A stretch of 64,000 nt of DNA, from contig NZ_JAGSOV010000009.1 of assembly GCF_023898865.1 (NCBI RefSeq), forward strand, positions 62,001 through 126,000, in the 5' to 3' direction. This document shows positions 1 through 64,000 of this stretch, piece by piece; position 1 is the stretch's first letter; each line of letters begins with the position of its first letter. This DNA comes from Pseudonocardia humida (lineage in GTDB: Bacteria > Actinomycetota > Actinomycetes > Mycobacteriales > Pseudonocardiaceae). The notes under the pieces were generated by a model, which searched no databases, had not been told where the DNA came from, and saw only the letters and a list, made by a program, of their open reading frames with translations. The position numbers were made by a program, and so were the translations under genes.

Positions 1-2
1 CG

Positions 3-743
3 CGCGCCACCCGCCCGATCCTGGGCGACCGGTGGGCCGCCCAGGTGCTCGACCAGGTCGACTACGACCTGGCCAAGACCGGGATGAACCCCACCAGCGC
101 CGCGGGGGTCGCGCTGCGCTCGCGCTGGTTCGACCGCTGGACCGCCGAGTTCCTCGCCGCCCACCCGCGGGCCACGGTGCTGCACCTGGCCTGCGGCCTC
201 GACGCGCGGTCGCTGCGGGTCGCGCACGGGCCGTCGGTCCGCTGGGTCGACGTCGACCTGCCCGACGTCGTCGCGCTGCGCGAACGGCTGCTGCCCCGCC
301 CCGACGGCGACTACGCCCTGGTGGCCGCGTCCGTCCTCGACGAGGACTGGCTGGCCGAGGTGCCGGCCGACCGCCCGACGGTCGCCGTGGCCGAGGGCCT
401 GACCATGTACCTGCGCGAGCCCGACGTCCGGCGGCTGGTGGAGCGGATCACCGGCCGGTTCCCCGGCGGCCAGCTGCTCTTCGACGTCTACGGCACCATC
501 GGCATCCGCCTGCAGCGCCGCGTCACGGCCGTGCGGACGTCCGGCTCGCGGCTGCACTGGGGCCTCGACGACCCGCGCGCCCCGCTGGCCTGGCACCCCG
601 GGCTGCGGCTGCTCGACGACGTGCGCTCGGTCGCCATGCCCGGTGTCGAGGAGTTCCCCCGGCTCGGGCGGCTGCAGATGGGTCTGCTGGCGCGCATCCC
701 GAAGCTGCGCGACGTCGGCCGGGTCCTGCGCTACGCGTTCTGA
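3..743 (+). CDS. SAM-dependent methyltransferase, LCMT/PPM1 type (5' truncated)
   Basis: The reading frame is open from the first complete codon of the window, so the N-terminus lies upstream; the GTG at 45 would cut into the conserved segment PILGDRWAAQVLDQ and is not believed. The SAM-binding segment LHLACGLDARSLRV and the later VAEGLTMYL are typical of the leucine-carboxyl-methyltransferase-like family, which methylates small molecules or protein carboxylates. The family usually runs to about 270 residues, so perhaps 20-30 are missing. Its 3' end overlaps the convergent MBL-fold gene by 13 bp. The substrate cannot be told. Confidence 0.85.
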   Translation, partial: RATRPILGDRWAAQVLDQVDYDLAKTGMNPTSAAGVALRSRWFDRWTAEFLAAHPRATVLHLACGLDARSLRVAHGPSVRWVDVDLPDVVALRERLLPRPDGDYALVAASVLDEDWLAEVPADRPTVAVAEGLTMYLREPDVRRLVERITGRFPGGQLLFDVYGTIGIRLQRRVTAVRTSGSRLHWGLDDPRAPLAWHPGLRLLDDVRSVAMPGVEEFPRLGRLQMGLLARIPKLRDVGRVLRYAF

Positions 744-1534
744 GCGGCGCGCGCCGCCAGCTCGACGGTGTCGCCGTGGTTGACGACCCGCAACCGGCCC
801 CCGAGCCCGCGCCCGCGCATCTCGGTGACGAACGCCGACAGCGGGCTGTGGAACACGCCGTAGTCGTCGAAGTGCACCGGGATGACGGAGCCGGGTCCGA
901 TCAGCTCCACCAGGTCGCCGCCCTGGCGGCCGTCCATGGTGACCAGCAGGCCCAGCACCCGCGTCCCGCCCAGGTGGGTGATCATCACGTCGACGTCGGG
1001 GAAGCGGTCGCGGATCCCGCGCAGCTCCGGGACGTTCAGCGTGTCGCCGGTGACGTAGGCGCGCAGCACCCGCCGGCCGTCGCGCTCGAGGTCGAGGACG
1101 CTGCCCATCACCGGCGGCAGCAGCCTGTGCACCCCGATGGGGCCGTGGCGCCCGGGCACCGAGGTCACCCGCAGCACCTCGGAGCCGCGGCGCAGCTCGT
1201 GCTGCTGCCAGGTGTGCAGGCCGACCGGGTGGAAGCCCCACCGGTCGAGCCGGCGCGCGGCGTGCGTGGTGGTCAGCACGGGTGGCTCGCGGGGCAGATC
1301 GCGCTTGGCCAGCCGGTCGAAGTGGTCGCCGTGCAGGTGCGAGAGCAGCACCGCGTCCAGGTCCGGCAGCTCCGCGATGGTCATCGCGGGCTCGGTGCGG
1401 CGCTTGGAGTTCAGCCCGTAGCCCAGGTGCACCCGCTGCCCCCTGCGCACGAAGTTGGGGTCGGTGAGCAGCGTGAACCCGCCCAGCCGCAGCACGGTCG
1501 TGGCGGTGCCGATGAAGGTCAGCGAAGCATCCAT
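731..1534 (-). CDS. MBL-fold metal-dependent hydrolase (UlaG/NAPE-PLD-like)
   Basis: A cytosolic metallo-beta-lactamase-fold hydrolase of about 267 residues. The dinuclear metal motif HLHGDHFD is intact and the later metal ligands are visible in VPGRHG, VTGDTL and PVHFDDY. This arrangement fits the UlaG/YtnP/NAPE-PLD branch rather than true beta-lactamases. The ATG at 1534 is preferred; a GTG two codons upstream is possible and neither has a good ribosome binding site. It converges with the upstream methyltransferase. The substrate is unknown; members act on lactones, phosphodiesters or N-acyl lipids. Confidence 0.85.
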   Translation of the reverse strand: MDASLTFIGTATTVLRLGGFTLLTDPNFVRRGQRVHLGYGLNSKRRTEPAMTIAELPDLDAVLLSHLHGDHFDRLAKRDLPREPPVLTTTHAARRLDRWGFHPVGLHTWQQHELRRGSEVLRVTSVPGRHGPIGVHRLLPPVMGSVLDLERDGRRVLRAYVTGDTLNVPELRGIRDRFPDVDVMITHLGGTRVLGLLVTMDGRQGGDLVELIGPGSVIPVHFDDYGVFHSPLSAFVTEMRGRGLGGRLRVVNHGDTVELAARAAQNA

Positions 1535-1743
1535 GCCCACCGGACTACCCCGCCGGCAGGGGCGCCACCATCCGGCCGCTGGGCCGTCCGGATGACGCGG
1601 GGTGGGCGGGGCGGCGGAGTGGCGCCATGGCCGACGAGCCGCGCGAGGTCGACCGGTTCGGCGGCGCCGGGCGGAAACCCTGACCGTTCGTCCATCCAGG
1701 TGATGCAGCGTCGGAGTCCACGCGGCCCGAGCGATGGAGGGAC

Positions 1744-2268
1744 GTGGAACGGAAGGTCCGGGCGGACACCGGCGCGGCGCTCATGGCGCTCTACGACGAC
1801 GCGCTGCCCCAGGTCTACGGCTACCTGCTGGCCCGCTGCGGGCGGCGGGCGCTGGCCGAGGACCTGACCGCCGAGACGTTCCTCGCCGCGGTGGCCGCGT
1901 GCCGGCGCACTCCCCCGCCCGTCCCCAGCACGGGATGGCTGGTCGGGATCGCCCGGCACAAGCTCGTCGACCACTGGCGGGCCGCCGAGCGGGAGCGGCG
2001 CGGGCTGCGCGCGATCGAGTCCGAACCGGACCCGCCCGACGACCCGTGGGACGAACGGCTCGACGCGCTGCTCGCCCGCCAGGTCCTCGACGACCAGAGC
2101 GGCACCCACCGGGCCGCGCTGACCCTGCGCTACCTCGACGGGCTGCCGGTCCCCGAGGTCGCCAGGGCGCTGGGTCGCACCGTGGGCGCGACCGAGGCGC
2201 TGCTCGTGCGGGCCAGGGCCGCGTTCCGCCGCAGCTACACCGCACTGGGAGAAGGAGGGGGCCGATGA
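1744..2268 (+). CDS. ECF-subfamily RNA polymerase sigma factor
   Basis: A 174-residue extracytoplasmic-function sigma factor. Region 2 spans about residues 12-80, with DLTAETFLAAVAAC and WLVGIARHKLVDHWR, and region 4 about 105-165, with the helix-turn-helix LPVPEVARALGRTVGATEAL. It starts at GTG behind GGAGG, with tight spacing of about 3 nt. The stop overlaps the next start as ATGA, so sigma factor and triple-VOC protein are translated together. No transmembrane anti-sigma factor is adjacent; the partner gene may carry that role. Confidence 0.9.
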   Translation: MERKVRADTGAALMALYDDALPQVYGYLLARCGRRALAEDLTAETFLAAVAACRRTPPPVPSTGWLVGIARHKLVDHWRAAERERRGLRAIESEPDPPDDPWDERLDALLARQVLDDQSGTHRAALTLRYLDGLPVPEVARALGRTVGATEALLVRARAAFRRSYTALGEGGGR

Positions 2269-3533
2269 CCGGACCGACCGATCCGCTGCACGCCCTCCGC
2301 GCCCCGGTCGCACCGGTGGACCCCGACCCGGGGTTCGCCGCCGCCCTGCGCGCCCGGATCGAGCGGGCGCTCCTCGCACCGGAAGGAACCGCCATGACCG
2401 CGAGCACGACCGAACGACCGACCACCCCCGCGGGGGTCCGGCCGCACGCCCTGACCCCCTACCTCGCCGTCACCGACGCCGCGCGGACCATCGAGTTCTA
2501 CGTCGCGGCCTTCGGTGCCGTGCGGCTCGACGAGCCGATCGTCATGCCCGACGGCCGCATCGGGCACGCCGAGCTCGCCGTCGGCGACTCGGTGCTGATG
2601 CTGGCCGACGAGTTCCCCGAGATCGGCCTGGCCGCCCCCACGACCCGCGGCGGGGCGAGCCAGTCGCTGCGGCTGGAGGTGGCCGACCCGGACGCCGTCG
2701 TGGCCGCCGCCGTCGCCGCGGGCGCCATCCTGGACCGGCCCGTCACCGACGCGCCCCACGGGCGCGGCGGCGTCGTGCTCGACCCGGCCGGGCACCGCTG
2801 GATGATCTCCCGGTCGGCGCCGACCGGGCCGCGGGCCGGCGACCTGGGCTACGCCTCGCTGTGGACCCCCGACGTCGAGGCCGCCGAGCGCTTCTACACC
2901 GCAGTGCTCGGTTGGACCGCGACCGGCGTGCGCGGGGGGCGCGGGCGCCGGATCGAGGGCCTCGCGACTCACCTCGGGATGTGGGGCGGCCGGCCGCGGC
3001 CCACGCTGATGCCGTGCTGGGCGGTGCCCGACGCCGACGACGCCGCCGCGCTGGTGCGGGCCGCCGGCGGCACGACCGACGAGCCCGTCGACGAGCCCTA
3101 CGGCCGGGTCGTCGAGTGCGCCGACGACCAGGGCCAGCCGTTCGCCCTGTTCACCCCGCCCGGCGGCCCCGGCGCGGGTCCGCCCGCGCCGCGCGGGCCG
3201 GGCGACCTGACCTACTACGAGCTGCGCAGCCCCGACCCGACCCGCAGCCGGGCGTTCTACTCGACGGTGCTGGGCTGGCGGTTCCACCCGGGCACCGACG
3301 CCGGGTACTGGCACCCGCTCGTCGACGGCGGGTGGCCCGCGCCGTCCTGCGGGTTGGTGCGGGGCGAGACGACGGTCGTCGTGCCGTGGTTCCGGGTGAC
3401 CGACGCCGCCGCGGCGGCGGCCGCGGTGCGCGCGGCCGGTGGCACCGCCACCGCGCCCGCACCGGGCCGGGAGGGCCTGGTCGCCGAGTGCGTCGACGAC
3501 CAGGGCGCCCCGTTCTGCCTGGTCCAGCTGTGA
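2265..3533 (+). CDS. Triple VOC (glyoxalase-fold) protein coupled to ECF sigma factor
   Basis: A 422-residue protein with an N-terminal segment of about 55 residues followed by three vicinal-oxygen-chelate modules, at about 58-180, 188-305 and 315-422. Module one opens HALTPYLAVTDAARTIEFY; modules two and three each contain the FY-VLGW signature. Such proteins bind metal, small electrophiles or antibiotics, but chemistry cannot be assigned. The first ATG overlaps the sigma-factor stop behind GGAGAAGGAGG. A second in-frame ATG at 2394 has its own GGAAGGAA site, so a short form lacking 43 residues may also be made. The N-terminal segment PDPGFAAALRARIERAL looks helical and could contact the sigma factor (inference). 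Confidence 0.85.
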   Translation: MTGPTDPLHALRAPVAPVDPDPGFAAALRARIERALLAPEGTAMTASTTERPTTPAGVRPHALTPYLAVTDAARTIEFYVAAFGAVRLDEPIVMPDGRIGHAELAVGDSVLMLADEFPEIGLAAPTTRGGASQSLRLEVADPDAVVAAAVAAGAILDRPVTDAPHGRGGVVLDPAGHRWMISRSAPTGPRAGDLGYASLWTPDVEAAERFYTAVLGWTATGVRGGRGRRIEGLATHLGMWGGRPRPTLMPCWAVPDADDAAALVRAAGGTTDEPVDEPYGRVVECADDQGQPFALFTPPGGPGAGPPAPRGPGDLTYYELRSPDPTRSRAFYSTVLGWRFHPGTDAGYWHPLVDGGWPAPSCGLVRGETTVVVPWFRVTDAAAAAAAVRAAGGTATAPAPGREGLVAECVDDQGAPFCLVQL

Positions 3534-3537
3534 GCCG

Positions 3538-5130
3538 CTAGCGGACGGCGCTGCTCAGGCGCTCGGCCACGCCGGCGCCGGTGCTCGCCCCGGACGCGTC
3601 GGCGCCCTCGGCGCCCGCGGTCGGGTCGGGCTGGGGCAGCGGCTCGCACTGGACGTCGGAGCCGTCGCCCGACACCCGCTCGGGCAACTCGCCGGTCGCC
3701 AGGTAGGCGGCGACCTTGTCGTCGGTGCAGGCCACCCCGGACAGCGACGACGAGTGCGTGGCGCCGCCGACGCCCTCGATCAGCGCCGAGTTCGGGAACA
3801 GCTCGCGGGCGTGCAGCGCACCGTTGAACGGCGTGGCGCCGTCGAAGGTCTCGCTGATCAGCAGCACGCTCTCGACGTCGGAGCCGTCGACCTCGACGGG
3901 CTCGCCCGCCTCGGCCGGCCAGAACGCGCAGGGGGCGTTGAACCAGGCGTTGGCCCAGGTCTCGAACGGCGCTTCGGCGTCGACGCGGGTGTTGTCCTCG
4001 CGCCAGACGTCCCAGTCGGTCGGCCACTGCGCGTCGGTGCACTGCACCGCCAGGTAGACGGCGTAGCCGTTGTCGTCGGTCGTCGACGTCGAGCCGTCGT
4101 AGGCGTCCTTGAGCGCCGCGGCGTCCTTGTCGTTGACCCACGCGGCGAACGCGTCGGCGACACCCGGCCAGGCCAGCACGTTGTAGCCGGCGCCGAGGAA
4201 CAGGTCGTTCCACTCCGACGGGCCGATCGGCCCGGCCGGCGTGACGCGCAGCTCGTCCTGGGTGCTGTAGTACAGCGCCTCGACCTCCTCGCCCGTCGTG
4301 CCCAGGCCGTAGACCGAGTCGAACTCCGCGACCCAGTCGAAGAACTCGCCGATGTTGCGCTCGAAGGCGACGTCCTGGTTGAGGTTGGCCTCGTACCAGA
4401 CGTCGCGGACGTCGACGACGCCGTCGAGGACCATCCGCCGGACCTTGTCCGGGAACAGGGTGCCGTAGACCTGGCCGAGGTAGGTGCCGTAGGAGAAGCC
4501 GTAGAAGTTGATCTGCTCGGCGCCCAGCGCCTTGCGGATGCTGTCCATGTCGGTGACGGCGTCGACCGTGGTCATGTGGTCGAGCAGCTCGCCGCCGTTG
4601 GCCGCGCAGGCCTGCGCGTACGACTCGGCCCGGGCCAGCCACTCGGCCTCCTGGCCGCCCTCGGGCTGGTAGTCGGGCCGGTTGTAGCCGGCGTAGTCGG
4701 GGATGCAGCTCAGCGCGGGCACGCTGGAGCCGACGCCGCGCGGGTCGAAGCCGATCCAGTCGTAGGCGTCCCCGGCGCCGTCGGGCACCGCGGAGCCCAG
4801 CCGGGCCAGCCCCAGCCCGGAACCGCCCGGACCGCCGGGGTTGACCAGCATGACGCCCTGGTACTCGTCGGCGGGGACAGTGGCCTTGATCCGCGAGACG
4901 GCCAGCTTGATCGTGGTGCCGGTCGGGTCGTCGTAGTCGAGGGGGACCTCGACGAAGCCGCACTCGGCGCCGGCCGCGGCCAGTCCCGCGCTCGTGCACG
5001 ACGCCCACACGACGGGGGCGGGCTGGAAGTCGGGCGGCGTCGGCTCGTCGGCGATGGCGGTGGCCGGGGCGACGAAGGCGCCGGCGAGCACCAGCGCGGC
5101 CGTCGACAACACCGTCGGGATTCTGCGCAC
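3538..5130 (-). CDS. Secreted alpha/beta hydrolase, tripeptidyl-aminopeptidase-like (S33)
   Basis: A 530-residue exported serine hydrolase. The N-terminus MRRIPTVLSTAALVLAGAFV, ending in APATAIA, is a Sec signal peptide. The oxyanion-hole stretch NPGGPGGSG, the nucleophile elbow GFSYGT and the C-terminal TAP-like domain (ISETFDGATPF, then GATHSS with the catalytic His) match Streptomyces SlpD/E and tripeptidyl aminopeptidases, which trim peptides outside the cell. The start is GTG after GAGGGAGA. The C-terminus ends in a Gly/Ala/Ser-rich tail. It converges on the VOC gene with only 4 bp between the stops. Confidence 0.88.
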   Translation of the reverse strand: MRRIPTVLSTAALVLAGAFVAPATAIADEPTPPDFQPAPVVWASCTSAGLAAAGAECGFVEVPLDYDDPTGTTIKLAVSRIKATVPADEYQGVMLVNPGGPGGSGLGLARLGSAVPDGAGDAYDWIGFDPRGVGSSVPALSCIPDYAGYNRPDYQPEGGQEAEWLARAESYAQACAANGGELLDHMTTVDAVTDMDSIRKALGAEQINFYGFSYGTYLGQVYGTLFPDKVRRMVLDGVVDVRDVWYEANLNQDVAFERNIGEFFDWVAEFDSVYGLGTTGEEVEALYYSTQDELRVTPAGPIGPSEWNDLFLGAGYNVLAWPGVADAFAAWVNDKDAAALKDAYDGSTSTTDDNGYAVYLAVQCTDAQWPTDWDVWREDNTRVDAEAPFETWANAWFNAPCAFWPAEAGEPVEVDGSDVESVLLISETFDGATPFNGALHARELFPNSALIEGVGGATHSSSLSGVACTDDKVAAYLATGELPERVSGDGSDVQCEPLPQPDPTAGAEGADASGASTGAGVAERLSSAVR

Positions 5131-5353
5131 TGCTCTCCCTCGTTAGGGACCTCCGGCCGCGGGTGGGCCGGGAGGGGCAAGCTACCGGTGGATCGGGATC
5201 GATCGGCAAGAGCGTGCCACCCCACCCCGGACGAGGGAACACGGGAGAGGTAAGCGGTCACCCCCCGTAGCCGCACGGACCGTCGCGGTGATCTTCTCGA
5301 GGTGGGTGTCCACCACTTGACCAGCGGGTTCGGCCACCAGGAGCATTCCGCCC

Positions 5354-6436
5354 ATGACGACTTCCGGGCCCGCCGCGACCGACCGCCCACCGCTGCCGCC
5401 GGGTGTGCGCGAGGGCACCGTCGTGCTCGACCGCATCCAGCTGCACTACCTGGAGACCGGGCCCGAGGACGGCGATCCCGTCGTGCTCGTGCACGGCAAC
5501 CTCTCGACCTCCCGGTTCTGGGAGCACCTCATGCCCGCCCTGGCCGAGCGGCACCGGGTGATCGCCCCGGACATGCGCGGGTTCGGCGACTCGCAGGCCG
5601 TCCCGCTCGACGCCACCGGCGGCCTGCGCGACTGGGCCGAGGACATCCGCACCGTGCTGGAGTGGCTCGACGTCACCCGCCCTCCGCACCTGGTCGGGTG
5701 GTCGACCGGTGGCGCGGCCATCGCCCACTACGCGATGGCGCACCCGGTGGCGTCGCTGGCGTTCGTCGACCCGGTCTCGCCCTACGGCTACGGCGGCACC
5801 CACCCCGACGGGCGCCCCTGCTTCGACGACTTCGCCGGATCCGGCGGCGGCGGGATCAACCCCGCGGTCGTCGAGGCGATCGAGGCCGGCGACACCTCGG
5901 CGGACAACCCGTTCGCGCCACGCAGCATGTTCCGCACCTTCTACGTGGCCCCGTCCTACACCGAGCGCCCCGAGCGCGAGGACCTGCTGGTCGCCGAGAT
6001 CCTCAAGACCTCGACCGGCCCGGACAACTACCCCGGCGACTCCGCGGCCTCGCCGAACTGGCCCGGCTTCGCCCCCGGCGAGCGTGGCATCCTCAACGCC
6101 CTGTCGCCGAAGTACTGCAACTGGACCGGCATCCTCGACCTCGACCCCAAGCCGCCGGTGCTGTGGACGCACGGCGCCGCCGACCTGGTCATCGCCGACG
6201 GCTCCCCGCTGGAGGCCGGCGTGCTCGGCGCGGCGGGCCAGATCCCCGGCTGGCCCGGCGCGGCCGTCTACCCGCAGCAGCCGATGGTCAGCCAGATCCG
6301 CGAGGTGCTGGGCCGCTACCGGGCCGCGGGCGGGTCGGTGCGCTCGGAGATGTTCCCCGAGTCGGGCCACGCCCCGTTCCTGGACGCGGCCGACAAGTGG
6401 CTCGAGGTCTACCAGGACTTCCTGTCCCGGTCGTAA
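5354..6436 (+). CDS. Alpha/beta-fold hydrolase
   Basis: A 360-residue cytosolic hydrolase. HGNLSTSRFW is the oxyanion-hole region, GWSTGG the nucleophile elbow with Ser, and ESGHAPFLD supplies the catalytic His. A cap-domain insertion of about 120 residues separates the elbow from the C-terminal half, longer than in haloalkane-dehalogenase or epoxide-hydrolase relatives. The ATG follows AGGAG at a spacing of about 10 nt. The gene is divergent from the secreted peptidase, sharing a 223-bp intergenic region with a small inverted repeat GGTGG-GTGT-CCACC near 5301-5314. Substrate unknown; esterase, lactonase or C-C hydrolase are all possible. Confidence 0.85.
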   Translation: MTTSGPAATDRPPLPPGVREGTVVLDRIQLHYLETGPEDGDPVVLVHGNLSTSRFWEHLMPALAERHRVIAPDMRGFGDSQAVPLDATGGLRDWAEDIRTVLEWLDVTRPPHLVGWSTGGAAIAHYAMAHPVASLAFVDPVSPYGYGGTHPDGRPCFDDFAGSGGGGINPAVVEAIEAGDTSADNPFAPRSMFRTFYVAPSYTERPEREDLLVAEILKTSTGPDNYPGDSAASPNWPGFAPGERGILNALSPKYCNWTGILDLDPKPPVLWTHGAADLVIADGSPLEAGVLGAAGQIPGWPGAAVYPQQPMVSQIREVLGRYRAAGGSVRSEMFPESGHAPFLDAADKWLEVYQDFLSRS

Positions 6437-6599
6437 GCGCTCACCACGGGCCGGGGCCCGCGCGGTCGAAGAACCCGCTGGTGGGGTCGCTGACCTACTC
6501 GGCCGCGGCGGCCACCGACGCGCCGTCGGTCACGTCCCGGCCCAGCCGGGGATCGGCGGTACCAGGCTGAGCGGCCGCGGGCGGAGCATCCTGGAGGAC

Positions 6600-7469
6600 G
6601 TGGATCGCACCGAGCTCGGCGCTTCGCTGCGCAGCTGGCGGGAGCGCCTGCGCCCGTCCGACGTCGGGCTGCCGGCGGGCGCCCGCAGGCGCACGCCCGG
6701 CCTGCGCCGCGAGGAGGTCGCGACGCTGGCCGGCATGTCCGTCGACTACCTCACCCGCCTGGAGCAGGGCCGCGGGCCGCGGCCGTCGGAGGCGGTGCTG
6801 AACGCGCTGGCCCGCGCCCTGCGGGTGAGCGACGTCGAACGCGACCTCCTCTTCCACCTGGCCGGCGGGCCGCCCCCGCCGCCGGGTCGCATCCGCAGCG
6901 CGGTGCGCCCCGCCGTGCTGCGGCTGATGGACCGCTTCACCGACCTGCCCGCCCTGCTGCTCGACGCCAAGACCGACGTGCTGGCCTGGAACCCGATGGC
7001 CGCGGCCCTGCTGGGCGACCTGCCGGCGATCCCCCCGGAGCGCCGCAACATCGCCCGGCAGGCCTTCGGCGGCGCGCACGAGCGGGCGGGCACCTACCAG
7101 GTCGAGCGGGAGCGCCTCGACCGCGCCCTGGTCTCCGACCTGCGCCGCTCCGCCGCCCGCTACCCCGCCGACCCGGGTCTGCGCCGCCTCGTCGACGACC
7201 TGCGCGCATCCAGCCCCACCTTCGCCCGCCTGTGGGCGATGCGCGAGCTCGACGAGCGCCACGGCGACGTCAAGCAGATCCACCACCCCGAGCTGGGGGT
7301 GCTGGAGCTGGAGTGCACGACCCTGTCCGTCAGCGGCGACGACCAGTACCTGCTGGTCTACTCCGCCCCACCCGGCACCCCCGCGGCCGACGCGCTGGCG
7401 CTGCTGCGGGTGCTCGGGCTGCAGCGGATGGGCAGCGACCCCACCCCGTCGAGCTCCACCCTGGCCTGA
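6600..7469 (+). CDS. XRE-family regulator with MmyB-like ligand-binding domain
   Basis: A 289-residue transcription factor. Residues 1-75 form an XRE helix-turn-helix, with the signature RRTPGLRREEVATLAGMSVD and YLTRLEQGRGPRPS. Residues about 100-280 form the MmyB-like domain that in relatives binds a fatty-acid-like ligand; the WNPMAAALLGD and FARLWA segments are typical. The GTG at 6600 has GGAGG only 2 nt upstream, so the true start may be a few codons away. Such regulators usually control an adjacent oxidoreductase or hydrolase, here possibly the upstream alpha/beta hydrolase (inference). Confidence 0.88.
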   Translation: MDRTELGASLRSWRERLRPSDVGLPAGARRRTPGLRREEVATLAGMSVDYLTRLEQGRGPRPSEAVLNALARALRVSDVERDLLFHLAGGPPPPPGRIRSAVRPAVLRLMDRFTDLPALLLDAKTDVLAWNPMAAALLGDLPAIPPERRNIARQAFGGAHERAGTYQVERERLDRALVSDLRRSAARYPADPGLRRLVDDLRASSPTFARLWAMRELDERHGDVKQIHHPELGVLELECTTLSVSGDDQYLLVYSAPPGTPAADALALLRVLGLQRMGSDPTPSSSTLA

Positions 7470-7482
7470 CCGACCCACACCC

Positions 7483-7554
7483 TCACCGCGCACCCACCCT
7501 CACCGCGCACACCCAGTCGCCACCGCGCACATGTCCTGACGCGTGCGCGGTGGC
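7483..7554. repeat. Clustered CACCGCGCAC repeats, the last forming a hairpin
   Basis: The 10-mer CACCGCGCAC occurs three times in direct orientation (within 7484-7493, 7501-7510 and 7521-7530) and once inverted (7543-7552). The third direct copy and the inverted copy form a perfect 12-bp stem (7519-7530 with 7543-7554) around a 12-nt loop. No T-run follows, but the position 50 bp after the XRE gene would suit a terminator. A protein-binding array is the alternative. Confidence 0.6.
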
Positions 7555-7693
7555 CAGACGGTGCGCGCGGTGCCCAGAGGCCCCCGCCGGAGGCGCACTT
7601 CACCCTCTCTTCGACGCGCTCTTCTCCTGGAGCGGACGCGCGGACGCCCTCTTTGGGCGGGAACGTTCGCGGGGCGACGCGCCCAGGGCCTCG

Positions 7694-7840
7694 TCAGCTA
7701 CGCGCGCCCGAAGGATCGACGGCCTCGTCTCCGGCGGCGGACTCGTCGAGCTCCACCCCGGCGGTTCCCACGGGCTCCGGCACCAGCGTCAGCTGGCCCT
7801 CCTCCGCCTCGACCGGGGCGCGCACGTGCGCGACGACCAA
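7694..7840 (-). CDS. Possible short hypothetical protein or gene remnant
   Basis: A 48-codon frame from a TTG, extendable to a GTG at 7891, with strongly G/C-ending codons and an acidic C-terminal half (APVEAEEGQLTLVPEPVG). Just upstream the favourable frame appears to switch: a neighbouring frame carries an ATG and reads MAFVHGHARDSG. This could be a decayed gene with one frameshift or chance. No domain is recognised and no good ribosome binding site is present. Confidence 0.2.
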   Translation of the reverse strand: MVVAHVRAPVEAEEGQLTLVPEPVGTAGVELDESAAGDEAVDPSGARS

Positions 7841-8130
7841 CCGCTGTCGCGGGCGTGTCCGTGCACGAAGGCCATACCACCAGTGCACCACACGGCACCG
7901 ACGTTCTCCCGGCGTGTCGCCCCCACGGCGCGCCGTGACGACCGACCACCCAGTGCGACATGCCGCTCGGAGGATTGCTCTTTGCGGGCTCCCCTGAAAA
8001 GGTGTCCGCTGCACGCTGCGTACCTGTCGCCCGGTGTCGGCTCCCCCCGTCCCGGCCGCTCCCACCGGTCGGACCTCCCGGCGGCACCAGGTGCGCGGGC
8101 AGCGCGTGATGATCGAGGAGCGTCCGCCCG

Positions 8131-9621
8131 ATGAGAGCTGAGCACGACGACGTCCCCTTCGCCGTGGTCCGCCGCGGGTACGACCGGACCGAGGTCGAGA
8201 ACGGGCTGCGGCGGCTGCGGGCCGAGCTGAACTCGACGATGCTCGCCCGCGACGTCGCCCGCGACGACCTGCGCATGGCGGCCTCGCAGCTGGAGCAGGC
8301 CCGCGGGGAGGCGCACGAGGCCCGGGCGGCGGCGAGCGAGGCCCGCGCCGAGATCGAGCGCCTCACCGCGGCCGTGGCCGAGCTGTCGACCATCCCGTCC
8401 ACGGTCGACGGGATGAGCCGGCGGCTGCAGCAGATGGTGCAGATCGCCCAGAACGACGCCGACGAGATGCGCAGGCGGGCCACCGCGGGTGCCACCCAGG
8501 TGCTGAGCATGGCGCAGGCCGAGGCCGACGAGCTGCTGGAGCGCTCGCACCAGGAGCGCAGCGCGTTCGAGACCGAGCTGCGGGCGGCCCGCGAGACGCT
8601 GCGCGACGAGCTGGAGGAGGGCCGGGCCCGGCTGGAGGGCCTGCGCGCCGACCGCGAGCGCCACATCGAGCAGCTGGCGACCGAGCTGGCCGAGCAGCGG
8701 GCGTCGGCCGAGGCCGAGCTGGACGACGTGCTCACCCAGCGGCGCGAGGCCGTGCTCGACGAGCTCAGCGCCAAGGAGACGCTGGCCCGCACCGAGGCCA
8801 TCCGGATCCGCGACGCCGCCTCCCGGGAGGCCCGCGACCTGCTGGCGCAGGCGAACGCGCAGGCCGAGCTGATCCGCAGCGAGGCCACCGCGAGCGTCGC
8901 CGAGGCGCACCGCGAGCTGGAGGAGCTGCGGATGCTGCAGCACCAGGTCTCCGAGCAGCTGACCTCCGTGCGCGCCCTGCTGGACTGGACGCTGCCGCGG
9001 ATGGCCGGGCCCGGTCCGAGCACCCCCGAGCTGCGGCTCGTCGAGTCCAAGCCGTCCACGCCGGTGGAGCCCACGCCCCTCACCTCGCCCGCCCGCGCGG
9101 GCACCTGGTCGACCGGCGCGTTCCCGATCCGGGACGCCGAGCGGCCCGGCGACGGCGACGAGCCCGTCGAACCGTCCTGGCCCGCCACCAGCCGCACGGA
9201 GGTCGTCACGAGCCGGCCCGGCCCGAGCGGGCTCGGCTCGCGCCCCGGCGACCTGGCCCGGCCGTTCCACCTCCCCGACGACGGCTCCGAAGAGACCCAC
9301 CGCCTGGTCGTCCCCCGTCCGGCGGGACCCGCGGGACCGTCCGAGCCGTTCGGGCCGGCGCGATCGGACGCGGCGGAGCTGTTCACGCACCGCCCGCCCG
9401 CCCCGGCCGAGGACGCGTCCGGCGCGCCCGAGTCGCTGTCGAGCGGCCCGCGCCCCTCCGACCGCCCGGACACCCCCGCGGACGCCGAGGACGCCGACCC
9501 CGACCGCGCCGCGGACACCGCCGACCCGCCGGTCCCGGACCCGCGCCCGCGCCCCGACGACCGGCCGAGTCCGTCGGCCCGCAGCAGCACGGTCACCGCC
9601 GGCTCCCGGTCCGACCGCTGA
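8131..9621 (+). CDS. DivIVA-like coiled-coil protein with disordered tail
   Basis: A 496-residue protein. The N-terminus has a DivIVA/Wag31-type element, FAVVRRGYDRTEVENGLRRL, followed by long coiled coil (about residues 25-290) rich in Ala, Glu, Arg and Leu heptads. The last 200 residues are Pro/Ser/Asp-rich and probably disordered. DivIVA-type proteins sense membrane curvature and scaffold polar growth or septation in actinobacteria; this one is far larger than Wag31 and is not the canonical dcw-cluster gene. It starts at ATG behind GAGGAG with 10-nt spacing. A second protein of the same design follows 44 bp later, so the two probably form an operon and may co-assemble. Confidence 0.8.
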   Translation: MRAEHDDVPFAVVRRGYDRTEVENGLRRLRAELNSTMLARDVARDDLRMAASQLEQARGEAHEARAAASEARAEIERLTAAVAELSTIPSTVDGMSRRLQQMVQIAQNDADEMRRRATAGATQVLSMAQAEADELLERSHQERSAFETELRAARETLRDELEEGRARLEGLRADRERHIEQLATELAEQRASAEAELDDVLTQRREAVLDELSAKETLARTEAIRIRDAASREARDLLAQANAQAELIRSEATASVAEAHRELEELRMLQHQVSEQLTSVRALLDWTLPRMAGPGPSTPELRLVESKPSTPVEPTPLTSPARAGTWSTGAFPIRDAERPGDGDEPVEPSWPATSRTEVVTSRPGPSGLGSRPGDLARPFHLPDDGSEETHRLVVPRPAGPAGPSEPFGPARSDAAELFTHRPPAPAEDASGAPESLSSGPRPSDRPDTPADAEDADPDRAADTADPPVPDPRPRPDDRPSPSARSSTVTAGSRSDR

Positions 9622-9665
9622 TCTTCCCCGTCCCACCGCTCCGCCCCTGACCAGAGGATTTTCCC

Positions 9666-10622
9666 GTGGCCGCCCCGTCAGCCGTCCCGTCCCCCACTTC
9701 CGAGCCGTCCTTCGACACCGTCCTGCGCGGCTACGAGCGCCGCCAGGTCGACGACTTCCTGGCCCAGTGGCGCGCCGAGGTCACCGCTCTGCGCGAGGAG
9801 CTGGCCGAGGCGCAGCGCCAGCGCCAGCTGGCCACCGAGCACGCCGAGGCCACCGAGAAGGAGCTGCGGGAGCTGCGGGCGCGCTCACCGCACGGCGAGC
9901 CCTCCGCCAAGGAGGACGGCTTCGGCTACCGGGCCGAGAAGCTGCTGCGCCTGGCCGAGCAGGAGGCCGCCGAGGCCCGCAGCCACGCCACCAAGGAGTC
10001 GGCCTCGATCATCGAGCGGGCCCGCACCGAGGCCGAGAAGCACCGGCACGAGGTGGAGCAGAGCCTGATCGCGCGGGCCTCGCAGCTGGAGCAGCAGGCC
10101 GCCCAGCGCAACACCGAGCTGCAGGAGCGCGAGCAGCAGATCGCCGACCAGCTGGCCGCGGCCCGCGAGCAGGCCGAGCAGCTGCACGCCACCGCCGCCC
10201 GCGCCGCCGACCGGCTCCGCGAGGAGTCCGAGGCGAACGCGGCCGAGATCCGGCTGCGCGCCGAGACCACCGCGAAGCGCGCCCAGGACCAGGCCGCCCA
10301 GGAGATCGCCCGGCTCAACGGCCTGCAGACCGACATCCGCTCCGAGCTGGGCAGGCTCGCCGACCTGCTGACCAGTGAGCTCGGCAAGGGCGCCGACCCC
10401 CGCCGACCCGCCCCCAACGGCGCGGCGCCCCAGCAGCAGCGCCGCCCGGCGCCCGGTGTCCAGTCGGGGCCGCAGTCCGGGCCGCAGTCGGGGCAGCAGT
10501 CGGGGCAGCAGTCGGGGCAGCAGTCGGGGCAGCAGTCGGGGCAGCAGTCGGGGCCGCAGCCGGCCGCCCAGGCCGGCTCCGACCGACCCGCGCCCGCCCG
10601 CCCGCAGCCCGCGGCCCGCTGA
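9666..10622 (+). CDS. DivIVA-like coiled-coil protein with QSGQ repeat tail
   Basis: A 318-residue companion of the previous gene. FDTVLRGYERRQVDDFLAQW is the DivIVA-like N-terminal element; coiled coil runs from about residue 35 to 240. The tail, about residues 265-297, consists of near-perfect QSGQ/QSGP repeats encoded by a 12-bp DNA tandem array, followed by a Pro/Ala-rich end. It starts at GTG behind AGAGGA. A strong terminator closes the two-gene unit. A membrane-associated or polar scaffold role is inferred from the N-terminal motif only. Confidence 0.8.
   Translation: MAAPSAVPSPTSEPSFDTVLRGYERRQVDDFLAQWRAEVTALREELAEAQRQRQLATEHAEATEKELRELRARSPHGEPSAKEDGFGYRAEKLLRLAEQEAAEARSHATKESASIIERARTEAEKHRHEVEQSLIARASQLEQQAAQRNTELQEREQQIADQLAAAREQAEQLHATAARAADRLREESEANAAEIRLRAETTAKRAQDQAAQEIARLNGLQTDIRSELGRLADLLTSELGKGADPRRPAPNGAAPQQQRRPAPGVQSGPQSGPQSGQQSGQQSGQQSGQQSGQQSGPQPAAQAGSDRPAPARPQPAAR
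10461..10556 (+). repeat. 12-bp tandem repeat, eight units, inside a coding sequence
   Basis: Eight consecutive 12-bp units of consensus CAGTCGGGGCAG encode the QSGQ repeats of the second coiled-coil protein. The five central units are identical; units 1, 2 and 8 differ by one or two bases. The unit length is a multiple of three, so gain or loss of units keeps the frame. It is a likely length-polymorphic locus between strains. Confidence 0.95.
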
Positions 10623-10630
10623 CCCCTCTC

Positions 10631-10675
10631 ACGACCGCAGCCGCACAGCCCTCGTGGCTGTGCGGCTGCGGTCGT
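10631..10675. terminator. Strong bidirectional hairpin terminator
   Basis: A perfect inverted repeat with 20-bp arms (10631-10650 and 10656-10675) and a 5-nt loop CTCGT sits 8 bp after the stop of the coiled-coil gene and 14 bp beyond the stop of the convergent DUF475 gene. There is no long T-tract on either side, as is common in very GC-rich actinobacteria. It can serve both converging transcripts. Confidence 0.9.
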
Positions 10676-10689
10676 TCCGGGGAGCTCGC

Positions 10690-11817
10690 TCAGATCTGGA
10701 GGTGCTCCCGGTCCGGCTCCACCACCGGGACCTCCTCGCCCCGCGCGGCGATCCGGCGGTTGCGCACGATGCTCGACACCAGCGCGCCGAGGATGAACAC
10801 CACGCCGAGCAGGCCGGTGACGACCTCGTTGACGTGGTACCCGATGCCCACCAGCAGGATCACCGACAGCGCGCCGATCGCCCAGTGCGCGCCGTGCTCC
10901 AGGTAGACGTAGTCGGCGAGGGTGCCCTTGCGGACCAGGAACACGGTCAGCGACCGGACGAACATGGCGCCGATCAGGCCGAGGCCGAGCGCGATGATGA
11001 TCGGGTCGGTGGTGATGGCGAACGCGCCGATCACGCCGTCGAAGGAGAACGCGGCGTCGAGCACCTCGAGGTAGAGGAACAGGAAGAAGCCCGCCTTGCC
11101 GCTCGCCTTGGCCAGCTCGGAGGGGCCGGAGCGGGCGGGCTGGGCGTCCTGCTCCTCGAGCTTCTCGATCTGCTGGTCGCCCGCCTGCTCGAAGAAGTCG
11201 CCCAGGCCGTTGACCGCGAGGTAGGTGACCGCGCCCAGGGCCCCGGCCACCAGCACGACCGCGGGCTCCTCGGCGAGGCCCTGGGCGAGCAGCACGAGCA
11301 CGACGAGCGCGATGACGATGGAGAGCCGGTTCAGCTGGCCGATCCGGGCCAGCGGCTTCTCCAGCCAGGTCAGCCAGGTGTGCTCGCGCTCCTCGAACAC
11401 CCAGTCCAGGAACAGCATGAACAGGAACATGCCGCCGAACGCCGCGATCTGCGGGTAGGCCTCGTTGAGCAGGGCGGCGTAGCTGGTCGGATCGTCCTCC
11501 GGGCGGCGTTCGAGGGCCAGCGTGAGCGCCTCGACCGGGTTGAGGTCCGCCGTCACCGCCACGATGACCAGCGGGAACACCAGCCGCATGCCGAACACGG
11601 CGATGAAGATGCCGATCGTGAGGAAGATCTTCTGCCAGAACGCGTTCATGCGCTCCAGCACGGTCGCGTTGACGACCGCGTTGTCGAACGACAGCGACAC
11701 CTCGAGCACGCCGAGGATGGCGCACAGGAGCAGCGCCTCCCAGCCGCCGTACAGGAATGCGATCACCAGCGACACCACGGTGACCGCGTACGACCAGCCG
11801 AAGATCCTTAAGTTCAT
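10690..11817 (-). CDS. DUF475 / TerC-YkoY family integral membrane protein
   Basis: A 375-residue polytopic membrane protein with about nine hydrophobic segments. It carries the paired acidic motifs of the TerC superfamily, EVSLSFDNAVVNATVL near the N-terminus and EVLDAAFSFDGVIGAF in the second half. Relatives take part in metal homeostasis, Mn(II) export or metalation of secreted proteins, and in tellurite-resistance stress complexes. The ATG at 11817 begins MNLRIFGWSYAVTVV; the upstream frame is open but lacks coding character. The start codon abuts a perfect inverted repeat, annotated separately, which may control translation. Confidence 0.88.
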   Translation of the reverse strand: MNLRIFGWSYAVTVVSLVIAFLYGGWEALLLCAILGVLEVSLSFDNAVVNATVLERMNAFWQKIFLTIGIFIAVFGMRLVFPLVIVAVTADLNPVEALTLALERRPEDDPTSYAALLNEAYPQIAAFGGMFLFMLFLDWVFEEREHTWLTWLEKPLARIGQLNRLSIVIALVVLVLLAQGLAEEPAVVLVAGALGAVTYLAVNGLGDFFEQAGDQQIEKLEEQDAQPARSGPSELAKASGKAGFFLFLYLEVLDAAFSFDGVIGAFAITTDPIIIALGLGLIGAMFVRSLTVFLVRKGTLADYVYLEHGAHWAIGALSVILLVGIGYHVNEVVTGLLGVVFILGALVSSIVRNRRIAARGEEVPVVEPDREHLQI

Positions 11818-11859
11818 GGGGTGCTCGTCCGTTCCGTCGCGCGTCTGATCGAGCACCCC
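11818..11859 (-). promoter_or_regulatory. Inverted repeat directly abutting the DUF475 start codon
   Basis: In the 5' leader of the DUF475 gene, GGGGTGCTCG (11850-11859) pairs perfectly with CGAGCACCCC (11818-11827), whose last base is the base before the ATG. The 22-nt loop contains GGAACGGAC, the only ribosome-binding-like stretch. Folding would occlude the initiation region, so translation control is plausible. TerC/YkoY relatives are often under the yybP-ykoY manganese riboswitch, but I could not match that consensus here. Confidence 0.55.
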
Positions 11860-12154
11860 GTCGCCCCTCGTGGTCCCGTGAACCCACCGGGGACGCGATG
11901 ACGCCCGCTTAGCGTCCATCGTCTGACATGTCCGTTTGGTAGCGGTAAGCGGGGACTCCGCGAGCGGCCCGTGTGGCGCATCCCACGCAGGCGAAAGGAG
12001 GGGCCTCACGGGCACCGGACCGGCTGCGCCCGACGGGCCGGCGGCCGCCCGGGCGCAGCGCGGCGCTGCGGAGCCTCCGCACGGCGCAACGGCGCTGGTG
12101 GCCGACGGGAAGCCGGGAGAACCTCCTCGCAGGCGACGGGCGTCGGGAGGCCGG
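11860..12154. other. Divergent intergenic region, no gene recognised
   Basis: Together with the hairpin this 337-bp region separates the DUF475 gene from a small plus-strand gene. It must contain the promoter of each. The plus-strand part is very GC-rich, with a GGGAGG ribosome binding site at 12145-12150. No open frame with family resemblance or RNA motif is recognised. Confidence 0.4.
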
Positions 12155-12445
12155 ATGAGCGGTGTGTTCGGGCAGCGGGTGGTGCTGAGCCAGGGTCGGG
12201 GCCCCGACGTCGAGCTGCGGGTGACCGGTACGGCGCTCTACGCGACCTACGAGACGCTCGACGGCTACCCGGCCGTCTACGACCCGTACCGCGAGCTGTT
12301 CTGCTTCGCGCGGCTCTCGCCGGAGGGCGCCTTCCTGTCGACGCGGGTGTCGGTGCTGTCGCCGCCACCGCCCGGGCTGCGCCGCCACGTGCACGAGGCC
12401 GACCACGTGCGCGCCGCGAAGATCGCCGCACTGACCCGGCGCTGA
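12155..12445 (+). CDS. Small hypothetical protein
   Basis: A 96-residue protein starting at ATG 4 nt behind GGGAGG. The segment ALYATYETLDGYPAVYDP followed by FCFARLSPEG resembles, by eye, the prodomain-like region found before the catalytic domain of some M6-type metallopeptidases, but the peptidase itself is absent and I do not assign a function. The C-terminal half is rich in Arg and His (LRRHVHEADHVRAAKIA). It could be a stand-alone domain or a remnant of a longer gene. Confidence 0.6.
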   Translation: MSGVFGQRVVLSQGRGPDVELRVTGTALYATYETLDGYPAVYDPYRELFCFARLSPEGAFLSTRVSVLSPPPPGLRRHVHEADHVRAAKIAALTRR

Positions 12446-12722
12446 GCAGCGGGATGCCGACGACGGGTCTTGACCACGAGCGGTGTAGCCGATCCCGGGC
12501 CCGGGGGAGCCACAGTGAGATCTGCGCTCTTCGCGCGCCCGCAGCCTGTCACGGAGCGTGGTCGTCGGGGCCGCCGGTCGACCGCCGGCGTCGCTTCCGC
12601 AGTCGTCGCGTCGGGCACCGGCGGGCACTCACCGCGAATCCACCGAACTCCACACCTGGCAGTGCGCCGACGGATACGATTTCCTCGGACTCGGCACTGA
12701 CCCATCTGGAGTGGATGCGATC

Positions 12723-13331
12723 ATGGACGCACGTTTTCGTCGGTGGCTCATCCGCGTCCTGATCGGACTGGGCGGCGTCGTCGGCGTCCTGTTGGTGTCG
12801 CCGCTCCTACTGGTGATCGTCGACGCGATACTGACCGTCGACTGGGGCCGCCTCACCGAGATCGGCCAGAGCTACACCGGCGTTTCGGCGATCTTGTCCG
12901 CCGTCGCCCTGGTGGGCGTCACGCTCTCGATCCGGCTGCAGGCCAAGCAAACGGCATTGATGCAGCAGCAGACCGTCCGCGAACTCCAGTTCGACATGCT
13001 CCGGATGGCAGCTGCGGACCCCGCGCTCGCCCCGGTCACGGGGGCCGCACTACCGGAGGGCGACGAGAGTCACGAAGCTTTCAAGCTGCACGTCTTCCAG
13101 TCCCAGTTCTTCAGGTACCTCGAATACGGATACCTGGTCGGAGAGTACTCCGACCAGAACCTCGAGAACCTCCTGGTGCGGGAGCTCTTCCCGGTTCCCA
13201 GCAATCGGGCGTGGTGGTCCCGAGTGCGGACGTATTGGATCCCGGCGAACAGCACCGGCAAGAAGCGGAGGTTCATCGACGTCGTGGAGCGGGCTTATGC
13301 GGCGACGGAGACGCGACCGTCAGCGGAGTGA
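12723..13331 (+). CDS. DUF6082 family membrane protein
   Basis: A 202-residue protein with two N-terminal hydrophobic segments (about residues 10-37 and 50-70), then a soluble domain with LQAKQTALMQQQTVRELQFD and a mostly helical C-terminus. This layout and the sequence around ILSAVALVGVTLSIRLQAKQ match the DUF6082 family of actinomycetes, often next to regulatory or transferred genes. Function unknown. Codon choice differs from neighbours: CGT, TTT, ATA, CTA and TTG all occur early, so recent acquisition is likely. ATG preceded by a weak GGAG. Confidence 0.75.
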   Translation: MDARFRRWLIRVLIGLGGVVGVLLVSPLLLVIVDAILTVDWGRLTEIGQSYTGVSAILSAVALVGVTLSIRLQAKQTALMQQQTVRELQFDMLRMAAADPALAPVTGAALPEGDESHEAFKLHVFQSQFFRYLEYGYLVGEYSDQNLENLLVRELFPVPSNRAWWSRVRTYWIPANSTGKKRRFIDVVERAYAATETRPSAE

Positions 13332-13643
13332 GTGTTGCCTCGCGATTCGCCTCAGATACAGCGGTGTCCGCCATCGCCTCCGCGCCGTCCGGTTCGTCGG
13401 CGGTGCAGCGACTCAGTTCCCATCGGTATGCCCACCCTCACCCCGGGCGCACAGTCACTCTACGCTCCACCCCTTCACTCCATGGAACGATGTCGTGGTG
13501 CCGCTCACTGGTTGTAGCGTTCTCTCCATGAGTCCGGGGCAAGATCGGTGCACTGTTTTCGCCACCCCGAGCCGGCAGCGGCTCGATGGTTCCGCCCCCC
13601 GGCCCGTCGAGCCGCCGCCCACCACCGCCAGCACCACCATTCG
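13332..13643. other. Less GC-rich intergenic region, no gene recognised
   Basis: This 312-bp stretch continues the lower-GC character of the preceding DUF6082 gene. Short open frames occur on both strands, but none has consistent codon bias, a ribosome binding site or a recognisable motif. It probably carries the promoter of the following small gene and marks the end of a transferred segment. Confidence 0.4.
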
Positions 13644-13994
13644 ATGAGCGCCTACCGCCTGCAGGCCAGGCGCGCGATCGGCGGCCCCGGCCGGCGCAAG
13701 GAGGAGACCCGCCTCGCCGAGGCGGACGACCTCGACACCGCGACCGGCACCGCCCGGGCCCTCGCCGCCGACGGCTTCACCGTCTGGATCTTCCGCCGTG
13801 CCGACCGTCCCCGGCTCAGCGCCGCGCCGCACCCGCTGCGCCTGGTGACGACGATCGACCCGCCGCAGACCGAGGCCGACGACCGGCGCGGCCGCCCCGA
13901 GCGCCGGCCGGTCCGCCCGGTCGTGCCGACGGCGCACCCGGTCGCCGGGCCCGTCGCCCTCGACGAGCAGCGCGCGCTGCGCCGGGCCAGGTAG
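13644..13994 (+). CDS. Hypothetical protein
   Basis: A 116-residue protein of unrecognised family. Residues 30-55 include DTATGTARALAADGFTVWIF, which reads as a helix-strand pair, and the C-terminus is Arg/Pro-rich. Codon use is normal for the window, unlike the segment before it. No clear ribosome binding site is visible, so the start is uncertain. It converges on the flavodoxin-like gene. Confidence 0.5.
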   Translation: MSAYRLQARRAIGGPGRRKEETRLAEADDLDTATGTARALAADGFTVWIFRRADRPRLSAAPHPLRLVTTIDPPQTEADDRRGRPERRPVRPVVPTAHPVAGPVALDEQRALRRAR

Positions 13995-14010
13995 CCGGCC
14001 TGCCCTCGGC

Positions 14011-14619
14011 TCAGGAGGTCGCGGGGTACGGGGCGTCGCGCAGCAGCCGGGCCAGGTGCGCTGCGTTGGCGGCCAGCGTGCGCGTCGTCGCCGCCACCGG
14101 CTCCGGGGTGCTGTCGAGGTCCTTGTAGTCCACGCCCGACATCGCTTCGCCGTTCCAGTAGACCGAGCCCTGCGCGGGCACGCTGAAGCCGACGTCGTTC
14201 AGGGCCTGGAACATGTCGGCGACGATCTTGTGGGCGCCGTCCTCGTTGCCGACCACGGCCACCGCGGCGACCTTGCCGAACAGGATCGGGCGGCCCTCGT
14301 CGTCGGTCTCGGAGAGCTCGGCGTCCAGGCGCTCCAGCACCCGCTGGGCCACGCTGCTGGCGTGCCCGACCCAGGTCGGCGTGGCCAGCAGCACGATGTC
14401 GGCGGCGAGCAGCCGGGCGCGCAGCGGGGGCCAGGCGTCGCCGTCGCCCATGTCCTTCTCGACACCGGGACGGACGTCGTGGTCGACGACGCGGATCGTG
14501 TCGCCGACGACGTCGTGCTCCTTGAGCGCGGCCAGCACCTGGTCGATCATCAGCTGGGTGCTCGACCCGGCGGGCGACGGGCTCAACGTGCAGTTCAAGG
14601 CGAGGGCGGACAGAGTCAT
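14011..14619 (-). CDS. Flavodoxin-like / NADPH-dependent FMN reductase family protein
   Basis: A 202-residue flavodoxin-fold protein. LNCTLSPSPAGSSTQLMIDQ near the N-terminus is the FMN-phosphate-binding loop, and ATPTWVGHASS fits the second FMN-contacting loop. VAVVGNEDGAHKIVADM completes the core. These proteins use FMN to reduce quinones, azo compounds or metals in the cytosol. The ATG at 14619 is chosen because translation upstream reads as low-complexity linker; the ribosome binding site is weak. Confidence 0.85.
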   Translation of the reverse strand: MTLSALALNCTLSPSPAGSSTQLMIDQVLAALKEHDVVGDTIRVVDHDVRPGVEKDMGDGDAWPPLRARLLAADIVLLATPTWVGHASSVAQRVLERLDAELSETDDEGRPILFGKVAAVAVVGNEDGAHKIVADMFQALNDVGFSVPAQGSVYWNGEAMSGVDYKDLDSTPEPVAATTRTLAANAAHLARLLRDAPYPATS

Positions 14620-14667
14620 GGACTCGGTTACCACCCCTGCGGCGGGGGAAACGCCCGCCCGCACCGA

Positions 14668-15936
14668 TCAGCCGGGGTCGCTGCCGCCTGCCGCCTCCGT
14701 CGTCCCGGTCTCCTCCTCGGGGCGCTCCACGACCCGGCGGCCCAGCACCTCGGCGTAGACGGCCGCGGTGGCGGCGGCGATCCGCGACCAGGTGTAGCGG
14801 GAGAGCACGCGGTCGCGCCCGGCGATGCCGTAGGCGACCGGCATGGCCCGGTCGGCGAGCAGCCCGCGCAGGACGTCGGCGAGCTTGTCGGGCCGGCGGG
14901 GCGCCACCAGCAGCCCGGTCACCCGGTCGACGACGGTGTCCTTCATCCCGCCGACGGCGGTCGCCACGACCGCGCGACCGCAGGCCATCGCCTCCAGCGC
15001 GACCATGCCGAACGGCTGGTCGCGCGGCGCGCAGACCACGGCGTCGGCCGAGCGCAGCAGGGCGGGCACGGTGTCGCGGGCGACGGGGCCGAGGAAGCGC
15101 ACGCGGTCGGCCGCGCCCACGGCCGCGGCCACCCCGAACAGCCGGCGCAGGTCCGGGTCGGCGCCCGGGCCCTCCCCCGCCGCGGACCCCCCGCCGACCA
15201 GCAGCTCGGCGTCGGGCACGCGGGCCAGCGCGGTGATCACGTCGTCGACGCCGCCGCGCGGCGCGAGCCGGCCCAGTACGACCAGCCGGGGCCGCTCACC
15301 GCGGACCAGGGTGGTGCCGTCCGGGCGGAACGCCTCGACGTCGACGCCGCTGGGGACGATCGAGATCCGCTTGCGCGGAGCGGCCATCCGGACCAGCTCG
15401 AACAGCTCGTCCTCGCAGGTGGCCACGACCCGGTCGGCCCGCCGGGAGATCACCTGCTCGGCGGACGGCCGGCCGGCCGGGCCGGTGCGGTGCTCGCCGT
15501 GGTAGCGGCGCTCGACGTGGCCCAGCCCGTGGAAGGTCTGCACGAGCGGGACGTCCAGGTCGCGCACCGCGGCCGTCGCGGCCAGCCCGGACATCCAGTG
15601 GTGGGCGTGCACCACGTCCGGTCGGTCGGCGCGCCAGAGCCGGACGAGCTCGTCGGCCAGCTTCGGCACGTGCGCCACCAGGCGGTCGGCGGGCAGGTGG
15701 GTCGCGGGCCCGGCCGTGACGTGGTGGACGTGCGCACTGCCGCCCGACGGGTCCGCGGCCAGCTCGACGACGTCGGGCAGGTCGGGCGAGTCGCGCCGGG
15801 TCAGCACCGTGACCCGGTGCCCGGCGGCGGCCAGGCCCACGGCCAGCCCGCGCACGTGCACGTTCTGCCCGCCCGCGCCGGGGTCTCCGGGAGCGGCCAG
15901 CGGGCTCGCGTGCTGCGACACCATCGCGACGTGCAT
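14668..15936 (-). CDS. GT4-family glycosyltransferase
   Basis: A 422-residue GT-B-fold glycosyltransferase. The acceptor-side N-terminus has GDPGAGGQNVHVRGLAVGLA, the centre has the linker strand RLVVLGRLAPRGGVDD, and the donor-binding motif QPFGMVALEAMACGRAVVA is intact. Relatives include sucrose-phosphate-synthase-like and MshA-like enzymes, but donor and acceptor cannot be told. ATG after GGGAGGAA. The stop lies 48 bp before the flavodoxin-like start, so the two could be cotranscribed. Confidence 0.88.
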   Translation of the reverse strand: MHVAMVSQHASPLAAPGDPGAGGQNVHVRGLAVGLAAAGHRVTVLTRRDSPDLPDVVELAADPSGGSAHVHHVTAGPATHLPADRLVAHVPKLADELVRLWRADRPDVVHAHHWMSGLAATAAVRDLDVPLVQTFHGLGHVERRYHGEHRTGPAGRPSAEQVISRRADRVVATCEDELFELVRMAAPRKRISIVPSGVDVEAFRPDGTTLVRGERPRLVVLGRLAPRGGVDDVITALARVPDAELLVGGGSAAGEGPGADPDLRRLFGVAAAVGAADRVRFLGPVARDTVPALLRSADAVVCAPRDQPFGMVALEAMACGRAVVATAVGGMKDTVVDRVTGLLVAPRRPDKLADVLRGLLADRAMPVAYGIAGRDRVLSRYTWSRIAAATAAVYAEVLGRRVVERPEEETGTTEAAGGSDPG

Positions 15937-16230
15937 GCTCAGTTCCTCCCGGCGGGGTGGTTCGTCACGGCGTCGACGGGTATGCCCCCGAAACGCAGGA
16001 CGGCAGGGGCGGGTTGGATGCAGAGCGGAGGCCGGACCAGGAAGGGCTGAACACGACCCGGCACCGCGATGGCGATGCCGCACCCACCTGGCTGCGCGGT
16101 CCCGACGGGTCGGGCAGAAGACGCCATGACAGGGATATGGCCGGTCTCGACCGCTCTAAACGCGCGGACCGCAGATACTACTCTGCGTAGCACTGAACGG
16201 CCGGTCTCCGAGCCGGACGGGAGGAGATCG

Positions 16231-18153
16231 ATGCCCGGGAACGGTGGGTGCGCCACGGGGGTCGCCGCGGCGGCCTTCGACGCGCTGCCCGAGCCCGTCT
16301 GGGAGCTGCGCGGCGACGACCTGCGCGTCGTGACGGCGAACCGGGCGGCCAGGACGATGGCCCCCGAGGGCGTCACCGTCTCCGGCAGCTGCTTCGACTC
16401 CCTCGGTGCCGGTCTCGACGACCCGGACCTGCTCACCGCGCTGCGGCACGTGCTGCGCACCGGCGAGCCCGCCCGCGACCTGCACTGGGTCCGCCCGGCG
16501 ACCGCGCGGGCCGGACCGACCCGCTACCGGGTGGACGCCGACCAGGTCCGCGCCGTGGACGGCACCGTCCGCGGGGTGCTGGCCCGGGCCCGGGAGACCG
16601 GCTCGCCGCGCAGCCGGCTGCGGGTGCTCGACGGCGGGCACTCGGCGGGCGCGACAGCACCGGCCGCGCCCCGGCCACCGGCGCACATGCCCGACCGCGT
16701 GCCCGTCATGCGCGGGGTCCGGATGGCCGCCCACCACATCGAGGCCCCCGCCGCCGTGCGCAGCGGTGAGTGGTTCGACGTCATCGCGCTGCCGGGCGGC
16801 CGGGTCGCCCTCGCGGTCGGCACGGTGGGCCGCCAGGAGCCCGCCGTCGAGGCGACCGCCGCGGGCGCCCTGCGCGCCGTCCTGGCCGACTGCCTGCTGG
16901 GCGGTGGCGGCGTCGCCGACGCGATCGACCGGCTCGACGCCGCGGCGACGCGCACACCCGCGCTGCACGGCGCCACCGTCGCGCTGGCCCTGATGGACAC
17001 CGACGACGGCGCGATCGAGCACGCCCGCTGCGGGCACCTGCCCGTCGTGCTGCGCGGGCCGGGCGCCACCGGCTCGCGGGAAGGGCTGCCCGACGACGGC
17101 GCCGGCGGGCCGCTCGGGGTCGGCGCGCCCCGCCCGACCGTCCGCCGCGACGTGCTGCAGCCGGGCGGGCTGCTGCTGCTGCACACCGGGCGCCCCCACG
17201 GCGACAGCACCCCGGTCACGGAGTGGCTGGGTTCGTTGGCGCGGGGCGCGGGCGAGCTGTGGCCGCCCGCCGTCCGCCGCGACGCGCGGGAGCTCGGCGA
17301 TCCCGCCGACTCACCCGCCGCCGTCGACGTGTTCGCGGCCCGGCTGCTCGACCGGGTCGGCGGCGCGAACGCCGCCCCGGGGCTGACCCTGCTCGCGGTC
17401 ACCCGCCCGGTCCGGGAGTCGGCCGACTTCCGCGTCGAGGTGCCGGCCGTGGCCACCGAGCTGGCTCCGCTGCGGGCGGCCCTCACCGGCTGGCTGGAGG
17501 AGCTGGGCACGACCGCGGAGACGGTGACCGCCGTGCCGCTGGTGGTCTCCGAGCTGGCCAGCAACACCATCGAGCACGCGTACCGGCCCGACCGGCCCGG
17601 CCGGGTGTCGGTGAGCGCGGCCGTCGACGGCCCGGCGGGTCTGCTGGTGACCGTGGCCGACGACGGCAACTGGGCGGGTGGGCGGTTGCGGCCCGGCTAC
17701 GGCCTGGCCGTCGCCCGGGAGCTGAGCGACACCATGCGGGTCGACACCGACACCGACTCGGGCACCCGGGTGGAGGTGAGCTTCGCGATCAGCCGCCCGA
17801 CGGTCGTGCACCCGTCGGGTCCGCGGGCCCGGCTGCGACCGGCCGTCTCCGGGGCGTTCGAGGTGGTCGAGCGACCCGACGAGCCGCCGGTCGTGCGCGT
17901 GCACGGCCCCTTGGACCTGTCCGTGGTCGACGAGCTCCGCTCGACGCTGCTGCACGCCTCCGGCGGCGGCGCCCGTGCCGTCGTGCTCGACGTCACCGCC
18001 ACCACCGGGATCGCCGGGGCCGGCGTGCGGCTGCTCTACGAGCTGGGCCGCTTCGCCGACCCGCCGCTGCGGGTGCTGGCCCCGGCGGGGTCGGCGGCGC
18101 ACGGCGTGCTCACCGTGGCCGGCCTGGGCCACCTGCTGGTCGAGCGGGGCTGA
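16231..18153 (+). CDS. Sensor-phosphatase-kinase-STAS fusion (SpoIIE / RsbW / RsbV-like)
   Basis: A 640-residue protein combining a partner-switch module in one chain. Residues about 10-120 are PAS-like; 165-420 form a PP2C/SpoIIE-type phosphatase (EWFDVIALPGGRVALAVG, then ARCGHLPVVLRG); 430-540 form a GHKL ATPase with ELASNTIEHAY and VADDGNWAGG; 555-640 form a STAS domain with VRVHGPLDLSVVDEL. In stress signalling these domains normally sit on separate phosphatase, anti-sigma kinase and antagonist proteins. Some phosphatase metal-binding acids look weak, so activity is uncertain. ATG behind GGGAGGAG. Converges on the ChaB-like gene. Confidence 0.88.
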   Translation: MPGNGGCATGVAAAAFDALPEPVWELRGDDLRVVTANRAARTMAPEGVTVSGSCFDSLGAGLDDPDLLTALRHVLRTGEPARDLHWVRPATARAGPTRYRVDADQVRAVDGTVRGVLARARETGSPRSRLRVLDGGHSAGATAPAAPRPPAHMPDRVPVMRGVRMAAHHIEAPAAVRSGEWFDVIALPGGRVALAVGTVGRQEPAVEATAAGALRAVLADCLLGGGGVADAIDRLDAAATRTPALHGATVALALMDTDDGAIEHARCGHLPVVLRGPGATGSREGLPDDGAGGPLGVGAPRPTVRRDVLQPGGLLLLHTGRPHGDSTPVTEWLGSLARGAGELWPPAVRRDARELGDPADSPAAVDVFAARLLDRVGGANAAPGLTLLAVTRPVRESADFRVEVPAVATELAPLRAALTGWLEELGTTAETVTAVPLVVSELASNTIEHAYRPDRPGRVSVSAAVDGPAGLLVTVADDGNWAGGRLRPGYGLAVARELSDTMRVDTDTDSGTRVEVSFAISRPTVVHPSGPRARLRPAVSGAFEVVERPDEPPVVRVHGPLDLSVVDELRSTLLHASGGGARAVVLDVTATTGIAGAGVRLLYELGRFADPPLRVLAPAGSAAHGVLTVAGLGHLLVERG

Positions 18154-18157
18154 TCCA

Positions 18158-18607
18158 CTAGTCCTGCTTGTCGCGCTCGCGGGACTTCGCGGTCTCGCGG
18201 GCGTTCGCCTTGCGGATCTCCTCGACCAGCTCGGCCTTGGTGTGCTTGGCGGCGGACTCCACCCCGACCCGCTCCGCCACCTCCACCAGGTGCGCCTTGC
18301 TGGCCCGGGCGTTCACGCCCTCCGCGGTGTCCGCTGTCGAGCGCCGGTTCTGCGGGGCCTCCGTGGCCGCCTGGTCGTCGGAGGGGCCGTACTCGTCCTT
18401 GGGCTCCCAGTGGTCGCCGACCTTCTCGTGGGTGTGCTTCAGCGAGGAGAACGCGGCGCGGTGCGCGCGCTCGGGGTCGTCGGGGTAGCTCTGCTCGGCG
18501 GACTCCAGGGTCTTCTTGTAGGTCCGCACGGCCTTGTCGTCCGAGCGCGCGATCGTGGACGGCACGTCCTCGCGCATCCGCTCGGTCTCCTTCTTCGTGC
18601 CCGCCAT
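18158..18607 (-). CDS. ChaB-like protein with Rho N-terminal-like tail
   Basis: A 149-residue hydrophilic protein. Residues about 10-65 match the ChaB fold (VPSTIARSDDKAVRTYKKTL, HRAAFSSLKHTHEKVGDHW); the C-terminal 45 residues (ASKAHLVEVAERVGVES, then TKAELVEEIRKAN) form the short helical Rho-N/SAP-like nucleic-acid-binding element. Such proteins are common small stress-associated proteins in actinobacteria. ATG behind GGGAGG. It lies tail to tail with the fusion kinase gene, 4 bp apart. Confidence 0.85.
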   Translation of the reverse strand: MAGTKKETERMREDVPSTIARSDDKAVRTYKKTLESAEQSYPDDPERAHRAAFSSLKHTHEKVGDHWEPKDEYGPSDDQAATEAPQNRRSTADTAEGVNARASKAHLVEVAERVGVESAAKHTKAELVEEIRKANARETAKSRERDKQD

Positions 18608-18766
18608 CGGCCGGCCTCCCTCGTCTCGGCTGCTCGGGGCGTACCCGGCCGGTCCCGGGGCCACACCGCGGTGGGTTCCGGACCCACCGGGTGTTCGCCG
18701 CCAGGCGCATCCTCGTCGACCTGCAGGCGCACGGATGACGCCGGGCACGCCGGGTACGCCCCGGAC

Positions 18767-20080
18767 ATGACGACCACCGACGCGACCCGCACCGGACCGA
18801 CCACCGCCTCGGCCGCCGACACCGCCCGCGTGCTGGGGCTGGTGCTGGCGCCGGTCGTCGCGCAGGGCGTGATCGCGCGCAGGCCGCGGGTCGTCGGGGC
18901 GGCCGCCCGGCTCGGCCTCGACGCGCGGGGCGTGCGGGAGCTGCAGCGGCTGCGCGAGCGCTACGGCACCGGGCCGGTCCGGTTGCCGATCCCGGGGCGC
19001 CCGATGGCGCTCGTGCTCGACCCGCCCGACGTGCGGCGGGTGCTGGAGGGCACGCCGGTGCCGTTCGCCGCGGACAGCTGGGAGAAGCGCGGCGCGCTGC
19101 GGCAGCTGCAACCGCACGGGGTGCTCATCTCGCCGCCGGGGCTGCGCGCCGAGCGCCGCCGGTTCAACGAGGCGGTGCTGGACACCGGCCACCCCATGCA
19201 CCGCTACGCGGACGCCATCGCCCGGGTCGTGCGGGAGGAGACCGCTCCGCTCGCCGACCGGGACGTCCTGGACTGGGACGGGTTCATCACGGCCTGGTGG
19301 CGGATCGTGCGCCGGGTCGTCCTCGGCGACGGCGCCCGCGACGACCACGCCCTCACCGACGACCTGCGCCGGCTGCGGCAGGCGGGCAACTGGTCGTGGC
19401 TCGCGCCGCGCCGCAGGCGGCGCTACGCCCGCGTTCGCGACGGGCTGCGCCGCCACGTCGAGCGGGCCGATCCGGGCAGCCTGGCCGAGCTGGTCGCCGC
19501 CCTGCCCGCCGGGCCGGACGTCGACCGGCTCGACCAGGTGCCGCAGTGGCTGTTCGCCTACGACCCGGCGGGCATGGCGACCTTCCGGGCGCTGGCCCTG
19601 CTGGCCGCCCACCCCGCCGAGCTCGACCGGGCGCGCGCCGAGGTCACCGACCCGGCCGCCCCCCAGGACCTGCCCCGGCTGCGGGCCGCGGTGCTCGAGT
19701 CGGTGCGCCTGTGGCCCACCACCCCGCTCATCCTGCGCGACGCCGCGGAGGCCACGGACTGGGACGGCGCGACGCTGCCCGCCGGCACCGGGATGGTCGT
19801 GCCTGCCTGGTTCCTGCACCGCGACGACCGCACCCGCGCCGACGCCCACCGCTTCCACCCCGAGCAGTGGCTCGACGGCTCCGCCTTCGACGACCCCGCG
19901 CTGGTGCCGTTCAGCGCCGGGCCCGCGGTGTGCCCCGGCCGCGAGCTGGTGCTCTTCACCGCGGCCACGTTCCTGGCCGTCCTGCTGCGCGACCGCACGG
20001 CCCGTCCCCCGTTCCCCGCCGACCGGCCCCTCCCGGCCAACCTGAGCCCCTTCACCCTCCGCATCCCCCTGACCCGGTGA
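18767..20080 (+). CDS. Cytochrome P450
   Basis: A 437-residue heme monooxygenase. The ExxR motif is ESVR at 311-314 and the heme loop is FSAGPAVCPGRE, with the thiolate Cys near 389. The I-helix reads FAYDPAGMATFRAL, where the usual acidic residue before the conserved Thr is Ala, so proton delivery may be altered. The long Arg-rich N-terminal half and lack of a membrane anchor fit a soluble bacterial P450 outside the CYP107/105 style. The redox partner is not nearby. ATG with a weak ribosome binding site, divergent from the ChaB-like gene. Substrate unknown. Confidence 0.9.
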   Translation: MTTTDATRTGPTTASAADTARVLGLVLAPVVAQGVIARRPRVVGAAARLGLDARGVRELQRLRERYGTGPVRLPIPGRPMALVLDPPDVRRVLEGTPVPFAADSWEKRGALRQLQPHGVLISPPGLRAERRRFNEAVLDTGHPMHRYADAIARVVREETAPLADRDVLDWDGFITAWWRIVRRVVLGDGARDDHALTDDLRRLRQAGNWSWLAPRRRRRYARVRDGLRRHVERADPGSLAELVAALPAGPDVDRLDQVPQWLFAYDPAGMATFRALALLAAHPAELDRARAEVTDPAAPQDLPRLRAAVLESVRLWPTTPLILRDAAEATDWDGATLPAGTGMVVPAWFLHRDDRTRADAHRFHPEQWLDGSAFDDPALVPFSAGPAVCPGRELVLFTAATFLAVLLRDRTARPPFPADRPLPANLSPFTLRIPLTR

Positions 20081-20083
20081 CCG

Positions 20084-20701
20084 TCAGGTCGGGACGTCTG
20101 CGACGCGGGAGACCACGTGGTCGACCAGGCCGTAGTCGCGGGCCTCGGTGGCGGTGAACCAGCGGTCGCGGTCGAAGTCGGCGACGATCCGCTCCACCGG
20201 CTGGCCGGTGTGCCGCGCGGTCAGCTCGGCCATCTCCCGCTTGAGCCGCTTGAGCCGCTCGGACTGGATGACGATGTCGGACTCGCTGCCGCCGACCCCG
20301 GACGAGGGCTGGTGCATCAGGATCGAGGCCCGCGGCAGCGTGTAGCGCTTGCCGGGCGTGCCGGCCGAGAGCAGGAACTGCCCCATCGACGCGGCCATGC
20401 CCACGGCGTAGGTGGCCACGTCGCACTCGATGAACTCCATGGTGTCGAAGATCGCCATCCCGGCGGTGACCGAGCCGCCCGGCGAGTTGATGTGGAACGA
20501 GATGTCGGCCGTCGGGTCCTCGGCCGCCAGCAGCAGCAGCTGCGCGCAGATGCGGTTGGCGATCTCGTCGTCGACCTCCTTGCCGAGCACGACCACCCGC
20601 TGGGCGAGCAACCGGTCGTAGATCGAGTCGCCCCACGACATCGCGGGGGACGGGGCCGCGGCCCGGGGAGCGGTTCGGTCGTGGGTGACGCGGACGGACA
20701 T
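20084..20701 (-). CDS. clpP: ClpP-family serine protease subunit
   Basis: A 205-residue caseinolytic peptidase subunit. The catalytic triad is visible: Ser105 in GMAASMGQ, His130 in LMHQPS and Asp175 in VADFDRDRW. ClpP rings degrade proteins unfolded by ClpX or ClpC. Actinobacteria carry several clpP paralogues; the main clpP1P2 pair normally sits beside clpX and tig, absent here, so this is probably an extra, conditionally used copy. ATG behind GAGGAAG. It converges on the P450 gene with 3 bp between stops. Confidence 0.92.
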   Translation of the reverse strand: MSVRVTHDRTAPRAAAPSPAMSWGDSIYDRLLAQRVVVLGKEVDDEIANRICAQLLLLAAEDPTADISFHINSPGGSVTAGMAIFDTMEFIECDVATYAVGMAASMGQFLLSAGTPGKRYTLPRASILMHQPSSGVGGSESDIVIQSERLKRLKREMAELTARHTGQPVERIVADFDRDRWFTATEARDYGLVDHVVSRVADVPT

Positions 20702-20818
20702 CGCTGCTTCCTCTCCTACCGGGCGCCACCCCGGCGCCCGGCTGCAGTCTGTCCGCACGCACCGCCCTTGACCTGCCGCTTTCGTCCGCAGCGGAATGTT
20801 CGCCCGGGGTGAACCCGA

Positions 20819-21880
20819 TCAGCGGGCCGCGGCGGCGTGGCCCGCGCCGTGGCCGTCCGCGCGGGCCACGACGCGACCGCCGGCGATCCGGACGGCGGCC
20901 TCCGTCGCGTCGCTGACCGCGCTCGTGCCGGTGGCCGCGGCCACCGCGCCGCGCGCGTCGAGCACGATCCGCAGCCGCGGCCACGCCCCCTCCGGGACCG
21001 CCGGGCGCAGGCAGCGGCGCAGGTCGGCGACCACCAGCCGGGCCAGCGGCAGCAGCTCGGCAGGCTCCCCGCTGACCAGCACGGCCGTCACGTCGGCGGT
21101 GGGCGCGGCGCGCACCGCCTCCTCCACCGCGCCGACGCGGTGCAGCCCCAGCACGGTGACGACGCCGTCGCCGGTGAGCCGGACCGGTTCGCCGCTCAGC
21201 GAGTCCAGCACGGCCGGCGGGTCCCACGGCTCGTCGACCGGGCGCGCTGCGGGCACGTACGGCAGGTGCGGCGGGTCCCAGCTGTCGCGCAGGTCGACGT
21301 CGGCCAGCCGCCCGCAGCCGGCCACGACGTCGAACGGCTCCACGAACCCGGGCGCCGCCGCCGCCAGCACGCTCGCGCCGTGCAGGGTGGTCAGCGCGGA
21401 CTCGGCCACCCGGACCAGCCGGCCGTCCGGGGCCGGGCGCAGCCGCTCCAGCGCCACCCCGAGCACCACCGCCTGCAGCCTCGTCAGCTGGGCGAACGGG
21501 ATCCGGACGGCGGCGTCGGTGAGCACCTCCGGCAGCAGGTCGGCCCCCAGCGGGGCGGGGCCGGAACCGCGCTCGGTCGCCAGCGGGAGGTCGGCCAGCC
21601 ACGCGGTGGCGAACGCGGCCAGCGCCGAGCGCACCGTGCGGCCGGGCTCCAGGTCGGGCAGCTCGGCGGCGCGCTCGGCGTCCTCGGCGAGGACGGTCAG
21701 GTAGAGGGCCCGCTTGCCGGGGAAGTTCGAGTAGACCGCGCCCCGGGTCAGCTCGGCCCGCTCGGCGATCACGTCGATCTTGGCGTCGCGGAAGCCGCGC
21801 TCGGCGAACTCCGCCCGCGCCGCGGCGACCACCCGCGCCCGGTTGCGCTCCTGGGTCTGGGCCCTGCTGAGCCGGCTCAT
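20819..21880 (-). CDS. TetR-family regulator with extra C-terminal domain
   Basis: A 353-residue regulator, well above the usual 190-230 for TetR. Residues 10-60 are the TetR DNA-binding domain (FAERGFRDAKIDVIAERAEL, then TRGAVYSNFPGKRALYLTVL). Ligand-binding helices follow to about 200. The last 150 residues include VVTVLGLHRVGAVEEAV and RLRIVLDARGAVAAATG, which look like a degenerate thioredoxin/AhpC-like fold lacking the redox cysteines (inference). It is divergent from a P450 with an operator-like palindrome between them, so the P450 is its likely target. Confidence 0.85.
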   Translation of the reverse strand: MSRLSRAQTQERNRARVVAAARAEFAERGFRDAKIDVIAERAELTRGAVYSNFPGKRALYLTVLAEDAERAAELPDLEPGRTVRSALAAFATAWLADLPLATERGSGPAPLGADLLPEVLTDAAVRIPFAQLTRLQAVVLGVALERLRPAPDGRLVRVAESALTTLHGASVLAAAAPGFVEPFDVVAGCGRLADVDLRDSWDPPHLPYVPAARPVDEPWDPPAVLDSLSGEPVRLTGDGVVTVLGLHRVGAVEEAVRAAPTADVTAVLVSGEPAELLPLARLVVADLRRCLRPAVPEGAWPRLRIVLDARGAVAAATGTSAVSDATEAAVRIAGGRVVARADGHGAGHAAAAR

Positions 21881-21928
21881 CGCACTCCCACCGTTGCCTG
21901 CCGTCGGCGCCCAAGATACCTTCACCAT

Positions 21929-21949
21929 TCAGATGACATGAACATCTGA
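21929..21949. promoter_or_regulatory. Probable TetR operator between regulator and P450
   Basis: A perfect palindrome TCAGATG-acatgaa-CATCTGA lies in the 89-bp divergent intergenic region, with a further half-site CATCTGG at 21956-21962 overlapping the P450 ribosome binding site. Length and symmetry fit a TetR dimer site controlling both directions. Confidence 0.7.
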
Positions 21950-21969
21950 TGTGACCATCTGGAGGCTCC

Positions 21970-23160
21970 GTGTCCCTGCCCGAGATCGACTTCACCGACC
22001 CCGCCACCCTCACCGACCCGCCCGGCGTGCACGGGCGGGCGCGCGAGCGCTCCACCGTGGCCCGGCTGCTGATCCCCGGCATGCCGATGCACGCCGTGCT
22101 GCGCCACGAGCACGCCCGGGCGGTGCTGGCCGACCCCCGCTTCGAGCTGAGCGGGATCCAGTACCAGCGCCCGCGCGTCGACGCCGAGCTCGAGCCCTAC
22201 CTGCGCAGCCTCCAGGAGATGGACGGCGCCGAGCACGCGCGCCTGCGCGGCCTGGTCGCGCCGGCGTTCGGCCCGCGCGCCGCCGACCGGGCCCGCCCGC
22301 GCATCCGGCGCATCGTCGACGGCCTGCTCGACAGCGCGACCGGCCGCGTGACCGCCAGCGACCCGGTCGACCTGGTGACGGCACTGGCCCGGCCGCTGCC
22401 GATGGCGGTGATCTGCGAGCTGGTCGGCATTCCGGAGGCCGACCGCCCCCGCTGGCACTCCTACGGCGAGGTGTTCGCGACCGGGCAGGGCGGCCGCCTC
22501 GGCGAGATCATCCCGGAGTTCGTGGCGGACGCGAAGGCCGCCGTCGCGCACCGCCGGGCCGACCCCGGCGACGACCTGCTCTCCGACCTCGTGCGCGCCC
22601 GCACCGACGACGGCGACCGGCTGACCGACGTCGAGGTCGTCGGGCTGGTCTGGCAGGTCGTGCTGGGCGGGCAGACCCCCACGCACCTGGTGGCCAACGG
22701 CGTCGCCCAGCTGCTGCGCCACCCCGACCAGCTCGCCGCCCTGCGCGCGGACCCCGAGCTCATGCCGGGCGCGGTGGAGGAGCTGATGCGCTGGTGCGGC
22801 CCGCAGCTGCTGAGCTTCCCGCGCTACGCCCGCGAGGACGCCGAGATCGACGGCGTGCCGATCGCCGCGGGCGAGGCCGTGGTGGCCTCGATCGTCGCGG
22901 CCAACCGCGACCCCCGCGCGTTCGACGAGCCGGAGACCCTGGACGTCACCCGCCGCCCGGGCCGCGCCGCCCACCTGGGGTTCGCCCACGGCCCGCACTT
23001 CTGCCTGGGCGCCGGGCTGGCCCGGGCGCAGGCCGAGGTGGCGATCGCCGCGCTGCTGGAGCGCTCCCCCGGGCTGGCCCTGGCCGTGCCCGCCGAGGAG
23101 ATCGGCTACGTGCCCGACCCGGCCACGTGGCGGCTGGCCGCCCTCCCGGTCCGGCTCTGA
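21970..23160 (+). CDS. Cytochrome P450 (CYP107/105-like)
   Basis: A 396-residue soluble P450 of the common actinobacterial type. The heme loop is FAHGPHFCLGAGLARAQ, with the thiolate near 345; the ExxR motif lies in VEELMRW. The I-helix reads VLGGQTPTHLVANG, lacking the acid-Thr pair. GTG start behind GGAGG with 4-nt spacing. It is transcribed divergently from the long TetR regulator and ends in a hairpin shared with the next gene. No ferredoxin, reductase or biosynthetic core enzyme is adjacent, so a stand-alone xenobiotic or lipid-oxidation role is likelier than a pathway role. Confidence 0.92.
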   Translation: MSLPEIDFTDPATLTDPPGVHGRARERSTVARLLIPGMPMHAVLRHEHARAVLADPRFELSGIQYQRPRVDAELEPYLRSLQEMDGAEHARLRGLVAPAFGPRAADRARPRIRRIVDGLLDSATGRVTASDPVDLVTALARPLPMAVICELVGIPEADRPRWHSYGEVFATGQGGRLGEIIPEFVADAKAAVAHRRADPGDDLLSDLVRARTDDGDRLTDVEVVGLVWQVVLGGQTPTHLVANGVAQLLRHPDQLAALRADPELMPGAVEELMRWCGPQLLSFPRYAREDAEIDGVPIAAGEAVVASIVAANRDPRAFDEPETLDVTRRPGRAAHLGFAHGPHFCLGAGLARAQAEVAIAALLERSPGLALAVPAEEIGYVPDPATWRLAALPVRL

Positions 23161-23182
23161 GCCCCCGCACCCGGCGGGCTCA
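23158..23182. terminator. Short hairpin containing both converging stop codons
   Basis: TGAGCCC (23158-23164) pairs with GGGCTCA (23176-23182), with an inner CCG/CGG extension and one bulge. The first TGA is the P450 stop and the final TCA is the stop of the convergent methyltransferase read on the minus strand. A compact bidirectional terminator is plausible. Confidence 0.55.
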
Positions 23183-23704
23183 CGACGGCGTCCTGGCCGA
23201 GACGGCCAGCCCACCTGCCTCGTCGCGGACGACCACGTCGAGGAACCCGTGGGCGCGCAGCGCCGCCGCGACCGGCCCGGTGATCCGCTCGGCCGACTGC
23301 GGCCCGCCCGCCCCGTAGCAGACGTGCAGGGCCCCGCCCGGGCGCAGCGCCGCGGCCAGCATGCCCAGCTCGGTGGCGGCCGGACCGGTCCAGAACAGGT
23401 TGACGTCGATCGAGAAGGCCGCGTCCAGCTCCCCCGTCGGCAGGTCGAGCTCGTGCAGCGCCGCCTGCCGCACCTCGAGCCGCCCGGCCGCGACGTGCTC
23501 GGCGTTGCGCTGCGCCGTCCGCCGCACCGCCACCGCCGACCGGTCGACGGCGAGCAGGCGCCCATCGCCCAGCCGCTCGCACACCAGGGCCGCCGCCACC
23601 CCGGGCCCCGGCCCGATCTCCAGGATCCGCTGCCCGGGCGCCGGATCGAGCAGGTCCACCACCCACCGCACCCGATCCGGAACCCCCTGCCGGCTCGAAC
23701 CCAC
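23180..23704 (-). CDS. Class I SAM-dependent methyltransferase
   Basis: A 174-residue small methyltransferase. Motif I is ILEIGPGPGVAAALVCERLG, followed by the acidic residue in LLAVDRS and the post-motif SIDVNLFWTGP. It is shorter than most members, missing the usual C-terminal lobe, but the Rossmann core is complete. The GTG start has GGAGG 6 nt upstream. Substrate unknown. Its stop is embedded in a hairpin shared with the P450 gene. Confidence 0.82.
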   Translation of the reverse strand: MGSSRQGVPDRVRWVVDLLDPAPGQRILEIGPGPGVAAALVCERLGDGRLLAVDRSAVAVRRTAQRNAEHVAAGRLEVRQAALHELDLPTGELDAAFSIDVNLFWTGPAATELGMLAAALRPGGALHVCYGAGGPQSAERITGPVAAALRAHGFLDVVVRDEAGGLAVSARTPS

Positions 23705-23894
23705 TGAAGGCCTCCGTTCCGCGCCGTTCCGCGCGCCGGCCCGTCCGAGGACGGCGACCGGGCACGACCGGTGGCCACGCTAGCCGTCGACCCCGTCAGG
23801 AGGGCTTTCCGTGATCCGCCGGCAGGGCGATGTGCCGGTGGGCATCGCTCGGGTTCGGGCGCGGTGGGGCCGGAGCCACGTCGCAGAGGCGTCA

Positions 23895-23930
23895 TGGTCC
23901 TCGCAGATGCGGTAGCCCCTGCGAGGACCA
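23895..23930. terminator. Perfect 12-bp hairpin downstream of the SDR gene
   Basis: TGGTCCTCGCAG pairs perfectly with CTGCGAGGACCA around a 12-nt loop. It lies about 44 bp past the stop of the minus-strand SDR gene, within a 269-bp gap that otherwise holds nothing recognisable, so it is most likely that gene's terminator. Confidence 0.65.
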
Positions 23931-23973
23931 CCCGGCCTCCGCGAAGACCGGCGCGGCCCGCTGCGCCGCGGGG

Positions 23974-24816
23974 TCAGGGGCGTCGCCAGTCGTCGGAGGT
24001 CAGGTGCGAGCCGGCCATCGGCCCCATCTGCAGCATGCCGCCGTCCACCGCCCATGACGCGCCGGTGACGTAGGACGCGGCGGGCGAGGCCAGGAACGCG
24101 ATCACGTCGGCCACCTCGCGGGCGTCCCCGGGCCGGCCCAGCGGGACGCCGGGTCGGCGGGTGCCGTGCGGGTCGTCGTCGGTCTGGCCGGTCATCGGCG
24201 TGGCGATCTCGCCGGGCGCCACCGCGTTCACCGTGATGGCGTGCTCGGCCAGCTCGATCGCGGCGGTCCGGGTGAGCAGGCCCAGCCCGCCCTTGGCCGC
24301 GCAGTACGGCGCCGCGCCCACCCGCGGCTGGTGCTCGTGCACGCTGGTGATGTTCACGATCCGCCCGCCGCGCCCGGCCGCGACCATCCGGCGCGCCGCC
24401 CGTTGCAGGCACAGGAAGGCGCCGTCGAGGTCGGTGGCGATGACGGTGCGCCAGTCGTCGAAGGTCAGGTCGAGCAGCGGGGTGGCTGTGCCGGTGCCGG
24501 ACCCGTTGACCAGCACGTCGAGCCCGCCCAGGGCGTCGGCGAGCTCGTCGATCACGTCGGCGGCGCCGGGCAGCTCGGTCAGGTCGAGGCGGCGCACCTC
24601 GGCCGCCCGGCCGTGCTTGCGCACCTCCTCGGCCGTCTCCTGGGCGCCGTTCTCGTCGGAGTGCCAGGTGATGCCGACGTCGCAGCCGGCCGCGGCGAGC
24701 GCCACGGCGGTGGCGCGGCCGATGCCCGAGTCGGAGCCGGTGACGATCGCGGTGGCGGGGAACCCGTGCGGAACGCTCATGCCGACCGGGTGCCCCGTCG
24801 GGGCGCGATCAGACAT
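23974..24816 (-). CDS. SDR-family oxidoreductase
   Basis: A classical short-chain dehydrogenase of about 280 residues. The cofactor loop is TGSDSGIGRATAVALA, the structural motif VNGSGTGT replaces NNAG, the catalytic Ser is in ITSVHEH and the YxxxK pair is in YCAAKGG. The C-terminus has the usual DGGMLQMGP. The ATG at 24816 follows GGAA; a second ATG at 24780 removes 12 residues and is possible. It follows hpd by 56 bp, but a strong hairpin separates them. Substrate unknown. Confidence 0.88.
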   Translation of the reverse strand: MSDRAPTGHPVGMSVPHGFPATAIVTGSDSGIGRATAVALAAAGCDVGITWHSDENGAQETAEEVRKHGRAAEVRRLDLTELPGAADVIDELADALGGLDVLVNGSGTGTATPLLDLTFDDWRTVIATDLDGAFLCLQRAARRMVAAGRGGRIVNITSVHEHQPRVGAAPYCAAKGGLGLLTRTAAIELAEHAITVNAVAPGEIATPMTGQTDDDPHGTRRPGVPLGRPGDAREVADVIAFLASPAASYVTGASWAVDGGMLQMGPMAGSHLTSDDWRRP

Positions 24817-24834
24817 GGCCGTTCCGCACGGGCC

Positions 24835-24871
24835 CCGACCTCCGGGACCCGGGGGCGGTCCCGGAGGTCGG
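24835..24871 (-). terminator. Strong hairpin terminator after hpd
   Basis: A perfect 15-bp stem (24835-24849 with 24857-24871) around a 7-nt G-rich loop begins 1 bp after the hpd stop. It should stop most hpd transcription before the SDR gene, which must then have its own promoter or rely on read-through. Confidence 0.85.
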
Positions 24872-24872
24872 C

Positions 24873-27245
<2,373 letters not shown>

Positions 27246-27252
27246 CTAACAT

Positions 27253-27270
27253 ACATACATGTCTGTATGT
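27253..27270. promoter_or_regulatory. Probable TetR operator
   Basis: A perfect inverted repeat ACATACA-TGTC-TGTATGT lies between the DUF2867-like gene and the divergent TetR gene. This is close to the classic site of short TetR/AcrR regulators. It covers the in-frame ATG at 27267, which is therefore unlikely to be the real TetR start. Confidence 0.85.
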
Positions 27271-27278
27271 GGGTCGTC

Positions 27279-27884
27279 ATGACCGCGGGTGGTCGTCGTA
27301 CGCAGGCCGACCGGCGTGCGCGCAGCCGGGCGGCACTGCTGGAGGCGGCGGCCCGCGGGCTGTCGCGGCACGGGTACGCGAACCTGGCCCTGGAGGAGGT
27401 CGCGGGCGCGGCCGGGTACTCGCGCGGCGCGCTCTACCACCAGTTCCGCGGCAAGCAGGAGCTGGCGCTCGCCGTGGTCCGCTGGGTCGACGAGACGTGG
27501 CACTCCGAGGTCGGGCGCCTGGGCACCGAGGCGGCCCGACCCGTCGACGCCCTGCTCGCGATGGCGCGGGGGCACGCCGTCTTCTGCCGCCGCGAGGTGG
27601 CGCGGGTGATGATGACCCTGCGGGTCGAGTTCGCCGGGCAGGACCACCCCGTCGGGCGCGCCGTCACCGAGGTGCTCGACCGGCTCACCGCGGACTGCAC
27701 CGCGCTGGTCGAGGCCGGGCGCGCGGACGGCACGATCCCGCCCGGGCCGCCGGCCGCGGCCGTCGCCCTCGCCTACCTCGGCACGCTCGAAGCCGTCGGG
27801 ATCCAGCTCGCCGGCCTGGCCCCGCACGACGCCGAGCTCGCCGAGCGGGCGACCCGGGGGCTGCTCGGCCTGCCCGGGTCGTGA
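27279..27884 (+). CDS. TetR/AcrR-family regulator
   Basis: A 201-residue repressor. The helix-turn-helix is LEEVAGAAGYSRGALYHQFR, followed by GKQELALAVVRWVDETW; the remainder is helical ligand-binding domain. The ATG at 27279 is preferred over the one at 27267, which lies inside the operator. The leader is very short, so autoregulation by steric block is likely. The main target is probably the divergent DUF2867-like gene. Inducer unknown. Confidence 0.9.
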   Translation: MTAGGRRTQADRRARSRAALLEAAARGLSRHGYANLALEEVAGAAGYSRGALYHQFRGKQELALAVVRWVDETWHSEVGRLGTEAARPVDALLAMARGHAVFCRREVARVMMTLRVEFAGQDHPVGRAVTEVLDRLTADCTALVEAGRADGTIPPGPPAAAVALAYLGTLEAVGIQLAGLAPHDAELAERATRGLLGLPGS

Positions 27885-27887
27885 CGG

Positions 27888-28465
27888 TCAGGGGTTGCGC
27901 ACGCGGTCGAAGGTGAGCTCGATCTCCGGGCCGAGGTCGACGACCTCGAAGTCCTCCGGGGCGATGTCGGCGAAGGACCGGGCGTCCACGCCCAGCGACT
28001 CCCACTCCGCCGTGGAGAGCCGGTCGTCGGCGAAGGTCAGGGCGATCTCACCGCAGTCGGACAGCAGCATCCCGTAGGTCTTGAGCGCCCGCAGGAGGAC
28101 CCGCTCCGACTCGGTGAACGGGGTCTCGTCGAACGACGCCGCCAACCGGAACCGCACGCCGTAGGGCGGAGCGTCGGGCTCCTCGCTGCTCGGTCCGCCC
28201 GCGTGCCCGGCGGGGTGGACGTAGACGCCTGCCTTCATGCGGTCGTTCGGCAGGACGAAGCGCAGCGCGCGTGCACGCTCGTGTCGCAGGTGTAGTCCGC
28301 GCCGCCCTCGGCGTTGCCGTCGTCGGGATGGGCACGTCGAGCGGCACCGGCTCGCGTCGGGCCGCCGTAGCAGTAGCCGCCGGCGGGAGCCGTGATCGTC
28401 CGGCGCGGGGTCGTCACCAGTGCGAGGACGGCGACGATCGAGCGGCGGCGCCGCGCGGGTTCCAC
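27888..28465 (-). pseudogene. Frameshifted secreted-protein gene
   Basis: Three minus-strand frames read as one interrupted protein. One frame carries PLDVPIP, a second continues DDGNAEGGADYTCDTSVHAR and then stops, and a third resumes ALRFVLPNDRMKAGVYVHPA and runs to the end (LLRALKTYGMLLSDCGEIAL, DFEVVDLGPEIELTFDRVRN). Joined, these match the core of a family of secreted actinobacterial proteins of unknown function. The GTG at 28465 opens a hydrophobic leader-like SIVAVLALV. Two single-base indels, near 28330 and 28265, would explain it. The intact C-terminal frame alone (from an ATG at 28238) would give 116 residues. Real decay or sequencing error cannot be told apart here. Confidence 0.65.
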
Positions 28466-28523
28466 GAGCGGAGCGTAGTGATCGTGCCCGCGCCGTCGGC
28501 GCAGCATCGGCGCCCGGTTGTCG

Positions 28524-29057
28524 TCAGGCGGTGGCGGCGGAGTGGGTGACGGCCAGGTGCCGGTAGGCCTCGGCGTTCACCAGGATCGAGGCCCGCTCCT
28601 GCTCGGTCAGCTCGCGCCGCACCTTCCCCGGCACCCCGGCCACGAGCGAACCCGGCGGGACCTCGGCGCCCTCCAGCACCACCGCCCCGGCCGCGATCAG
28701 CGAGCCGGCGCCGATGCGCGCGCCGTTGAGCACCACGGCGCCCATCCCGACCAGGACGTCGTCGCCGACGGTGCAGCCGTGCAGCACCGCTCGGTGCCCC
28801 ACGCTCACCCCGGAGCCGATGGTCAGCGGGAAGCCGGGGTCGGCGTGCAGGACGCTGCCGTCCTGGACGTTGCTGCCGGGCCCGACGGTGATCGAGTCCA
28901 TGTCGGCGCGCAGCACGCTGGTGTACCAGACGCTGGCCCGCTCGGCGATGCTCACCCGCCCGGCCAGCACGGCCGTCGGCGCGACCCACGCCTCCGCGTG
29001 CACCTGCGGCGCGGCGTCGCCGATCGTGATCGCCGTGTAGGGCGCGACGGCGGTCAC
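28524..29057 (-). CDS. Gamma-class carbonic-anhydrase family protein
   Basis: A 177-residue left-handed beta-helix protein. Hexapeptide repeats run through the whole chain (VLAGRVSIAERASVWYTSVL, DMDSITVGPGSNVQDGSVLH), and metal-binding His residues are in VLHADPG and VGHRAVLHGC. The size fits the YrdA/PaaY branch, whose members are weak carbonic anhydrases or thioesterase-like accessory enzymes. GTG overlaps the hmgA stop as GTGA, so it is translationally coupled to homogentisate dioxygenase, an unusual partner. Confidence 0.88.
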   Translation of the reverse strand: MTAVAPYTAITIGDAAPQVHAEAWVAPTAVLAGRVSIAERASVWYTSVLRADMDSITVGPGSNVQDGSVLHADPGFPLTIGSGVSVGHRAVLHGCTVGDDVLVGMGAVVLNGARIGAGSLIAAGAVVLEGAEVPPGSLVAGVPGKVRRELTEQERASILVNAEAYRHLAVTHSAATA

Positions 29058-30253
29058 CGCTGCGGCCCCCGGCCCGACCAGGTCCAGGCGTAGGCCGGGT
29101 CCTCCGAGGCGGTGCCGCCCTCGCCCAGCTCCAGCGGGCGGAACGTGTCGACCATGACGGCGAGCTCGTCGAAGGACTCGGCGCCGATCGAGCGCTCGAC
29201 GGCCGCGGGCTGCGGGCCGTGGCTGTGCCCGCCCGGGTGCAGGCTGATCGAGCCCTGCCCGATCCCCGAGCCCTTGCGGGCCTCGTAGTCGCCGCCGCAG
29301 TAGAACATGACCTCGTCGGAGTCGACGTTGGCGTGGTAGTAGGGCACCGGGATCGACAGCGGGTGGTAGTCGACCTTGCGGGGCACGAAGTTGCAGATCA
29401 CGAAGTTGTTGCCCTCGAAGACCTGGTGCACGGGCGGCGGCTGGTGCACCCGCCCGGTGATCGGCTCGAAGTCCGAGACGTTGAACGTGTACGGGTAGAG
29501 GCAGCCGTCCCAGCCGACCACGTCGAACGGGTGCGTCGGGGTGACGTAGCGGGTGCCGGTGACGCCCCGCGAGCCGCGGTGCTTGACCAGCACCTCGACG
29601 TCGGTGCCCTCGACGAGCATCGGCTCGGTCGGGCCGTGCAGGTCGCGCTCGCAGTAGGGCGAGTGCTCCAGCAGCTGGCCGTAGCGGGAGAGGTAGCGCT
29701 TGGGCGGGGCGATGTGGGAGTTCGCCTCGATCACGTACGCGCGCAGCGGCTCGGTGCCGGTCGGGACCCAGCGGTGGGTGGTCGACCGCGGCAGGAGCAC
29801 GTAGTCGCCCTGGCGCGCGGTGAGCACCCCGAAGACCGTCTCCACGGTGGCCTCGCCGGACTCGACGTAGACGCACTCGTCGCCCAGGGCGTTGCGGTAG
29901 AGCGGGGAGGCCTCGCCCGCGGCGACGTAGGAGATGCGCACGTCTGCGTTGCCCAGCACGAGCCGGCGGCCGGTGACCACGTCGGCGCGCTTGTACTCCT
30001 CGCCGGGGAACAGGCTGTGCAGCTTGAGGTGGCGCGGCAGCAGCGGGCGGTTCTCGGTGGTGCGCTGGTCGGGCAGCTCCCACGGCGTGGCGTCGACCAG
30101 CGCGGAGGGCACGCCGCGGTGGTAGAGCAGCGACGAGTCCGAGGAGAAGCCCTCCTCGCCCATCAGCTCCTCGTAGAACAGCCCGCCCTCGGGCGTGCGG
30201 TGCTGGGTGTGGCGCTTCGGCGGGATGTTGCCCACGCTGCGGTAGTACGCCAT
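29054..30253 (-). CDS. hmgA: Homogentisate 1,2-dioxygenase
   Basis: A 399-residue ring-opening iron dioxygenase of tyrosine and phenylalanine catabolism, converting homogentisate to maleylacetoacetate. Cupin segments and iron ligands are visible in PVPYYHANVDSDEVMFY (His, Glu) and SLHPGGHSHGPQP (His). The ATG at 30253 (MAYYRSVGNIPPKRH) is chosen because GGAGG sits 7 nt upstream. Isomerase and fumarylacetoacetase genes are not in the window. An imperfect palindrome just upstream suggests control by the neighbouring MarR protein. Confidence 0.96.
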   Translation of the reverse strand: MAYYRSVGNIPPKRHTQHRTPEGGLFYEELMGEEGFSSDSSLLYHRGVPSALVDATPWELPDQRTTENRPLLPRHLKLHSLFPGEEYKRADVVTGRRLVLGNADVRISYVAAGEASPLYRNALGDECVYVESGEATVETVFGVLTARQGDYVLLPRSTTHRWVPTGTEPLRAYVIEANSHIAPPKRYLSRYGQLLEHSPYCERDLHGPTEPMLVEGTDVEVLVKHRGSRGVTGTRYVTPTHPFDVVGWDGCLYPYTFNVSDFEPITGRVHQPPPVHQVFEGNNFVICNFVPRKVDYHPLSIPVPYYHANVDSDEVMFYCGGDYEARKGSGIGQGSISLHPGGHSHGPQPAAVERSIGAESFDELAVMVDTFRPLELGEGGTASEDPAYAWTWSGRGPQR

Positions 30254-30279
30254 GGCTCGCCTCCTCGGGAGCGACGAAC

Positions 30280-30297
30280 TAGTCAATAGCTGAACTA
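30280..30297. promoter_or_regulatory. MarR-type operator candidate upstream of hmgA
   Basis: TAGTCAATAGCTGAACTA is an imperfect palindrome with TAGT/ACTA ends, 27 bp upstream of the hmgA start. It is conspicuously AT-rich for this genome and lies in the gap between the MarR gene and hmgA, both on the minus strand. Confidence 0.6.
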
Positions 30298-30338
30298 TTT
30301 CCCGCCAGCGTAGTCGCGACCCGCGCGGGAGGGAACCC

Positions 30339-30872
30339 TCAGCGGCGGTTGCGGGCCTCGAACTCGCGGTGCCCGGTGATCAGCTTGTCCAGCAGCATGA
30401 CCAGGATGCGCTGCTCGGCCTCGGTCAGCACCGCGGTCCAGCCGGCCTCGCGCTCGTTGTGCTCGCGGAAGACGTCGACCATCTCGGCCTGCCCGGCCGC
30501 GGTCAGCGACAGCCGGACCGAGCGGCCGTCGCGCTCGTCGGGGGTGCGGGCCAGCAGCCCGTCCCCGACCAGGCCCTTGGCCAGGTTGGACACCGCGGCC
30601 CGGCTCATTCCGGTGAGCCGGGCGGCGCCGCTGGGCTCCAGCGGACCGGCCAACCACACCACGAACAGCAGCCGGAACGCCGACCACGACCGCCCCCGGG
30701 GGCGGTGCACCGCGGCCTCCAGGTCGTAGGTGACCAGGTCGGAGGCGCGGTTGAGGGTGAGCAGGACCTCGGTGGCCAACTGGTGGCCGAACCCGTACTC
30801 CTCGGCGAGCCGCCGGTTGGCCAGGGCCACGAACGACCAGAAGTCCAGGTCGGGCCGCTCGCTGCCGCTCAC
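30339..30872 (-). CDS. MarR-family regulator
   Basis: A 177-residue winged-helix regulator. PSGAARLTGMSRAAVSNLAK is the recognition helix region, and DERDGRSVRLSLTAAGQAEM the wing. The longer N-terminal helix set (about 60 residues) fits regulators of aromatic-compound catabolism. GTG lies directly behind GGGGAG with almost no spacing, so the exact start is uncertain. It is placed just upstream of hmgA in the same direction and is its likely regulator, repressing until homogentisate or a related aromatic accumulates (inference). Confidence 0.88.
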   Translation of the reverse strand: MSGSERPDLDFWSFVALANRRLAEEYGFGHQLATEVLLTLNRASDLVTYDLEAAVHRPRGRSWSAFRLLFVVWLAGPLEPSGAARLTGMSRAAVSNLAKGLVGDGLLARTPDERDGRSVRLSLTAAGQAEMVDVFREHNEREAGWTAVLTEAEQRILVMLLDKLITGHREFEARNRR

Positions 30873-30908
30873 CTCCCCGATGCTAGCCCCAAGTGGTACA
30901 GGTGTGAA

Positions 30909-31319
30909 TCATCCGCGGACGGAGCGCAGCAGCTCGGCGGTGCGGTCGCGGCGCACCCACGCCACCACCGCGTCCAGCACCAGCAGCACGGCCGGCAGCA
31001 CCACGGCGGCGGGGTCCGGTCCGGCGAGGGTGAACAGCACCGCCCCCACCATCAGCGCGGCCAGCGCCGCCGCCGCGACCCCCGCCAGCCGCGCGACCAC
31101 CAGCCCGACGGCCCCCAGCACCTCCAGCACACCGATCACGGCCATCCCGGTCGGCCCGAACCCGATGGCGGCGAACCCGGCCACCACCGTCGGGTCGCCG
31201 AGGAACTTCGGCACCGCGCTCATCAGGTACATCGCGGCCAGGCCGACCTGCAGCACCCAGGTCGCGATGTGCGCCCACCGCGGGGCGGACCGGGTGGTGG
31301 GGTGCGGGACTGCGGTCAT
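30909..31319 (-). CDS. DoxX-family membrane protein
   Basis: A 136-residue protein with four predicted transmembrane helices (about 17-38, 50-70, 72-92 and 97-115). LQVGLAAMYLMSAVPKFLGD is the DoxX signature. Family members act in thiosulfate oxidation or in redox protection at the membrane; the small DoxX-like forms are of unknown function. ATG has GGAGG 6 nt upstream. It lies 36 bp upstream of the MarR gene in the same direction and may be cotranscribed with it. Confidence 0.85.
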   Translation of the reverse strand: MTAVPHPTTRSAPRWAHIATWVLQVGLAAMYLMSAVPKFLGDPTVVAGFAAIGFGPTGMAVIGVLEVLGAVGLVVARLAGVAAAALAALMVGAVLFTLAGPDPAAVVLPAVLLVLDAVVAWVRRDRTAELLRSVRG

Positions 31320-31715
31320 GGCGGATCCTCCGGAGCTCGTCGCGCGCACCCCGAGCGGGCGCGCCCACCGGGACGTCGGAGCCGGCGCCGCCGACCGGAC
31401 ACGCCCCCGGCTCCCCCGCGCCCGCGGCACGGCCGGCCGGGACGTGCGGCCGGGTCTGAGAGGGTGGGGAGCAGGCGGGACCGGCAGGGTCCCGCACGCG
31501 GCGGAGGAGGTCCCGGTGACCGCGGAGGTCGGCCCGGCCGCGCTCGAGGCCACGAGCCGGTGATCCTCAAGCTGCAGCTCTACATGGCCACCAACATGCG
31601 CCGCGAGGCCGACCACGAGCCCCCCGAGTCGGGCCCCGCGCGCCACCGCCGCCTCTACGCCGCCGTCGCCGGCGGCGACCTGGCCGCGGTCCTGGCCGAG
31701 CTGACGGCAGCGGCC
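31320..31715. other. Intergenic region with a possible degraded plus-strand frame
   Basis: A GTG at 31516 preceded by GGAGGAGG opens 15 codons (MTAEVGPAALEATSR) and stops at 31561; a GTG overlapping that stop opens a second frame (VILKLQLYMATNMRRE) with good codon bias that runs on antisense to the M20 peptidase without a proper end. It may be a gene remnant or a short leader peptide. No family is recognised. The first 190 bp show nothing beyond the DoxX promoter region. Confidence 0.25.
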
Positions 31716-32966
31716 CTAGTGGTGGTCGCGCCCGCCCGCGCCGAAGGCCCCGATCAGCCCGGCCGCGAGCGCCGCCCGCTCCACCATCCCGGCGATGCTC
31801 ACGTGCTCGTGCCGGGCGTGCGCGCCGGCGCCGATCGCGCCCAGGCCGTCGAGCACCGGCAGGCCCATGGCGGCGGCGAAGTTGCCGTCGCTGGCCCCGC
31901 CGACGGCGACCTCGGCGACGTCCACGCCGAGGCGTTCCCCCGCCCGGCGGGCCAGGGCGTAGACCGCGGCGATCGCGGGCGAGCGCTCCATCACCGGGCG
32001 GTTCCAGCCGCCCAGGACGGTGAGCCCGGCGCGCGGGTCGTGGGCGGTGAGCCCGGCGAGCACGGTGTCGATGCGGTGCTGGCCGGCCAGCGTGCGCACC
32101 CGGACGTCGATCTCGGCCTCGGCGTGGCCCGCGACCACGTTGGAGCGGGTGCCGCCGCGCAGCACCCCGACGTTGACCGTGGTGCCCTCGGCGAGGTCGG
32201 TGGCGTCGTGCAGGGTGCGCACGGCGCGGGCGATCTCGTCGATGGCGCTGGCCCCGGCCTCCGGTTCCAGGCCGGCGTGCGCCTCGACGCCCCGGGCGCG
32301 CACCTGGAACATGCCCACCCCCTTGCGGGCCGTCTTGACCGCGCCGTCGGCGGCGGCCTCGAAGACCAGCACGGCGTCGGTTCCCGCGCAGGCGGTCTCG
32401 ATCAGCGGGCGGGAGAACGGGCTGCCGATCTCCTCGTCGCCGTTGAGCACCAGCCGCAGCGCGGGCGTCGGCAGGCCGGCGCTGCGCAGCGCGCGGATCC
32501 CCCACACCACCTGCACCAGCCCGGCCTTCATGTCGAACACGCCGGGGCCGGTGAGGCGGTCGCCGTCGACCAGGACGGGCCAGCCGAGCAGCGTGCCCGC
32601 GCTCCAGACGGTGTCGTAGTGCGCGAGCAGGGTCACCGCGCCCGGGCCCTCGCCCGGGTAGTCCAGCACCAGCACGTCGCCGTGCTCGGTCGAGGCGTGG
32701 TGCGCCCGCGCGGCCGGGGCGCCGAGCCGCGCGCCCAGCCAGCTCTCCAGGTGGGTGAGCCCCGCGGCCAGCAGCGCGAGGTCGTCGCTCGGGGTCTCCA
32801 GCGAGGCGTAGGAGACGAGGTCGGCGACGATCGCCTCGCGCCGCCCGTCCAGCCAGCCGCGCAGGCCGGGCAGGTCGATGCCGTCGAGGCTGGACGGCGC
32901 GGGCACGGCGCGGGCCACCCTGGTCCACGCCCCGCCCCCGTGGGTCCCGCTGGGCTGCTCGGTCAT
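31716..32966 (-). CDS. M20-family metallopeptidase (carboxypeptidase G2-like)
   Basis: A 416-residue zinc hydrolase. The metal and catalytic motifs are LLAHYDTVW, DMKAGLVQ and NGDEEIGS, and the dimerisation domain lies in the middle (KTARKGVGMFQVRARGVEAH). No signal peptide is present. Relatives cleave C-terminal glutamate from folate, or N-acyl amino acids. ATG overlaps the stop of the upstream double Lrp regulator as ATGA, so enzyme and amino-acid-sensing regulator are coupled. Confidence 0.9.
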   Translation of the reverse strand: MTEQPSGTHGGGAWTRVARAVPAPSSLDGIDLPGLRGWLDGRREAIVADLVSYASLETPSDDLALLAAGLTHLESWLGARLGAPAARAHHASTEHGDVLVLDYPGEGPGAVTLLAHYDTVWSAGTLLGWPVLVDGDRLTGPGVFDMKAGLVQVVWGIRALRSAGLPTPALRLVLNGDEEIGSPFSRPLIETACAGTDAVLVFEAAADGAVKTARKGVGMFQVRARGVEAHAGLEPEAGASAIDEIARAVRTLHDATDLAEGTTVNVGVLRGGTRSNVVAGHAEAEIDVRVRTLAGQHRIDTVLAGLTAHDPRAGLTVLGGWNRPVMERSPAIAAVYALARRAGERLGVDVAEVAVGGASDGNFAAAMGLPVLDGLGAIGAGAHARHEHVSIAGMVERAALAAGLIGAFGAGGRDHH

Positions 32967-33961
32967 CGGCGCTCCTCGGTCGGGCCGTCGACGCGCACCC
33001 TGGCCTGCTTGAGGGTGCGCGCCTGCAGCGTCAGGTCGGCGGCCCGCACGCCGGGCAGCGCGCCGACCACGTCGGTCATGTAGTGGTAGAGGTCGCCGTA
33101 GCCGGGCAGCACCCCGTGCAGGCACAGGTCGAACCGCCCGGTGGTGGCGCTGACGTAGCGCGTGGAGGCGAGTGCCGCCAGCTGGGCGCCCGCGCGTTCC
33201 AGCGCGGCGGGCTCGACGGTGAACCACTGCAGGAACTCGACGTCCAGCCCCAGCAGCCGGGTGTCGAAGAGCGCCCGGAAGCGCAGGCAGCCGCGGCGCA
33301 GCAACGACTCCACCCGGCGCGCCACCGTCGAGTCGCTGACCCCGACGGCCGCGGCCAGCTGGGAGTAGGACGCGCGGCCGTCGGCCGCGAGCAGCTCGGC
33401 GATCGCGAACTCCTGCGCGGTCAGCCGCTCGGGCTCGTGCCACTCGCGGTGGTCGGGCGCGGCGGCGCCGGGGCGCAGCAGCGCGACGGCGGCGGCGTCG
33501 AGCAGGCCGGGGTCCCACTCCTCGGACGCGGAGAACTTGCGGACGACCACCATGGTCTCGGTCTCGACGATGTCGTCGGGCCGCGGCAGGCCCTCGACCA
33601 GCACCGCGGTCACCTCCCGGTGGTCGGGCACGACGAACTCCGCGCACACGTCGGCGCTGCCGGCGACGACGGTGACGAACCGGGTGGCGGGCAGCGCGGC
33701 CAGCGCGGTGGCCACGGCGGTGGCCGCGCCGGGCCGGCTGCGCAGCCGGACCTGCAGCGAGATGCCCAGCCCGCAGCGCAGGTGGTCGAGCAGCCCGGTC
33801 ACCCGGACGCGGCCGGAGTCGAGCAGCTGCTGGCCGCGGCGGGCGACGGTGGACTCGGTCGCCCCGACGGCCGCGGCCACCTGCTTCCAGCTGGCGCGGC
33901 CGTTGAGCTGCAGGGCGGCCACGATCCGCTGATCGAGGTCGACCGTGACGGTGGTCGACAC
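32963..33961 (-). CDS. Lrp/AsnC-type regulator with two tandem modules
   Basis: A 332-residue protein made of two Lrp-like units in one chain. Module one has LNGRASWKQVAAAVGATEST and a ligand domain to about 150; module two has ADGRASYSQLAAAVGVSDST near 190-210 and its own RAM-like part to 320. Ordinary Lrp proteins have one such unit of about 150 residues and dimerise, so this is a covalent dimer. GTG start. Coupled by ATGA to the M20 peptidase, its likely target. Confidence 0.88.
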   Translation of the reverse strand: MSTTVTVDLDQRIVAALQLNGRASWKQVAAAVGATESTVARRGQQLLDSGRVRVTGLLDHLRCGLGISLQVRLRSRPGAATAVATALAALPATRFVTVVAGSADVCAEFVVPDHREVTAVLVEGLPRPDDIVETETMVVVRKFSASEEWDPGLLDAAAVALLRPGAAAPDHREWHEPERLTAQEFAIAELLAADGRASYSQLAAAVGVSDSTVARRVESLLRRGCLRFRALFDTRLLGLDVEFLQWFTVEPAALERAGAQLAALASTRYVSATTGRFDLCLHGVLPGYGDLYHYMTDVVGALPGVRAADLTLQARTLKQARVRVDGPTEERR

Positions 33962-34024
33962 CGGATCAGCATGGGTTGACGATTTCCCTCACGCAAGGCC
34001 ACCAGGTGCGGATTGTCCGCACCG

Positions 34025-34138
34025 CACCGGGCGCGGGTCGCCGACTCCGCGGTCGGCACCGAGCTGGACGCGAGCCGCGTCCTCGTGCGCCCCGACGGGT
34101 ACGTGGCCTGGGTCGGCGCCCCGACACCCGCGGCCTGA
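34025..34138 (+). pseudogene. 3' remnant of an aromatic-ring FAD monooxygenase
   Basis: The plus strand encodes HRARVADSAVGTELDASRVL followed by VRPDGYVAWVGAPTPAA and a stop. The LDASRVLVRPDGYVAW element is the C-terminal thioredoxin-like end of class A flavoprotein monooxygenases of the MhpA/PheA/Rox type. Nothing of the preceding 500 residues exists; the upstream sequence is the start of the divergent Lrp gene. This is the tail of a deleted gene. Confidence 0.7.
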
Positions 34139-34146
34139 CCCGGGGC

Positions 34147-35961
34147 TCAGCGCTGGAACTTGCGCCACAACCAGCCGGTGGCCACGCGCCGGCCCGTCCG
34201 CACGTACTCGGCGGCGCCCCCGACCAGCATCGTGGCGTCCAGGCCGCGGCGGGCGGCGGCGGACCCGGCCAGCAGCAGCTCGTCGCCCACCTGTAGGACC
34301 AGGTCGTCGTCGGGGACCAGCAGGCACTCACCGTCGCGCAGGACCATCAGCACGAGGGCGGCCAGCCGCTGGTCGCGCTCGTCCGGGTCGCGCAGCACCG
34401 CACCCGTGCGGCCCTCCCCCGACCGCAGCCAGCCCTGCAGGGCCGGGGCCTCGGCGCGGTCCAGGCGGACCTTCCACAGCGGGGGCAGGCGGCGCTTGCC
34501 GGTCAGCTCGACCAGCCGATCGACCACGCCTGCCGCCCACTCGTCGTCGCGGTGCGGGACCTCCTGCACGAACCGCCACAGCAGCGGCGTGCTCAGCTGG
34601 GCGTACACCTCGTGGGCCACCAGCTCCGGGGGCACCAGCAGCGCGTCGGTCTCCATCGCGGCGAACAGCGGGCTGCTGGAGGGGCGGTTCTGCCGGGCGG
34701 CCACGAACACGTCCGGGTTCAGCCTGCGGACCGCGGCGATCATCGACAGGTTGCTGGCGTCGTTGTCCACCCCGGCGACGAAGCCCGCGGCGTCGGCGAC
34801 GCCCGCGCGTTCCAGCACGTCCGGGTCGGCGCCGTCGCCGACCACACCCTCGGGCGCGTCGTCGCCCCCGTCGCGGGCCGCCTCGATCACGGTGACCTCG
34901 ATGCCCTCGCGGTGCAGGTCGGCGACCAGCTCCCGGCCGAAGCGGCCGTACCCGCAGACCACCCAGCGCCCGTCGGCGGGCGGGTGCCCGCGGTTGGGCA
35001 GCGCGGCCCCCGGCCCGCTCTCCAGCCAGGTGATCAGCTGGTAGGACGCCGGGGCGCGGATGCCCAGCCCGAGGTGCTCGCCGAACCGGTCGAACGGGTC
35101 GACGACGGTGGGTTCGCCGAAGGCCCGCATGCGCTCGGCGATGGAGGTCGACGTGGTGCGGGCGATCACCTGCAGGTCGGGGCGCAGCAGCGCGGCGGTC
35201 ATCGTGACGGTCAGGTTGGCCTCGTCGTCGTTGGTGATCGCGAGCACCGCGTGGCAGCCCGGGTTGGCCAGCCCGGCCACGCCGAGGTGGGCGGGGTCGC
35301 GGGCGTCGGCGACCAGGCCGGGCACGTCGGCGTGGTAGCTGCCCAGCTCCAGCGACTCGATCCGCTCCGGGTCGATGTCGATCACCACGACGCGCTTGCC
35401 GAGCTCGTCGAAGGCCTTGCTGAGCAGCTCCCCGGTGCGCCCGTGCCCGACGATCAGCAGGAACGGCTCGCGCAGGCGCTTGACCTTGCGCGTGAAGTGC
35501 TGCAGAGCCAGCGCCTGGCGGAACGCGCGGTCCTGCAGCAGCGCCAGCAGCGAGCCGATGGCGTAGGCCCAGCCGATGACCGTCAGGTAGATCGACACGG
35601 TGACCCACAGCCGCTGCGCCGGCGTGAACGGCACGGGCAGCTCGCCGAACCCGATGGTCGAGGCCGTGTAGCTCATGAAGTAGAAGGCGTCGAAGAAGGT
35701 CATCCGGATCGTCGCGCCGGTGACCGGGTCCTGCCCCGGCACCAGCGTCAGGCCGAACACGCTCACCGCGAAGATCAGGATCAGCACGATCAGCGGGACG
35801 CGCATCCGGCGCAGCACCAGGAAGATCGTCGCCTCGGCCTGGACCTCGGAGGCCCGCGGGATGCGCCGGCGCTGCCGCCTGCTCAGCCGCGAGGGGCGGC
35901 GCTCGTCCGGCGCCTCCTGCCCGAGCAGCCGCAGCCAGAAGTCGAGCAGCGGGTTCGCCAC
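34147..35961 (-). CDS. Potassium channel with two RCK (TrkA-N) domains
   Basis: A 604-residue channel. Transmembrane helices at about 54-73 and 118-140 flank a pore loop with filter TIGFGE at 102-107. Two Rossmann-type RCK domains follow, starting at FLLIVGHGRTGELL (about 168) and RWVVCGYGRFGREL (about 328), and a TrkA-C-like end near 530-590. Carrying both RCKs in one subunit resembles GsuK and BK channels, which gate by nucleotide or calcium. The filter Phe in place of Tyr is tolerated in bacterial channels. The DUF6394 gene lies 6 bp upstream in the same operon. Confidence 0.9.
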   Translation of the reverse strand: MANPLLDFWLRLLGQEAPDERRPSRLSRRQRRRIPRASEVQAEATIFLVLRRMRVPLIVLILIFAVSVFGLTLVPGQDPVTGATIRMTFFDAFYFMSYTASTIGFGELPVPFTPAQRLWVTVSIYLTVIGWAYAIGSLLALLQDRAFRQALALQHFTRKVKRLREPFLLIVGHGRTGELLSKAFDELGKRVVVIDIDPERIESLELGSYHADVPGLVADARDPAHLGVAGLANPGCHAVLAITNDDEANLTVTMTAALLRPDLQVIARTTSTSIAERMRAFGEPTVVDPFDRFGEHLGLGIRAPASYQLITWLESGPGAALPNRGHPPADGRWVVCGYGRFGRELVADLHREGIEVTVIEAARDGGDDAPEGVVGDGADPDVLERAGVADAAGFVAGVDNDASNLSMIAAVRRLNPDVFVAARQNRPSSSPLFAAMETDALLVPPELVAHEVYAQLSTPLLWRFVQEVPHRDDEWAAGVVDRLVELTGKRRLPPLWKVRLDRAEAPALQGWLRSGEGRTGAVLRDPDERDQRLAALVLMVLRDGECLLVPDDDLVLQVGDELLLAGSAAARRGLDATMLVGGAAEYVRTGRRVATGWLWRKFQR

Positions 35962-35967
35962 GCCGCG

Positions 35968-36354
35968 CTACCGGCGGTGGTAGGTCACGGTCTCGACCAC
36001 CAGCAGCACGACCGAGACCGCGTTGGCCAGCAGGGCGCCACCCGACAGCGACACCACGCTCGCCGTGGCCGCGGCGCTCATCCCCTCGGTCGAGATGTGC
36101 GCGGCGTAGGTCCAGGCGATCGCGGCCGCGACCAGCTGCAGGTCGGCGACCAGGCTGGTGGCCAGGTGCACCGCACCGATCTGGGTGCGGTCGCCGAACT
36201 TCAGCACCGTGGCGATCAGGCTGACCACGAGCGCGGCGAACAGCTCGTAGGGGTTGTGCAGGTCGGGGTCGCCGATGTCGCCGATGAAGAAGCCGAAGTT
36301 GAGGGTGGCGGCCAGCAGCACGAAGAAGCCGAAGACCACCTTCTCCAGGTTCAT
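35968..36354 (-). CDS. DUF6394 family membrane protein
   Basis: A 128-residue membrane protein with four predicted helices, opening MNLEKVVFGFFVLLAATLNF, the family hallmark. Residues near 50-60 (VLKFGDRTQIGAVHLATSLV) form a charged loop. Function is unknown. The gene ends 6 bp before the two-RCK channel, which suggests it assists channel assembly or gating (inference). The ATG at 36354 is chosen for the conserved N-terminus; the ribosome binding site is poor (GGGGAGCGCGG). Confidence 0.82.
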   Translation of the reverse strand: MNLEKVVFGFFVLLAATLNFGFFIGDIGDPDLHNPYELFAALVVSLIATVLKFGDRTQIGAVHLATSLVADLQLVAAAIAWTYAAHISTEGMSAAATASVVSLSGGALLANAVSVVLLVVETVTYHRR

Positions 36355-36485
36355 CCGCGCTCCCCGACGACCGGCCGTAGTGGGAAGAGGATCGCACGGG
36401 CCAGGACGCCCTGCCCGCGGCGCGCCGATCACCGGGGTCGCCCTTCACTGGGCGTAGCGAACGGACGGAACGGGCACTCGGGCCC

Positions 36486-37265
36486 GTGAGCCAGCACACC
36501 GACGAGACAGCTCCCCCGCGCCGCGCCGGGTCCCCCCGCCCCTCCGCGCCGGCGCCCGCGCAGCACGGTGGGCTCGCGCAGTTCGCGAAGCGGGCCGGCC
36601 TCCTGGTCCTGTTCGGCCTCGGCCTGCTCGCCCTCCTGCTCGGCCTGGGCTCCCTGTTCACCGGTACCGCCTTCGGCACCGCCGTCGGCGACGCCGACCG
36701 GGGGATGCTGCAGTGGCTGGTCGAGCGGCGCACGCCCGCCGTCGACGCGACCTCCACCGTGCTCAGCGGCCTCGCCTCGACCACGACGGTGCTGGTCGCG
36801 GGCCTGGTGGTGGCCGTGGCCGCCGCCCTGCTGCTGCGGCACTGGTGGCCGTTCGCCCTGCTGGCGATCGCGCTGCTGGGCGAGCTGGCGCTGTTCCTCA
36901 CCTCGGCCACGATCGTGGGCCGCCCCCGCCCCGACGTCGACCACCTCGACGCCGCCCTCCCCCCGACGTCCAGCTTCCCGTCCGGGCACACCGCGGCGGC
37001 CATCTGCCTCTACGGCGGGCTGGCCGTGATCGTGCTGCTGGTCGCCAGGGGGTGGTGGCGCTGGCTGGTGGTCGCGCTGGCGGTGCTGGTGGTGCTGGCC
37101 GTCGCGTTCGCCCGGGTCTACCGGGGCGCGCACAACCCGTCGGACGTGCTGGGCGGCGTGCTGCTGGCCGTGCCGTGGCTGGTCGCCACCACGCTCACCG
37201 TGGCGCCGACCGCGCACGACCACCGGACGGTCGCGCTGCGCCGCTCCGCCCCGCGGCACCGCTGA
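36486..37265 (+). CDS. PAP2-family lipid phosphatase
   Basis: A 259-residue membrane phosphatase with six predicted helices after a Pro-rich cytosolic start. The catalytic motifs are complete: GRPRPDV, PSGHTAAA and RVYRGAHNPSDVLGG. Substrates in the family include undecaprenyl pyrophosphate and phosphatidate. GTG start with a weak ribosome binding site. Divergent from the channel operon and convergent with the GntR gene. Confidence 0.9.
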   Translation: MSQHTDETAPPRRAGSPRPSAPAPAQHGGLAQFAKRAGLLVLFGLGLLALLLGLGSLFTGTAFGTAVGDADRGMLQWLVERRTPAVDATSTVLSGLASTTTVLVAGLVVAVAAALLLRHWWPFALLAIALLGELALFLTSATIVGRPRPDVDHLDAALPPTSSFPSGHTAAAICLYGGLAVIVLLVARGWWRWLVVALAVLVVLAVAFARVYRGAHNPSDVLGGVLLAVPWLVATTLTVAPTAHDHRTVALRRSAPRHR

Positions 37266-37289
37266 GCGATCGGCGGGAGCGGGTGCCGG

Positions 37290-37676
37290 TCATGACGAGG
37301 GCGCTGCCGTGGTGCCCGTGCCCAGCGCCGCCTGGACGATGCGCACGGCCTCCTGGGCGTCGATGCCGGTGCTGGAGATGACCGCGGCGTACTCGGCGGC
37401 GGCGCGGCGCGCCCGTTCGCGCCCCTCCTCGCCCGCCGCGGACACGAACGAGCCGGCCGCTCCGCGGGTCTCGATCAACCCCGCCTCCTCCAGCTCCCGG
37501 TAGGCCCGGCCGACGGTGTTGACGGCCAGGCCGAGGTCGGCGGCCAGCCGGCGGATGGTCGGCAGCCGGGCGCCCACGGCCAGCGTGCGGTCCTGGATCT
37601 GGCGGGCCAGCTGACCGCGGAGCTGCTCGAACGGCGGGACGGGTGAGGCGGGGTCGACGACGAGCACGCGGGTCAC
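37290..37676 (-). CDS. GntR-family regulator, YtrA subfamily
   Basis: A 128-residue short GntR protein. PPFEQLRGQLARQIQDRTLA, LPTIRRLAADLGLAVNTVGR and AYRELEEAGLIETRGAAGSF form the winged helix; the C-terminal 50 residues are the small YtrA dimerisation helices, with no large effector domain. GTG overlaps the preceding stop as GTGA. YtrA regulators usually control an adjacent membrane or ABC transporter gene, here the coupled membrane protein. Confidence 0.9.
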   Translation of the reverse strand: MTRVLVVDPASPVPPFEQLRGQLARQIQDRTLAVGARLPTIRRLAADLGLAVNTVGRAYRELEEAGLIETRGAAGSFVSAAGEEGRERARRAAAEYAAVISSTGIDAQEAVRIVQAALGTGTTAAPSS

Positions 37677-38491
37677 CGGGTGCTCGTGGCGTGCCGCGCC
37701 ACCACGGCGCTCGGCGCGGTCCGGGCCATGATCAGGGCGAGCGCGACGACGCTCAGGGCGATGAAGACGAGCCATGCGGTGGTCCACCACCCGGGAGCGG
37801 TGGCGAACACCGACACGACCGGCAGCGACCACACCACCGTCGGCACGGTGACGTCGCGGGCGTCCTCGACCCGCATGAGGACGTCGACGGTCAGCGAGAC
37901 CTCGTCGTCCGCCACGGCCGGGTGAGTCAGGACGTGGCGCAGCTGCAGGAGCATGACGACCGCGACCCCGCACAGCCCGACCAGCAGGAGGACCGCTGCG
38001 TACCTCCCGGTGGGGTCGGGCCCGGTCAGGGCGCCGACCGCCATCGCCGTCGCGCCCGCGAACGTGGCGAGCGCGAACGCGGCGCGCGGCACGCCGAGGA
38101 CGGTGCGCCAGCCGAGCCGGACCGGGTGGGCCGCCCGTCGCGGCAACGTCGCGGCGGCCCGCCGGTCGACCCGCCGGATCCACCGGTCCAGCAGCGACTG
38201 GGCCAGCACCAGACCGACCACCACCACCGTCAGCACCAGCAGCGACCAGGGCCGGTCCGACCCGGGCCCGTCGACCTCGGGGTCGGCGGGCAGCTCGCTG
38301 ACGTAGACGAGGGCGACCGCGCAGAGGAAAGCGGCCAGCAGGAGGGAGACGGCCACGCGGGCGCGCCGCCGGACCGCCAGGCGCGTCGCCAGCAGCGGTG
38401 TCGGAGCGACGTCGGCCAGCCCGTGGCCGGCCAACCACGCACCGGCCTGTACGAGGTCGGCGGGGCGCACCGGCGGCGTTCCGTTCGGCAT
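37673..38491 (-). CDS. Membrane protein of a GntR-controlled operon
   Basis: A 272-residue protein with about six hydrophobic segments in three pairs (near 44-65, 82-102, 135-180 and 220-260). The N-terminal 40 residues are soluble (VQAGAWLAGHGLADVAPTPL). No family is recognised with confidence. ATG is preceded by AAGGAGG. It is first in the operon and translationally coupled to the YtrA-type regulator, so the two probably form a self-contained, autoregulated unit responding to envelope stress or an antibiotic (inference). Confidence 0.7.
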   Translation of the reverse strand: MPNGTPPVRPADLVQAGAWLAGHGLADVAPTPLLATRLAVRRRARVAVSLLLAAFLCAVALVYVSELPADPEVDGPGSDRPWSLLVLTVVVVGLVLAQSLLDRWIRRVDRRAAATLPRRAAHPVRLGWRTVLGVPRAAFALATFAGATAMAVGALTGPDPTGRYAAVLLLVGLCGVAVVMLLQLRHVLTHPAVADDEVSLTVDVLMRVEDARDVTVPTVVWSLPVVSVFATAPGWWTTAWLVFIALSVVALALIMARTAPSAVVARHATSTR

Positions 38492-38501
38492 GGCGCCTCC
38501 T

Positions 38502-38522
38502 TTGTCTCAATCCTTGTCTCAA
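38502..38522. promoter_or_regulatory. Direct-repeat operator candidate of the GntR operon
   Basis: TTGTCTCAA (TTGAGACAA on the coding strand) occurs twice exactly, at 38502-38510 and 38514-38522, a 12-bp period. The inner copy abuts the AAGGAGG ribosome binding site. AT-richness, spacing and place fit binding by the YtrA-type regulator encoded in the same operon. Confidence 0.65.
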
Positions 38523-38752
38523 CATGGTGCGTCAAGGCTTGCGACAAGTCAATCGGCACCCGCGCCGGACGGCACCGGCCGCCGCACCGCTCGCAGCGCC
38601 CCCGGAACGCCTGGGCGCCGGGGTTCCGGTCGATCACCGCAGGCGCCCCGACCGGCCCATAGAGTGATCGTCATTCGCGATCTCCGCGATGGGGCCCCGG
38701 TGGATCCGATCCGCTCCCACCGGGCGCACGACACCAGTCAGGACGCGATCGC

Positions 38753-38947
38753 ATGCGCTGGACCAGGTCGACCCCGGCCGCCGCCACCTCCCCCGCCTCC
38801 CCCACCCGCCTGGTCTGCGCCGCCTGCCCGCACGACTGGGGCGCCCACGACCCGGTCGCGACGCGCTTCTGCACCGCCACCATGGCCGGTCGGCTGGACC
38901 GGGACTGCGTGTGCGCGGAGGTCGTCTCGCTGTTCAGCGACCGGTAG
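38753..38947 (+). CDS. Small Cys/His-rich RGCVC-type protein (copy 1)
   Basis: A 64-residue protein. A Pro/Ser/Thr-rich start is followed by LVCAACPHDWGAHDP, RFCTAT and CVCAEV, with cysteines at 22, 25, 40, 52 and 54 and histidines at 27 and 32. The CxxC plus CxC arrangement suggests a zinc-binding knuckle. A clear paralogue lies about 3.2 kb downstream; here RGCVC is changed to RDCVC. Ribosome binding site weak (AGGAC). Function unknown; the family appears beside stress and GAF-ANTAR genes. Confidence 0.8.
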   Translation: MRWTRSTPAAATSPASPTRLVCAACPHDWGAHDPVATRFCTATMAGRLDRDCVCAEVVSLFSDR

Positions 38948-38986
38948 GCGACGGGTGCCCGCCGGGCCCGCGGCGGGCGGCGCCGT

Positions 38987-39769
38987 TCACCGACCCCGCC
39001 GCCCGTGCTCGGACGGTTGCGGGCCCCGGCCGCGGCGAGCGGCCAACAACGCGTCCCCGTCGACCTCGCGGGACACGACCGCGCGCGCCACGTCGGCCAA
39101 CCGCAGGTTGGCCTGCCGGGCGTAGCGGCGCAGCACGTCGAACGCCTCGTCCATCCCCATGTCGAGGAGCTGGGCCAGCACCCCCTTGGCCTGCTCGATG
39201 GCCACCCGGCTGTTCAGGGCCACCTGCAGCTGCTCGGTGAGCACCTCGCCGCGGCGGATGGCCCGCTCCTGCAGGATGCCGATGGTCGCCACGTCGGCCA
39301 GCGCCTGGCCCAGCGCCAGGTCGGCGCCCGGCAGCGGCCCGGGCGCGGCGCGGAACAGGTTCAACGCGCCGATGGCCTCCCCGCGCAGCCGCAGCGGCAG
39401 CGCGTGCACCGAGCGGAACGCCCCGACGTCCTCGACGGCCGCGCAGAACACCGGCCACCGGGTCGGCGTGTCGGCCAGGTCGGCCACGCTCACCGGAGCC
39501 GCGGTGCGGTAGCACTCCAGGCACGGGCCCTCGTCGGCCTGCAGCTGCAGCAGCTCCATCAGCTCGGCGTCCTCGCTGGTGGCCGCCACGACCCGCAGCT
39601 CGCGGCGCGAGTCGGCGAGCAGCAGCCCGGCCGCGTCGGCGTCCAGCAGCGTCGCGCAGTGGCCGACGAGCTGGTCGAGCAGCGCGATGACGTCGTAATC
39701 GGCGACGAGGGTGTCCGCGAGCGCCACGAAGGCCCGGCTCAGCTGCTGTTCGCGCTCCGATCCGCCCAT
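38987..39769 (-). CDS. GAF-ANTAR regulator (RNA-binding antiterminator type)
   Basis: A 260-residue cytosolic regulator. A GAF sensor spans about 25-165 (LLDADAAGLLLADSRRELRV, RSVHALPLRLRGEAIGALNL), and an ANTAR domain about 178-235 (SRVAIEQAKGVLAQLLDMGM, DEAFDVLRRYARQANLRLAD). ANTAR proteins bind paired hexaloop hairpins in nascent RNA and block termination. ATG start with GGAGGAGGCACCGCC upstream. It follows a second GAF-ANTAR gene by 38 bp, forming an operon, and converges on the small RGCVC gene. Confidence 0.92.
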   Translation of the reverse strand: MGGSEREQQLSRAFVALADTLVADYDVIALLDQLVGHCATLLDADAAGLLLADSRRELRVVAATSEDAELMELLQLQADEGPCLECYRTAAPVSVADLADTPTRWPVFCAAVEDVGAFRSVHALPLRLRGEAIGALNLFRAAPGPLPGADLALGQALADVATIGILQERAIRRGEVLTEQLQVALNSRVAIEQAKGVLAQLLDMGMDEAFDVLRRYARQANLRLADVARAVVSREVDGDALLAARRGRGPQPSEHGRRGR

Positions 39770-39807
39770 GGCGGTGCCTCCTCCTTCATCGGCGGTGCCC
39801 CGCCGCG

Positions 39808-40524
39808 TCACGACATGTCCTCGGTGAAGACGAGCCGCCGGGCGACGACGTCGCGGGCGACGTCGACGAGCAGCCGTCGGTGGACGAACGCGTGGGCGCG
39901 CATCCGGGCCAGCGCGTCCTCCGCGCTCACGGCGAGCTGCACCAGGACCATCCCGGTGGCCTGGTGGACCTCGGCCCGGTGACCCAGCGCGTGGTCGATG
40001 AACCCGCCGAACCGGTTGCCCGGATCGGTGCGGTGGTCGAGCAGCATCAGCGCCGCGGTGTCCGCCGCGGCGAGCGCGTCGAGGTACTGGGCCTCGCTCA
40101 GCCCCCCGGGGACGAACCGGTACAGGTCCAGCACCCCGAGGTTGACCGCACCCCACTGCAGGGGCAGCGCGAACAGCGCCGCGACCGCGGTGCGCTCACC
40201 GACCGCGACGGCGAAGACGGGCCAGCGCACGGTCTCCGCGTGGTGTCGCAGGTCGGGGACGAGGACGGGGATCCCGGTCCGCGCGGCGTCCATGCAGACG
40301 CCCTCGTTCAAGGTGAACTGCAGGTCCTCCAGCACCTCGGCGACCGGGTCGGTGGCCCACAGCGTCTGCCGCGCATCGGTCGCCGTGAGCAGCGACAGCG
40401 CCGCCCCGTCGACGTCGAGCCCGGTCACGCAGGCCTGGCAGATCCGCGCCGCGAGGGCCTTGTCGTCCGCCCCGTCGCGGACGAAGCCGAGCAGCTCCCT
40501 GGTGACCGGCCCCAGCTCATTCAC
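39808..40524 (-). CDS. GAF-ANTAR regulator (second copy)
   Basis: A 238-residue regulator, first gene of the pair. GAF at about 15-150 (LDVDGAALSLLTATDARQTL, RTAVAALFALPLQWGAVNLG) and ANTAR at about 168-230 (EVHQATGMVLVQLAVSAEDA, LARMRAHAFVHRRLLVDVAR). The ANTAR core lacks the usual EQAKG, having HQATG, which is common in actinobacterial forms. GTG start; no strong ribosome binding site. The two proteins are diverged and may sense different signals or heterodimerise (inference). Confidence 0.9.
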   Translation of the reverse strand: MNELGPVTRELLGFVRDGADDKALAARICQACVTGLDVDGAALSLLTATDARQTLWATDPVAEVLEDLQFTLNEGVCMDAARTGIPVLVPDLRHHAETVRWPVFAVAVGERTAVAALFALPLQWGAVNLGVLDLYRFVPGGLSEAQYLDALAAADTAALMLLDHRTDPGNRFGGFIDHALGHRAEVHQATGMVLVQLAVSAEDALARMRAHAFVHRRLLVDVARDVVARRLVFTEDMS

Positions 40525-40823
40525 GAGCGGCCACCCGGACGCTGCGCACCCGGCCGGCCGGGTGCGGGACGGCGGGGGGCGGCGGGTCGGGCGTCGTCAT
40601 GATCGGGCACAGCCGTCCCATCCACCTACCTCGGCGACGATCGACCGACGCCCGGTGACGCGATCCTACGCACGGCGCGACCCGGCGCCACAGGGCCCGC
40701 GGGACGGCCGGAGGCCCGGCGGGACCGGCGCTGATCGGCTACCCTTGCGACTACCCGCGATTCCCGCGATATGGCTCCGCTCGAGACCCCGGTGCGCCAT
40801 TTGGTGCAACGAGGTGATCTCGA

Positions 40824-41864
40824 TTGGTTCAGACGGCCCCTGAAACGACGTCCGAGAAGGTCGTGGGCGCGAGCACGGACTTCGCCGACCTCTCCCGGAC
40901 GATCAAGCAGGCCGGGTTGCTCGACCGGCGGGTGGGCCACTACGCGGTGCGGGTGACCCTCACGCTCGCCGCGTTCGCGGCCGCCTGGGCGCTGTTCGGC
41001 GTCCTCGGCGACACCTGGTGGCAGGTCGGCACGGCGGCGCTGCTGGCCGTGGCCGGCACGCACGTGGCGTTCATCGGCCACGACGCCGGGCACAAGCAGA
41101 TCTTCCGCGGCCGCCGGGCGAACGACGCCGTCGGCCTCCTGCACGGGGCCCTGGTCGGGATCGGCTACGGCTGGTGGGTCGGCAAGCACAGCCGCCACCA
41201 CGCCAACCCCAACCACGAGGACGACGACCCCGACCTCGACCTGCCGATCCTGGCCTTCAGCGAGCGCCAGGGCCGGTCCCGCCGGGGCCTGGCCCGCTGG
41301 ACGTCGAGCCACCAGGCGTTCCTGTTCCTGCCGCTGCTGCTGCTGGAGGGCTTCAACCTGCACTGGAGCAGCGTCCTGGCCGTGTGGCACGGGCAGACCA
41401 AGCGCCGGGGCCTGGAAGCGGCGCTGCTGGTCGCGCACACCGCCGCCTACCTCGGTGCGGTGTTCTTCGTGCTCTCACCGGGCCGGGCCGTCGTGTTCAT
41501 CGCGGTCCACCAGGGGCTGTGGGGCCTGTACATGGGCCTGTCCTTCGCCCCGAACCACAAGGGGATGCCCACCACCACCGGTGACGACGGCTGGGACTTC
41601 CTGCGCAAGCAGGTGCTGACCTCCCGCAACGTCCGCGGCAGCCGGTGGGTGGACTTCGCGCTGGGCGGGCTCAACTACCAGATCGAGCACCACCTGTTCC
41701 CCAACATGCCCCGCCCCAGCCTGCGCCGCGCGCAGCCGGTGGTGCAGGCGTTCTGCGCCGATCGCGGCATCGCCTACGCCCAGACCGGGCTGCTGTCCTC
41801 CTACCGGGACGTCCTGCGGCACCTGCACGAGGTCGGCGCGCCGCTGCGCGCCGCGCGGGGCTGA
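40824..41864 (+). CDS. Membrane fatty-acid desaturase
   Basis: A 346-residue di-iron desaturase with four main hydrophobic stretches. The three histidine boxes are HDAGH at 86-90, HSRHH at 122-126 and QIEHH near 287. The last, with Gln, is the front-end/acyl-lipid type. Such enzymes introduce a double bond in membrane lipid acyl chains and are induced by cold or stress. The TTG start, behind GAGGTGA, is supported by frame and spacing. A ferredoxin partner is not adjacent. Confidence 0.9.
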   Translation: MVQTAPETTSEKVVGASTDFADLSRTIKQAGLLDRRVGHYAVRVTLTLAAFAAAWALFGVLGDTWWQVGTAALLAVAGTHVAFIGHDAGHKQIFRGRRANDAVGLLHGALVGIGYGWWVGKHSRHHANPNHEDDDPDLDLPILAFSERQGRSRRGLARWTSSHQAFLFLPLLLLEGFNLHWSSVLAVWHGQTKRRGLEAALLVAHTAAYLGAVFFVLSPGRAVVFIAVHQGLWGLYMGLSFAPNHKGMPTTTGDDGWDFLRKQVLTSRNVRGSRWVDFALGGLNYQIEHHLFPNMPRPSLRRAQPVVQAFCADRGIAYAQTGLLSSYRDVLRHLHEVGAPLRAARG

Positions 41865-41911
41865 CCGGGCGCGCCCCTCATCCGATCTCCACCCGCCCGA
41901 TCAGGAGCAGC

Positions 41912-42115
41912 ATGATGCAAAGGACCCACACGACTCCGGCGACCGCCACCTCGCCCACCACGCCGAGCCGCCTCACCTGCGCCGTCTGCGCGCACGACTG
42001 GGGCGCGCACGACCCGATCGGGGTGCGGTTCTGCTCGGCAACGGCCGCCCGCGGGCTGGCCCGCGGGTGCGTCTGCGTCGACGACGTCGCGCTGTTCAGC
42101 GCCCAGCCCCGCTGA
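41912..42115 (+). CDS. Small Cys/His-rich RGCVC-type protein (copy 2)
   Basis: A 67-residue paralogue of the small protein at 38.75 kb, sharing the Ser/Thr/Pro-rich start, LTCAVCAHDWGAHDP, RFCSAT and ARGCVC. All five cysteines and both HD histidines are conserved. ATG 41912 or the adjacent 41915, behind AGGAG. It lies 47 bp after the desaturase and 113 bp before the GT4 gene in the same direction, probably in one transcript. Zinc binding is inferred. Confidence 0.85.
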   Translation: MMQRTHTTPATATSPTTPSRLTCAVCAHDWGAHDPIGVRFCSATAARGLARGCVCVDDVALFSAQPR

Positions 42116-42228
42116 TCGCCCCTCCCGCCCCCTCTCGACGCACCGTTCCTGATCGGACGGCTGCGCCCACCCGCCCGGCAGGCGGGGTGCGCAGCGGCGT
42201 CCCGAACTCCCCCAGACCAGGAGCGCGC

Positions 42229-43440
42229 ATGCCCACGACCACGCACCACCCCGCCCGGATCGACGGGACCGCACCGCCCGTGCGCACCCACGGCGGGCCC
42301 GGCCCGGCGACGGTCGGGGTGCTCAGCACCTACCCGCCGACGCAGTGCGGTCTGGCCACGTTCAGCGCCGCGCTGGTGGCCGAGCTCAACCGGCGGCGCC
42401 GGACCGCGGGCGTCGTCCGGATCGTCGACGGGCCCGAGTCCTACCCCGGCCGTGAGGTCGCCGCGCACCTGGTGAACGGGTCGGGCGACAGCGCGGCGGG
42501 GGCCGTGCGCCGGCTCAACGGCTTCGACGTCGTGGTCGTCCAGCACGAGTACGGGATCTACGGCGGACCCGACGGCGCCGACGTGCTCGACATCGTGGCG
42601 GGCCTGACCGTGCCCACCGTCGTCGTGCTGCACACGGTGCTGCAGGACCCGACCGTGGGGCAGCGCCGGATCCTGCGCACGCTCGTCGACGCGGCCGACG
42701 TCCTGGTCACCATGACCGAGACCGCGCGCAGGCGGGTCGTGGACACCTACGGAGCCCGCGCCGACCGCGTCGTGGTGATCCCGCACGGCGCCATCGACCA
42801 CGGCCCGGTCGACGCGGGCGCCGGGCGGGCGCAGCGCATGGCCGCCGGTCGCCCCCTCGTGCTCACCTGGGGCCTGCTCGGGCCGGGCAAGGGGATCGAG
42901 TGGGCCATCGACGCCCTGCCGGGCCTGCGCGACCTGCGCCCGCGCTACCTGGTCATCGGCAAGACCCACCCCAAGGTGCTGCACCGCGACGGCGAGAGCT
43001 ACCGCGCCGGTCTCCTGCGGCGGGCCGAGGCACTGGGCGTGGCCGACCTGGTCGAGCTCGACGACAGGTACATCGGGGTCGGCGAGCTCGGGGCCCTCGT
43101 GCAGCGGGCCGAGGTCGTGGTCCTGCCCTACGACTCGCGCGAGCAGGTCACCTCCGGCGTGCTCATCGAGGCCGTCGCGGCGGGTCGACCGGTCGTCTCG
43201 ACCGCGTTCCCGCACGCCGTCGAGCTCCTCGGGGACGGCACCGGGCTGGTGGTGCCGCAGCGGAGCCCGGCCGCGTTGGGCACGGCCCTGCGCCGGGTGC
43301 TCGGCGAGCCCGGGCTGGCCGACGAGCTGGCCCGCCGGGCCGCGGGCAAGGCCCCGGACCTGCTGTGGAACGCCGTCGCCGACCGCTACCAGCGGATCGC
43401 CGACTCGCTGGTCGACGCGGCGCTGCCGGCCGTGTCGTGA
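42229..43440 (+). CDS. GT4-family glycosyltransferase
   Basis: A 403-residue GT-B enzyme. GVLSTYPPTQCGLATFSAAL is the typical N-terminal strand-loop of the family found beside GH130 genes; the donor motif is SREQVTSGVLIEAVAAGRPV, with the second Glu of the EX7E motif. Relatives transfer mannose or glucose onto a soluble acceptor. ATG 6 nt behind AGGAG. The stop overlaps the next start as GTGA. With the following two genes it forms a coupled glycan module. Confidence 0.9.
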   Translation: MPTTTHHPARIDGTAPPVRTHGGPGPATVGVLSTYPPTQCGLATFSAALVAELNRRRRTAGVVRIVDGPESYPGREVAAHLVNGSGDSAAGAVRRLNGFDVVVVQHEYGIYGGPDGADVLDIVAGLTVPTVVVLHTVLQDPTVGQRRILRTLVDAADVLVTMTETARRRVVDTYGARADRVVVIPHGAIDHGPVDAGAGRAQRMAAGRPLVLTWGLLGPGKGIEWAIDALPGLRDLRPRYLVIGKTHPKVLHRDGESYRAGLLRRAEALGVADLVELDDRYIGVGELGALVQRAEVVVLPYDSREQVTSGVLIEAVAAGRPVVSTAFPHAVELLGDGTGLVVPQRSPAALGTALRRVLGEPGLADELARRAAGKAPDLLWNAVADRYQRIADSLVDAALPAVS

Positions 43441-44492
43441 TCGGGGCGGCCGGCTCCACCGACCGGGGCCGCAACGGCTTCCCGGCGCCGTCCTTCGCGC
43501 ACCTGCGACGGCTGACCGACGCCGGTGGGCTCTTCGAGCACGCCCGCCACACGACGCCGCGCCGCGAGCACGGCTACTGCGTCGACGACGTGGCCCGGGG
43601 CCTGGTGGTCCTGCACCGCGAGCCCGCCGGCGCCCCCGACCTGCGCGAGCACTACCTCACGTTCGTGCTGGCCGCGCAGGGTGGCGACGGCCGGTTCCGC
43701 AACCGCCGGGCCGCCGACCTGCGCTGGCACGGCCCGTTGTCGGTCGACGACTGCTGGGGGCGGGCGCTGTGGGGGCTCGGCGCGGCCGCCGCCGACCCCC
43801 GCGCGCTCACCGCCTTCGACCGCGGCGCGCAGTGGCGCTCGCCGTCGCCGCGCGCCATGGCCTTCGCCGCGCTCGGCGCCGCGGAGGTGCTCGCGGTGCG
43901 CCCGGAGCACCGCGGCGCCCGGGACCTGCTCGGCGCGACCGCCGCCGCGATCGGACGGCCGAGCCCGCACCCGGTCTGGCCGTGGCCGGAGCCCCGCCTG
44001 GCCTACGCCAACGCCGTGCTGCCCGAGGCGCTGCTCGCCGCGGGCGTCGCGCTGGGGGCACCCGCGCTCGTCGCCGACGGGCTGGCGCTGCTGGGCTGGT
44101 TGCTCGACCTGCAGACCCGCGACGGGCACCTGTCGGTGGTCCCGGTGGGCGGACGGGGACCGGGCGAGCACGGGCCCGGCTTCGACCAGCAGCCGATCGA
44201 GGCGGCCGCGCTCGCCGACGCCTGCGCCAGGGCGCACGCCGTCACCGGCGAGGACCGCTGGCGGCGCGGGGTGGCCCTGGCGGTGGGCTGGTTCCTCGGC
44301 GACAACGACACCGGCGTGGCCCTGCACGCCCCGGGTGGCGGCTGCTGCGACGGCCTGCGCCCCGACGGCCGCAACGAGAACCAGGGCGCGGAGTCGACCC
44401 TGGCGCTGGTGTCGGCGCTGCAGCGGGCCCGCGCACTGCCGGTGGGCCCGAGCCTGCAGGCCACCGCGCCCTCGGTCTCCGGCACCGGATGA
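43437..44492 (+). CDS. Glycosidase-like (alpha/alpha barrel) protein
   Basis: A 351-residue protein with repeated helical hairpins of a six-hairpin glycosidase fold. REHGYCVDDVARGLVVL, GPLSVDDCWGRALWGLGAA and DGLRPDGRNENQGAESTLAL hold the conserved acidic residues. Such proteins regularly accompany GT4 and GH130 genes, but their reaction is unproved. GTG start inside the previous stop; its own stop overlaps the GH130 start as ATGA. Cytosolic, no signal peptide. Confidence 0.82.
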   Translation: MIGAAGSTDRGRNGFPAPSFAHLRRLTDAGGLFEHARHTTPRREHGYCVDDVARGLVVLHREPAGAPDLREHYLTFVLAAQGGDGRFRNRRAADLRWHGPLSVDDCWGRALWGLGAAAADPRALTAFDRGAQWRSPSPRAMAFAALGAAEVLAVRPEHRGARDLLGATAAAIGRPSPHPVWPWPEPRLAYANAVLPEALLAAGVALGAPALVADGLALLGWLLDLQTRDGHLSVVPVGGRGPGEHGPGFDQQPIEAAALADACARAHAVTGEDRWRRGVALAVGWFLGDNDTGVALHAPGGGCCDGLRPDGRNENQGAESTLALVSALQRARALPVGPSLQATAPSVSGTG

Positions 44493-46024
44493 CGCCCGAC
44501 GCGAGGGCGGGGGGCGCGCTGGTGACCCGGCTGCCCACCACCCTGACGGCCGACCCCGGCCGGGTGCTGGCCCGCATGTTCGTCCCCGGCCACGACGTCG
44601 TGGCCAACACGCAGTCCCGCGCCACCGGCGTGCTGGCCCGCGTGCTCGCCCTCTCCGAGGACGACGTCCGGCGGACGCTGCGCGCCGTGCTCGTCCGCTA
44701 CACCGACCGGCACCGCGACCTGGACGGCGTCCTCGCCGGCCACTACGCGCGGATCGCCCACCGGGTGCCGGACGGCCACGGGCTCAGCGAGCAGCGGCGG
44801 ACCCTGATCGGGGCGTGGTTCACCCACGAGTACTCGATCGAGGCCGCGGCGCTGTTCAACCCCTCTGCCGTGCCGCACCCGGACCAGTCCGGGCTCGGCC
44901 CGGGCCGGCTGCGGTTCGTGCTGAGCCTGCGCGCGGTCGGCGAGGGCCACCTGTCGTCGGTGGAGTTCCGGACCGGCGTGCTGGGTCCCGACGCGGCGGG
45001 GGGCCTCGAGCTGACCGTCGACGACCCGGGCCCGTTCGTCGAGACCGGCAGGCCCGGTCCCACCGGGCACGACCGGGACCTGTTCGCGGCGCTGCTCGCC
45101 GAGGCGGGCGCCGACGAGGAGAGCGCCTCGTTCCTGCTCGCCGGTCTGCCCGCGCGGTTCGACGAGGACGAGCTGGACCGCGCCATCGGGGCGCTGGTCC
45201 TGCAGCGGGCCACCCGCCACGGCGGGGTGCGCACCGGGGAGCTGGCGCGGCGCCTCGTGCGGTGCAGCTACGAGGTCGGCTTCGCGCCGGGCTCGACGAT
45301 CGCCGAGCGGGTGCTGTGGCCGCACGGTCCCTCGGAGTCGGCCGGGATGGAGGACGCCCGCTTCGTCCGGGTCGACACCGACGACGGCCCCGCCTACCGG
45401 GCGACGTACACGGCCTTCGACGGCACCGACATCGCGCCCCAGGCGATCGACACCACCGACTTCCGCCGGTTCCGGATCTCCCAGCTCGCCGGGCCGGCCG
45501 CGCGGAACAAGGGGATGGCGTTCTTCCCGCGCACGGTCGGCGGGCGCCACCTCGCGCTGTCGCGGTGGGACCGGGAGAACAACTCGCTGGCCAGTTCGGC
45601 CGACGGGCGGTGGTGGGGCGACTCGCGCACGCTGCACGTGCCGAGCAGGCCGTGGGAGCTCACCCAGACCGGCAACTGCGGCTCCCCGGTGGAGACCGAC
45701 GCCGGCTGGGTCGTGCTGACCCACGGCGTCGGGCCGATGCGCGAGTACTCCATGGGTGCGCTGCTGCTCGACCTGGACGACCCGAGCCGGGTGATCGGCG
45801 GGCTGCGGGAGCCGTTGATCGGTCCGGCCGAGGACGAGCGCGACGGGTACGTGCCCAACGTCGTCTACTCGTGCGGGGCCCTGCGCCACGGCGACCACCT
45901 GCTGGTGCCCTACGGCGCCAGCGACGCGTCGGTGCGGTTCGCCGCGGTCGACCTCCCCCTCCTGCTGGACCGGCTGGTCGCCGACGGGCCACCGGCGGCG
46001 ACGCGGGAGAACAGCTCGGCGTAG
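44489..46024 (+). CDS. GH130-family glycoside phosphorylase or hydrolase
   Basis: A 511-residue five-bladed propeller enzyme. The motif GMEDARFV at 286-293 and SAVPHPDQSG near 126, with NKGMAFFPRTVGGR and GNCGSPVETDAGWVVLTHG, identify GH130, which phosphorolyses or hydrolyses beta-mannosides. The first 250 residues form an extra helical domain seen in the longer subgroup. ATGA overlap with the preceding gene. Its 3' end overlaps the convergent GT4 gene by 115 bp. Confidence 0.88.
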   Translation: MTPDARAGGALVTRLPTTLTADPGRVLARMFVPGHDVVANTQSRATGVLARVLALSEDDVRRTLRAVLVRYTDRHRDLDGVLAGHYARIAHRVPDGHGLSEQRRTLIGAWFTHEYSIEAAALFNPSAVPHPDQSGLGPGRLRFVLSLRAVGEGHLSSVEFRTGVLGPDAAGGLELTVDDPGPFVETGRPGPTGHDRDLFAALLAEAGADEESASFLLAGLPARFDEDELDRAIGALVLQRATRHGGVRTGELARRLVRCSYEVGFAPGSTIAERVLWPHGPSESAGMEDARFVRVDTDDGPAYRATYTAFDGTDIAPQAIDTTDFRRFRISQLAGPAARNKGMAFFPRTVGGRHLALSRWDRENNSLASSADGRWWGDSRTLHVPSRPWELTQTGNCGSPVETDAGWVVLTHGVGPMREYSMGALLLDLDDPSRVIGGLREPLIGPAEDERDGYVPNVVYSCGALRHGDHLLVPYGASDASVRFAAVDLPLLLDRLVADGPPAATRENSSA

Positions 46025-47049
46025 TCGGCCACCATGCGCTCGGCGGTGAAGCGCGCCTCGACGTCGTCGCGGCAGTGCCGCCGGTCCAGCGAGCCGATCC
46101 GCCCGACCGCCTCGACGGCGCCCGCGACGTCGTCGACCAGGAAGCCGGTCCGACCGTGCCGGACGATCTCGGGCATCGACCCCAGCGGGCGCGCGATCAC
46201 CGGGGTGCCGGCGGCCAGGGCCTCGACCACGGACAGCCCGAACGGCTCGGCGAACGAGATGAGGTGCAGCAGCGCGAGCGCGCCGCCCAGCAGTGCGTCC
46301 CGCTCGGCCGGTCCGACGGGCCCGGCGTAGCGGACGCCGCGGCGGCCCAGGTGCGGCCGCACGAGGTCGGCGAAGTAGGCCTCGTCCTGCACGATCCCCG
46401 CGATGACCAGCGGCCGCCCGGTCCGGTGGGCGACCTCGATCGCGAGGTGGGTGCCCTTGTCCGGGTGGATGCGGCCGAGGAAGAGCAGGTGCTCCCCCGG
46501 GTCGGCGCGGTAGGTGAACCCGCCCGGCTCGATGCCGTGGTGGATCGTCGCCTCGTAGCCCAGGTCGGGGTGCCGGTCGGCGTCGCTGATCGCCACGTAC
46601 CGGGCGATGTCGTCGTAGGCCCGGTAGACGGGCAGGATCGCGTCCGACGAGAAGCCGTGGACGGTGGTCACCACCGGTGTCGCCACCAGCCGGCTGTAGG
46701 TCAGCGGCAGGAAGTCGAACTGGTTGGACAGGACGTCGAACTCCGCGGCCCGCTCGAAGGCCGCGGCGATGTGCAGGCCCCCGTGCACCTTCGCGTCGAT
46801 CCCCGGGTCCTCCTCGTACCCGGTGGGGGCGCCGGGGTGCAGGCGCGCGGTGGTCACCGAGTCGGCCGTGGCGAACAGCGTGACGTCGTGGCCCAGGGCG
46901 ACGAGCCCTTCGGCCAGCGTGGACGCCACCTGCTCCCACGGCCCGTAGCCGCGGGGCGGTGTCCGGTGGGCGATCGAGGCGATCACCCCTATCCGGAGCC
47001 GCCGACCCGCGGCGGTGGTGGGCGTCGGGGGTGTCGCCCCGGTGCTCAG
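45910..47049 (-). CDS. GT4-family glycosyltransferase (probable CTG start)
   Basis: A 379-residue GT-B enzyme. RLRIGVIASIAHRTPPRGYG starts the first strand, LLFLGRIHPDKGTHLAIEVA is the donor-domain entry and SFAEPFGLSVVEALAAGTPV the EX7E motif. No ATG, GTG or TTG lies in frame between the upstream gene's stop and the first strand. A CTG at 47049, behind GGAGAAG, overlaps the preceding stop as CTGA, exactly like the ATGA/GTGA overlaps elsewhere in this window, so it is the likely start. The C-terminal 30 residues overlap the GH130 gene and look non-conserved. Confidence 0.85.
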   Translation of the reverse strand: MSTGATPPTPTTAAGRRLRIGVIASIAHRTPPRGYGPWEQVASTLAEGLVALGHDVTLFATADSVTTARLHPGAPTGYEEDPGIDAKVHGGLHIAAAFERAAEFDVLSNQFDFLPLTYSRLVATPVVTTVHGFSSDAILPVYRAYDDIARYVAISDADRHPDLGYEATIHHGIEPGGFTYRADPGEHLLFLGRIHPDKGTHLAIEVAHRTGRPLVIAGIVQDEAYFADLVRPHLGRRGVRYAGPVGPAERDALLGGALALLHLISFAEPFGLSVVEALAAGTPVIARPLGSMPEIVRHGRTGFLVDDVAGAVEAVGRIGSLDRRHCRDDVEARFTAERMVADYAELFSRVAAGGPSATSRSSRRGRSTAANRTDASLAP

Positions 47050-47216
47050 CGCAGCTTCTCCGGGATGTGGTCGAGCGCGTCCAGGGCGTGGCCGGCCAGG
47101 GTGAGCGCGGCGTCCTCGGTGAGCTCGGAGTGGCGCAGCAGGGCGTCGGCGACGAGCCGGCGCCGCTGGTCGTGGATCGAGACGTACGCGGCGGTGGGTG
47201 CGGTGGGTGCGGTCAT
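47046..47216 (-). CDS. Small helical protein upstream of GT4
   Basis: A 56-residue protein, MTAPTAPTAAYVSIHDQRRR followed by LVADALLRHSELTEDAALTL and a short end. The ATG has GAGGA about 6 nt upstream and codon bias is strong throughout. No family is recognised. The second half reads as two amphipathic helices. Its stop overlaps the CTG start of the GT4 gene, so it is translated first and couples GT4 translation to its own. Confidence 0.7.
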   Translation of the reverse strand: MTAPTAPTAAYVSIHDQRRRLVADALLRHSELTEDAALTLAGHALDALDHIPEKLR

Positions 47217-47303
47217 GCTCTGTCCTCTGCGTGGGCGGGCCGCGGTCGCGCCCGGACGGCGCGACCGTGGAGGTCGGGGTGCGGCGGCGCGACGGTCCCC
47301 GGG

Positions 47304-47768
47304 TCAGCGGATCGGGGCCGCCGGTGCGGCGAGCAGCGTCGCCACGTCGTCGGCGTTCTCCCGGTGCCCGGCCGCGGTCAGGGCGCGGTGGGCGAGGTCG
47401 GGGTCGGTCTCCGCCGGGACGACGAGCAGGGTGACCCGGTGCAGGCGGCCGATCACGTCCAGGGTGCGGGCCGGGCGCTGCAGGTAGCCGGACAGGTGGA
47501 CCGTCCCCCCGTCGACGACGATCCGGCGGGGGGTCGGGTCCCAGTCCGAGATCCGGTAGCCCACCCGCTCCACCCGGCCCAGCCGGACGCCGAGCACGGC
47601 CAGCAGCGCGGGGACCTCCGCGACCAGGTCGCGCGAGCGCGGCCACCAGCCGCCGTCGAAGAACCCGGTGGGGTCGGGGGTGCGCGGCTTGAGCTTGAGC
47701 CGCGGCCGGTCGCTGTCGGTGGGGGATGGCGGTGCGGCGAGATCGGTGGTCGACGAATCCGGCGTCAT
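47304..47768 (-). CDS. DUF5994 family protein
   Basis: A 154-residue protein. RLKLKPRTPDPTGFFDGGWW and PRSRDLVAEVPALLAVLG are the family hallmark; a central strand-rich part holds VGYRISDWDPTPRRIVVDGG. Function unknown; members often lie near GAF-ANTAR regulators in actinobacteria. The ATG at 47768 is chosen because upstream translation is low-complexity. It lies 87 bp before the 56-residue gene in the same direction and shares its upstream region with a divergent TetR gene. Confidence 0.82.
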   Translation of the reverse strand: MTPDSSTTDLAAPPSPTDSDRPRLKLKPRTPDPTGFFDGGWWPRSRDLVAEVPALLAVLGVRLGRVERVGYRISDWDPTPRRIVVDGGTVHLSGYLQRPARTLDVIGRLHRVTLLVVPAETDPDLAHRALTAAGHRENADDVATLLAAPAAPIR

Positions 47769-47921
47769 GCCGGTGCTCCGGTCCCCGAGCGGTGTGCGCC
47801 CGGCTGCTGCTTTCGCCGAGGGCGACACGGGCTCTGACGCCCGTGTGCAGGGATGCTCGCGACAGGACCGACGGTACACCCGGGCGGGCCGCACCGGGGT
47901 CCCGGAACGCGATCGGGTGGT

Positions 47922-47941
47922 CACTTACCGACCTGTCAGCA
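47922..47941. promoter_or_regulatory. Probable TetR operator, copy 1
   Basis: CACTTAC-CG-ACCTGTCAGCA lies 31 bp upstream of the TetR start. The same 20-bp element with only two mismatches recurs at 57403-57422 before the sugar-binding-protein gene. It is AT-rich against its surroundings and well placed for autoregulation. Confidence 0.75.
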
Positions 47942-47972
47942 GACGTCGGCGGAACCATGACAGAGTGAGCGC

Positions 47973-48626
47973 ATGAGTGACGGTCCGGAGGTCTCGTCCG
48001 ACACCGCCGACCGGCCGATCCCGCGGCTCAGCGCCAGGGCGCTCAAGCGGCGCGGGGAGATCCTGCGCGCCGCGCACGAGGTGTTCACCAGCAAGGGGTT
48101 CCGCAACGGCTCGCTTGGCGACATCGCCGACCGGGTCGGCATCACCCACCAGGGGATCCTGCACTACTTCGGCAGCAAGGAGCAGCTGCTCGTCGAGGTG
48201 CTGCGCGACCGCGACACCAGCGGGCGGGTGGAGTTCGAGAGCGCCGAGCGCCCGCAGGGGGTCGACTTCCTGCAGCACGTCCTGCGGACGGTGGAGAAGA
48301 ACGTCTCGCGCACCGGCATCGTCCAGGCCTACACGGTGCTCTCGGCGGAGTCGGTCACCGAGGAGCACCCGGCGCAGGGCTGGTTCCGCGACCGCTTCGC
48401 GGTGCTGCGCGCCGAGCTCGCCGAGGCCCTGCGGGTGGCCTGCGGCCCGGAGGACCCGGTCCCCGACGAGCAGCTCGACCGGGGCGCCTCCGCGCTCATC
48501 GCGGTGATGGACGGGCTGCAGGTGCAGTGGCTGCTCGACCCGGACGCGGTCGACATGCCCGCCGTGGTGCGGATGACGCTCGACGCGCTGCTGCGCTCGT
48601 GGGGGCGCCCGCCGCTGGCCCCCTGA
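47973..48626 (+). CDS. TetR-family regulator, probable controller of the GH3/ABC operon
   Basis: A 217-residue TetR protein. The DNA-binding domain is FTSKGFRNGSLGDIADRVGI, then THQGILHYFGSKEQLLVEVL, with a helical ligand domain to the C-terminus. ATG start, weak ribosome binding site. It is divergent from DUF5994 and followed by a SARP-type regulator. A matching operator upstream of the sugar importer about 9.5 kb away makes that operon its probable target. Similar TetR proteins beside GH3 and sugar ABC genes respond to a transported sugar or glycoside (inference). Confidence 0.88.
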   Translation: MSDGPEVSSDTADRPIPRLSARALKRRGEILRAAHEVFTSKGFRNGSLGDIADRVGITHQGILHYFGSKEQLLVEVLRDRDTSGRVEFESAERPQGVDFLQHVLRTVEKNVSRTGIVQAYTVLSAESVTEEHPAQGWFRDRFAVLRAELAEALRVACGPEDPVPDEQLDRGASALIAVMDGLQVQWLLDPDAVDMPAVVRMTLDALLRSWGRPPLAP

Positions 48627-48709
48627 CGGGGGTCCCCGCCCGGTCGTGGCGGCGATACGGTGGCGCGGCCACCCACCGTCACCGACACGTCGCCCGGGAG
48701 GTCGTCGCC

Positions 48710-51490
48710 GTGGTCGCCGGTCCCGCGGTCGCCGTGCGGTTGCTCGGGCCGCCCGAGCTCGTCGTGGACGGCACCCCGGTGGTCCTGCCGCTCGGCCACC
48801 GCGCCGCGGTGCTCGCGCTGCTCGCCCTGCACCACCCCACCGGCGTCGGCCACCCGGTGATCGCCGACGGGCTGTGGGGGCCCAGCCCGCCCACGCACGC
48901 CGCGAACGCCGTGCAGGGGCACGTGTCGCGGCTGCGCAAGGCCGGGCTGGCCGTCGAGCGCACCGGGCCGCAGTACCGGCTGACCGGCGACGTGCACGTC
49001 GACGCGGCGGAGCTCGACGACCTGGTAGCCGCGGGCGACGCGCACCTGCGGGCCGGGCGCCCGGCCGAGGCGGCCGAGCGGCTGCGCGCCGCGCTGGCCC
49101 TGTTCCGCGGGCCCGTGCTGGCCGGGCTGGAGGACCTGCCGTTCGCCGCGGTGGAGATCGCCCGGCTGGAGGGCGCGCGGGCCGCGGCCGGGCGCGCCCG
49201 CATCGAGGCCGACCTGCGGCTGGGCCGCTACGCCGCGGTGCTGCCGGAGCTGGAAGCGCTGCTGGACGAGCGACCCGACGACGAGGGCCTGCTCGCCATG
49301 CTGATGCGCGCGCTGCACGGGGCGGGGCGCCACGGCGACGCGCTGGCCGCCTACGACCGCGGCCGGCGCCGGCTCGTCGCCGAGCACGGCATCGCCCCCT
49401 CGCCCGCGCTGCGCGCCCTGCACCAGGCGATGCTGGACCAGACCCACCGCGAGTCACCCGCCCCGCAGCAGGCGCCCGCGGTGCCGCGGCCCCGGCAGAC
49501 GCCGCACGGCCCGGCCGTCTTCGTCGGCCGCGCGGCCGAGGTCGCCGAGCTGGTGGAGCTGCTCGCGCCCGGCCGGCCGGGCGGGAGCGCGCCGATCGCG
49601 GCCGTGGACGGTCCCGGCGGCGTCGGCAAGACCGCGCTGGCCATCCAGGTGGCCGACCTGCTCGCCCCGTCGTTCCCCGACGGCGTCCTGTTCGCCGCGC
49701 TCGGCGGCGGCGACCCCGACCGCGCGCCCGGCACCGAGGCCGTGCTCGGTCGCTTCCTGACCGCGCTGGGCGTGGCCACCGCCGACGTGCCCGCCGACGC
49801 GGAGTCGGCGGCCGCGCGCTACCGCACCGAGCTGGCCGGGCGCCGCGTCCTGGTGGTCCTCGACGACGCCCCCGACGCCGAGCGCGTCCGGCCGCTGCTG
49901 CCGGTGGGCGGCGGCTGCGCGGCCCTGGTGACCAGCCGGGCGCCGCTCGCGCTGGCCGAGGCGGTGCCGGTCGGGCTGGGCCTGCTCCCGCTGGACGAGG
50001 CCGGCGAGCTGCTGCGGCGAGTGGGCCGGGTCGCCGGCGCGCCCGACGACGCGGTCGTCGCCGTGGCGCGGGCCTGCGGGCGGCTCCCGCTGGCGCTGCA
50101 CATCGCCGGGGGCCGGATGGCCAACCGGCCGCCCGCGTTCGCCGCCCGGCTGGCCGAGCTGCTCGCCGACGAGACCCGCCGCCTCGGCGAGCTGCGGCTG
50201 GGCGACCACGACGTGCGCTCCAGCTTCGCGGTCAGCCACCGGCTGCTCTCACCCGACGAGCAGCGCGCCTTCCGGCTGCTGTCGCGGTGGACGGGCCCGA
50301 CCGTGCCGGCCGACCTGGCCGCCGCCCTGCTCGCAACGCCCGTGCCGGACGCGAAGGCCGTGCTGAACCGGCTGGTCACCGCGCGGCTGCTGGACGAGGT
50401 CGAGCCGGGCCGCTACCGCTTCCACGACTTGCTGCGGCTGTTCGGCCGCGAGCTCGCCCGGACCGCCGACGCCGAGGGCCCGAGCCAGGAGGCGGCGCTG
50501 CGGCGGGCGCTGCACCACGTGCTCGACGCCGCCGTCACCGCCGACGCCGCGCTGTCCCCCGGCGCGCCGCCCGCACCCGGCGAGCCCGACCGCCGCGGCC
50601 GCGACCGGGCGGCCGCGCTGGCCTGGTTCGAGGCCGAGCTGGCCAACCTCGTCGCGGCCGCGGGCCTGGCCGCCGACCTCCCCGACCCGGCGTGCGCCCC
50701 GGTGGCGTGGGGCCTGAGCGACGCGGCCTTCCGCTACCTCGACTTCGCCAAGCGGTGGGCCGAGTGGACGCTGATCTGCGAGCACGGCGTGCGCGCCGCG
50801 CGTCGCGTGGGTGACGCCATCGGCGAGGCCACCGCGCTGAACCGGCTCGGCTGCGCCTACCGCGAGCGCGGCCGCGTCCCGGAGGCGCGCGACTGCCTGG
50901 AGCGGGCCCTGGACCTCGCGCGGGCCCGTGCGCACGTGCCGCTGGAGATGTCGGTGCTCAACAACCTCGCCAACACCCTGCAGGACGCCGGCCTGATCGC
51001 CGAGGCCGTCGCAGTCCACGGGGAGAAGCTGGGCCTGGCCCGGCGCACCGGCGACCGCTACAACCTCGCCGTCGCGCTGAACAACCTCGGCGACATCCAC
51101 CTGGAGGACGACGACCTCGACCGGGCGCGGCGGATGTTCGCCGAGAGCCGCGAGCTGTTCGCGGAGCTGGGCGAGCTGCGGGCGCTGGGGATGGTGCTGC
51201 ACAACCTGGGTGAGGTCGCGCTGCGCCAGGGACGCGCGGCCGACGCCGCCCGGCTCTACCGCACCGGCGCCGAGCGGTCGCGGGAGGCGGGCGACGCCTA
51301 CTCGCGCGCGGCCGGCCTGGTCGGTCTGGGCCACGCCCACCGCGCGCTCGGCGACGAGCCCGCGGCCCGCGCGGCCTGGTGCGAGGCGCACCCGATCCTG
51401 GCCGAGATCGACCCGACCGAGGCGGACGAGGTGGCCGCGCTCGCCGCCGGCGCCCGGTCGACCCGCGACGAGCAGGCGATTCAGCACTGA
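48710..51490 (+). CDS. SARP/AfsR-type regulator with NB-ARC and TPR domains
   Basis: A 926-residue regulator. An OmpR-like winged helix at about 8-95 (HAANAVQGHVSRLRKAGLAV), a bacterial transcriptional activator domain at 95-245 (RRLVAEHGIAPSPALRALHQ), an NTPase with P-loop GPGGVGKTAL near 303 and Walker B RVLVVLDDAPD near 380, and TPR repeats from about 690 (ALNRLGCAYRERGRVPEARD, VALNNLGDIHLEDDDLDRAR). AfsR-like proteins activate secondary metabolism or sugar genes. GTG with GGGAGG 8 nt upstream. Its targets may include the convergent GH3 operon. Confidence 0.9.
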   Translation: MVAGPAVAVRLLGPPELVVDGTPVVLPLGHRAAVLALLALHHPTGVGHPVIADGLWGPSPPTHAANAVQGHVSRLRKAGLAVERTGPQYRLTGDVHVDAAELDDLVAAGDAHLRAGRPAEAAERLRAALALFRGPVLAGLEDLPFAAVEIARLEGARAAAGRARIEADLRLGRYAAVLPELEALLDERPDDEGLLAMLMRALHGAGRHGDALAAYDRGRRRLVAEHGIAPSPALRALHQAMLDQTHRESPAPQQAPAVPRPRQTPHGPAVFVGRAAEVAELVELLAPGRPGGSAPIAAVDGPGGVGKTALAIQVADLLAPSFPDGVLFAALGGGDPDRAPGTEAVLGRFLTALGVATADVPADAESAAARYRTELAGRRVLVVLDDAPDAERVRPLLPVGGGCAALVTSRAPLALAEAVPVGLGLLPLDEAGELLRRVGRVAGAPDDAVVAVARACGRLPLALHIAGGRMANRPPAFAARLAELLADETRRLGELRLGDHDVRSSFAVSHRLLSPDEQRAFRLLSRWTGPTVPADLAAALLATPVPDAKAVLNRLVTARLLDEVEPGRYRFHDLLRLFGRELARTADAEGPSQEAALRRALHHVLDAAVTADAALSPGAPPAPGEPDRRGRDRAAALAWFEAELANLVAAAGLAADLPDPACAPVAWGLSDAAFRYLDFAKRWAEWTLICEHGVRAARRVGDAIGEATALNRLGCAYRERGRVPEARDCLERALDLARARAHVPLEMSVLNNLANTLQDAGLIAEAVAVHGEKLGLARRTGDRYNLAVALNNLGDIHLEDDDLDRARRMFAESRELFAELGELRALGMVLHNLGEVALRQGRAADAARLYRTGAERSREAGDAYSRAAGLVGLGHAHRALGDEPAARAAWCEAHPILAEIDPTEADEVAALAAGARSTRDEQAIQH

Positions 51491-51533
51491 TTCAGCGGGG
51501 CCCGGCAGACTGCGCGCCACGTCTGCGCGGGCC

Positions 51534-51556
51534 GCGGCGCCGCTGCGCGGCGCCGC
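51534..51556. terminator. Hairpin between the SARP and GH3 genes
   Basis: A perfect 9-bp stem (GCGGCGCCG with CGGCGCCGC) around a 5-nt loop lies between the converging stops; a second hairpin, GCAGAC with GTCTGC, sits just before it at 51505-51526. Together they can terminate both transcripts. Confidence 0.6.
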
Positions 51557-51630
51557 CGGGCGGCCGGGCGCGTGCGGGCCGGTGGCGACCGCGGAGGGGC
51601 GTGTCGCCGCCGGTCCGCACAGACCGCCGC

Positions 51631-54135
51631 TCAGCCGCTGGGCACCGCCTGCGGGCGCGGCGCGACGGTGGCGGTGAGCGCGGCGTCGTCGGCGTGGCGG
51701 CCGACCCGTACCGCGAACTCCCCCGGCTCGACGGCCCAGTCGCCCGCCGACTCGTCCCAGTGCGCGAACACCCGCTCGGGCAGCGCGATGCGCACGGTGA
51801 CCCGCTCCCCCGGACCCGCGGTCGCCGCGGCGAAGCCGGCCAGCCAGCGCGCGGGCCGTTCGAGAGCGCTCTCCGGACGCGCGAGGTAGACCTGCACGAC
51901 CTCCCGCCCGGGCCGCGCCCCGGTGTTGCGCACCGCGACCTCGACGGCGACCCCGGCCGGCTCCGGCCGCACCACCAGGCCCTCGTACGCCCAGCTCGTG
52001 TAGCCCAGGCCGTGGCCGAACCAGTACGCCGGGCGCACCCCGTCGCGCAGGTAGCGGCGGTGCCCGACGTGCAGGCCCTCCGAGTAGTGCACGACGCCGT
52101 CGACGGCGACGGTCGACGGGATCGGGTCGGCGGTGTCGCCTGGCCAGGTCATCGGCAGCCGCCCGCCGGGCTCGACGACGCCGAGCAGCACGTCGGCCAG
52201 CGCCGAGCCGAACTCCTGGCCGGGCAGCCACGACACCAGCACGGCGGCCACCTCGTCGCGCCAGGGCAGCAGCACCGGCGCTCCGGCGTTGACCACCACG
52301 ACGGTGCGCGGGTTGGCCGCGGCGACCCGGCGGACCAGCTCGTCCTGGGCGCCGGGCAGGTCCAGCTCGTCGCGGTCGAAGCCCTCGCCCTCGGACTCCT
52401 CGGTGGTGCCCACGACCACGACGGCCACGTCGGCGGCGCGCGCCGCCTCCTCGGCCGTGCGCAGGGCCTGCGCCGTGTCAGGTCGCGGGCGGGACGCGTT
52501 GACCTGCAGCGGGACGATGAGCATGTCGTCGGTGCGGCGCTCGGGGTCGACGTCGTGGCGGACGACCACGTCGACCTCGGCGCCCTCGGCCAGCTCCACC
52601 TCGTGCCCGGCCTGCGGGGGCCGGGTGAGGCCCTCGACGCCGTCGGCGTCGACCGGCAGCGCCAGCTGCCGGTCGAGCACGACGACGCCGTCGAGCAGCA
52701 GGCGGTAGCGCCCGGTCCCGGAGCAGCCCAGCACGTGCCGCCCCGAGGTCGCCGCGCGGTAGACGGTGCGCGCCTCCACGGCCCGCAGCCGAGCGGGCTC
52801 GACCCCGTCGCCGAACGCGTTGTTCCAGTTGTAGGTGGTCGAGGTGCGCTCGACGCGGCCCAGCTCGCGGTCGCCGTCGCCGAGGAAGCGGATCTCGACC
52901 CCGGGCCGGTCGGCGCCCGGGACCCGCAGGTCGGCGAGCTCCGGGGCCCCGATGCGGGAGGTCGTGGGCGCACCGGCGACGACGTCGAGCCGGACGCCGT
53001 CGCCGAGGGCGGCGCGCAGCCCGTCGGCCGGGGTCACCACCCCGGTCGGGAACACGAAGGCGCTGCCGCCGCCGAGCACCCGCGGGTGGGTCGCGTGGTC
53101 GCCGATCAGCGCCACCCGCCGGGCCGCCGGGTCCAGCGGCAGCACCGGCGCGCCGGCCACCGGCCGGTTGCCCAGCAGCACGAAGCCCGCGGCCGTCGCC
53201 GACCGCAGGTGAGCGGCCACCGCCGCCGCCCGCTCGGGCGTCGGCGCGGGCGCGAACCGGCCGGGCTCGACGCCCGGGGTGGCGTCCGGGCCGGCCGCAC
53301 CCACCCGCTCGCCCAGCCGCAGCAGCCTGCGCACCTTGGCCACGACGGCCTCGCGCGGCACCCGGCCGTCGGCGACCGCGTCGACCAGCGCCGACCCCCA
53401 CGGGGTGGTCGGGCCGGGCATCACCAGGTCGAGCTCGGCGGTGGCGGCGGCCAGGCTGCGCGCGGCGAACCAGTCGCTCATCACCACGCCGTCGAAGCCC
53501 CAGCCGCGTAGCAGCTCCAGCAGCGGGTTCTCGGTCATGGTGGTGCCGCGCACCGAGTTGTAGGCGGCCATCGCCGCCCACACCCCGGCCCCGGTCACCG
53601 CGGCCTCGAACGGCTGCAGGTACACCTCGCGCAGCGTGCGCTCGTCGACGCGGACGTCGGCGGTGAAGCGCTGCCGCTCGAAGTCGTTGCCCACGACGTG
53701 CTTCACCGTGGCCGCGACCCCGTGCTCCTGCACCCCGGTGATGTAGGCGACGGCCAACCGCGAGGTGAGCAGCGGGTCCTCGCTGAAGCACTCGAAGTGC
53801 CGCCCGCCCAGCGGCGTGCGCTGGATGTTGACCGTGGGGCCCAGCAGCACGTCGACGCGCTTGCGGCGGGCCTCCTCGGCCAGCAGCCCGCCGATGCCGC
53901 GCACCATCCCCGGGTCCCAGGAGGCGGCCAGCGCGGTCGGCGAGGGGATGTTCACCGAGGGGTCGCGCTCGTCCCACAGCTCCCCGCGGACCCCGGCCGG
54001 GCCGTCGGAGGTGACGATCCGGCGCAGCCCGAGCGCGGGCTCCGCGTGCAGGGCCCAGAAGTCGGCGCCGGTCAGCAGCCGGACCAGCCGCTCGGTCGGG
54101 AGGTCGGCCGGGTCCACCGGCACGGCGTCGGTCAC
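51631..54135 (-). CDS. Glycoside hydrolase family 3 (beta-glucosidase-like) with PA14 insert
   Basis: An 834-residue GH3 enzyme. The catalytic nucleophile is the Asp of VVMSDWFAARS, the substrate pocket includes KHVVGNDFERQR, and the C-terminal alpha/beta sandwich and fibronectin-like domain (SEGLHVGHRRYLRDG, VQVYLARPESALERPARWLA) are present. A PA14-type insert lies at about 395-525 (TSTTYNWNNAFGDGVEPARL). No signal peptide, so it acts on imported oligosaccharides. GTG overlaps the permease stop as GTGA. Last gene of the importer operon. Confidence 0.92.
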   Translation of the reverse strand: MTDAVPVDPADLPTERLVRLLTGADFWALHAEPALGLRRIVTSDGPAGVRGELWDERDPSVNIPSPTALAASWDPGMVRGIGGLLAEEARRKRVDVLLGPTVNIQRTPLGGRHFECFSEDPLLTSRLAVAYITGVQEHGVAATVKHVVGNDFERQRFTADVRVDERTLREVYLQPFEAAVTGAGVWAAMAAYNSVRGTTMTENPLLELLRGWGFDGVVMSDWFAARSLAAATAELDLVMPGPTTPWGSALVDAVADGRVPREAVVAKVRRLLRLGERVGAAGPDATPGVEPGRFAPAPTPERAAAVAAHLRSATAAGFVLLGNRPVAGAPVLPLDPAARRVALIGDHATHPRVLGGGSAFVFPTGVVTPADGLRAALGDGVRLDVVAGAPTTSRIGAPELADLRVPGADRPGVEIRFLGDGDRELGRVERTSTTYNWNNAFGDGVEPARLRAVEARTVYRAATSGRHVLGCSGTGRYRLLLDGVVVLDRQLALPVDADGVEGLTRPPQAGHEVELAEGAEVDVVVRHDVDPERRTDDMLIVPLQVNASRPRPDTAQALRTAEEAARAADVAVVVVGTTEESEGEGFDRDELDLPGAQDELVRRVAAANPRTVVVVNAGAPVLLPWRDEVAAVLVSWLPGQEFGSALADVLLGVVEPGGRLPMTWPGDTADPIPSTVAVDGVVHYSEGLHVGHRRYLRDGVRPAYWFGHGLGYTSWAYEGLVVRPEPAGVAVEVAVRNTGARPGREVVQVYLARPESALERPARWLAGFAAATAGPGERVTVRIALPERVFAHWDESAGDWAVEPGEFAVRVGRHADDAALTATVAPRPQAVPSG

Positions 54136-54998
54136 TTCACTCCTCCGACGCCCAGCCCCGAGCGCCAGAAGCGCTGCAGGAACAGGAACGCCACGATCAG
54201 CGGGACGATGGACAGCAGCGCCCCGACGATCACGAACAACTGCAGGTCGGGGTTGTGCGGGATCTGCGAGTTCCAGGTGTGCAGGCCCAGGGTGATCGGG
54301 TAGAGCGTCGAGTCCTGCAGCATCACCAGCGGCAGGAAGAAGTTGTTCCAGATCGCCACGAACTGGAACAGGAACACCGTCACCAGCGCGGGGGCCATCA
54401 GCCGGACGGCGATGGCGAAGAACGTGCGCATCTCCGAGGCGCCGTCCAGCCGCGCGGCCTCGATGAGCTCGTCGGGCACGCTGGCCGCGGCGTAGATCCG
54501 GGCCAGGTACACCCCGAACGGGCTCACGCAGCTGGGCAGCAGCACCGCCAGGTGGGTGTTGGTCGCGTCGACCTCGCTGAACAGCAGGAACAGCGGCAGC
54601 GCCAGCGCCGTGGTGGGCACCAGCACGCCGGCCAGGATGACGTTGAAGACGGCCTCCCGGCCCGGGAAGACGTACTTGGCCAGCGCGTAGCCGGCCATGG
54701 CCGCGACCAGCGTGGCGACCGCCCCACCGACGCCGGCGTAGAGCACGCTGTTGGCCATCCACTTCAGGAACAGCCCGCCGTCGAAGCCGAGCACGTCGGC
54801 GACGTTGCCGGGCAGCTCGAACGGGCCGGAGAACCACAGCCCGTGCGAGGCCCGCAGCTCGGCCCGCGTCTTCGACGCCGTGACCACCAGCCACCAGACC
54901 GGGGCCAGGAAGTAGCCGGCGAACAGGATCATGAACAGGGTGGCCCCGCCGACCGAGAGCGGGTTCTGCCGGGTCGACGTCCGGGTGGGTGCGGTCAC
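54132..54998 (-). CDS. Sugar ABC transporter permease (MalG type)
   Basis: A 288-residue inner-membrane permease with six helices. The EAA loop EAARLDGASEMRTFFAIAV contacts the ATPase. GTG overlaps the upstream permease stop as GTGA, and its own stop overlaps the GH3 start. It pairs with the MalF-type permease of the same operon. No ATPase gene is present; in actinomycetes a shared MsiK-type ATPase normally serves such importers. Confidence 0.92.
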   Translation of the reverse strand: MTAPTRTSTRQNPLSVGGATLFMILFAGYFLAPVWWLVVTASKTRAELRASHGLWFSGPFELPGNVADVLGFDGGLFLKWMANSVLYAGVGGAVATLVAAMAGYALAKYVFPGREAVFNVILAGVLVPTTALALPLFLLFSEVDATNTHLAVLLPSCVSPFGVYLARIYAAASVPDELIEAARLDGASEMRTFFAIAVRLMAPALVTVFLFQFVAIWNNFFLPLVMLQDSTLYPITLGLHTWNSQIPHNPDLQLFVIVGALLSIVPLIVAFLFLQRFWRSGLGVGGVK

Positions 54999-55981
54999 GA
55001 GAGCGTCCTCCGTCCGGCGATCTTCAGGAACGTGAACGACAGCACGCAGGTGACCAGGGCCAGCACCACCGAGAACGCCGCGGCCAGGTTGTAGTTCGGG
55101 ATGTTGGCCGTGGCGTGGACGACCATGTTGGGCGTGTAGTCGCTGCCCACCGCGCTGGACACCGAGCGCATCACCAGCGGCTCGTTGAACAGCTGCAGCG
55201 TGCCGATGATCGAGAACACCCCGGTCAGGCCGAGCGCCGGGGCGACCATCGGGATCTTGACCGACCAGGCGATCCGCCACTGCCCGGCGCCGTCCATCCG
55301 GGCGGCCTCGGTCAGCTCGGGCGGGATCGCCTGCAGCGCCGCGTAGATGATCAGCATGTTGTAGCCGGTGAAGATCCAGTTGACGATGTTGGCGATCGAG
55401 AAGATCACCAGGTCCGGCCCCAGCAGGTCGAACGACGTCGTCAGCAGCGTGAACGGCGACAGCGTCGGGGCGTACAGGAAGCCCCACATGATCGCCGCGA
55501 TGACCCCGGGCACGGCGTAGGGCACGAAGAACGCCAGCCGGAAGAACCGCGCCCCGCGCAGCACCGGGGAGTCCAGCAGCAGCGCGAACACCAGGGCCAG
55601 GCCCAGCTGCAGCGGGATCGAGATCACGAAGAACACCAGTACCCGGCCGATGCTGGCCCAGAACGGGCCGTTGGAGAACACCGCCGCGTACTGCACGAAC
55701 CCGCCGAACACCTCGGTCGCCCGGCCGAACGTGCCGCCGACCCGGGTGACCGTGTACAGCGACTCGACCACCGCGTACCCGATGGGCACCAGGTAGAACG
55801 CCGCGAACAGCACCACGAACGGCGCCAGGAACCCGACGACGGCGCGGCCGTGCCGGACCCGGCGCCGGGGCCGCACCGGCACGGGCCCGCGGCCGCGGCC
55901 GCGGGACGGCGGCGGCGCCGCGCCGGTCTCGTGCTGCTCGACCGCGTGCGCCACCGCCGGCGCCCCCTCCCTGTTGGTCAT
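54995..55981 (-). CDS. Sugar ABC transporter permease (MalF type)
   Basis: A 328-residue permease. After a Pro/Arg-rich cytosolic start, six transmembrane helices follow from about residue 47. The EAA loop is TEAARMDGAGQWRIAWSVKI. ATG start 7 bp after the binding-protein stop. It forms the membrane channel with the next permease and is coupled to it by GTGA. Confidence 0.92.
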   Translation of the reverse strand: MTNREGAPAVAHAVEQHETGAAPPPSRGRGRGPVPVRPRRRVRHGRAVVGFLAPFVVLFAAFYLVPIGYAVVESLYTVTRVGGTFGRATEVFGGFVQYAAVFSNGPFWASIGRVLVFFVISIPLQLGLALVFALLLDSPVLRGARFFRLAFFVPYAVPGVIAAIMWGFLYAPTLSPFTLLTTSFDLLGPDLVIFSIANIVNWIFTGYNMLIIYAALQAIPPELTEAARMDGAGQWRIAWSVKIPMVAPALGLTGVFSIIGTLQLFNEPLVMRSVSSAVGSDYTPNMVVHATANIPNYNLAAAFSVVLALVTCVLSFTFLKIAGRRTLS

Positions 55982-55988
55982 CGAGTGC

Positions 55989-57341
55989 TCAGCCGACCTG
56001 GATGGCCTGGGCCTTCATCGTCTCGATCGTCCGGGCCTGCGCGTCGCCCAGCACGTCGGCCAGCTTCGCCTGGCCGTTGACCGCCTGGCCGAAGCCGTTG
56101 GACAGCGTGTCGTAGGTGTCGGTCATCGTCGGGCCCCAGGCGAAGGAGGGGTCGACCTGGTCGTTGGCCTTCGCGAACTCGGTCCAGATCACCTGGCCGC
56201 CGAAGTACGCCGAGGGCTCGGACAGCGCAGGCAGGTCGGTCTGCCCGGTGTGCGCCGGGAACTGGCCGCCGTTCTCGTTGTTCAGCGCCAGCGCGGCCGG
56301 GTCTCCGAAGGCCCACATCGCGAACTTCGCGGCCTCGTAGGGGTGCGCCGAGCCCGCCCAGACCACGGTCGTCGAACCGCCCCAGCTGCCGCCCGCGGTG
56401 CCGCCCGCGCTCCACTGCGGCAGCGGCGCCACCGCCCACTTGCCGTTCCCGCTCGGCACGTTGGTCTCGATCAGCTTGGCCGTCCACGGCGCGCCGATCA
56501 GCGTCCACTCCTGGCCGGCGTCCAGCGCCTGCCACTCGACGTCGCCGATGCCGGGGATCGTGTTGACCTGCTCGGCGTCGATCAGCTTCTGCCAGAACTC
56601 GGCGACCTGCAGGGTCTTCGGGTCGGTCATGTCGACCTTCCACGTGCCGTCGTCGCCGACGGTGAACCAGCGCGCGCCGTTCTGCCAGGCCAGCGCAGTG
56701 AACCAGGCCGGCTGGTCGGGCATGAAGTTGCCGATCAGCCCACCCTGCGCCTGGATCTGCGCGGCCTGCTGGGCGTACTCGTCCCAGGTGGCCGGGGGCT
56801 TCAGACCGGCGGCGTCGTAGAGGTCCTTGCGGTAGTAGAGCGCCAGCGGGCCGACGTCCTGGGGGACGCCGTAGACCGCGCCCTCCTCGCCGAACGAGAC
56901 CTGCGTCCGCGTCCACTCCGGGTAGCCGTCGATGCCCTCGGCGACCGGCTGGCACCCCCCGATGTCCGCCAGGCCGTTCTGCAGCCGGAAGCTCGGCAGG
57001 TTGTCGAACTCGATCATGCCGAGGTCGCCGGTGGTGCCGGCCTTGATCTGGTTGGCGTAGGCCTGGTAGGTGCCGTCGTTGCCGCCCACGACCTCGGTGT
57101 ACTTGACCTGGATGTCCGGGTTGTTCTGGTTCCACAGGTCGACGGTCTTCTGCATGCCGGGCACCCACGAGGTGAACGTCAGCTCGACCTTCGTGCCCGG
57201 GGGAGCCGGTTCGCAGGCTCCGGCCGCGGTGGTCCCGCCCGGGCCCGGGTCGCCCCCTCCCCCGCACGCGGCGGTGACGGCGACGGTGGTGACGACTGCG
57301 GCCGTGACGGCCAGGAGCCGCCCGGGTCGGTGGTTGCGCAT
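55989..57341 (-). CDS. Sugar-binding lipoprotein of ABC importer
   Basis: A 450-residue family-1 solute-binding protein. Signal peptide with lipobox VTAAC, so it is lipid-anchored after Cys processing; a Gly-rich linker follows. VELTFTSWVPGMQKTVDLWN and QIKAGTTGDLGMIEFDNLPS are the family landmarks. It is first in the operon binding protein, MalF, MalG, GH3. A 20-bp operator-like element sits 62 bp upstream. Likely ligand is a beta-glucoside or short oligosaccharide, given the GH3 enzyme. Confidence 0.93.
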   Translation of the reverse strand: MRNHRPGRLLAVTAAVVTTVAVTAACGGGGDPGPGGTTAAGACEPAPPGTKVELTFTSWVPGMQKTVDLWNQNNPDIQVKYTEVVGGNDGTYQAYANQIKAGTTGDLGMIEFDNLPSFRLQNGLADIGGCQPVAEGIDGYPEWTRTQVSFGEEGAVYGVPQDVGPLALYYRKDLYDAAGLKPPATWDEYAQQAAQIQAQGGLIGNFMPDQPAWFTALAWQNGARWFTVGDDGTWKVDMTDPKTLQVAEFWQKLIDAEQVNTIPGIGDVEWQALDAGQEWTLIGAPWTAKLIETNVPSGNGKWAVAPLPQWSAGGTAGGSWGGSTTVVWAGSAHPYEAAKFAMWAFGDPAALALNNENGGQFPAHTGQTDLPALSEPSAYFGGQVIWTEFAKANDQVDPSFAWGPTMTDTYDTLSNGFGQAVNGQAKLADVLGDAQARTIETMKAQAIQVG

Positions 57342-57402
57342 CAGGCGCTTCCTCTCCCGATCGTCGGCGATCGGACAGGGGGTGGGTGAGCGGACCCAAC
57401 CA

Positions 57403-57422
57403 CACTTACTTACCTGTCAGCA
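57403..57422. promoter_or_regulatory. Probable TetR operator, copy 2, before the importer operon
   Basis: CACTTAC-TT-ACCTGTCAGCA, matching the element at 47922 in 18 of 20 positions. The flanks extend the symmetry slightly (ACTT at 57404-57407 and AAGT at 57422-57425). It lies between the ROK gene and the binding-protein start, where a repressor would block the operon promoter. Confidence 0.75.
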
Positions 57423-57525
57423 AGTGGCGCGGGTCGCGAATCGGCCACGCCCTGAGAGCGGTTGCAGCCCCCATGACCACCGCCGGTGGGCGAGGGGAGA
57501 CGGCGCGAGGGGCTCGGGACGGAGG

Positions 57526-58692
57526 TCAGCCCGCGCGGTCGGCGGCCCAGGCCGCCAGGCCGCGCTCGCTGATCACCTCGTCCAGGCCCACGGCGGCGGC
57601 CCCGTGCAGGGCGCCGTCGTCGCCGTGCACGGCGTCGCGGACGGCGGGCGGCGCGGCGCGGCGGAAGGCCATCAGGCCGTCGGCGAACGCCGCGTCGAAG
57701 GCCGCCCGCGCGTGCCGGCGCAGGGGACCGGCCAGGCCGCCCAGCGTGACGACCTCCGGGTCGAGGGCGTTGACCAGGCCTGCGGTGCCGGTGCCGAGGG
57801 CGCGGGTGATGCGCTCGACCGCATCGCGTGCACCCGGGCGGGCCAGCGCGGCGCGCAGGTGGCTGCGGGGGTCCTCGGGGGGCGGCTCGCCGAGGTGGCG
57901 GGCGACGGCGCGGCCGTCGACCTCCAGGTCCCAGCAGCCGCGGGCGCCGCAGGGGCAGCGCAGCGCCGGATCGCCGAAGGGCAGGTGGCCGAACTCGCCG
58001 CCGGCGCCGGTCGCGCCCGCGACCGGTCGACCGTCGACCACCAGCGTGCCGCCGATGCCGACCTCGACCGTCAGGTGCAGGGCCGTGCCCGCACCGGCCG
58101 CGGCCCCCGACCGCGCCTCGGCCACGCCGGCCAGGGTGGCGTCGTTGCCGACCAGCAGGGGCAGCCCGCGCGGCGGCGCGAGGGCGGTCAGGTCGACCGG
58201 ACCCCAGCCCAGGGTGGAGGCCTGCACGAGCCGGCCGTCGCGGACGGTCGCGGCCACCACCACCGAGACGGCCCGCACCCGCCTCCCCCAGCGGTCGACG
58301 GCGCCGTCGGCGACCGCCGCGACGGCCCGCAGCACCGCCGCGGGCCGGTGCGCGTGCCGGTCGGCGTCCAGGACGGCGACCCGCCCGTCCAGCCCGGCGA
58401 CCCCGACCCGCCAGTCCTCGTGCCGGATCTCGGCCACCAGCACCAGCGGACCCGCCGGGTGCGGCCCGAGCACCGACGTCGGGCGCCCGCGCCCGGACGC
58501 GGCGGCCGCCGTCTCGGTGACGAGGTCGAGCTCGCGCAGCCGGGCGGTGATCTCGGTGGCGGTGCCGCTGGCCAGGCCGAGGTCGCGGGCCAGGGCCGCG
58601 CGGGTGCTGCCCGGCTCGCGGCGCAACCGGTCGAGCACGGCGACGGCGCCGCGCCAGCGGGCCTCGTTGGCCGAGGCGTGCCCTGTCGGCAT
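57526..58692 (-). CDS. ROK-family transcriptional regulator
   Basis: A 388-residue regulator. A MarR-like winged helix at about 12-75 (STRAALARDLGLASGTATEI) precedes a ROK sugar-kinase fold with GNDATLAGVAEARSG, VEVGIGGTLVVDG and the zinc motif CPCGARGCWDLEV. Such proteins sense sugars and repress transport genes. The catalytic-type Asp of NDA is kept, so kinase activity is possible. ATG start. Divergent from an MFS gene, with a palindrome between, and upstream of the importer operon in the same direction. Confidence 0.9.
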   Translation of the reverse strand: MPTGHASANEARWRGAVAVLDRLRREPGSTRAALARDLGLASGTATEITARLRELDLVTETAAAASGRGRPTSVLGPHPAGPLVLVAEIRHEDWRVGVAGLDGRVAVLDADRHAHRPAAVLRAVAAVADGAVDRWGRRVRAVSVVVAATVRDGRLVQASTLGWGPVDLTALAPPRGLPLLVGNDATLAGVAEARSGAAAGAGTALHLTVEVGIGGTLVVDGRPVAGATGAGGEFGHLPFGDPALRCPCGARGCWDLEVDGRAVARHLGEPPPEDPRSHLRAALARPGARDAVERITRALGTGTAGLVNALDPEVVTLGGLAGPLRRHARAAFDAAFADGLMAFRRAAPPAVRDAVHGDDGALHGAAAVGLDEVISERGLAAWAADRAG

Positions 58693-58710
58693 GGACCGGA
58701 CCTCTCTATG

Positions 58711-58723
58711 CTCGCGAGGCGAG
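58711..58723. promoter_or_regulatory. Palindrome in the ROK/MFS divergent promoter
   Basis: CTCGC-GAG-GCGAG is a perfect 5-bp-arm palindrome in a 55-bp divergent gap, followed by the AT-rich TTTATTC. A ROK-regulator operator is a reasonable reading. Confidence 0.5.
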
Positions 58724-58747
58724 TTTATTCGTCCGGCGGGAGGTCCG

Positions 58748-59890
58748 ATGCGTCCCGCCCCGCACCGCCAGGGTCCCCACGGCGACCCGGGGCCGCGGGC
58801 CATCCTGCAGGTCGGCCTGGCCCAGGCGGCCCTCGGGTTCGCCGTCGCCGGCATCGGCGGGTGCCTGCTGCTGCTCGCCCGCGACCTGGACGTCGAGTTC
58901 GCCGCGCTGGCCTGGATCGCCTCGACGTTCGGCGTCGGACTGCTGGTCGTCGGCGCGACCTTCCGGGTGCTGCTGCGCCGCGGCCCGCAACCGCTGCTGC
59001 GGGCCGCCGCGCTGACCGCGGCGATCGGCGCCGTGCTGCTCGCCGTCGCCCCGACGGTCGTCCTCGCCGCGGCCGGCGGGCTCCTGCTCGGCCTGGGCAA
59101 CGCCGCACTCGCCCTGCTCACGCCCACCCTGTTGCGGGGCCCGGACGCCGGGCGGCTGCTGGCCCGGGCCACCGGCGTCTCCTGCGTCACCGGCATCCTC
59201 GCCCCGCCCGCCCTGGCCGCCGTGGACGCCGTCGGCGGGGCGGGCCGGCTGGGGATCGCCCTCGTCGCGGTGCCGCTGCTGGCCCTGGCCGCCACCGCGG
59301 GCGGGGCCCGCACCACGCCCGACGACGCCGCACCCCCGACCGACCGGTCAGGTCCCGTCGGCCACGTCGCGCGCCGGTGGGCGGCGGTCGTGCTGGCCGT
59401 GGCGGTCGAGTTCTGCTTCGTCGTGTGGGGCGTCGTGCGCCTGCGCGACACGGGCCTGTCCACCGCGACGGCGACCGCGGTCAGCACGGTCTTCGTCGCC
59501 GGGATGGCGGTCGGCCGGATCGGGGCGGCCCGGCTGGCCGACCGCCGTGCCGCGGTGCCGTGCGCGGCCGTCCTCGTGGTCGCGGCCACCCTGCTGGTCA
59601 CCGTCACCGCGGATCCGCTGGTCACCGCGGTCGGGCTGGGCGTGGCCGGCCTCGCGGTCGCCCTGCTCTACCCGGCCACGCTGAGCGGACTGCTGGCGGC
59701 GGCCTCCCCGGACCGCGGCGCCGCGCTCGGCGCCCTGGCCTCCGGGACCGCCATCCTGCTGGCGCCCTCGGGCCTGGGGCTGCTCGCCGACGTCCTCGAC
59801 CTGCGGGTCGCGCTCCCGGTGGCCGTGCTGCCGCTGGCGGTGGCCCTGGCCGTCGCCGACCTCCGGCCGGCGCCGCGGACACGCCCCTGA
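58748..59890 (+). CDS. MFS transporter
   Basis: A 380-residue transporter with about eleven or twelve hydrophobic segments. LRRGPQPLLRAAALTAA and GRIGAARLADRRA hold the short basic loops typical of the family. No sugar-specific motif is evident. ATG with AGGTCC upstream only, so the ribosome binding site is weak. It is controlled from the same short region as the ROK regulator and may export or import a sugar or drug (inference). Confidence 0.85.
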   Translation: MRPAPHRQGPHGDPGPRAILQVGLAQAALGFAVAGIGGCLLLLARDLDVEFAALAWIASTFGVGLLVVGATFRVLLRRGPQPLLRAAALTAAIGAVLLAVAPTVVLAAAGGLLLGLGNAALALLTPTLLRGPDAGRLLARATGVSCVTGILAPPALAAVDAVGGAGRLGIALVAVPLLALAATAGGARTTPDDAAPPTDRSGPVGHVARRWAAVVLAVAVEFCFVVWGVVRLRDTGLSTATATAVSTVFVAGMAVGRIGAARLADRRAAVPCAAVLVVAATLLVTVTADPLVTAVGLGVAGLAVALLYPATLSGLLAAASPDRGAALGALASGTAILLAPSGLGLLADVLDLRVALPVAVLPLAVALAVADLRPAPRTRP

Positions 59891-59950
59891 CCTCGATCGG
59901 ATCGCTTAGCGTGGGCGTCGCCGGCCGTCACGACCCCACCAGGAGGCACG

Positions 59951-61069
59951 ATGACAGTGCAGTCATCCGGGCAGTCATCCGGGCAGACACCAGTCGCGCA
60001 GACCCGACCCGGTCGCCTCGGCGACCCGCACCTCGAACTGCGCACCGACCCGCGCAGCGACCCCCGGATGGTGGCCGCGCTGGCCCCGTTCGGCCTCGAC
60101 GGCGCGGGCGAGCCGCCACCGGTCGACCGCACCTCGCCGCGGGAGGCGCAGCTGGCCTTCCTCGCCGAGGCCGAGGCCGGCTTCGAGGCGGTGTTCGCCG
60201 CGCTCATGCAGGACCTCCCGCCCGTCGAGGGCGTCGAGCGCTCCACCGAGACCGTCACCGGACCCGACGGCGACCCGATCACGCTGTTCATCAGCCGCCC
60301 GGCCGGCGCCGACGGGCCGCTGCCCGGCGTGCTGCACATCCACGGCGGCGGCATGGTGATCCTGTCCGCGGCCGGACCGGCCTACGCCCGCGTCCGCGAC
60401 GAGATCGCGGCCACCGGCGCCGTCGTGGTGGGTGCCGAGTACCGCAACGGCGCCGGCGCGCTCGGCGCGCACCCCTTCCCCGCCGGTCTCGACGACTGCA
60501 CCGCCGCCCTGCGGTGGGTGCACGAGCACCGCGCGCGGCTCGGCATCTCCACGCTCACGCTGGCCGGCGAGTCCGGCGGGGCCAACCTGGCCCTGGCGAC
60601 CACGCTGCGCGCGAAGCGCGACGGCCACGTCCACACGATCGACGGCGTGTACGCGATGGTCCCCTACATCTCCGGGCTCTACGGGGGCACCGGGGCCGAG
60701 CGGGAACGGGCGCTGCCCTCGCTGGTCGAGAACGACGGGTACTTCATCTCCTGCGCGCTGCTCGACGTCATGAACGCCGTCTACGACCCGGGCGGGCGGC
60801 ACGCCACCGACCCGCTGGCCTGGCCGTACCACGCCTCGGTCGACGAGGTCACCGGGCTACCGCCGCACGTGATCTCGGTGTGCGAGGTCGACCCGCTGCG
60901 CGACGAGGGCATCGCCTACCACCGCACGCTGCAGCGGGCGGGCGTCCCGGCGGCGCTGCGCGTCGTGCCCGGCACCTGCCACGCCGGCGACGTGATCTTC
61001 CGGGCGGCGATGCCGGAGGTCTTCGCGGCGACCATGGCCGACATCCACGGGTTCGTCTCCGGCCTCTAG
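59951..61069 (+). CDS. Alpha/beta hydrolase, HSL / acetyl-hydrolase family
   Basis: A 372-residue esterase of the hormone-sensitive-lipase type. The oxyanion motif is HIHGGGMVI, the nucleophile elbow LAGESGGANLA, the Asp lies in CEVDPLRDEG and the His in TCHAGD. A QSSGQ repeat opens the protein. ATG behind AGGAGG. Cytosolic; members deacylate small esters or drug conjugates. It lies 60 bp after the MFS gene in the same direction and ends at a large palindrome. Confidence 0.9.
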   Translation: MTVQSSGQSSGQTPVAQTRPGRLGDPHLELRTDPRSDPRMVAALAPFGLDGAGEPPPVDRTSPREAQLAFLAEAEAGFEAVFAALMQDLPPVEGVERSTETVTGPDGDPITLFISRPAGADGPLPGVLHIHGGGMVILSAAGPAYARVRDEIAATGAVVVGAEYRNGAGALGAHPFPAGLDDCTAALRWVHEHRARLGISTLTLAGESGGANLALATTLRAKRDGHVHTIDGVYAMVPYISGLYGGTGAERERALPSLVENDGYFISCALLDVMNAVYDPGGRHATDPLAWPYHASVDEVTGLPPHVISVCEVDPLRDEGIAYHRTLQRAGVPAALRVVPGTCHAGDVIFRAAMPEVFAATMADIHGFVSGL

Positions 61070-61148
61070 CCCACTCCCCGTCGAGAACGAACCTGTTGTC
61101 GTTTTGGACCGGTCCAAACGGCGACAAGTCTGTTCTCGACGGAGTGGG
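61070..61148. repeat. Long imperfect palindrome (79 nt)
   Basis: The two arms meet at GGACCGGTCC (61106-61115). Matching blocks outward are TTTGGACC, TTGTCG/CGACAA, GTCGAGAAC/GTTCTCGAC and CCCACTCC/GGAGTGGG, separated by small asymmetric mismatches. It begins directly after the esterase stop codon. As RNA it forms a tall hairpin, well suited as terminator; as DNA it could be a mobile palindromic repeat unit. Confidence 0.85.
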
Positions 61149-61206
61149 GACTGGTCCGATCGGGTGACGGGGTGGGCTGGAGCGGGCCCGTTTACGTGTC
61201 AACCAT

Positions 61207-63288
61207 GTGGAGCGCCTGCGCGGGGACAGCGGTCCGGGGTTCGGGGACGCCGGGACCGTGCCTCTGCGCGGCCAGATGTTCGGCCCCTACCGGCTCGAAG
61301 GGCTGATCGGGCAGGGGGGCATGGGCGAGGTCCACCGGGCCTTCGACGTCGAGCGCAGCCGGCTCGTCGCGCTCAAGCGGATGCCGCACCACCTGGGTTC
61401 GGACCCCGAGTTCCGGGCCCGGTTCTCCGCGGAGGCCCAGATCGCCGCGCGGATGCGCAACCCGCACGTCATCCCCATCCACGACTACGGCCAGATCGAC
61501 GGCCAGCCGTTCATCGACATGCGGCTGGTCGACGGCGTCGACCTGAAGTCGCGGCTGGAGGTCGAGGGGGCGCTGCCGCCCGAGCAGGCGGTGGCCATCG
61601 TGGCCCAGGTGGCCAGCGCGCTGGACGCTGCGCACGCCGAGGGGCTGGTGCACCGCGACGTCAAACCGTCGAACATCCTCACCGCGGACGGCGACTTCGT
61701 CTACCTGATCGACTTCGGGCTCGCCCGGGACATGGCGGCCTCCCGGGTGACCCGCACCGGCGTGGCCATGGGCACGCTCGCCTACATGGCCCCGGAGCGC
61801 TTCGCCGGCCCCGGCGACCACCGCGTCGACGTCTACGGCCTGGCCTGCATCCTGCACGAGGCGCTGACCGGGTCGGCACCGTTCCCGGTCGACGACTTCC
61901 TGGCGATCATGGGTGCGCACGTCACCGCGCCCCCGCCCAAGCCCTCGGCGTTCCGGGCCGACGTCTCGTCCGCGATGGACGCCGTCGTCGCGCGGGGCAT
62001 GCACAAGGATCCCCAGCAGCGCTACGCGCGGGCGGGCGACCTGGCCGCCGCGGCCCGGGCCGCGCTCGCCGACGGGAGCGCCCGGCAGCGGCAGGCCTAC
62101 GCCAGTGCCCCGACGGGCAGCGGTCCCGTCGACCGGCCCCGGATGCCGTCCGGACCGTCCCGCACCCCGCCACCGTCGATGCCGCCGCCGATGAGGCCGC
62201 TGGCGTCGCCCACCCGGCCGCGCCGCCGGATCCTGCGGCCGTCGGTCCTGATCACCGCCGTCGCGTCGGTGCTCACGGTGGTCCTCGGCATCTGCGCCGC
62301 GGTGCTGGTCGGCGACGAGCTGGCCGACCGGGAGCACGCCGACGACGCGGGCCTGTTCGACAGCGGGGTCTCCACCGACGGGGACGGGGAGGTCCTGCCG
62401 GCATCGGTCGTGGCGACGATCGGCATCGGGCGCTCGCCCCGGAACCTGGCGATCACCGCCGACAGCGCCCGGCTGTACGCCACCAACCGCGACGACGACA
62501 CGATCTCGGTGGTCGACACCACCACCGACTCGGTGGTCGGCACCGTGGAGCTGGCCGAGGGCGACGGCCCGGAGGGCATCGCCCTGTCCCCGGACGGGAG
62601 CACGTCGTTCGTGGTCAACCACGGCTCCAGCACGGTCGCCGTGGTCGACAACGAGCGCGGCGCGCCGCGGCGGGCGATCCCGGTCGCCACCTCGCCCACC
62701 GACGTCGTGGTGGACGAGAACGGGCACGCCTTCGTGACCGCCAACGACGGCGCCGCGGTCCTGGAGCTGGACACCGAGGAGGTGCTGCGGGCGGTCTCGG
62801 TCGGCGCCCGGCCCCAGTCGCTGGCCGTCTCCGCCGACGGCTCGCTCGGCGCGGTCACCGACGCCGAGAACGGCACGTTGATGCTCATGGACCTGCTCGA
62901 GTTCTCGACCCCGTTCGACGAGATCACGGTGGGGACCGCACCCGACGGCGTGACCCTCAGCGACGACCTGGAGACGGCCTACGTCGTCAACATCGAGGAC
63001 GACAGCGTCGCGGTCGTCGACCTGGTCGAGGGCGCGGTGGTGACCAGGGTCCCGGTCGGCGACCGCCCCATCTCGGTGGCCCTGCACCCCGACGGGCAGA
63101 CCGCCTACGTCACCAACAACGACTCGAACACCCTCTCGGTGATCGACACGGCGGCCAACCGGGTCGTCGAGACCGTGCGGGTCGGGCTGTGGCCCGAGGC
63201 GGTGGCCGTGGCCCCGGACGGACTGCGGGCCTACGTGGTCAACGCGGGCGACGGCACCGTCTCGGTGGTGGACACCGCCCGCGGCTGA
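61207..63288 (+). CDS. Ser/Thr protein kinase with extracellular beta-propeller
   Basis: A 693-residue receptor kinase of the PknB group. Gly loop GQGGMGEV 35-42, Lys57, HRDVKPSN with Asp151, and DFG 169-171 are intact. A Pro-rich linker leads to one transmembrane helix at about 345-369 and then a YVTN/NHL-like propeller with repeated blocks (SADGSLGAVTDAENGTL, NNDSNTLSVIDTAANRVV). The sensor therefore lies outside the cell. GTG start without a clear ribosome binding site; GTG at 61258 or ATG at 61276 are alternatives that keep the kinase intact. Confidence 0.9.
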   Translation: MERLRGDSGPGFGDAGTVPLRGQMFGPYRLEGLIGQGGMGEVHRAFDVERSRLVALKRMPHHLGSDPEFRARFSAEAQIAARMRNPHVIPIHDYGQIDGQPFIDMRLVDGVDLKSRLEVEGALPPEQAVAIVAQVASALDAAHAEGLVHRDVKPSNILTADGDFVYLIDFGLARDMAASRVTRTGVAMGTLAYMAPERFAGPGDHRVDVYGLACILHEALTGSAPFPVDDFLAIMGAHVTAPPPKPSAFRADVSSAMDAVVARGMHKDPQQRYARAGDLAAAARAALADGSARQRQAYASAPTGSGPVDRPRMPSGPSRTPPPSMPPPMRPLASPTRPRRRILRPSVLITAVASVLTVVLGICAAVLVGDELADREHADDAGLFDSGVSTDGDGEVLPASVVATIGIGRSPRNLAITADSARLYATNRDDDTISVVDTTTDSVVGTVELAEGDGPEGIALSPDGSTSFVVNHGSSTVAVVDNERGAPRRAIPVATSPTDVVVDENGHAFVTANDGAAVLELDTEEVLRAVSVGARPQSLAVSADGSLGAVTDAENGTLMLMDLLEFSTPFDEITVGTAPDGVTLSDDLETAYVVNIEDDSVAVVDLVEGAVVTRVPVGDRPISVALHPDGQTAYVTNNDSNTLSVIDTAANRVVETVRVGLWPEAVAVAPDGLRAYVVNAGDGTVSVVDTARG

Positions 63289-63388
63289 CCGCCCGTCCGG
63301 GTCGGAAGACCCCCCATCCCGGTTCTACCGGGCCGATCTCCTCCTCTGCCACGCTTGACCCGGTCGGCGGGGGCGGAGGGGGTCCGGG

Positions 63389-64000
63389 GTGGCGGTATCG
63401 ACGGCGGGGTCCGCGCGGGGGCGCGCCCGCTGGGCCGGACTGGTCGCCGCCGCGGTGCTCGGGTCGGCCACGGCGGCCTGCGGCCCGCCGGCGACGAGCA
63501 CCGAGCCCGTCGTCGCGACGACCGCGGCGGCCCCCAGCACCACCGCGGCCACGACCGCCCCGCCGACCACGACCACGACCACCACGGCGACCACGGCCCC
63601 CGCGATGACCGTGGTCACCGCCCCACCGCGGACCACCAGGCCGGTCGCGCCCGCACCAGCGCCGGCTCGGCAGCGGCTGGTCGTGCACGGCACCGGGGAC
63701 GTCAACCTCGACCCGGACTACGTGCCCGCGCTGCGCGCGGAGGGCTACGAGCACGCCTGGTCGGGCCTGGGCGACCTGTTCACCGCCGACGACCTGACCG
63801 TGGTCAACCTGGAGTGCCCGGTCTCCACCCGGGGCACCCCCGTGCCGGACAAGCAGTTCACGTTCCGCTGCGACCCGGCGGCGCTGCCGGCCGCCCGAGC
63901 CGCCGGCGTGGACGTCGCCAACCTGGCCAACAACCACAGCCGCGACTACGGCCCCGACGCCCTGCTCGACTCGATCACGCACGCCGAGGCCGCCGGGATC
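63389..64000 (+). CDS. CapA-family lipoprotein (3' truncated)
   Basis: The visible 204 codons encode a lipoprotein signal (GLVAAAVLGSATAACG), a Thr/Ala/Pro-rich linker to about residue 90, and the start of a CapA-type metallophosphatase-like domain: VHGTGDVNLD, NLECPVSTRG and NLANNHSRDYG. CapA proteins act in poly-gamma-glutamate or capsule synthesis, though many actinobacterial members have unknown substrates. GTG behind GGAGGG. The C-terminus lies beyond the window. Confidence 0.9.
   Translation, partial: MAVSTAGSARGRARWAGLVAAAVLGSATAACGPPATSTEPVVATTAAAPSTTAATTAPPTTTTTTTATTAPAMTVVTAPPRTTRPVAPAPAPARQRLVVHGTGDVNLDPDYVPALRAEGYEHAWSGLGDLFTADDLTVVNLECPVSTRGTPVPDKQFTFRCDPAALPAARAAGVDVANLANNHSRDYGPDALLDSITHAEAAGI

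Follow-up and report, generated by a model that had tools for sequence, protein, structure and literature searches.

A predicted TetR-family operator at a GH3/ABC-transporter operon of Pseudonocardia humida recurs beside related genes in other actinobacteria

In the 64,000-nucleotide stretch of Pseudonocardia humida DNA analysed here (the window), a 20-bp element, CACTTACNNACCTGTCAGCA, stands before a gene for a TetR-family regulator and again, some 9.5 kb away, before the first gene of an operon for sugar import and glycoside hydrolysis, which raises the question of what protein the element serves and whether it joins the two loci into one system. The TetR gene (47973-48626, + strand) encodes a protein of 217 aa with the Pfam matches TetR_N (2e-14) and TetR_C_6 (5.6e-9), both over cut-off, and its relatives adjoin GH3 genes. 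It is followed on the same strand by a gene for a SARP-type regulator with BTAD, NB-ARC and TPR domains assigned by Pfam (48710-51490, + strand), the gap of 83 bp between them (48627-48709) depending on the start codon assumed for the SARP gene. The operon runs on the minus strand and consists of an extracellular sugar-binding protein as its first gene (55989-57341, SBP_bac_1 1.3e-25), two ABC sugar permeases (54995-55981, BPD_transp_1 6.4e-7; 54132-54998, BPD_transp_1 1e-17) and a GH3 glycosidase of 834 aa (51631-54135) with the Pfam GH3 N, GH3 C and Fn3-like domains. The closest NCBIfam model to the latter is NF052330, a beta-D-glucosidase equivalog, to which it scores 730.2 bits against a curated cut-off of 1300; judged by its sequence, the protein is related to the beta-D-glucosidases of this model and falls below the cut-off. 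A ROK-type regulator gene (57526-58692, minus strand, Pfam ROK 2.3e-34) is a neighbour that we place outside the proposed system.

Both copies of the element, which the sequence-only reading had placed at 47922-47941 and 57403-57422, proved to be exact at all 18 fixed bases. Site 1 (47922-47941, + strand; CACTTACCGACCTGTCAGCA), a predicted operator for TetR at the promoter of its own gene, has the core CTTAC-N6-GTCAG at 47924-47939 and is the less symmetric of the two, with 5 of 8 positions paired at the best 16-bp centres. Site 2, the predicted operator of the transporter/GH3 operon, begins with CACTTACTTACCTGTCAGCA (57403-57422); the 20-bp length first given holds for the reported bases and is too short for site 2, which reaches 57426 as an imperfect palindrome of 24 bp without strand (57403-57426, CACTTACTTACC followed by TGTCAGCAAGTG, 9 of 12 arm positions paired). 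The left part and the core are common to the two sites, and the right end of site 2 is absent from site 1; written as a string, the predicted operator motif is CTTACTNACNNGTNAGTAAG. In the frame of the 24-mer, the TetR ATG follows the end of site 1 at a distance of 27 bp, and the binding-protein ATG is 61 bp downstream of site 2. A simple scan for a sigma-70-like promoter found none at site 1 or site 2, and a terminator scan was empty.

The view that such a repetition is very unlikely to arise by chance was borne out, as CACTTACNNACCTGTCAGCA at up to three mismatches matched the window twice against 0.01 matches expected, and none of 100 shuffled windows held two or more. Counted at the same limit over the 8,287,167 bases of the genome, the element returned the same two sites (the reversed control pattern gave one match). 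A looser 20-bp pattern, derived from sites in relatives, found the same two places alone at up to two mismatches; its reversed control gave five matches, so this search speaks for the absence of a third site at that stringency and not for significance. The wide scatter that would have spoken against a link to the regulator was thus not seen, the 8.29-Mb genome holding two sites alone, and the expectation of further sites at other glycosidase genes failed: the genome has seven GH3 matches, yet just two element sites at the mismatch limits used. A candidate third genomic site (C36:78105, two mismatches to a related pattern) falls within a predicted reading frame and was set aside, as was an exact 16-bp match in the same-genus genome G082, which falls within a reading frame of 165 aa. 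The 16-bp core alone is not specific, because 67 of 200 genomes from the bacterial family match it at up to one mismatch and at three mismatches its counts are close to those of the reversed control. One-mismatch variants of this core repeat within genera of the family (CTTACTCACATGTCAG, CTTACGCACTTGTCAG and CTTGCTTACCTGTCAG, for example in g15, g25 and g26) and may be sites of other regulators. Elsewhere in the same genome, on contig C36, a palindrome containing CGCTTACCGAGCGGTAAGCG lies between two predicted minus-strand genes (L140:13557-13580); it resembles the core of site 1 and differs from the 20-bp pattern at more than two positions.

Relatives of the TetR protein were collected by scanning contigs with an alignment of the window TetR and its 67%-identical relative, and the loci of the best 80 of at least 453 were kept, a phylogenetically uneven set with many Cellulomonas and Agromyces. 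A GH3 match of more than 150 aa is present within the fetched locus in 58 of these best 80. The genes for TetR, binding protein, permease, permease and GH3 are contiguous on one strand in three Nocardioides loci (L146, L148 and L149) and one from Mumia (L147). Identity to the window proteins is 56-67% in the three Nocardioides (58-59% for TetR and 62-64% for the binding protein) and 58-65% for TetR and the binding protein over L146-L149. Within Pseudonocardia, a metagenome assembly (L143) has a TetR gene that abuts GH3 and has no SARP match; Pseudonocardia lacus (L144) has the SARP (an 87% match), and in L144:13818-16704 neither the binding-protein gene nor the permease genes are present and the predicted operator stands directly before GH3. 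The TetR protein was matched at 1e-30 in none of the ten other same-genus genomes of the family draw, which indicates that the system is patchy within the genus.

Conservation of the sites follows this neighbourhood. The 24-mer of site 2 is identical at 24 of 24 positions in L143, where it precedes the binding protein, and in L144, where it precedes GH3; in the three Nocardioides loci, again upstream of the binding protein, 23 of 24 positions agree, and Mumia L147 has a diverged site. In ungapped comparison with the window, the 40 bp to the left of the 24-mer agree at 20-21 of 40 positions in the two Pseudonocardia and at 11-13 of 40 in Nocardioides; for the 40 bp on the other side, the agreement is 13-18 of 40 in the former and 6-19 of 40 in the latter. 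Seen from the binding-protein gene, the asymmetric 24-mer points one way in Pseudonocardia and the other way in Nocardioides, a reversal that is compatible with an operator and hardly with a promoter box. Site 1 has its counterpart in CACTTACCGAGCTGTCAG at the corresponding place in L143; in P. lacus, the counterpart differs by a 1-bp deletion. In Nocardioides and Mumia (L146-L149) the strong site (at least 20 on the profile described below) is not upstream of TetR itself but between TetR and the binding protein. Six Cellulomonas loci (L152, L158, L161, L165, L171 and L176) appear, read by eye, to have two operator copies each in the intergenic region between TetR and GH3. That the element ties the TetR gene to the GH3/ABC operon, as had been suggested from the window, is thus supported by the recurrence of operator type and gene neighbourhood across genera.

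We built a 24-bp profile from the TetR upstream regions of L146-L222, using the best site of each; 57 of the 77 loci contributed, four of them with weak sites (below 20), and the training set contained no Pseudonocardia or Actinokineospora. Circularity was countered in two ways, the scored genus being left out each time and the profile also being applied to DNA that had no part in the training; the threshold of 20 is the analyst's choice. Over the 64-kb window, the top score is that of site 2 (35.6), and site 1 comes third (16.9). The second rank (19.8) belongs to another strong palindrome, AACATACATACATGTCTGTATGTG (27248-27271), just upstream of a different TetR gene (TetR_N 9.5e-14, probable start 27279) and next to a divergently oriented reading frame (26717-27214, minus strand); it looks like that gene's own operator. 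Among 599,265 positions outside the training set, taken from 31 regions of the same bacterial family of which four come from the own genome or genus, the lone score above 16.9 was the operator of L063 (30.5), whose TetR is the one 67% identical to that of the window. It was also the only operator found in the 19 TetR-homologue regions of the bacterial family, and 18 regions with more distant same-family homologues (about 37-48% identity), 6 of them with a GH3 gene, had no site above 16.9. The relatives of the binding protein were tried as operator carriers and rejected, since the best of their nine regions (L131-L139) has four mismatches to the 20-bp pattern and none reaches 8 on the profile.

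Among the best 80 of 453 loci, with the scored genus left out, a site of at least 20 lies beside TetR (at most 500 bp upstream or 400 bp downstream of it) in 59, and its presence goes with a close GH3 gene. Where a GH3 of at least 40% identity is present, the site was found in 46 of 47 loci, and the one exception, L144, carries it in front of GH3 instead; of the 33 loci without a close GH3, 13 have a site beside TetR and 20 have neither. The corresponding Fisher p of 2.7e-9 overstates the independence of loci that are phylogenetically uneven. In 7 of the best 80, sites of at least 20 occur elsewhere in the locus. Besides L143 and L144, these are three loci from Subtercola, in which the site is located at the GH3 3' end (for L182, where a binding-protein reading frame starts), and L203 and L218, in which it precedes a GH3 match. 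One neighbour was scanned in 8 of the 13 loci that have a site and no close GH3. It is a GH1 gene in L175 and L209, a GH2-type gene in L170, L178 and L217, and a pectate lyase-like gene, just below cut-off, in L145/L063; in L194 it is a short reading frame without a match, and in L195 the neighbour taken is MarR-like.

The regulator itself belongs to the TetR/AcrR family, having the N-terminal helix-turn-helix and the all-helical ligand domain that define it; its AlphaFold model consists of nine helices and no strands, with a mean pLDDT of 87.9. A fold search returned generic TetR matches (identity 16-25% and query-normalised TM-score 0.44-0.64 among the 50 matches listed) and gave no pointer to an effector. 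In a separate draw from the wider class, 5 of 29 loci had a site of at least 20 and 24 were below, some of the latter with other palindromes and many without a clear one. For some members of this draw, recognition helices and upstream palindromes vary together: TNAG occurs with ACCGACCAACCGGTTGGTCGGT (L232), TKAG with TATCTACCAAACGGTAGATA (L250 and L251), TPAG with TTACTTAAT-type sites (L228 and L230) and THAG with ACTTACTNAC-type sites; an exception is L239, which has the THAG helix yet lacks the motif. Going by these pairings, different recognition helices tend to go with different palindromes in the wider family.

TetR repressors bind an operator and block the promoter until a ligand releases them. 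We propose with high confidence, on the strength of the sequence comparisons, that the element serves as operator for the product of the TetR gene at 47973-48626, a protein that would repress the glycoside uptake and hydrolysis operon and, more weakly, its own gene. A TetR dimer, or possibly two dimers, would bind site 2 and keep the binding-protein, permease and GH3 genes silent; the substrate glycoside or a product of it would then bind TetR and release it, so that uptake and hydrolysis are turned on, and the weaker copy before tetR would provide autoregulation. Site 2 can be read in two overlapping registers offset by 4 bp, CTTAC-N6-GTCAG followed by CTTAC-N6-GCAAG, and site 1 in a single one. 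Both registers are present with at most one mismatch in 40 of 53 sites, a descriptive count because the registers were chosen after the sites had been seen. Other TetR proteins, QacR and CprB, bind an operator as two dimers, and the same arrangement could account for the span of 22-24 bp.

The weight of the evidence is not equal for the two halves of this proposal, support being stronger for site 2 than for autoregulation. The autoregulation suggested by the sequence-only reading is favoured by the exact match of site 1 at 18 bases and its third rank in the window, and weakened by its lower score (16.9 against 35.6), its partial divergence and the 1-bp deletion in P. lacus. That only site 2 is a TetR operator and site 1 a decayed or non-functional remnant, with no real autoregulation, is therefore an alternative to be weighed; besides the score and the deletion, it draws on the fit of site 1 to one register alone (0 and 4 mismatches). 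We think it unlikely, given that an 18-base match is very improbable by chance, that L143 retains CACTTACCGAGCTGTCAG in the corresponding place and that strong sites stand before TetR in many relatives.

The proposed operator must also be weighed against readings in which TetR is not the binder. ROK proteins often regulate sugar genes, and the ROK gene here adjoins the operon on the same strand, just upstream, so that it might itself bind the element and control the operon. The site, however, goes with TetR genes: its other copy precedes TetR, it lies beside TetR in 59 of the best 80 of 453 TetR loci, and it persists at loci in which the search for ROK (E 1e-10, more than 80 aa) found no match, as in L143, where the sequence extends 830 bp past the site, and in Nocardioides L146, L148 and L149; in Mumia L147 likewise no ROK match was found. 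This pattern points to TetR as the binder and makes control by ROK very improbable. Still less credit is due to the idea that the element is part of a promoter common to two co-expressed genes, such as the -35 box of a special sigma factor. Both copies do lie at promoter distance from their genes, and CTGACA can be read on one strand of site 2; against this stand the palindromic form of site 2, its opposite orientation to the binding-protein gene in different genera and the occurrence of the element at just two places in the genome. A coincidence or a dispersed repeat can practically be dismissed, with 0.01 matches expected in the window, two copies genome-wide and conservation across genera.

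If the element is the operator of TetR, the distance between its two copies calls for an explanation, and the SARP gene offers one. Because TetR and the operon are contiguous in Nocardioides and Mumia and the SARP is absent from L143, the SARP gene was probably inserted into an older TetR-operon neighbourhood, which would explain the 9.5-kb gap; alternatively, it was lost in L143 instead of being inserted elsewhere. The SARP gene may now be read from the TetR promoter as a co-transcribed gene, since it is on the same strand and the 83-bp gap has no operator-like site (best profile score -18). One could go further and suppose that two dimers at the catabolic promoter and one at the tetR promoter open these promoters at different ligand levels and that the SARP, drawn into the tetR transcript, couples glycoside sensing to the targets of the SARP, perhaps in secondary metabolism; we regard this extension as doubtful.

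To judge from the sequences, the same type of site recurs beside similar genes in many actinobacteria, and the system is real and of a largely ordinary kind. Its interest lies in a TetR subfamily with a recognisable predicted operator beside GH3 genes (in some loci GH1 or GH2) from Cellulomonas to Pseudonocardia, which allows regulons to be predicted in many genomes not yet studied and gives a starting point for asking what the regulators sense, and in a regulator and an operon that can still be traced to each other although a further gene now separates them.

LacI or ROK proteins are usually named as the regulators of actinobacterial operons for sugars and glycosides. TtgR, MtrR, AcrR, KstR and NalD, whose structures have been solved and which are among the best sequence and fold matches, have the fold and helix-turn-helix in common with the window TetR; they control efflux or lipid genes. 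Searches of the open-access literature for the operator strings found no paper, and for a TetR/GH3 regulator outside Bifidobacterium nothing to the point, the accessible text of PMC6828939 included. The closest published kind, compared by description, is BgrT, predicted TetR-family regulators of beta-glucoside and beta-galactoside genes in Bifidobacterium, with which family, function and gene layout agree. According to the accessible text of that report (PMC4746261, 2016), BgrT proteins make up a single branch of the TetR tree; their genes adjoin beta-glucosidases and sugar transporters, ABC transporters included, and have local regulons with predicted palindromic sites of 18-22 nt; relatives in other Actinobacteria are mentioned. 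Such a hydrolase and transporter neighbourhood is found here in the window operon, its substrate being predicted, and GH3 is present in 58 of the best 80 of 453 loci; likewise, the predicted palindromic site has an informative core of about 22 bp, and the two genomic places would make a local regulon. Unlike BgrT as described there, the operator in our case covers 22-24 bp and combines two overlapping registers, and the regulator gene is separated from the operon by a SARP gene. XsaR, a TetR regulator of arabino-oligosaccharide genes in Bifidobacterium and a predicted local repressor (accessible text of PMC5928203, 2018), is by its description similar in being a predicted local TetR repressor of a glycosidase and transporter operon, and differs in that this operon comprises GH43 and a DHA1-family permease, whereas the operon of P. 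humida combines GH3 with an ABC transporter.
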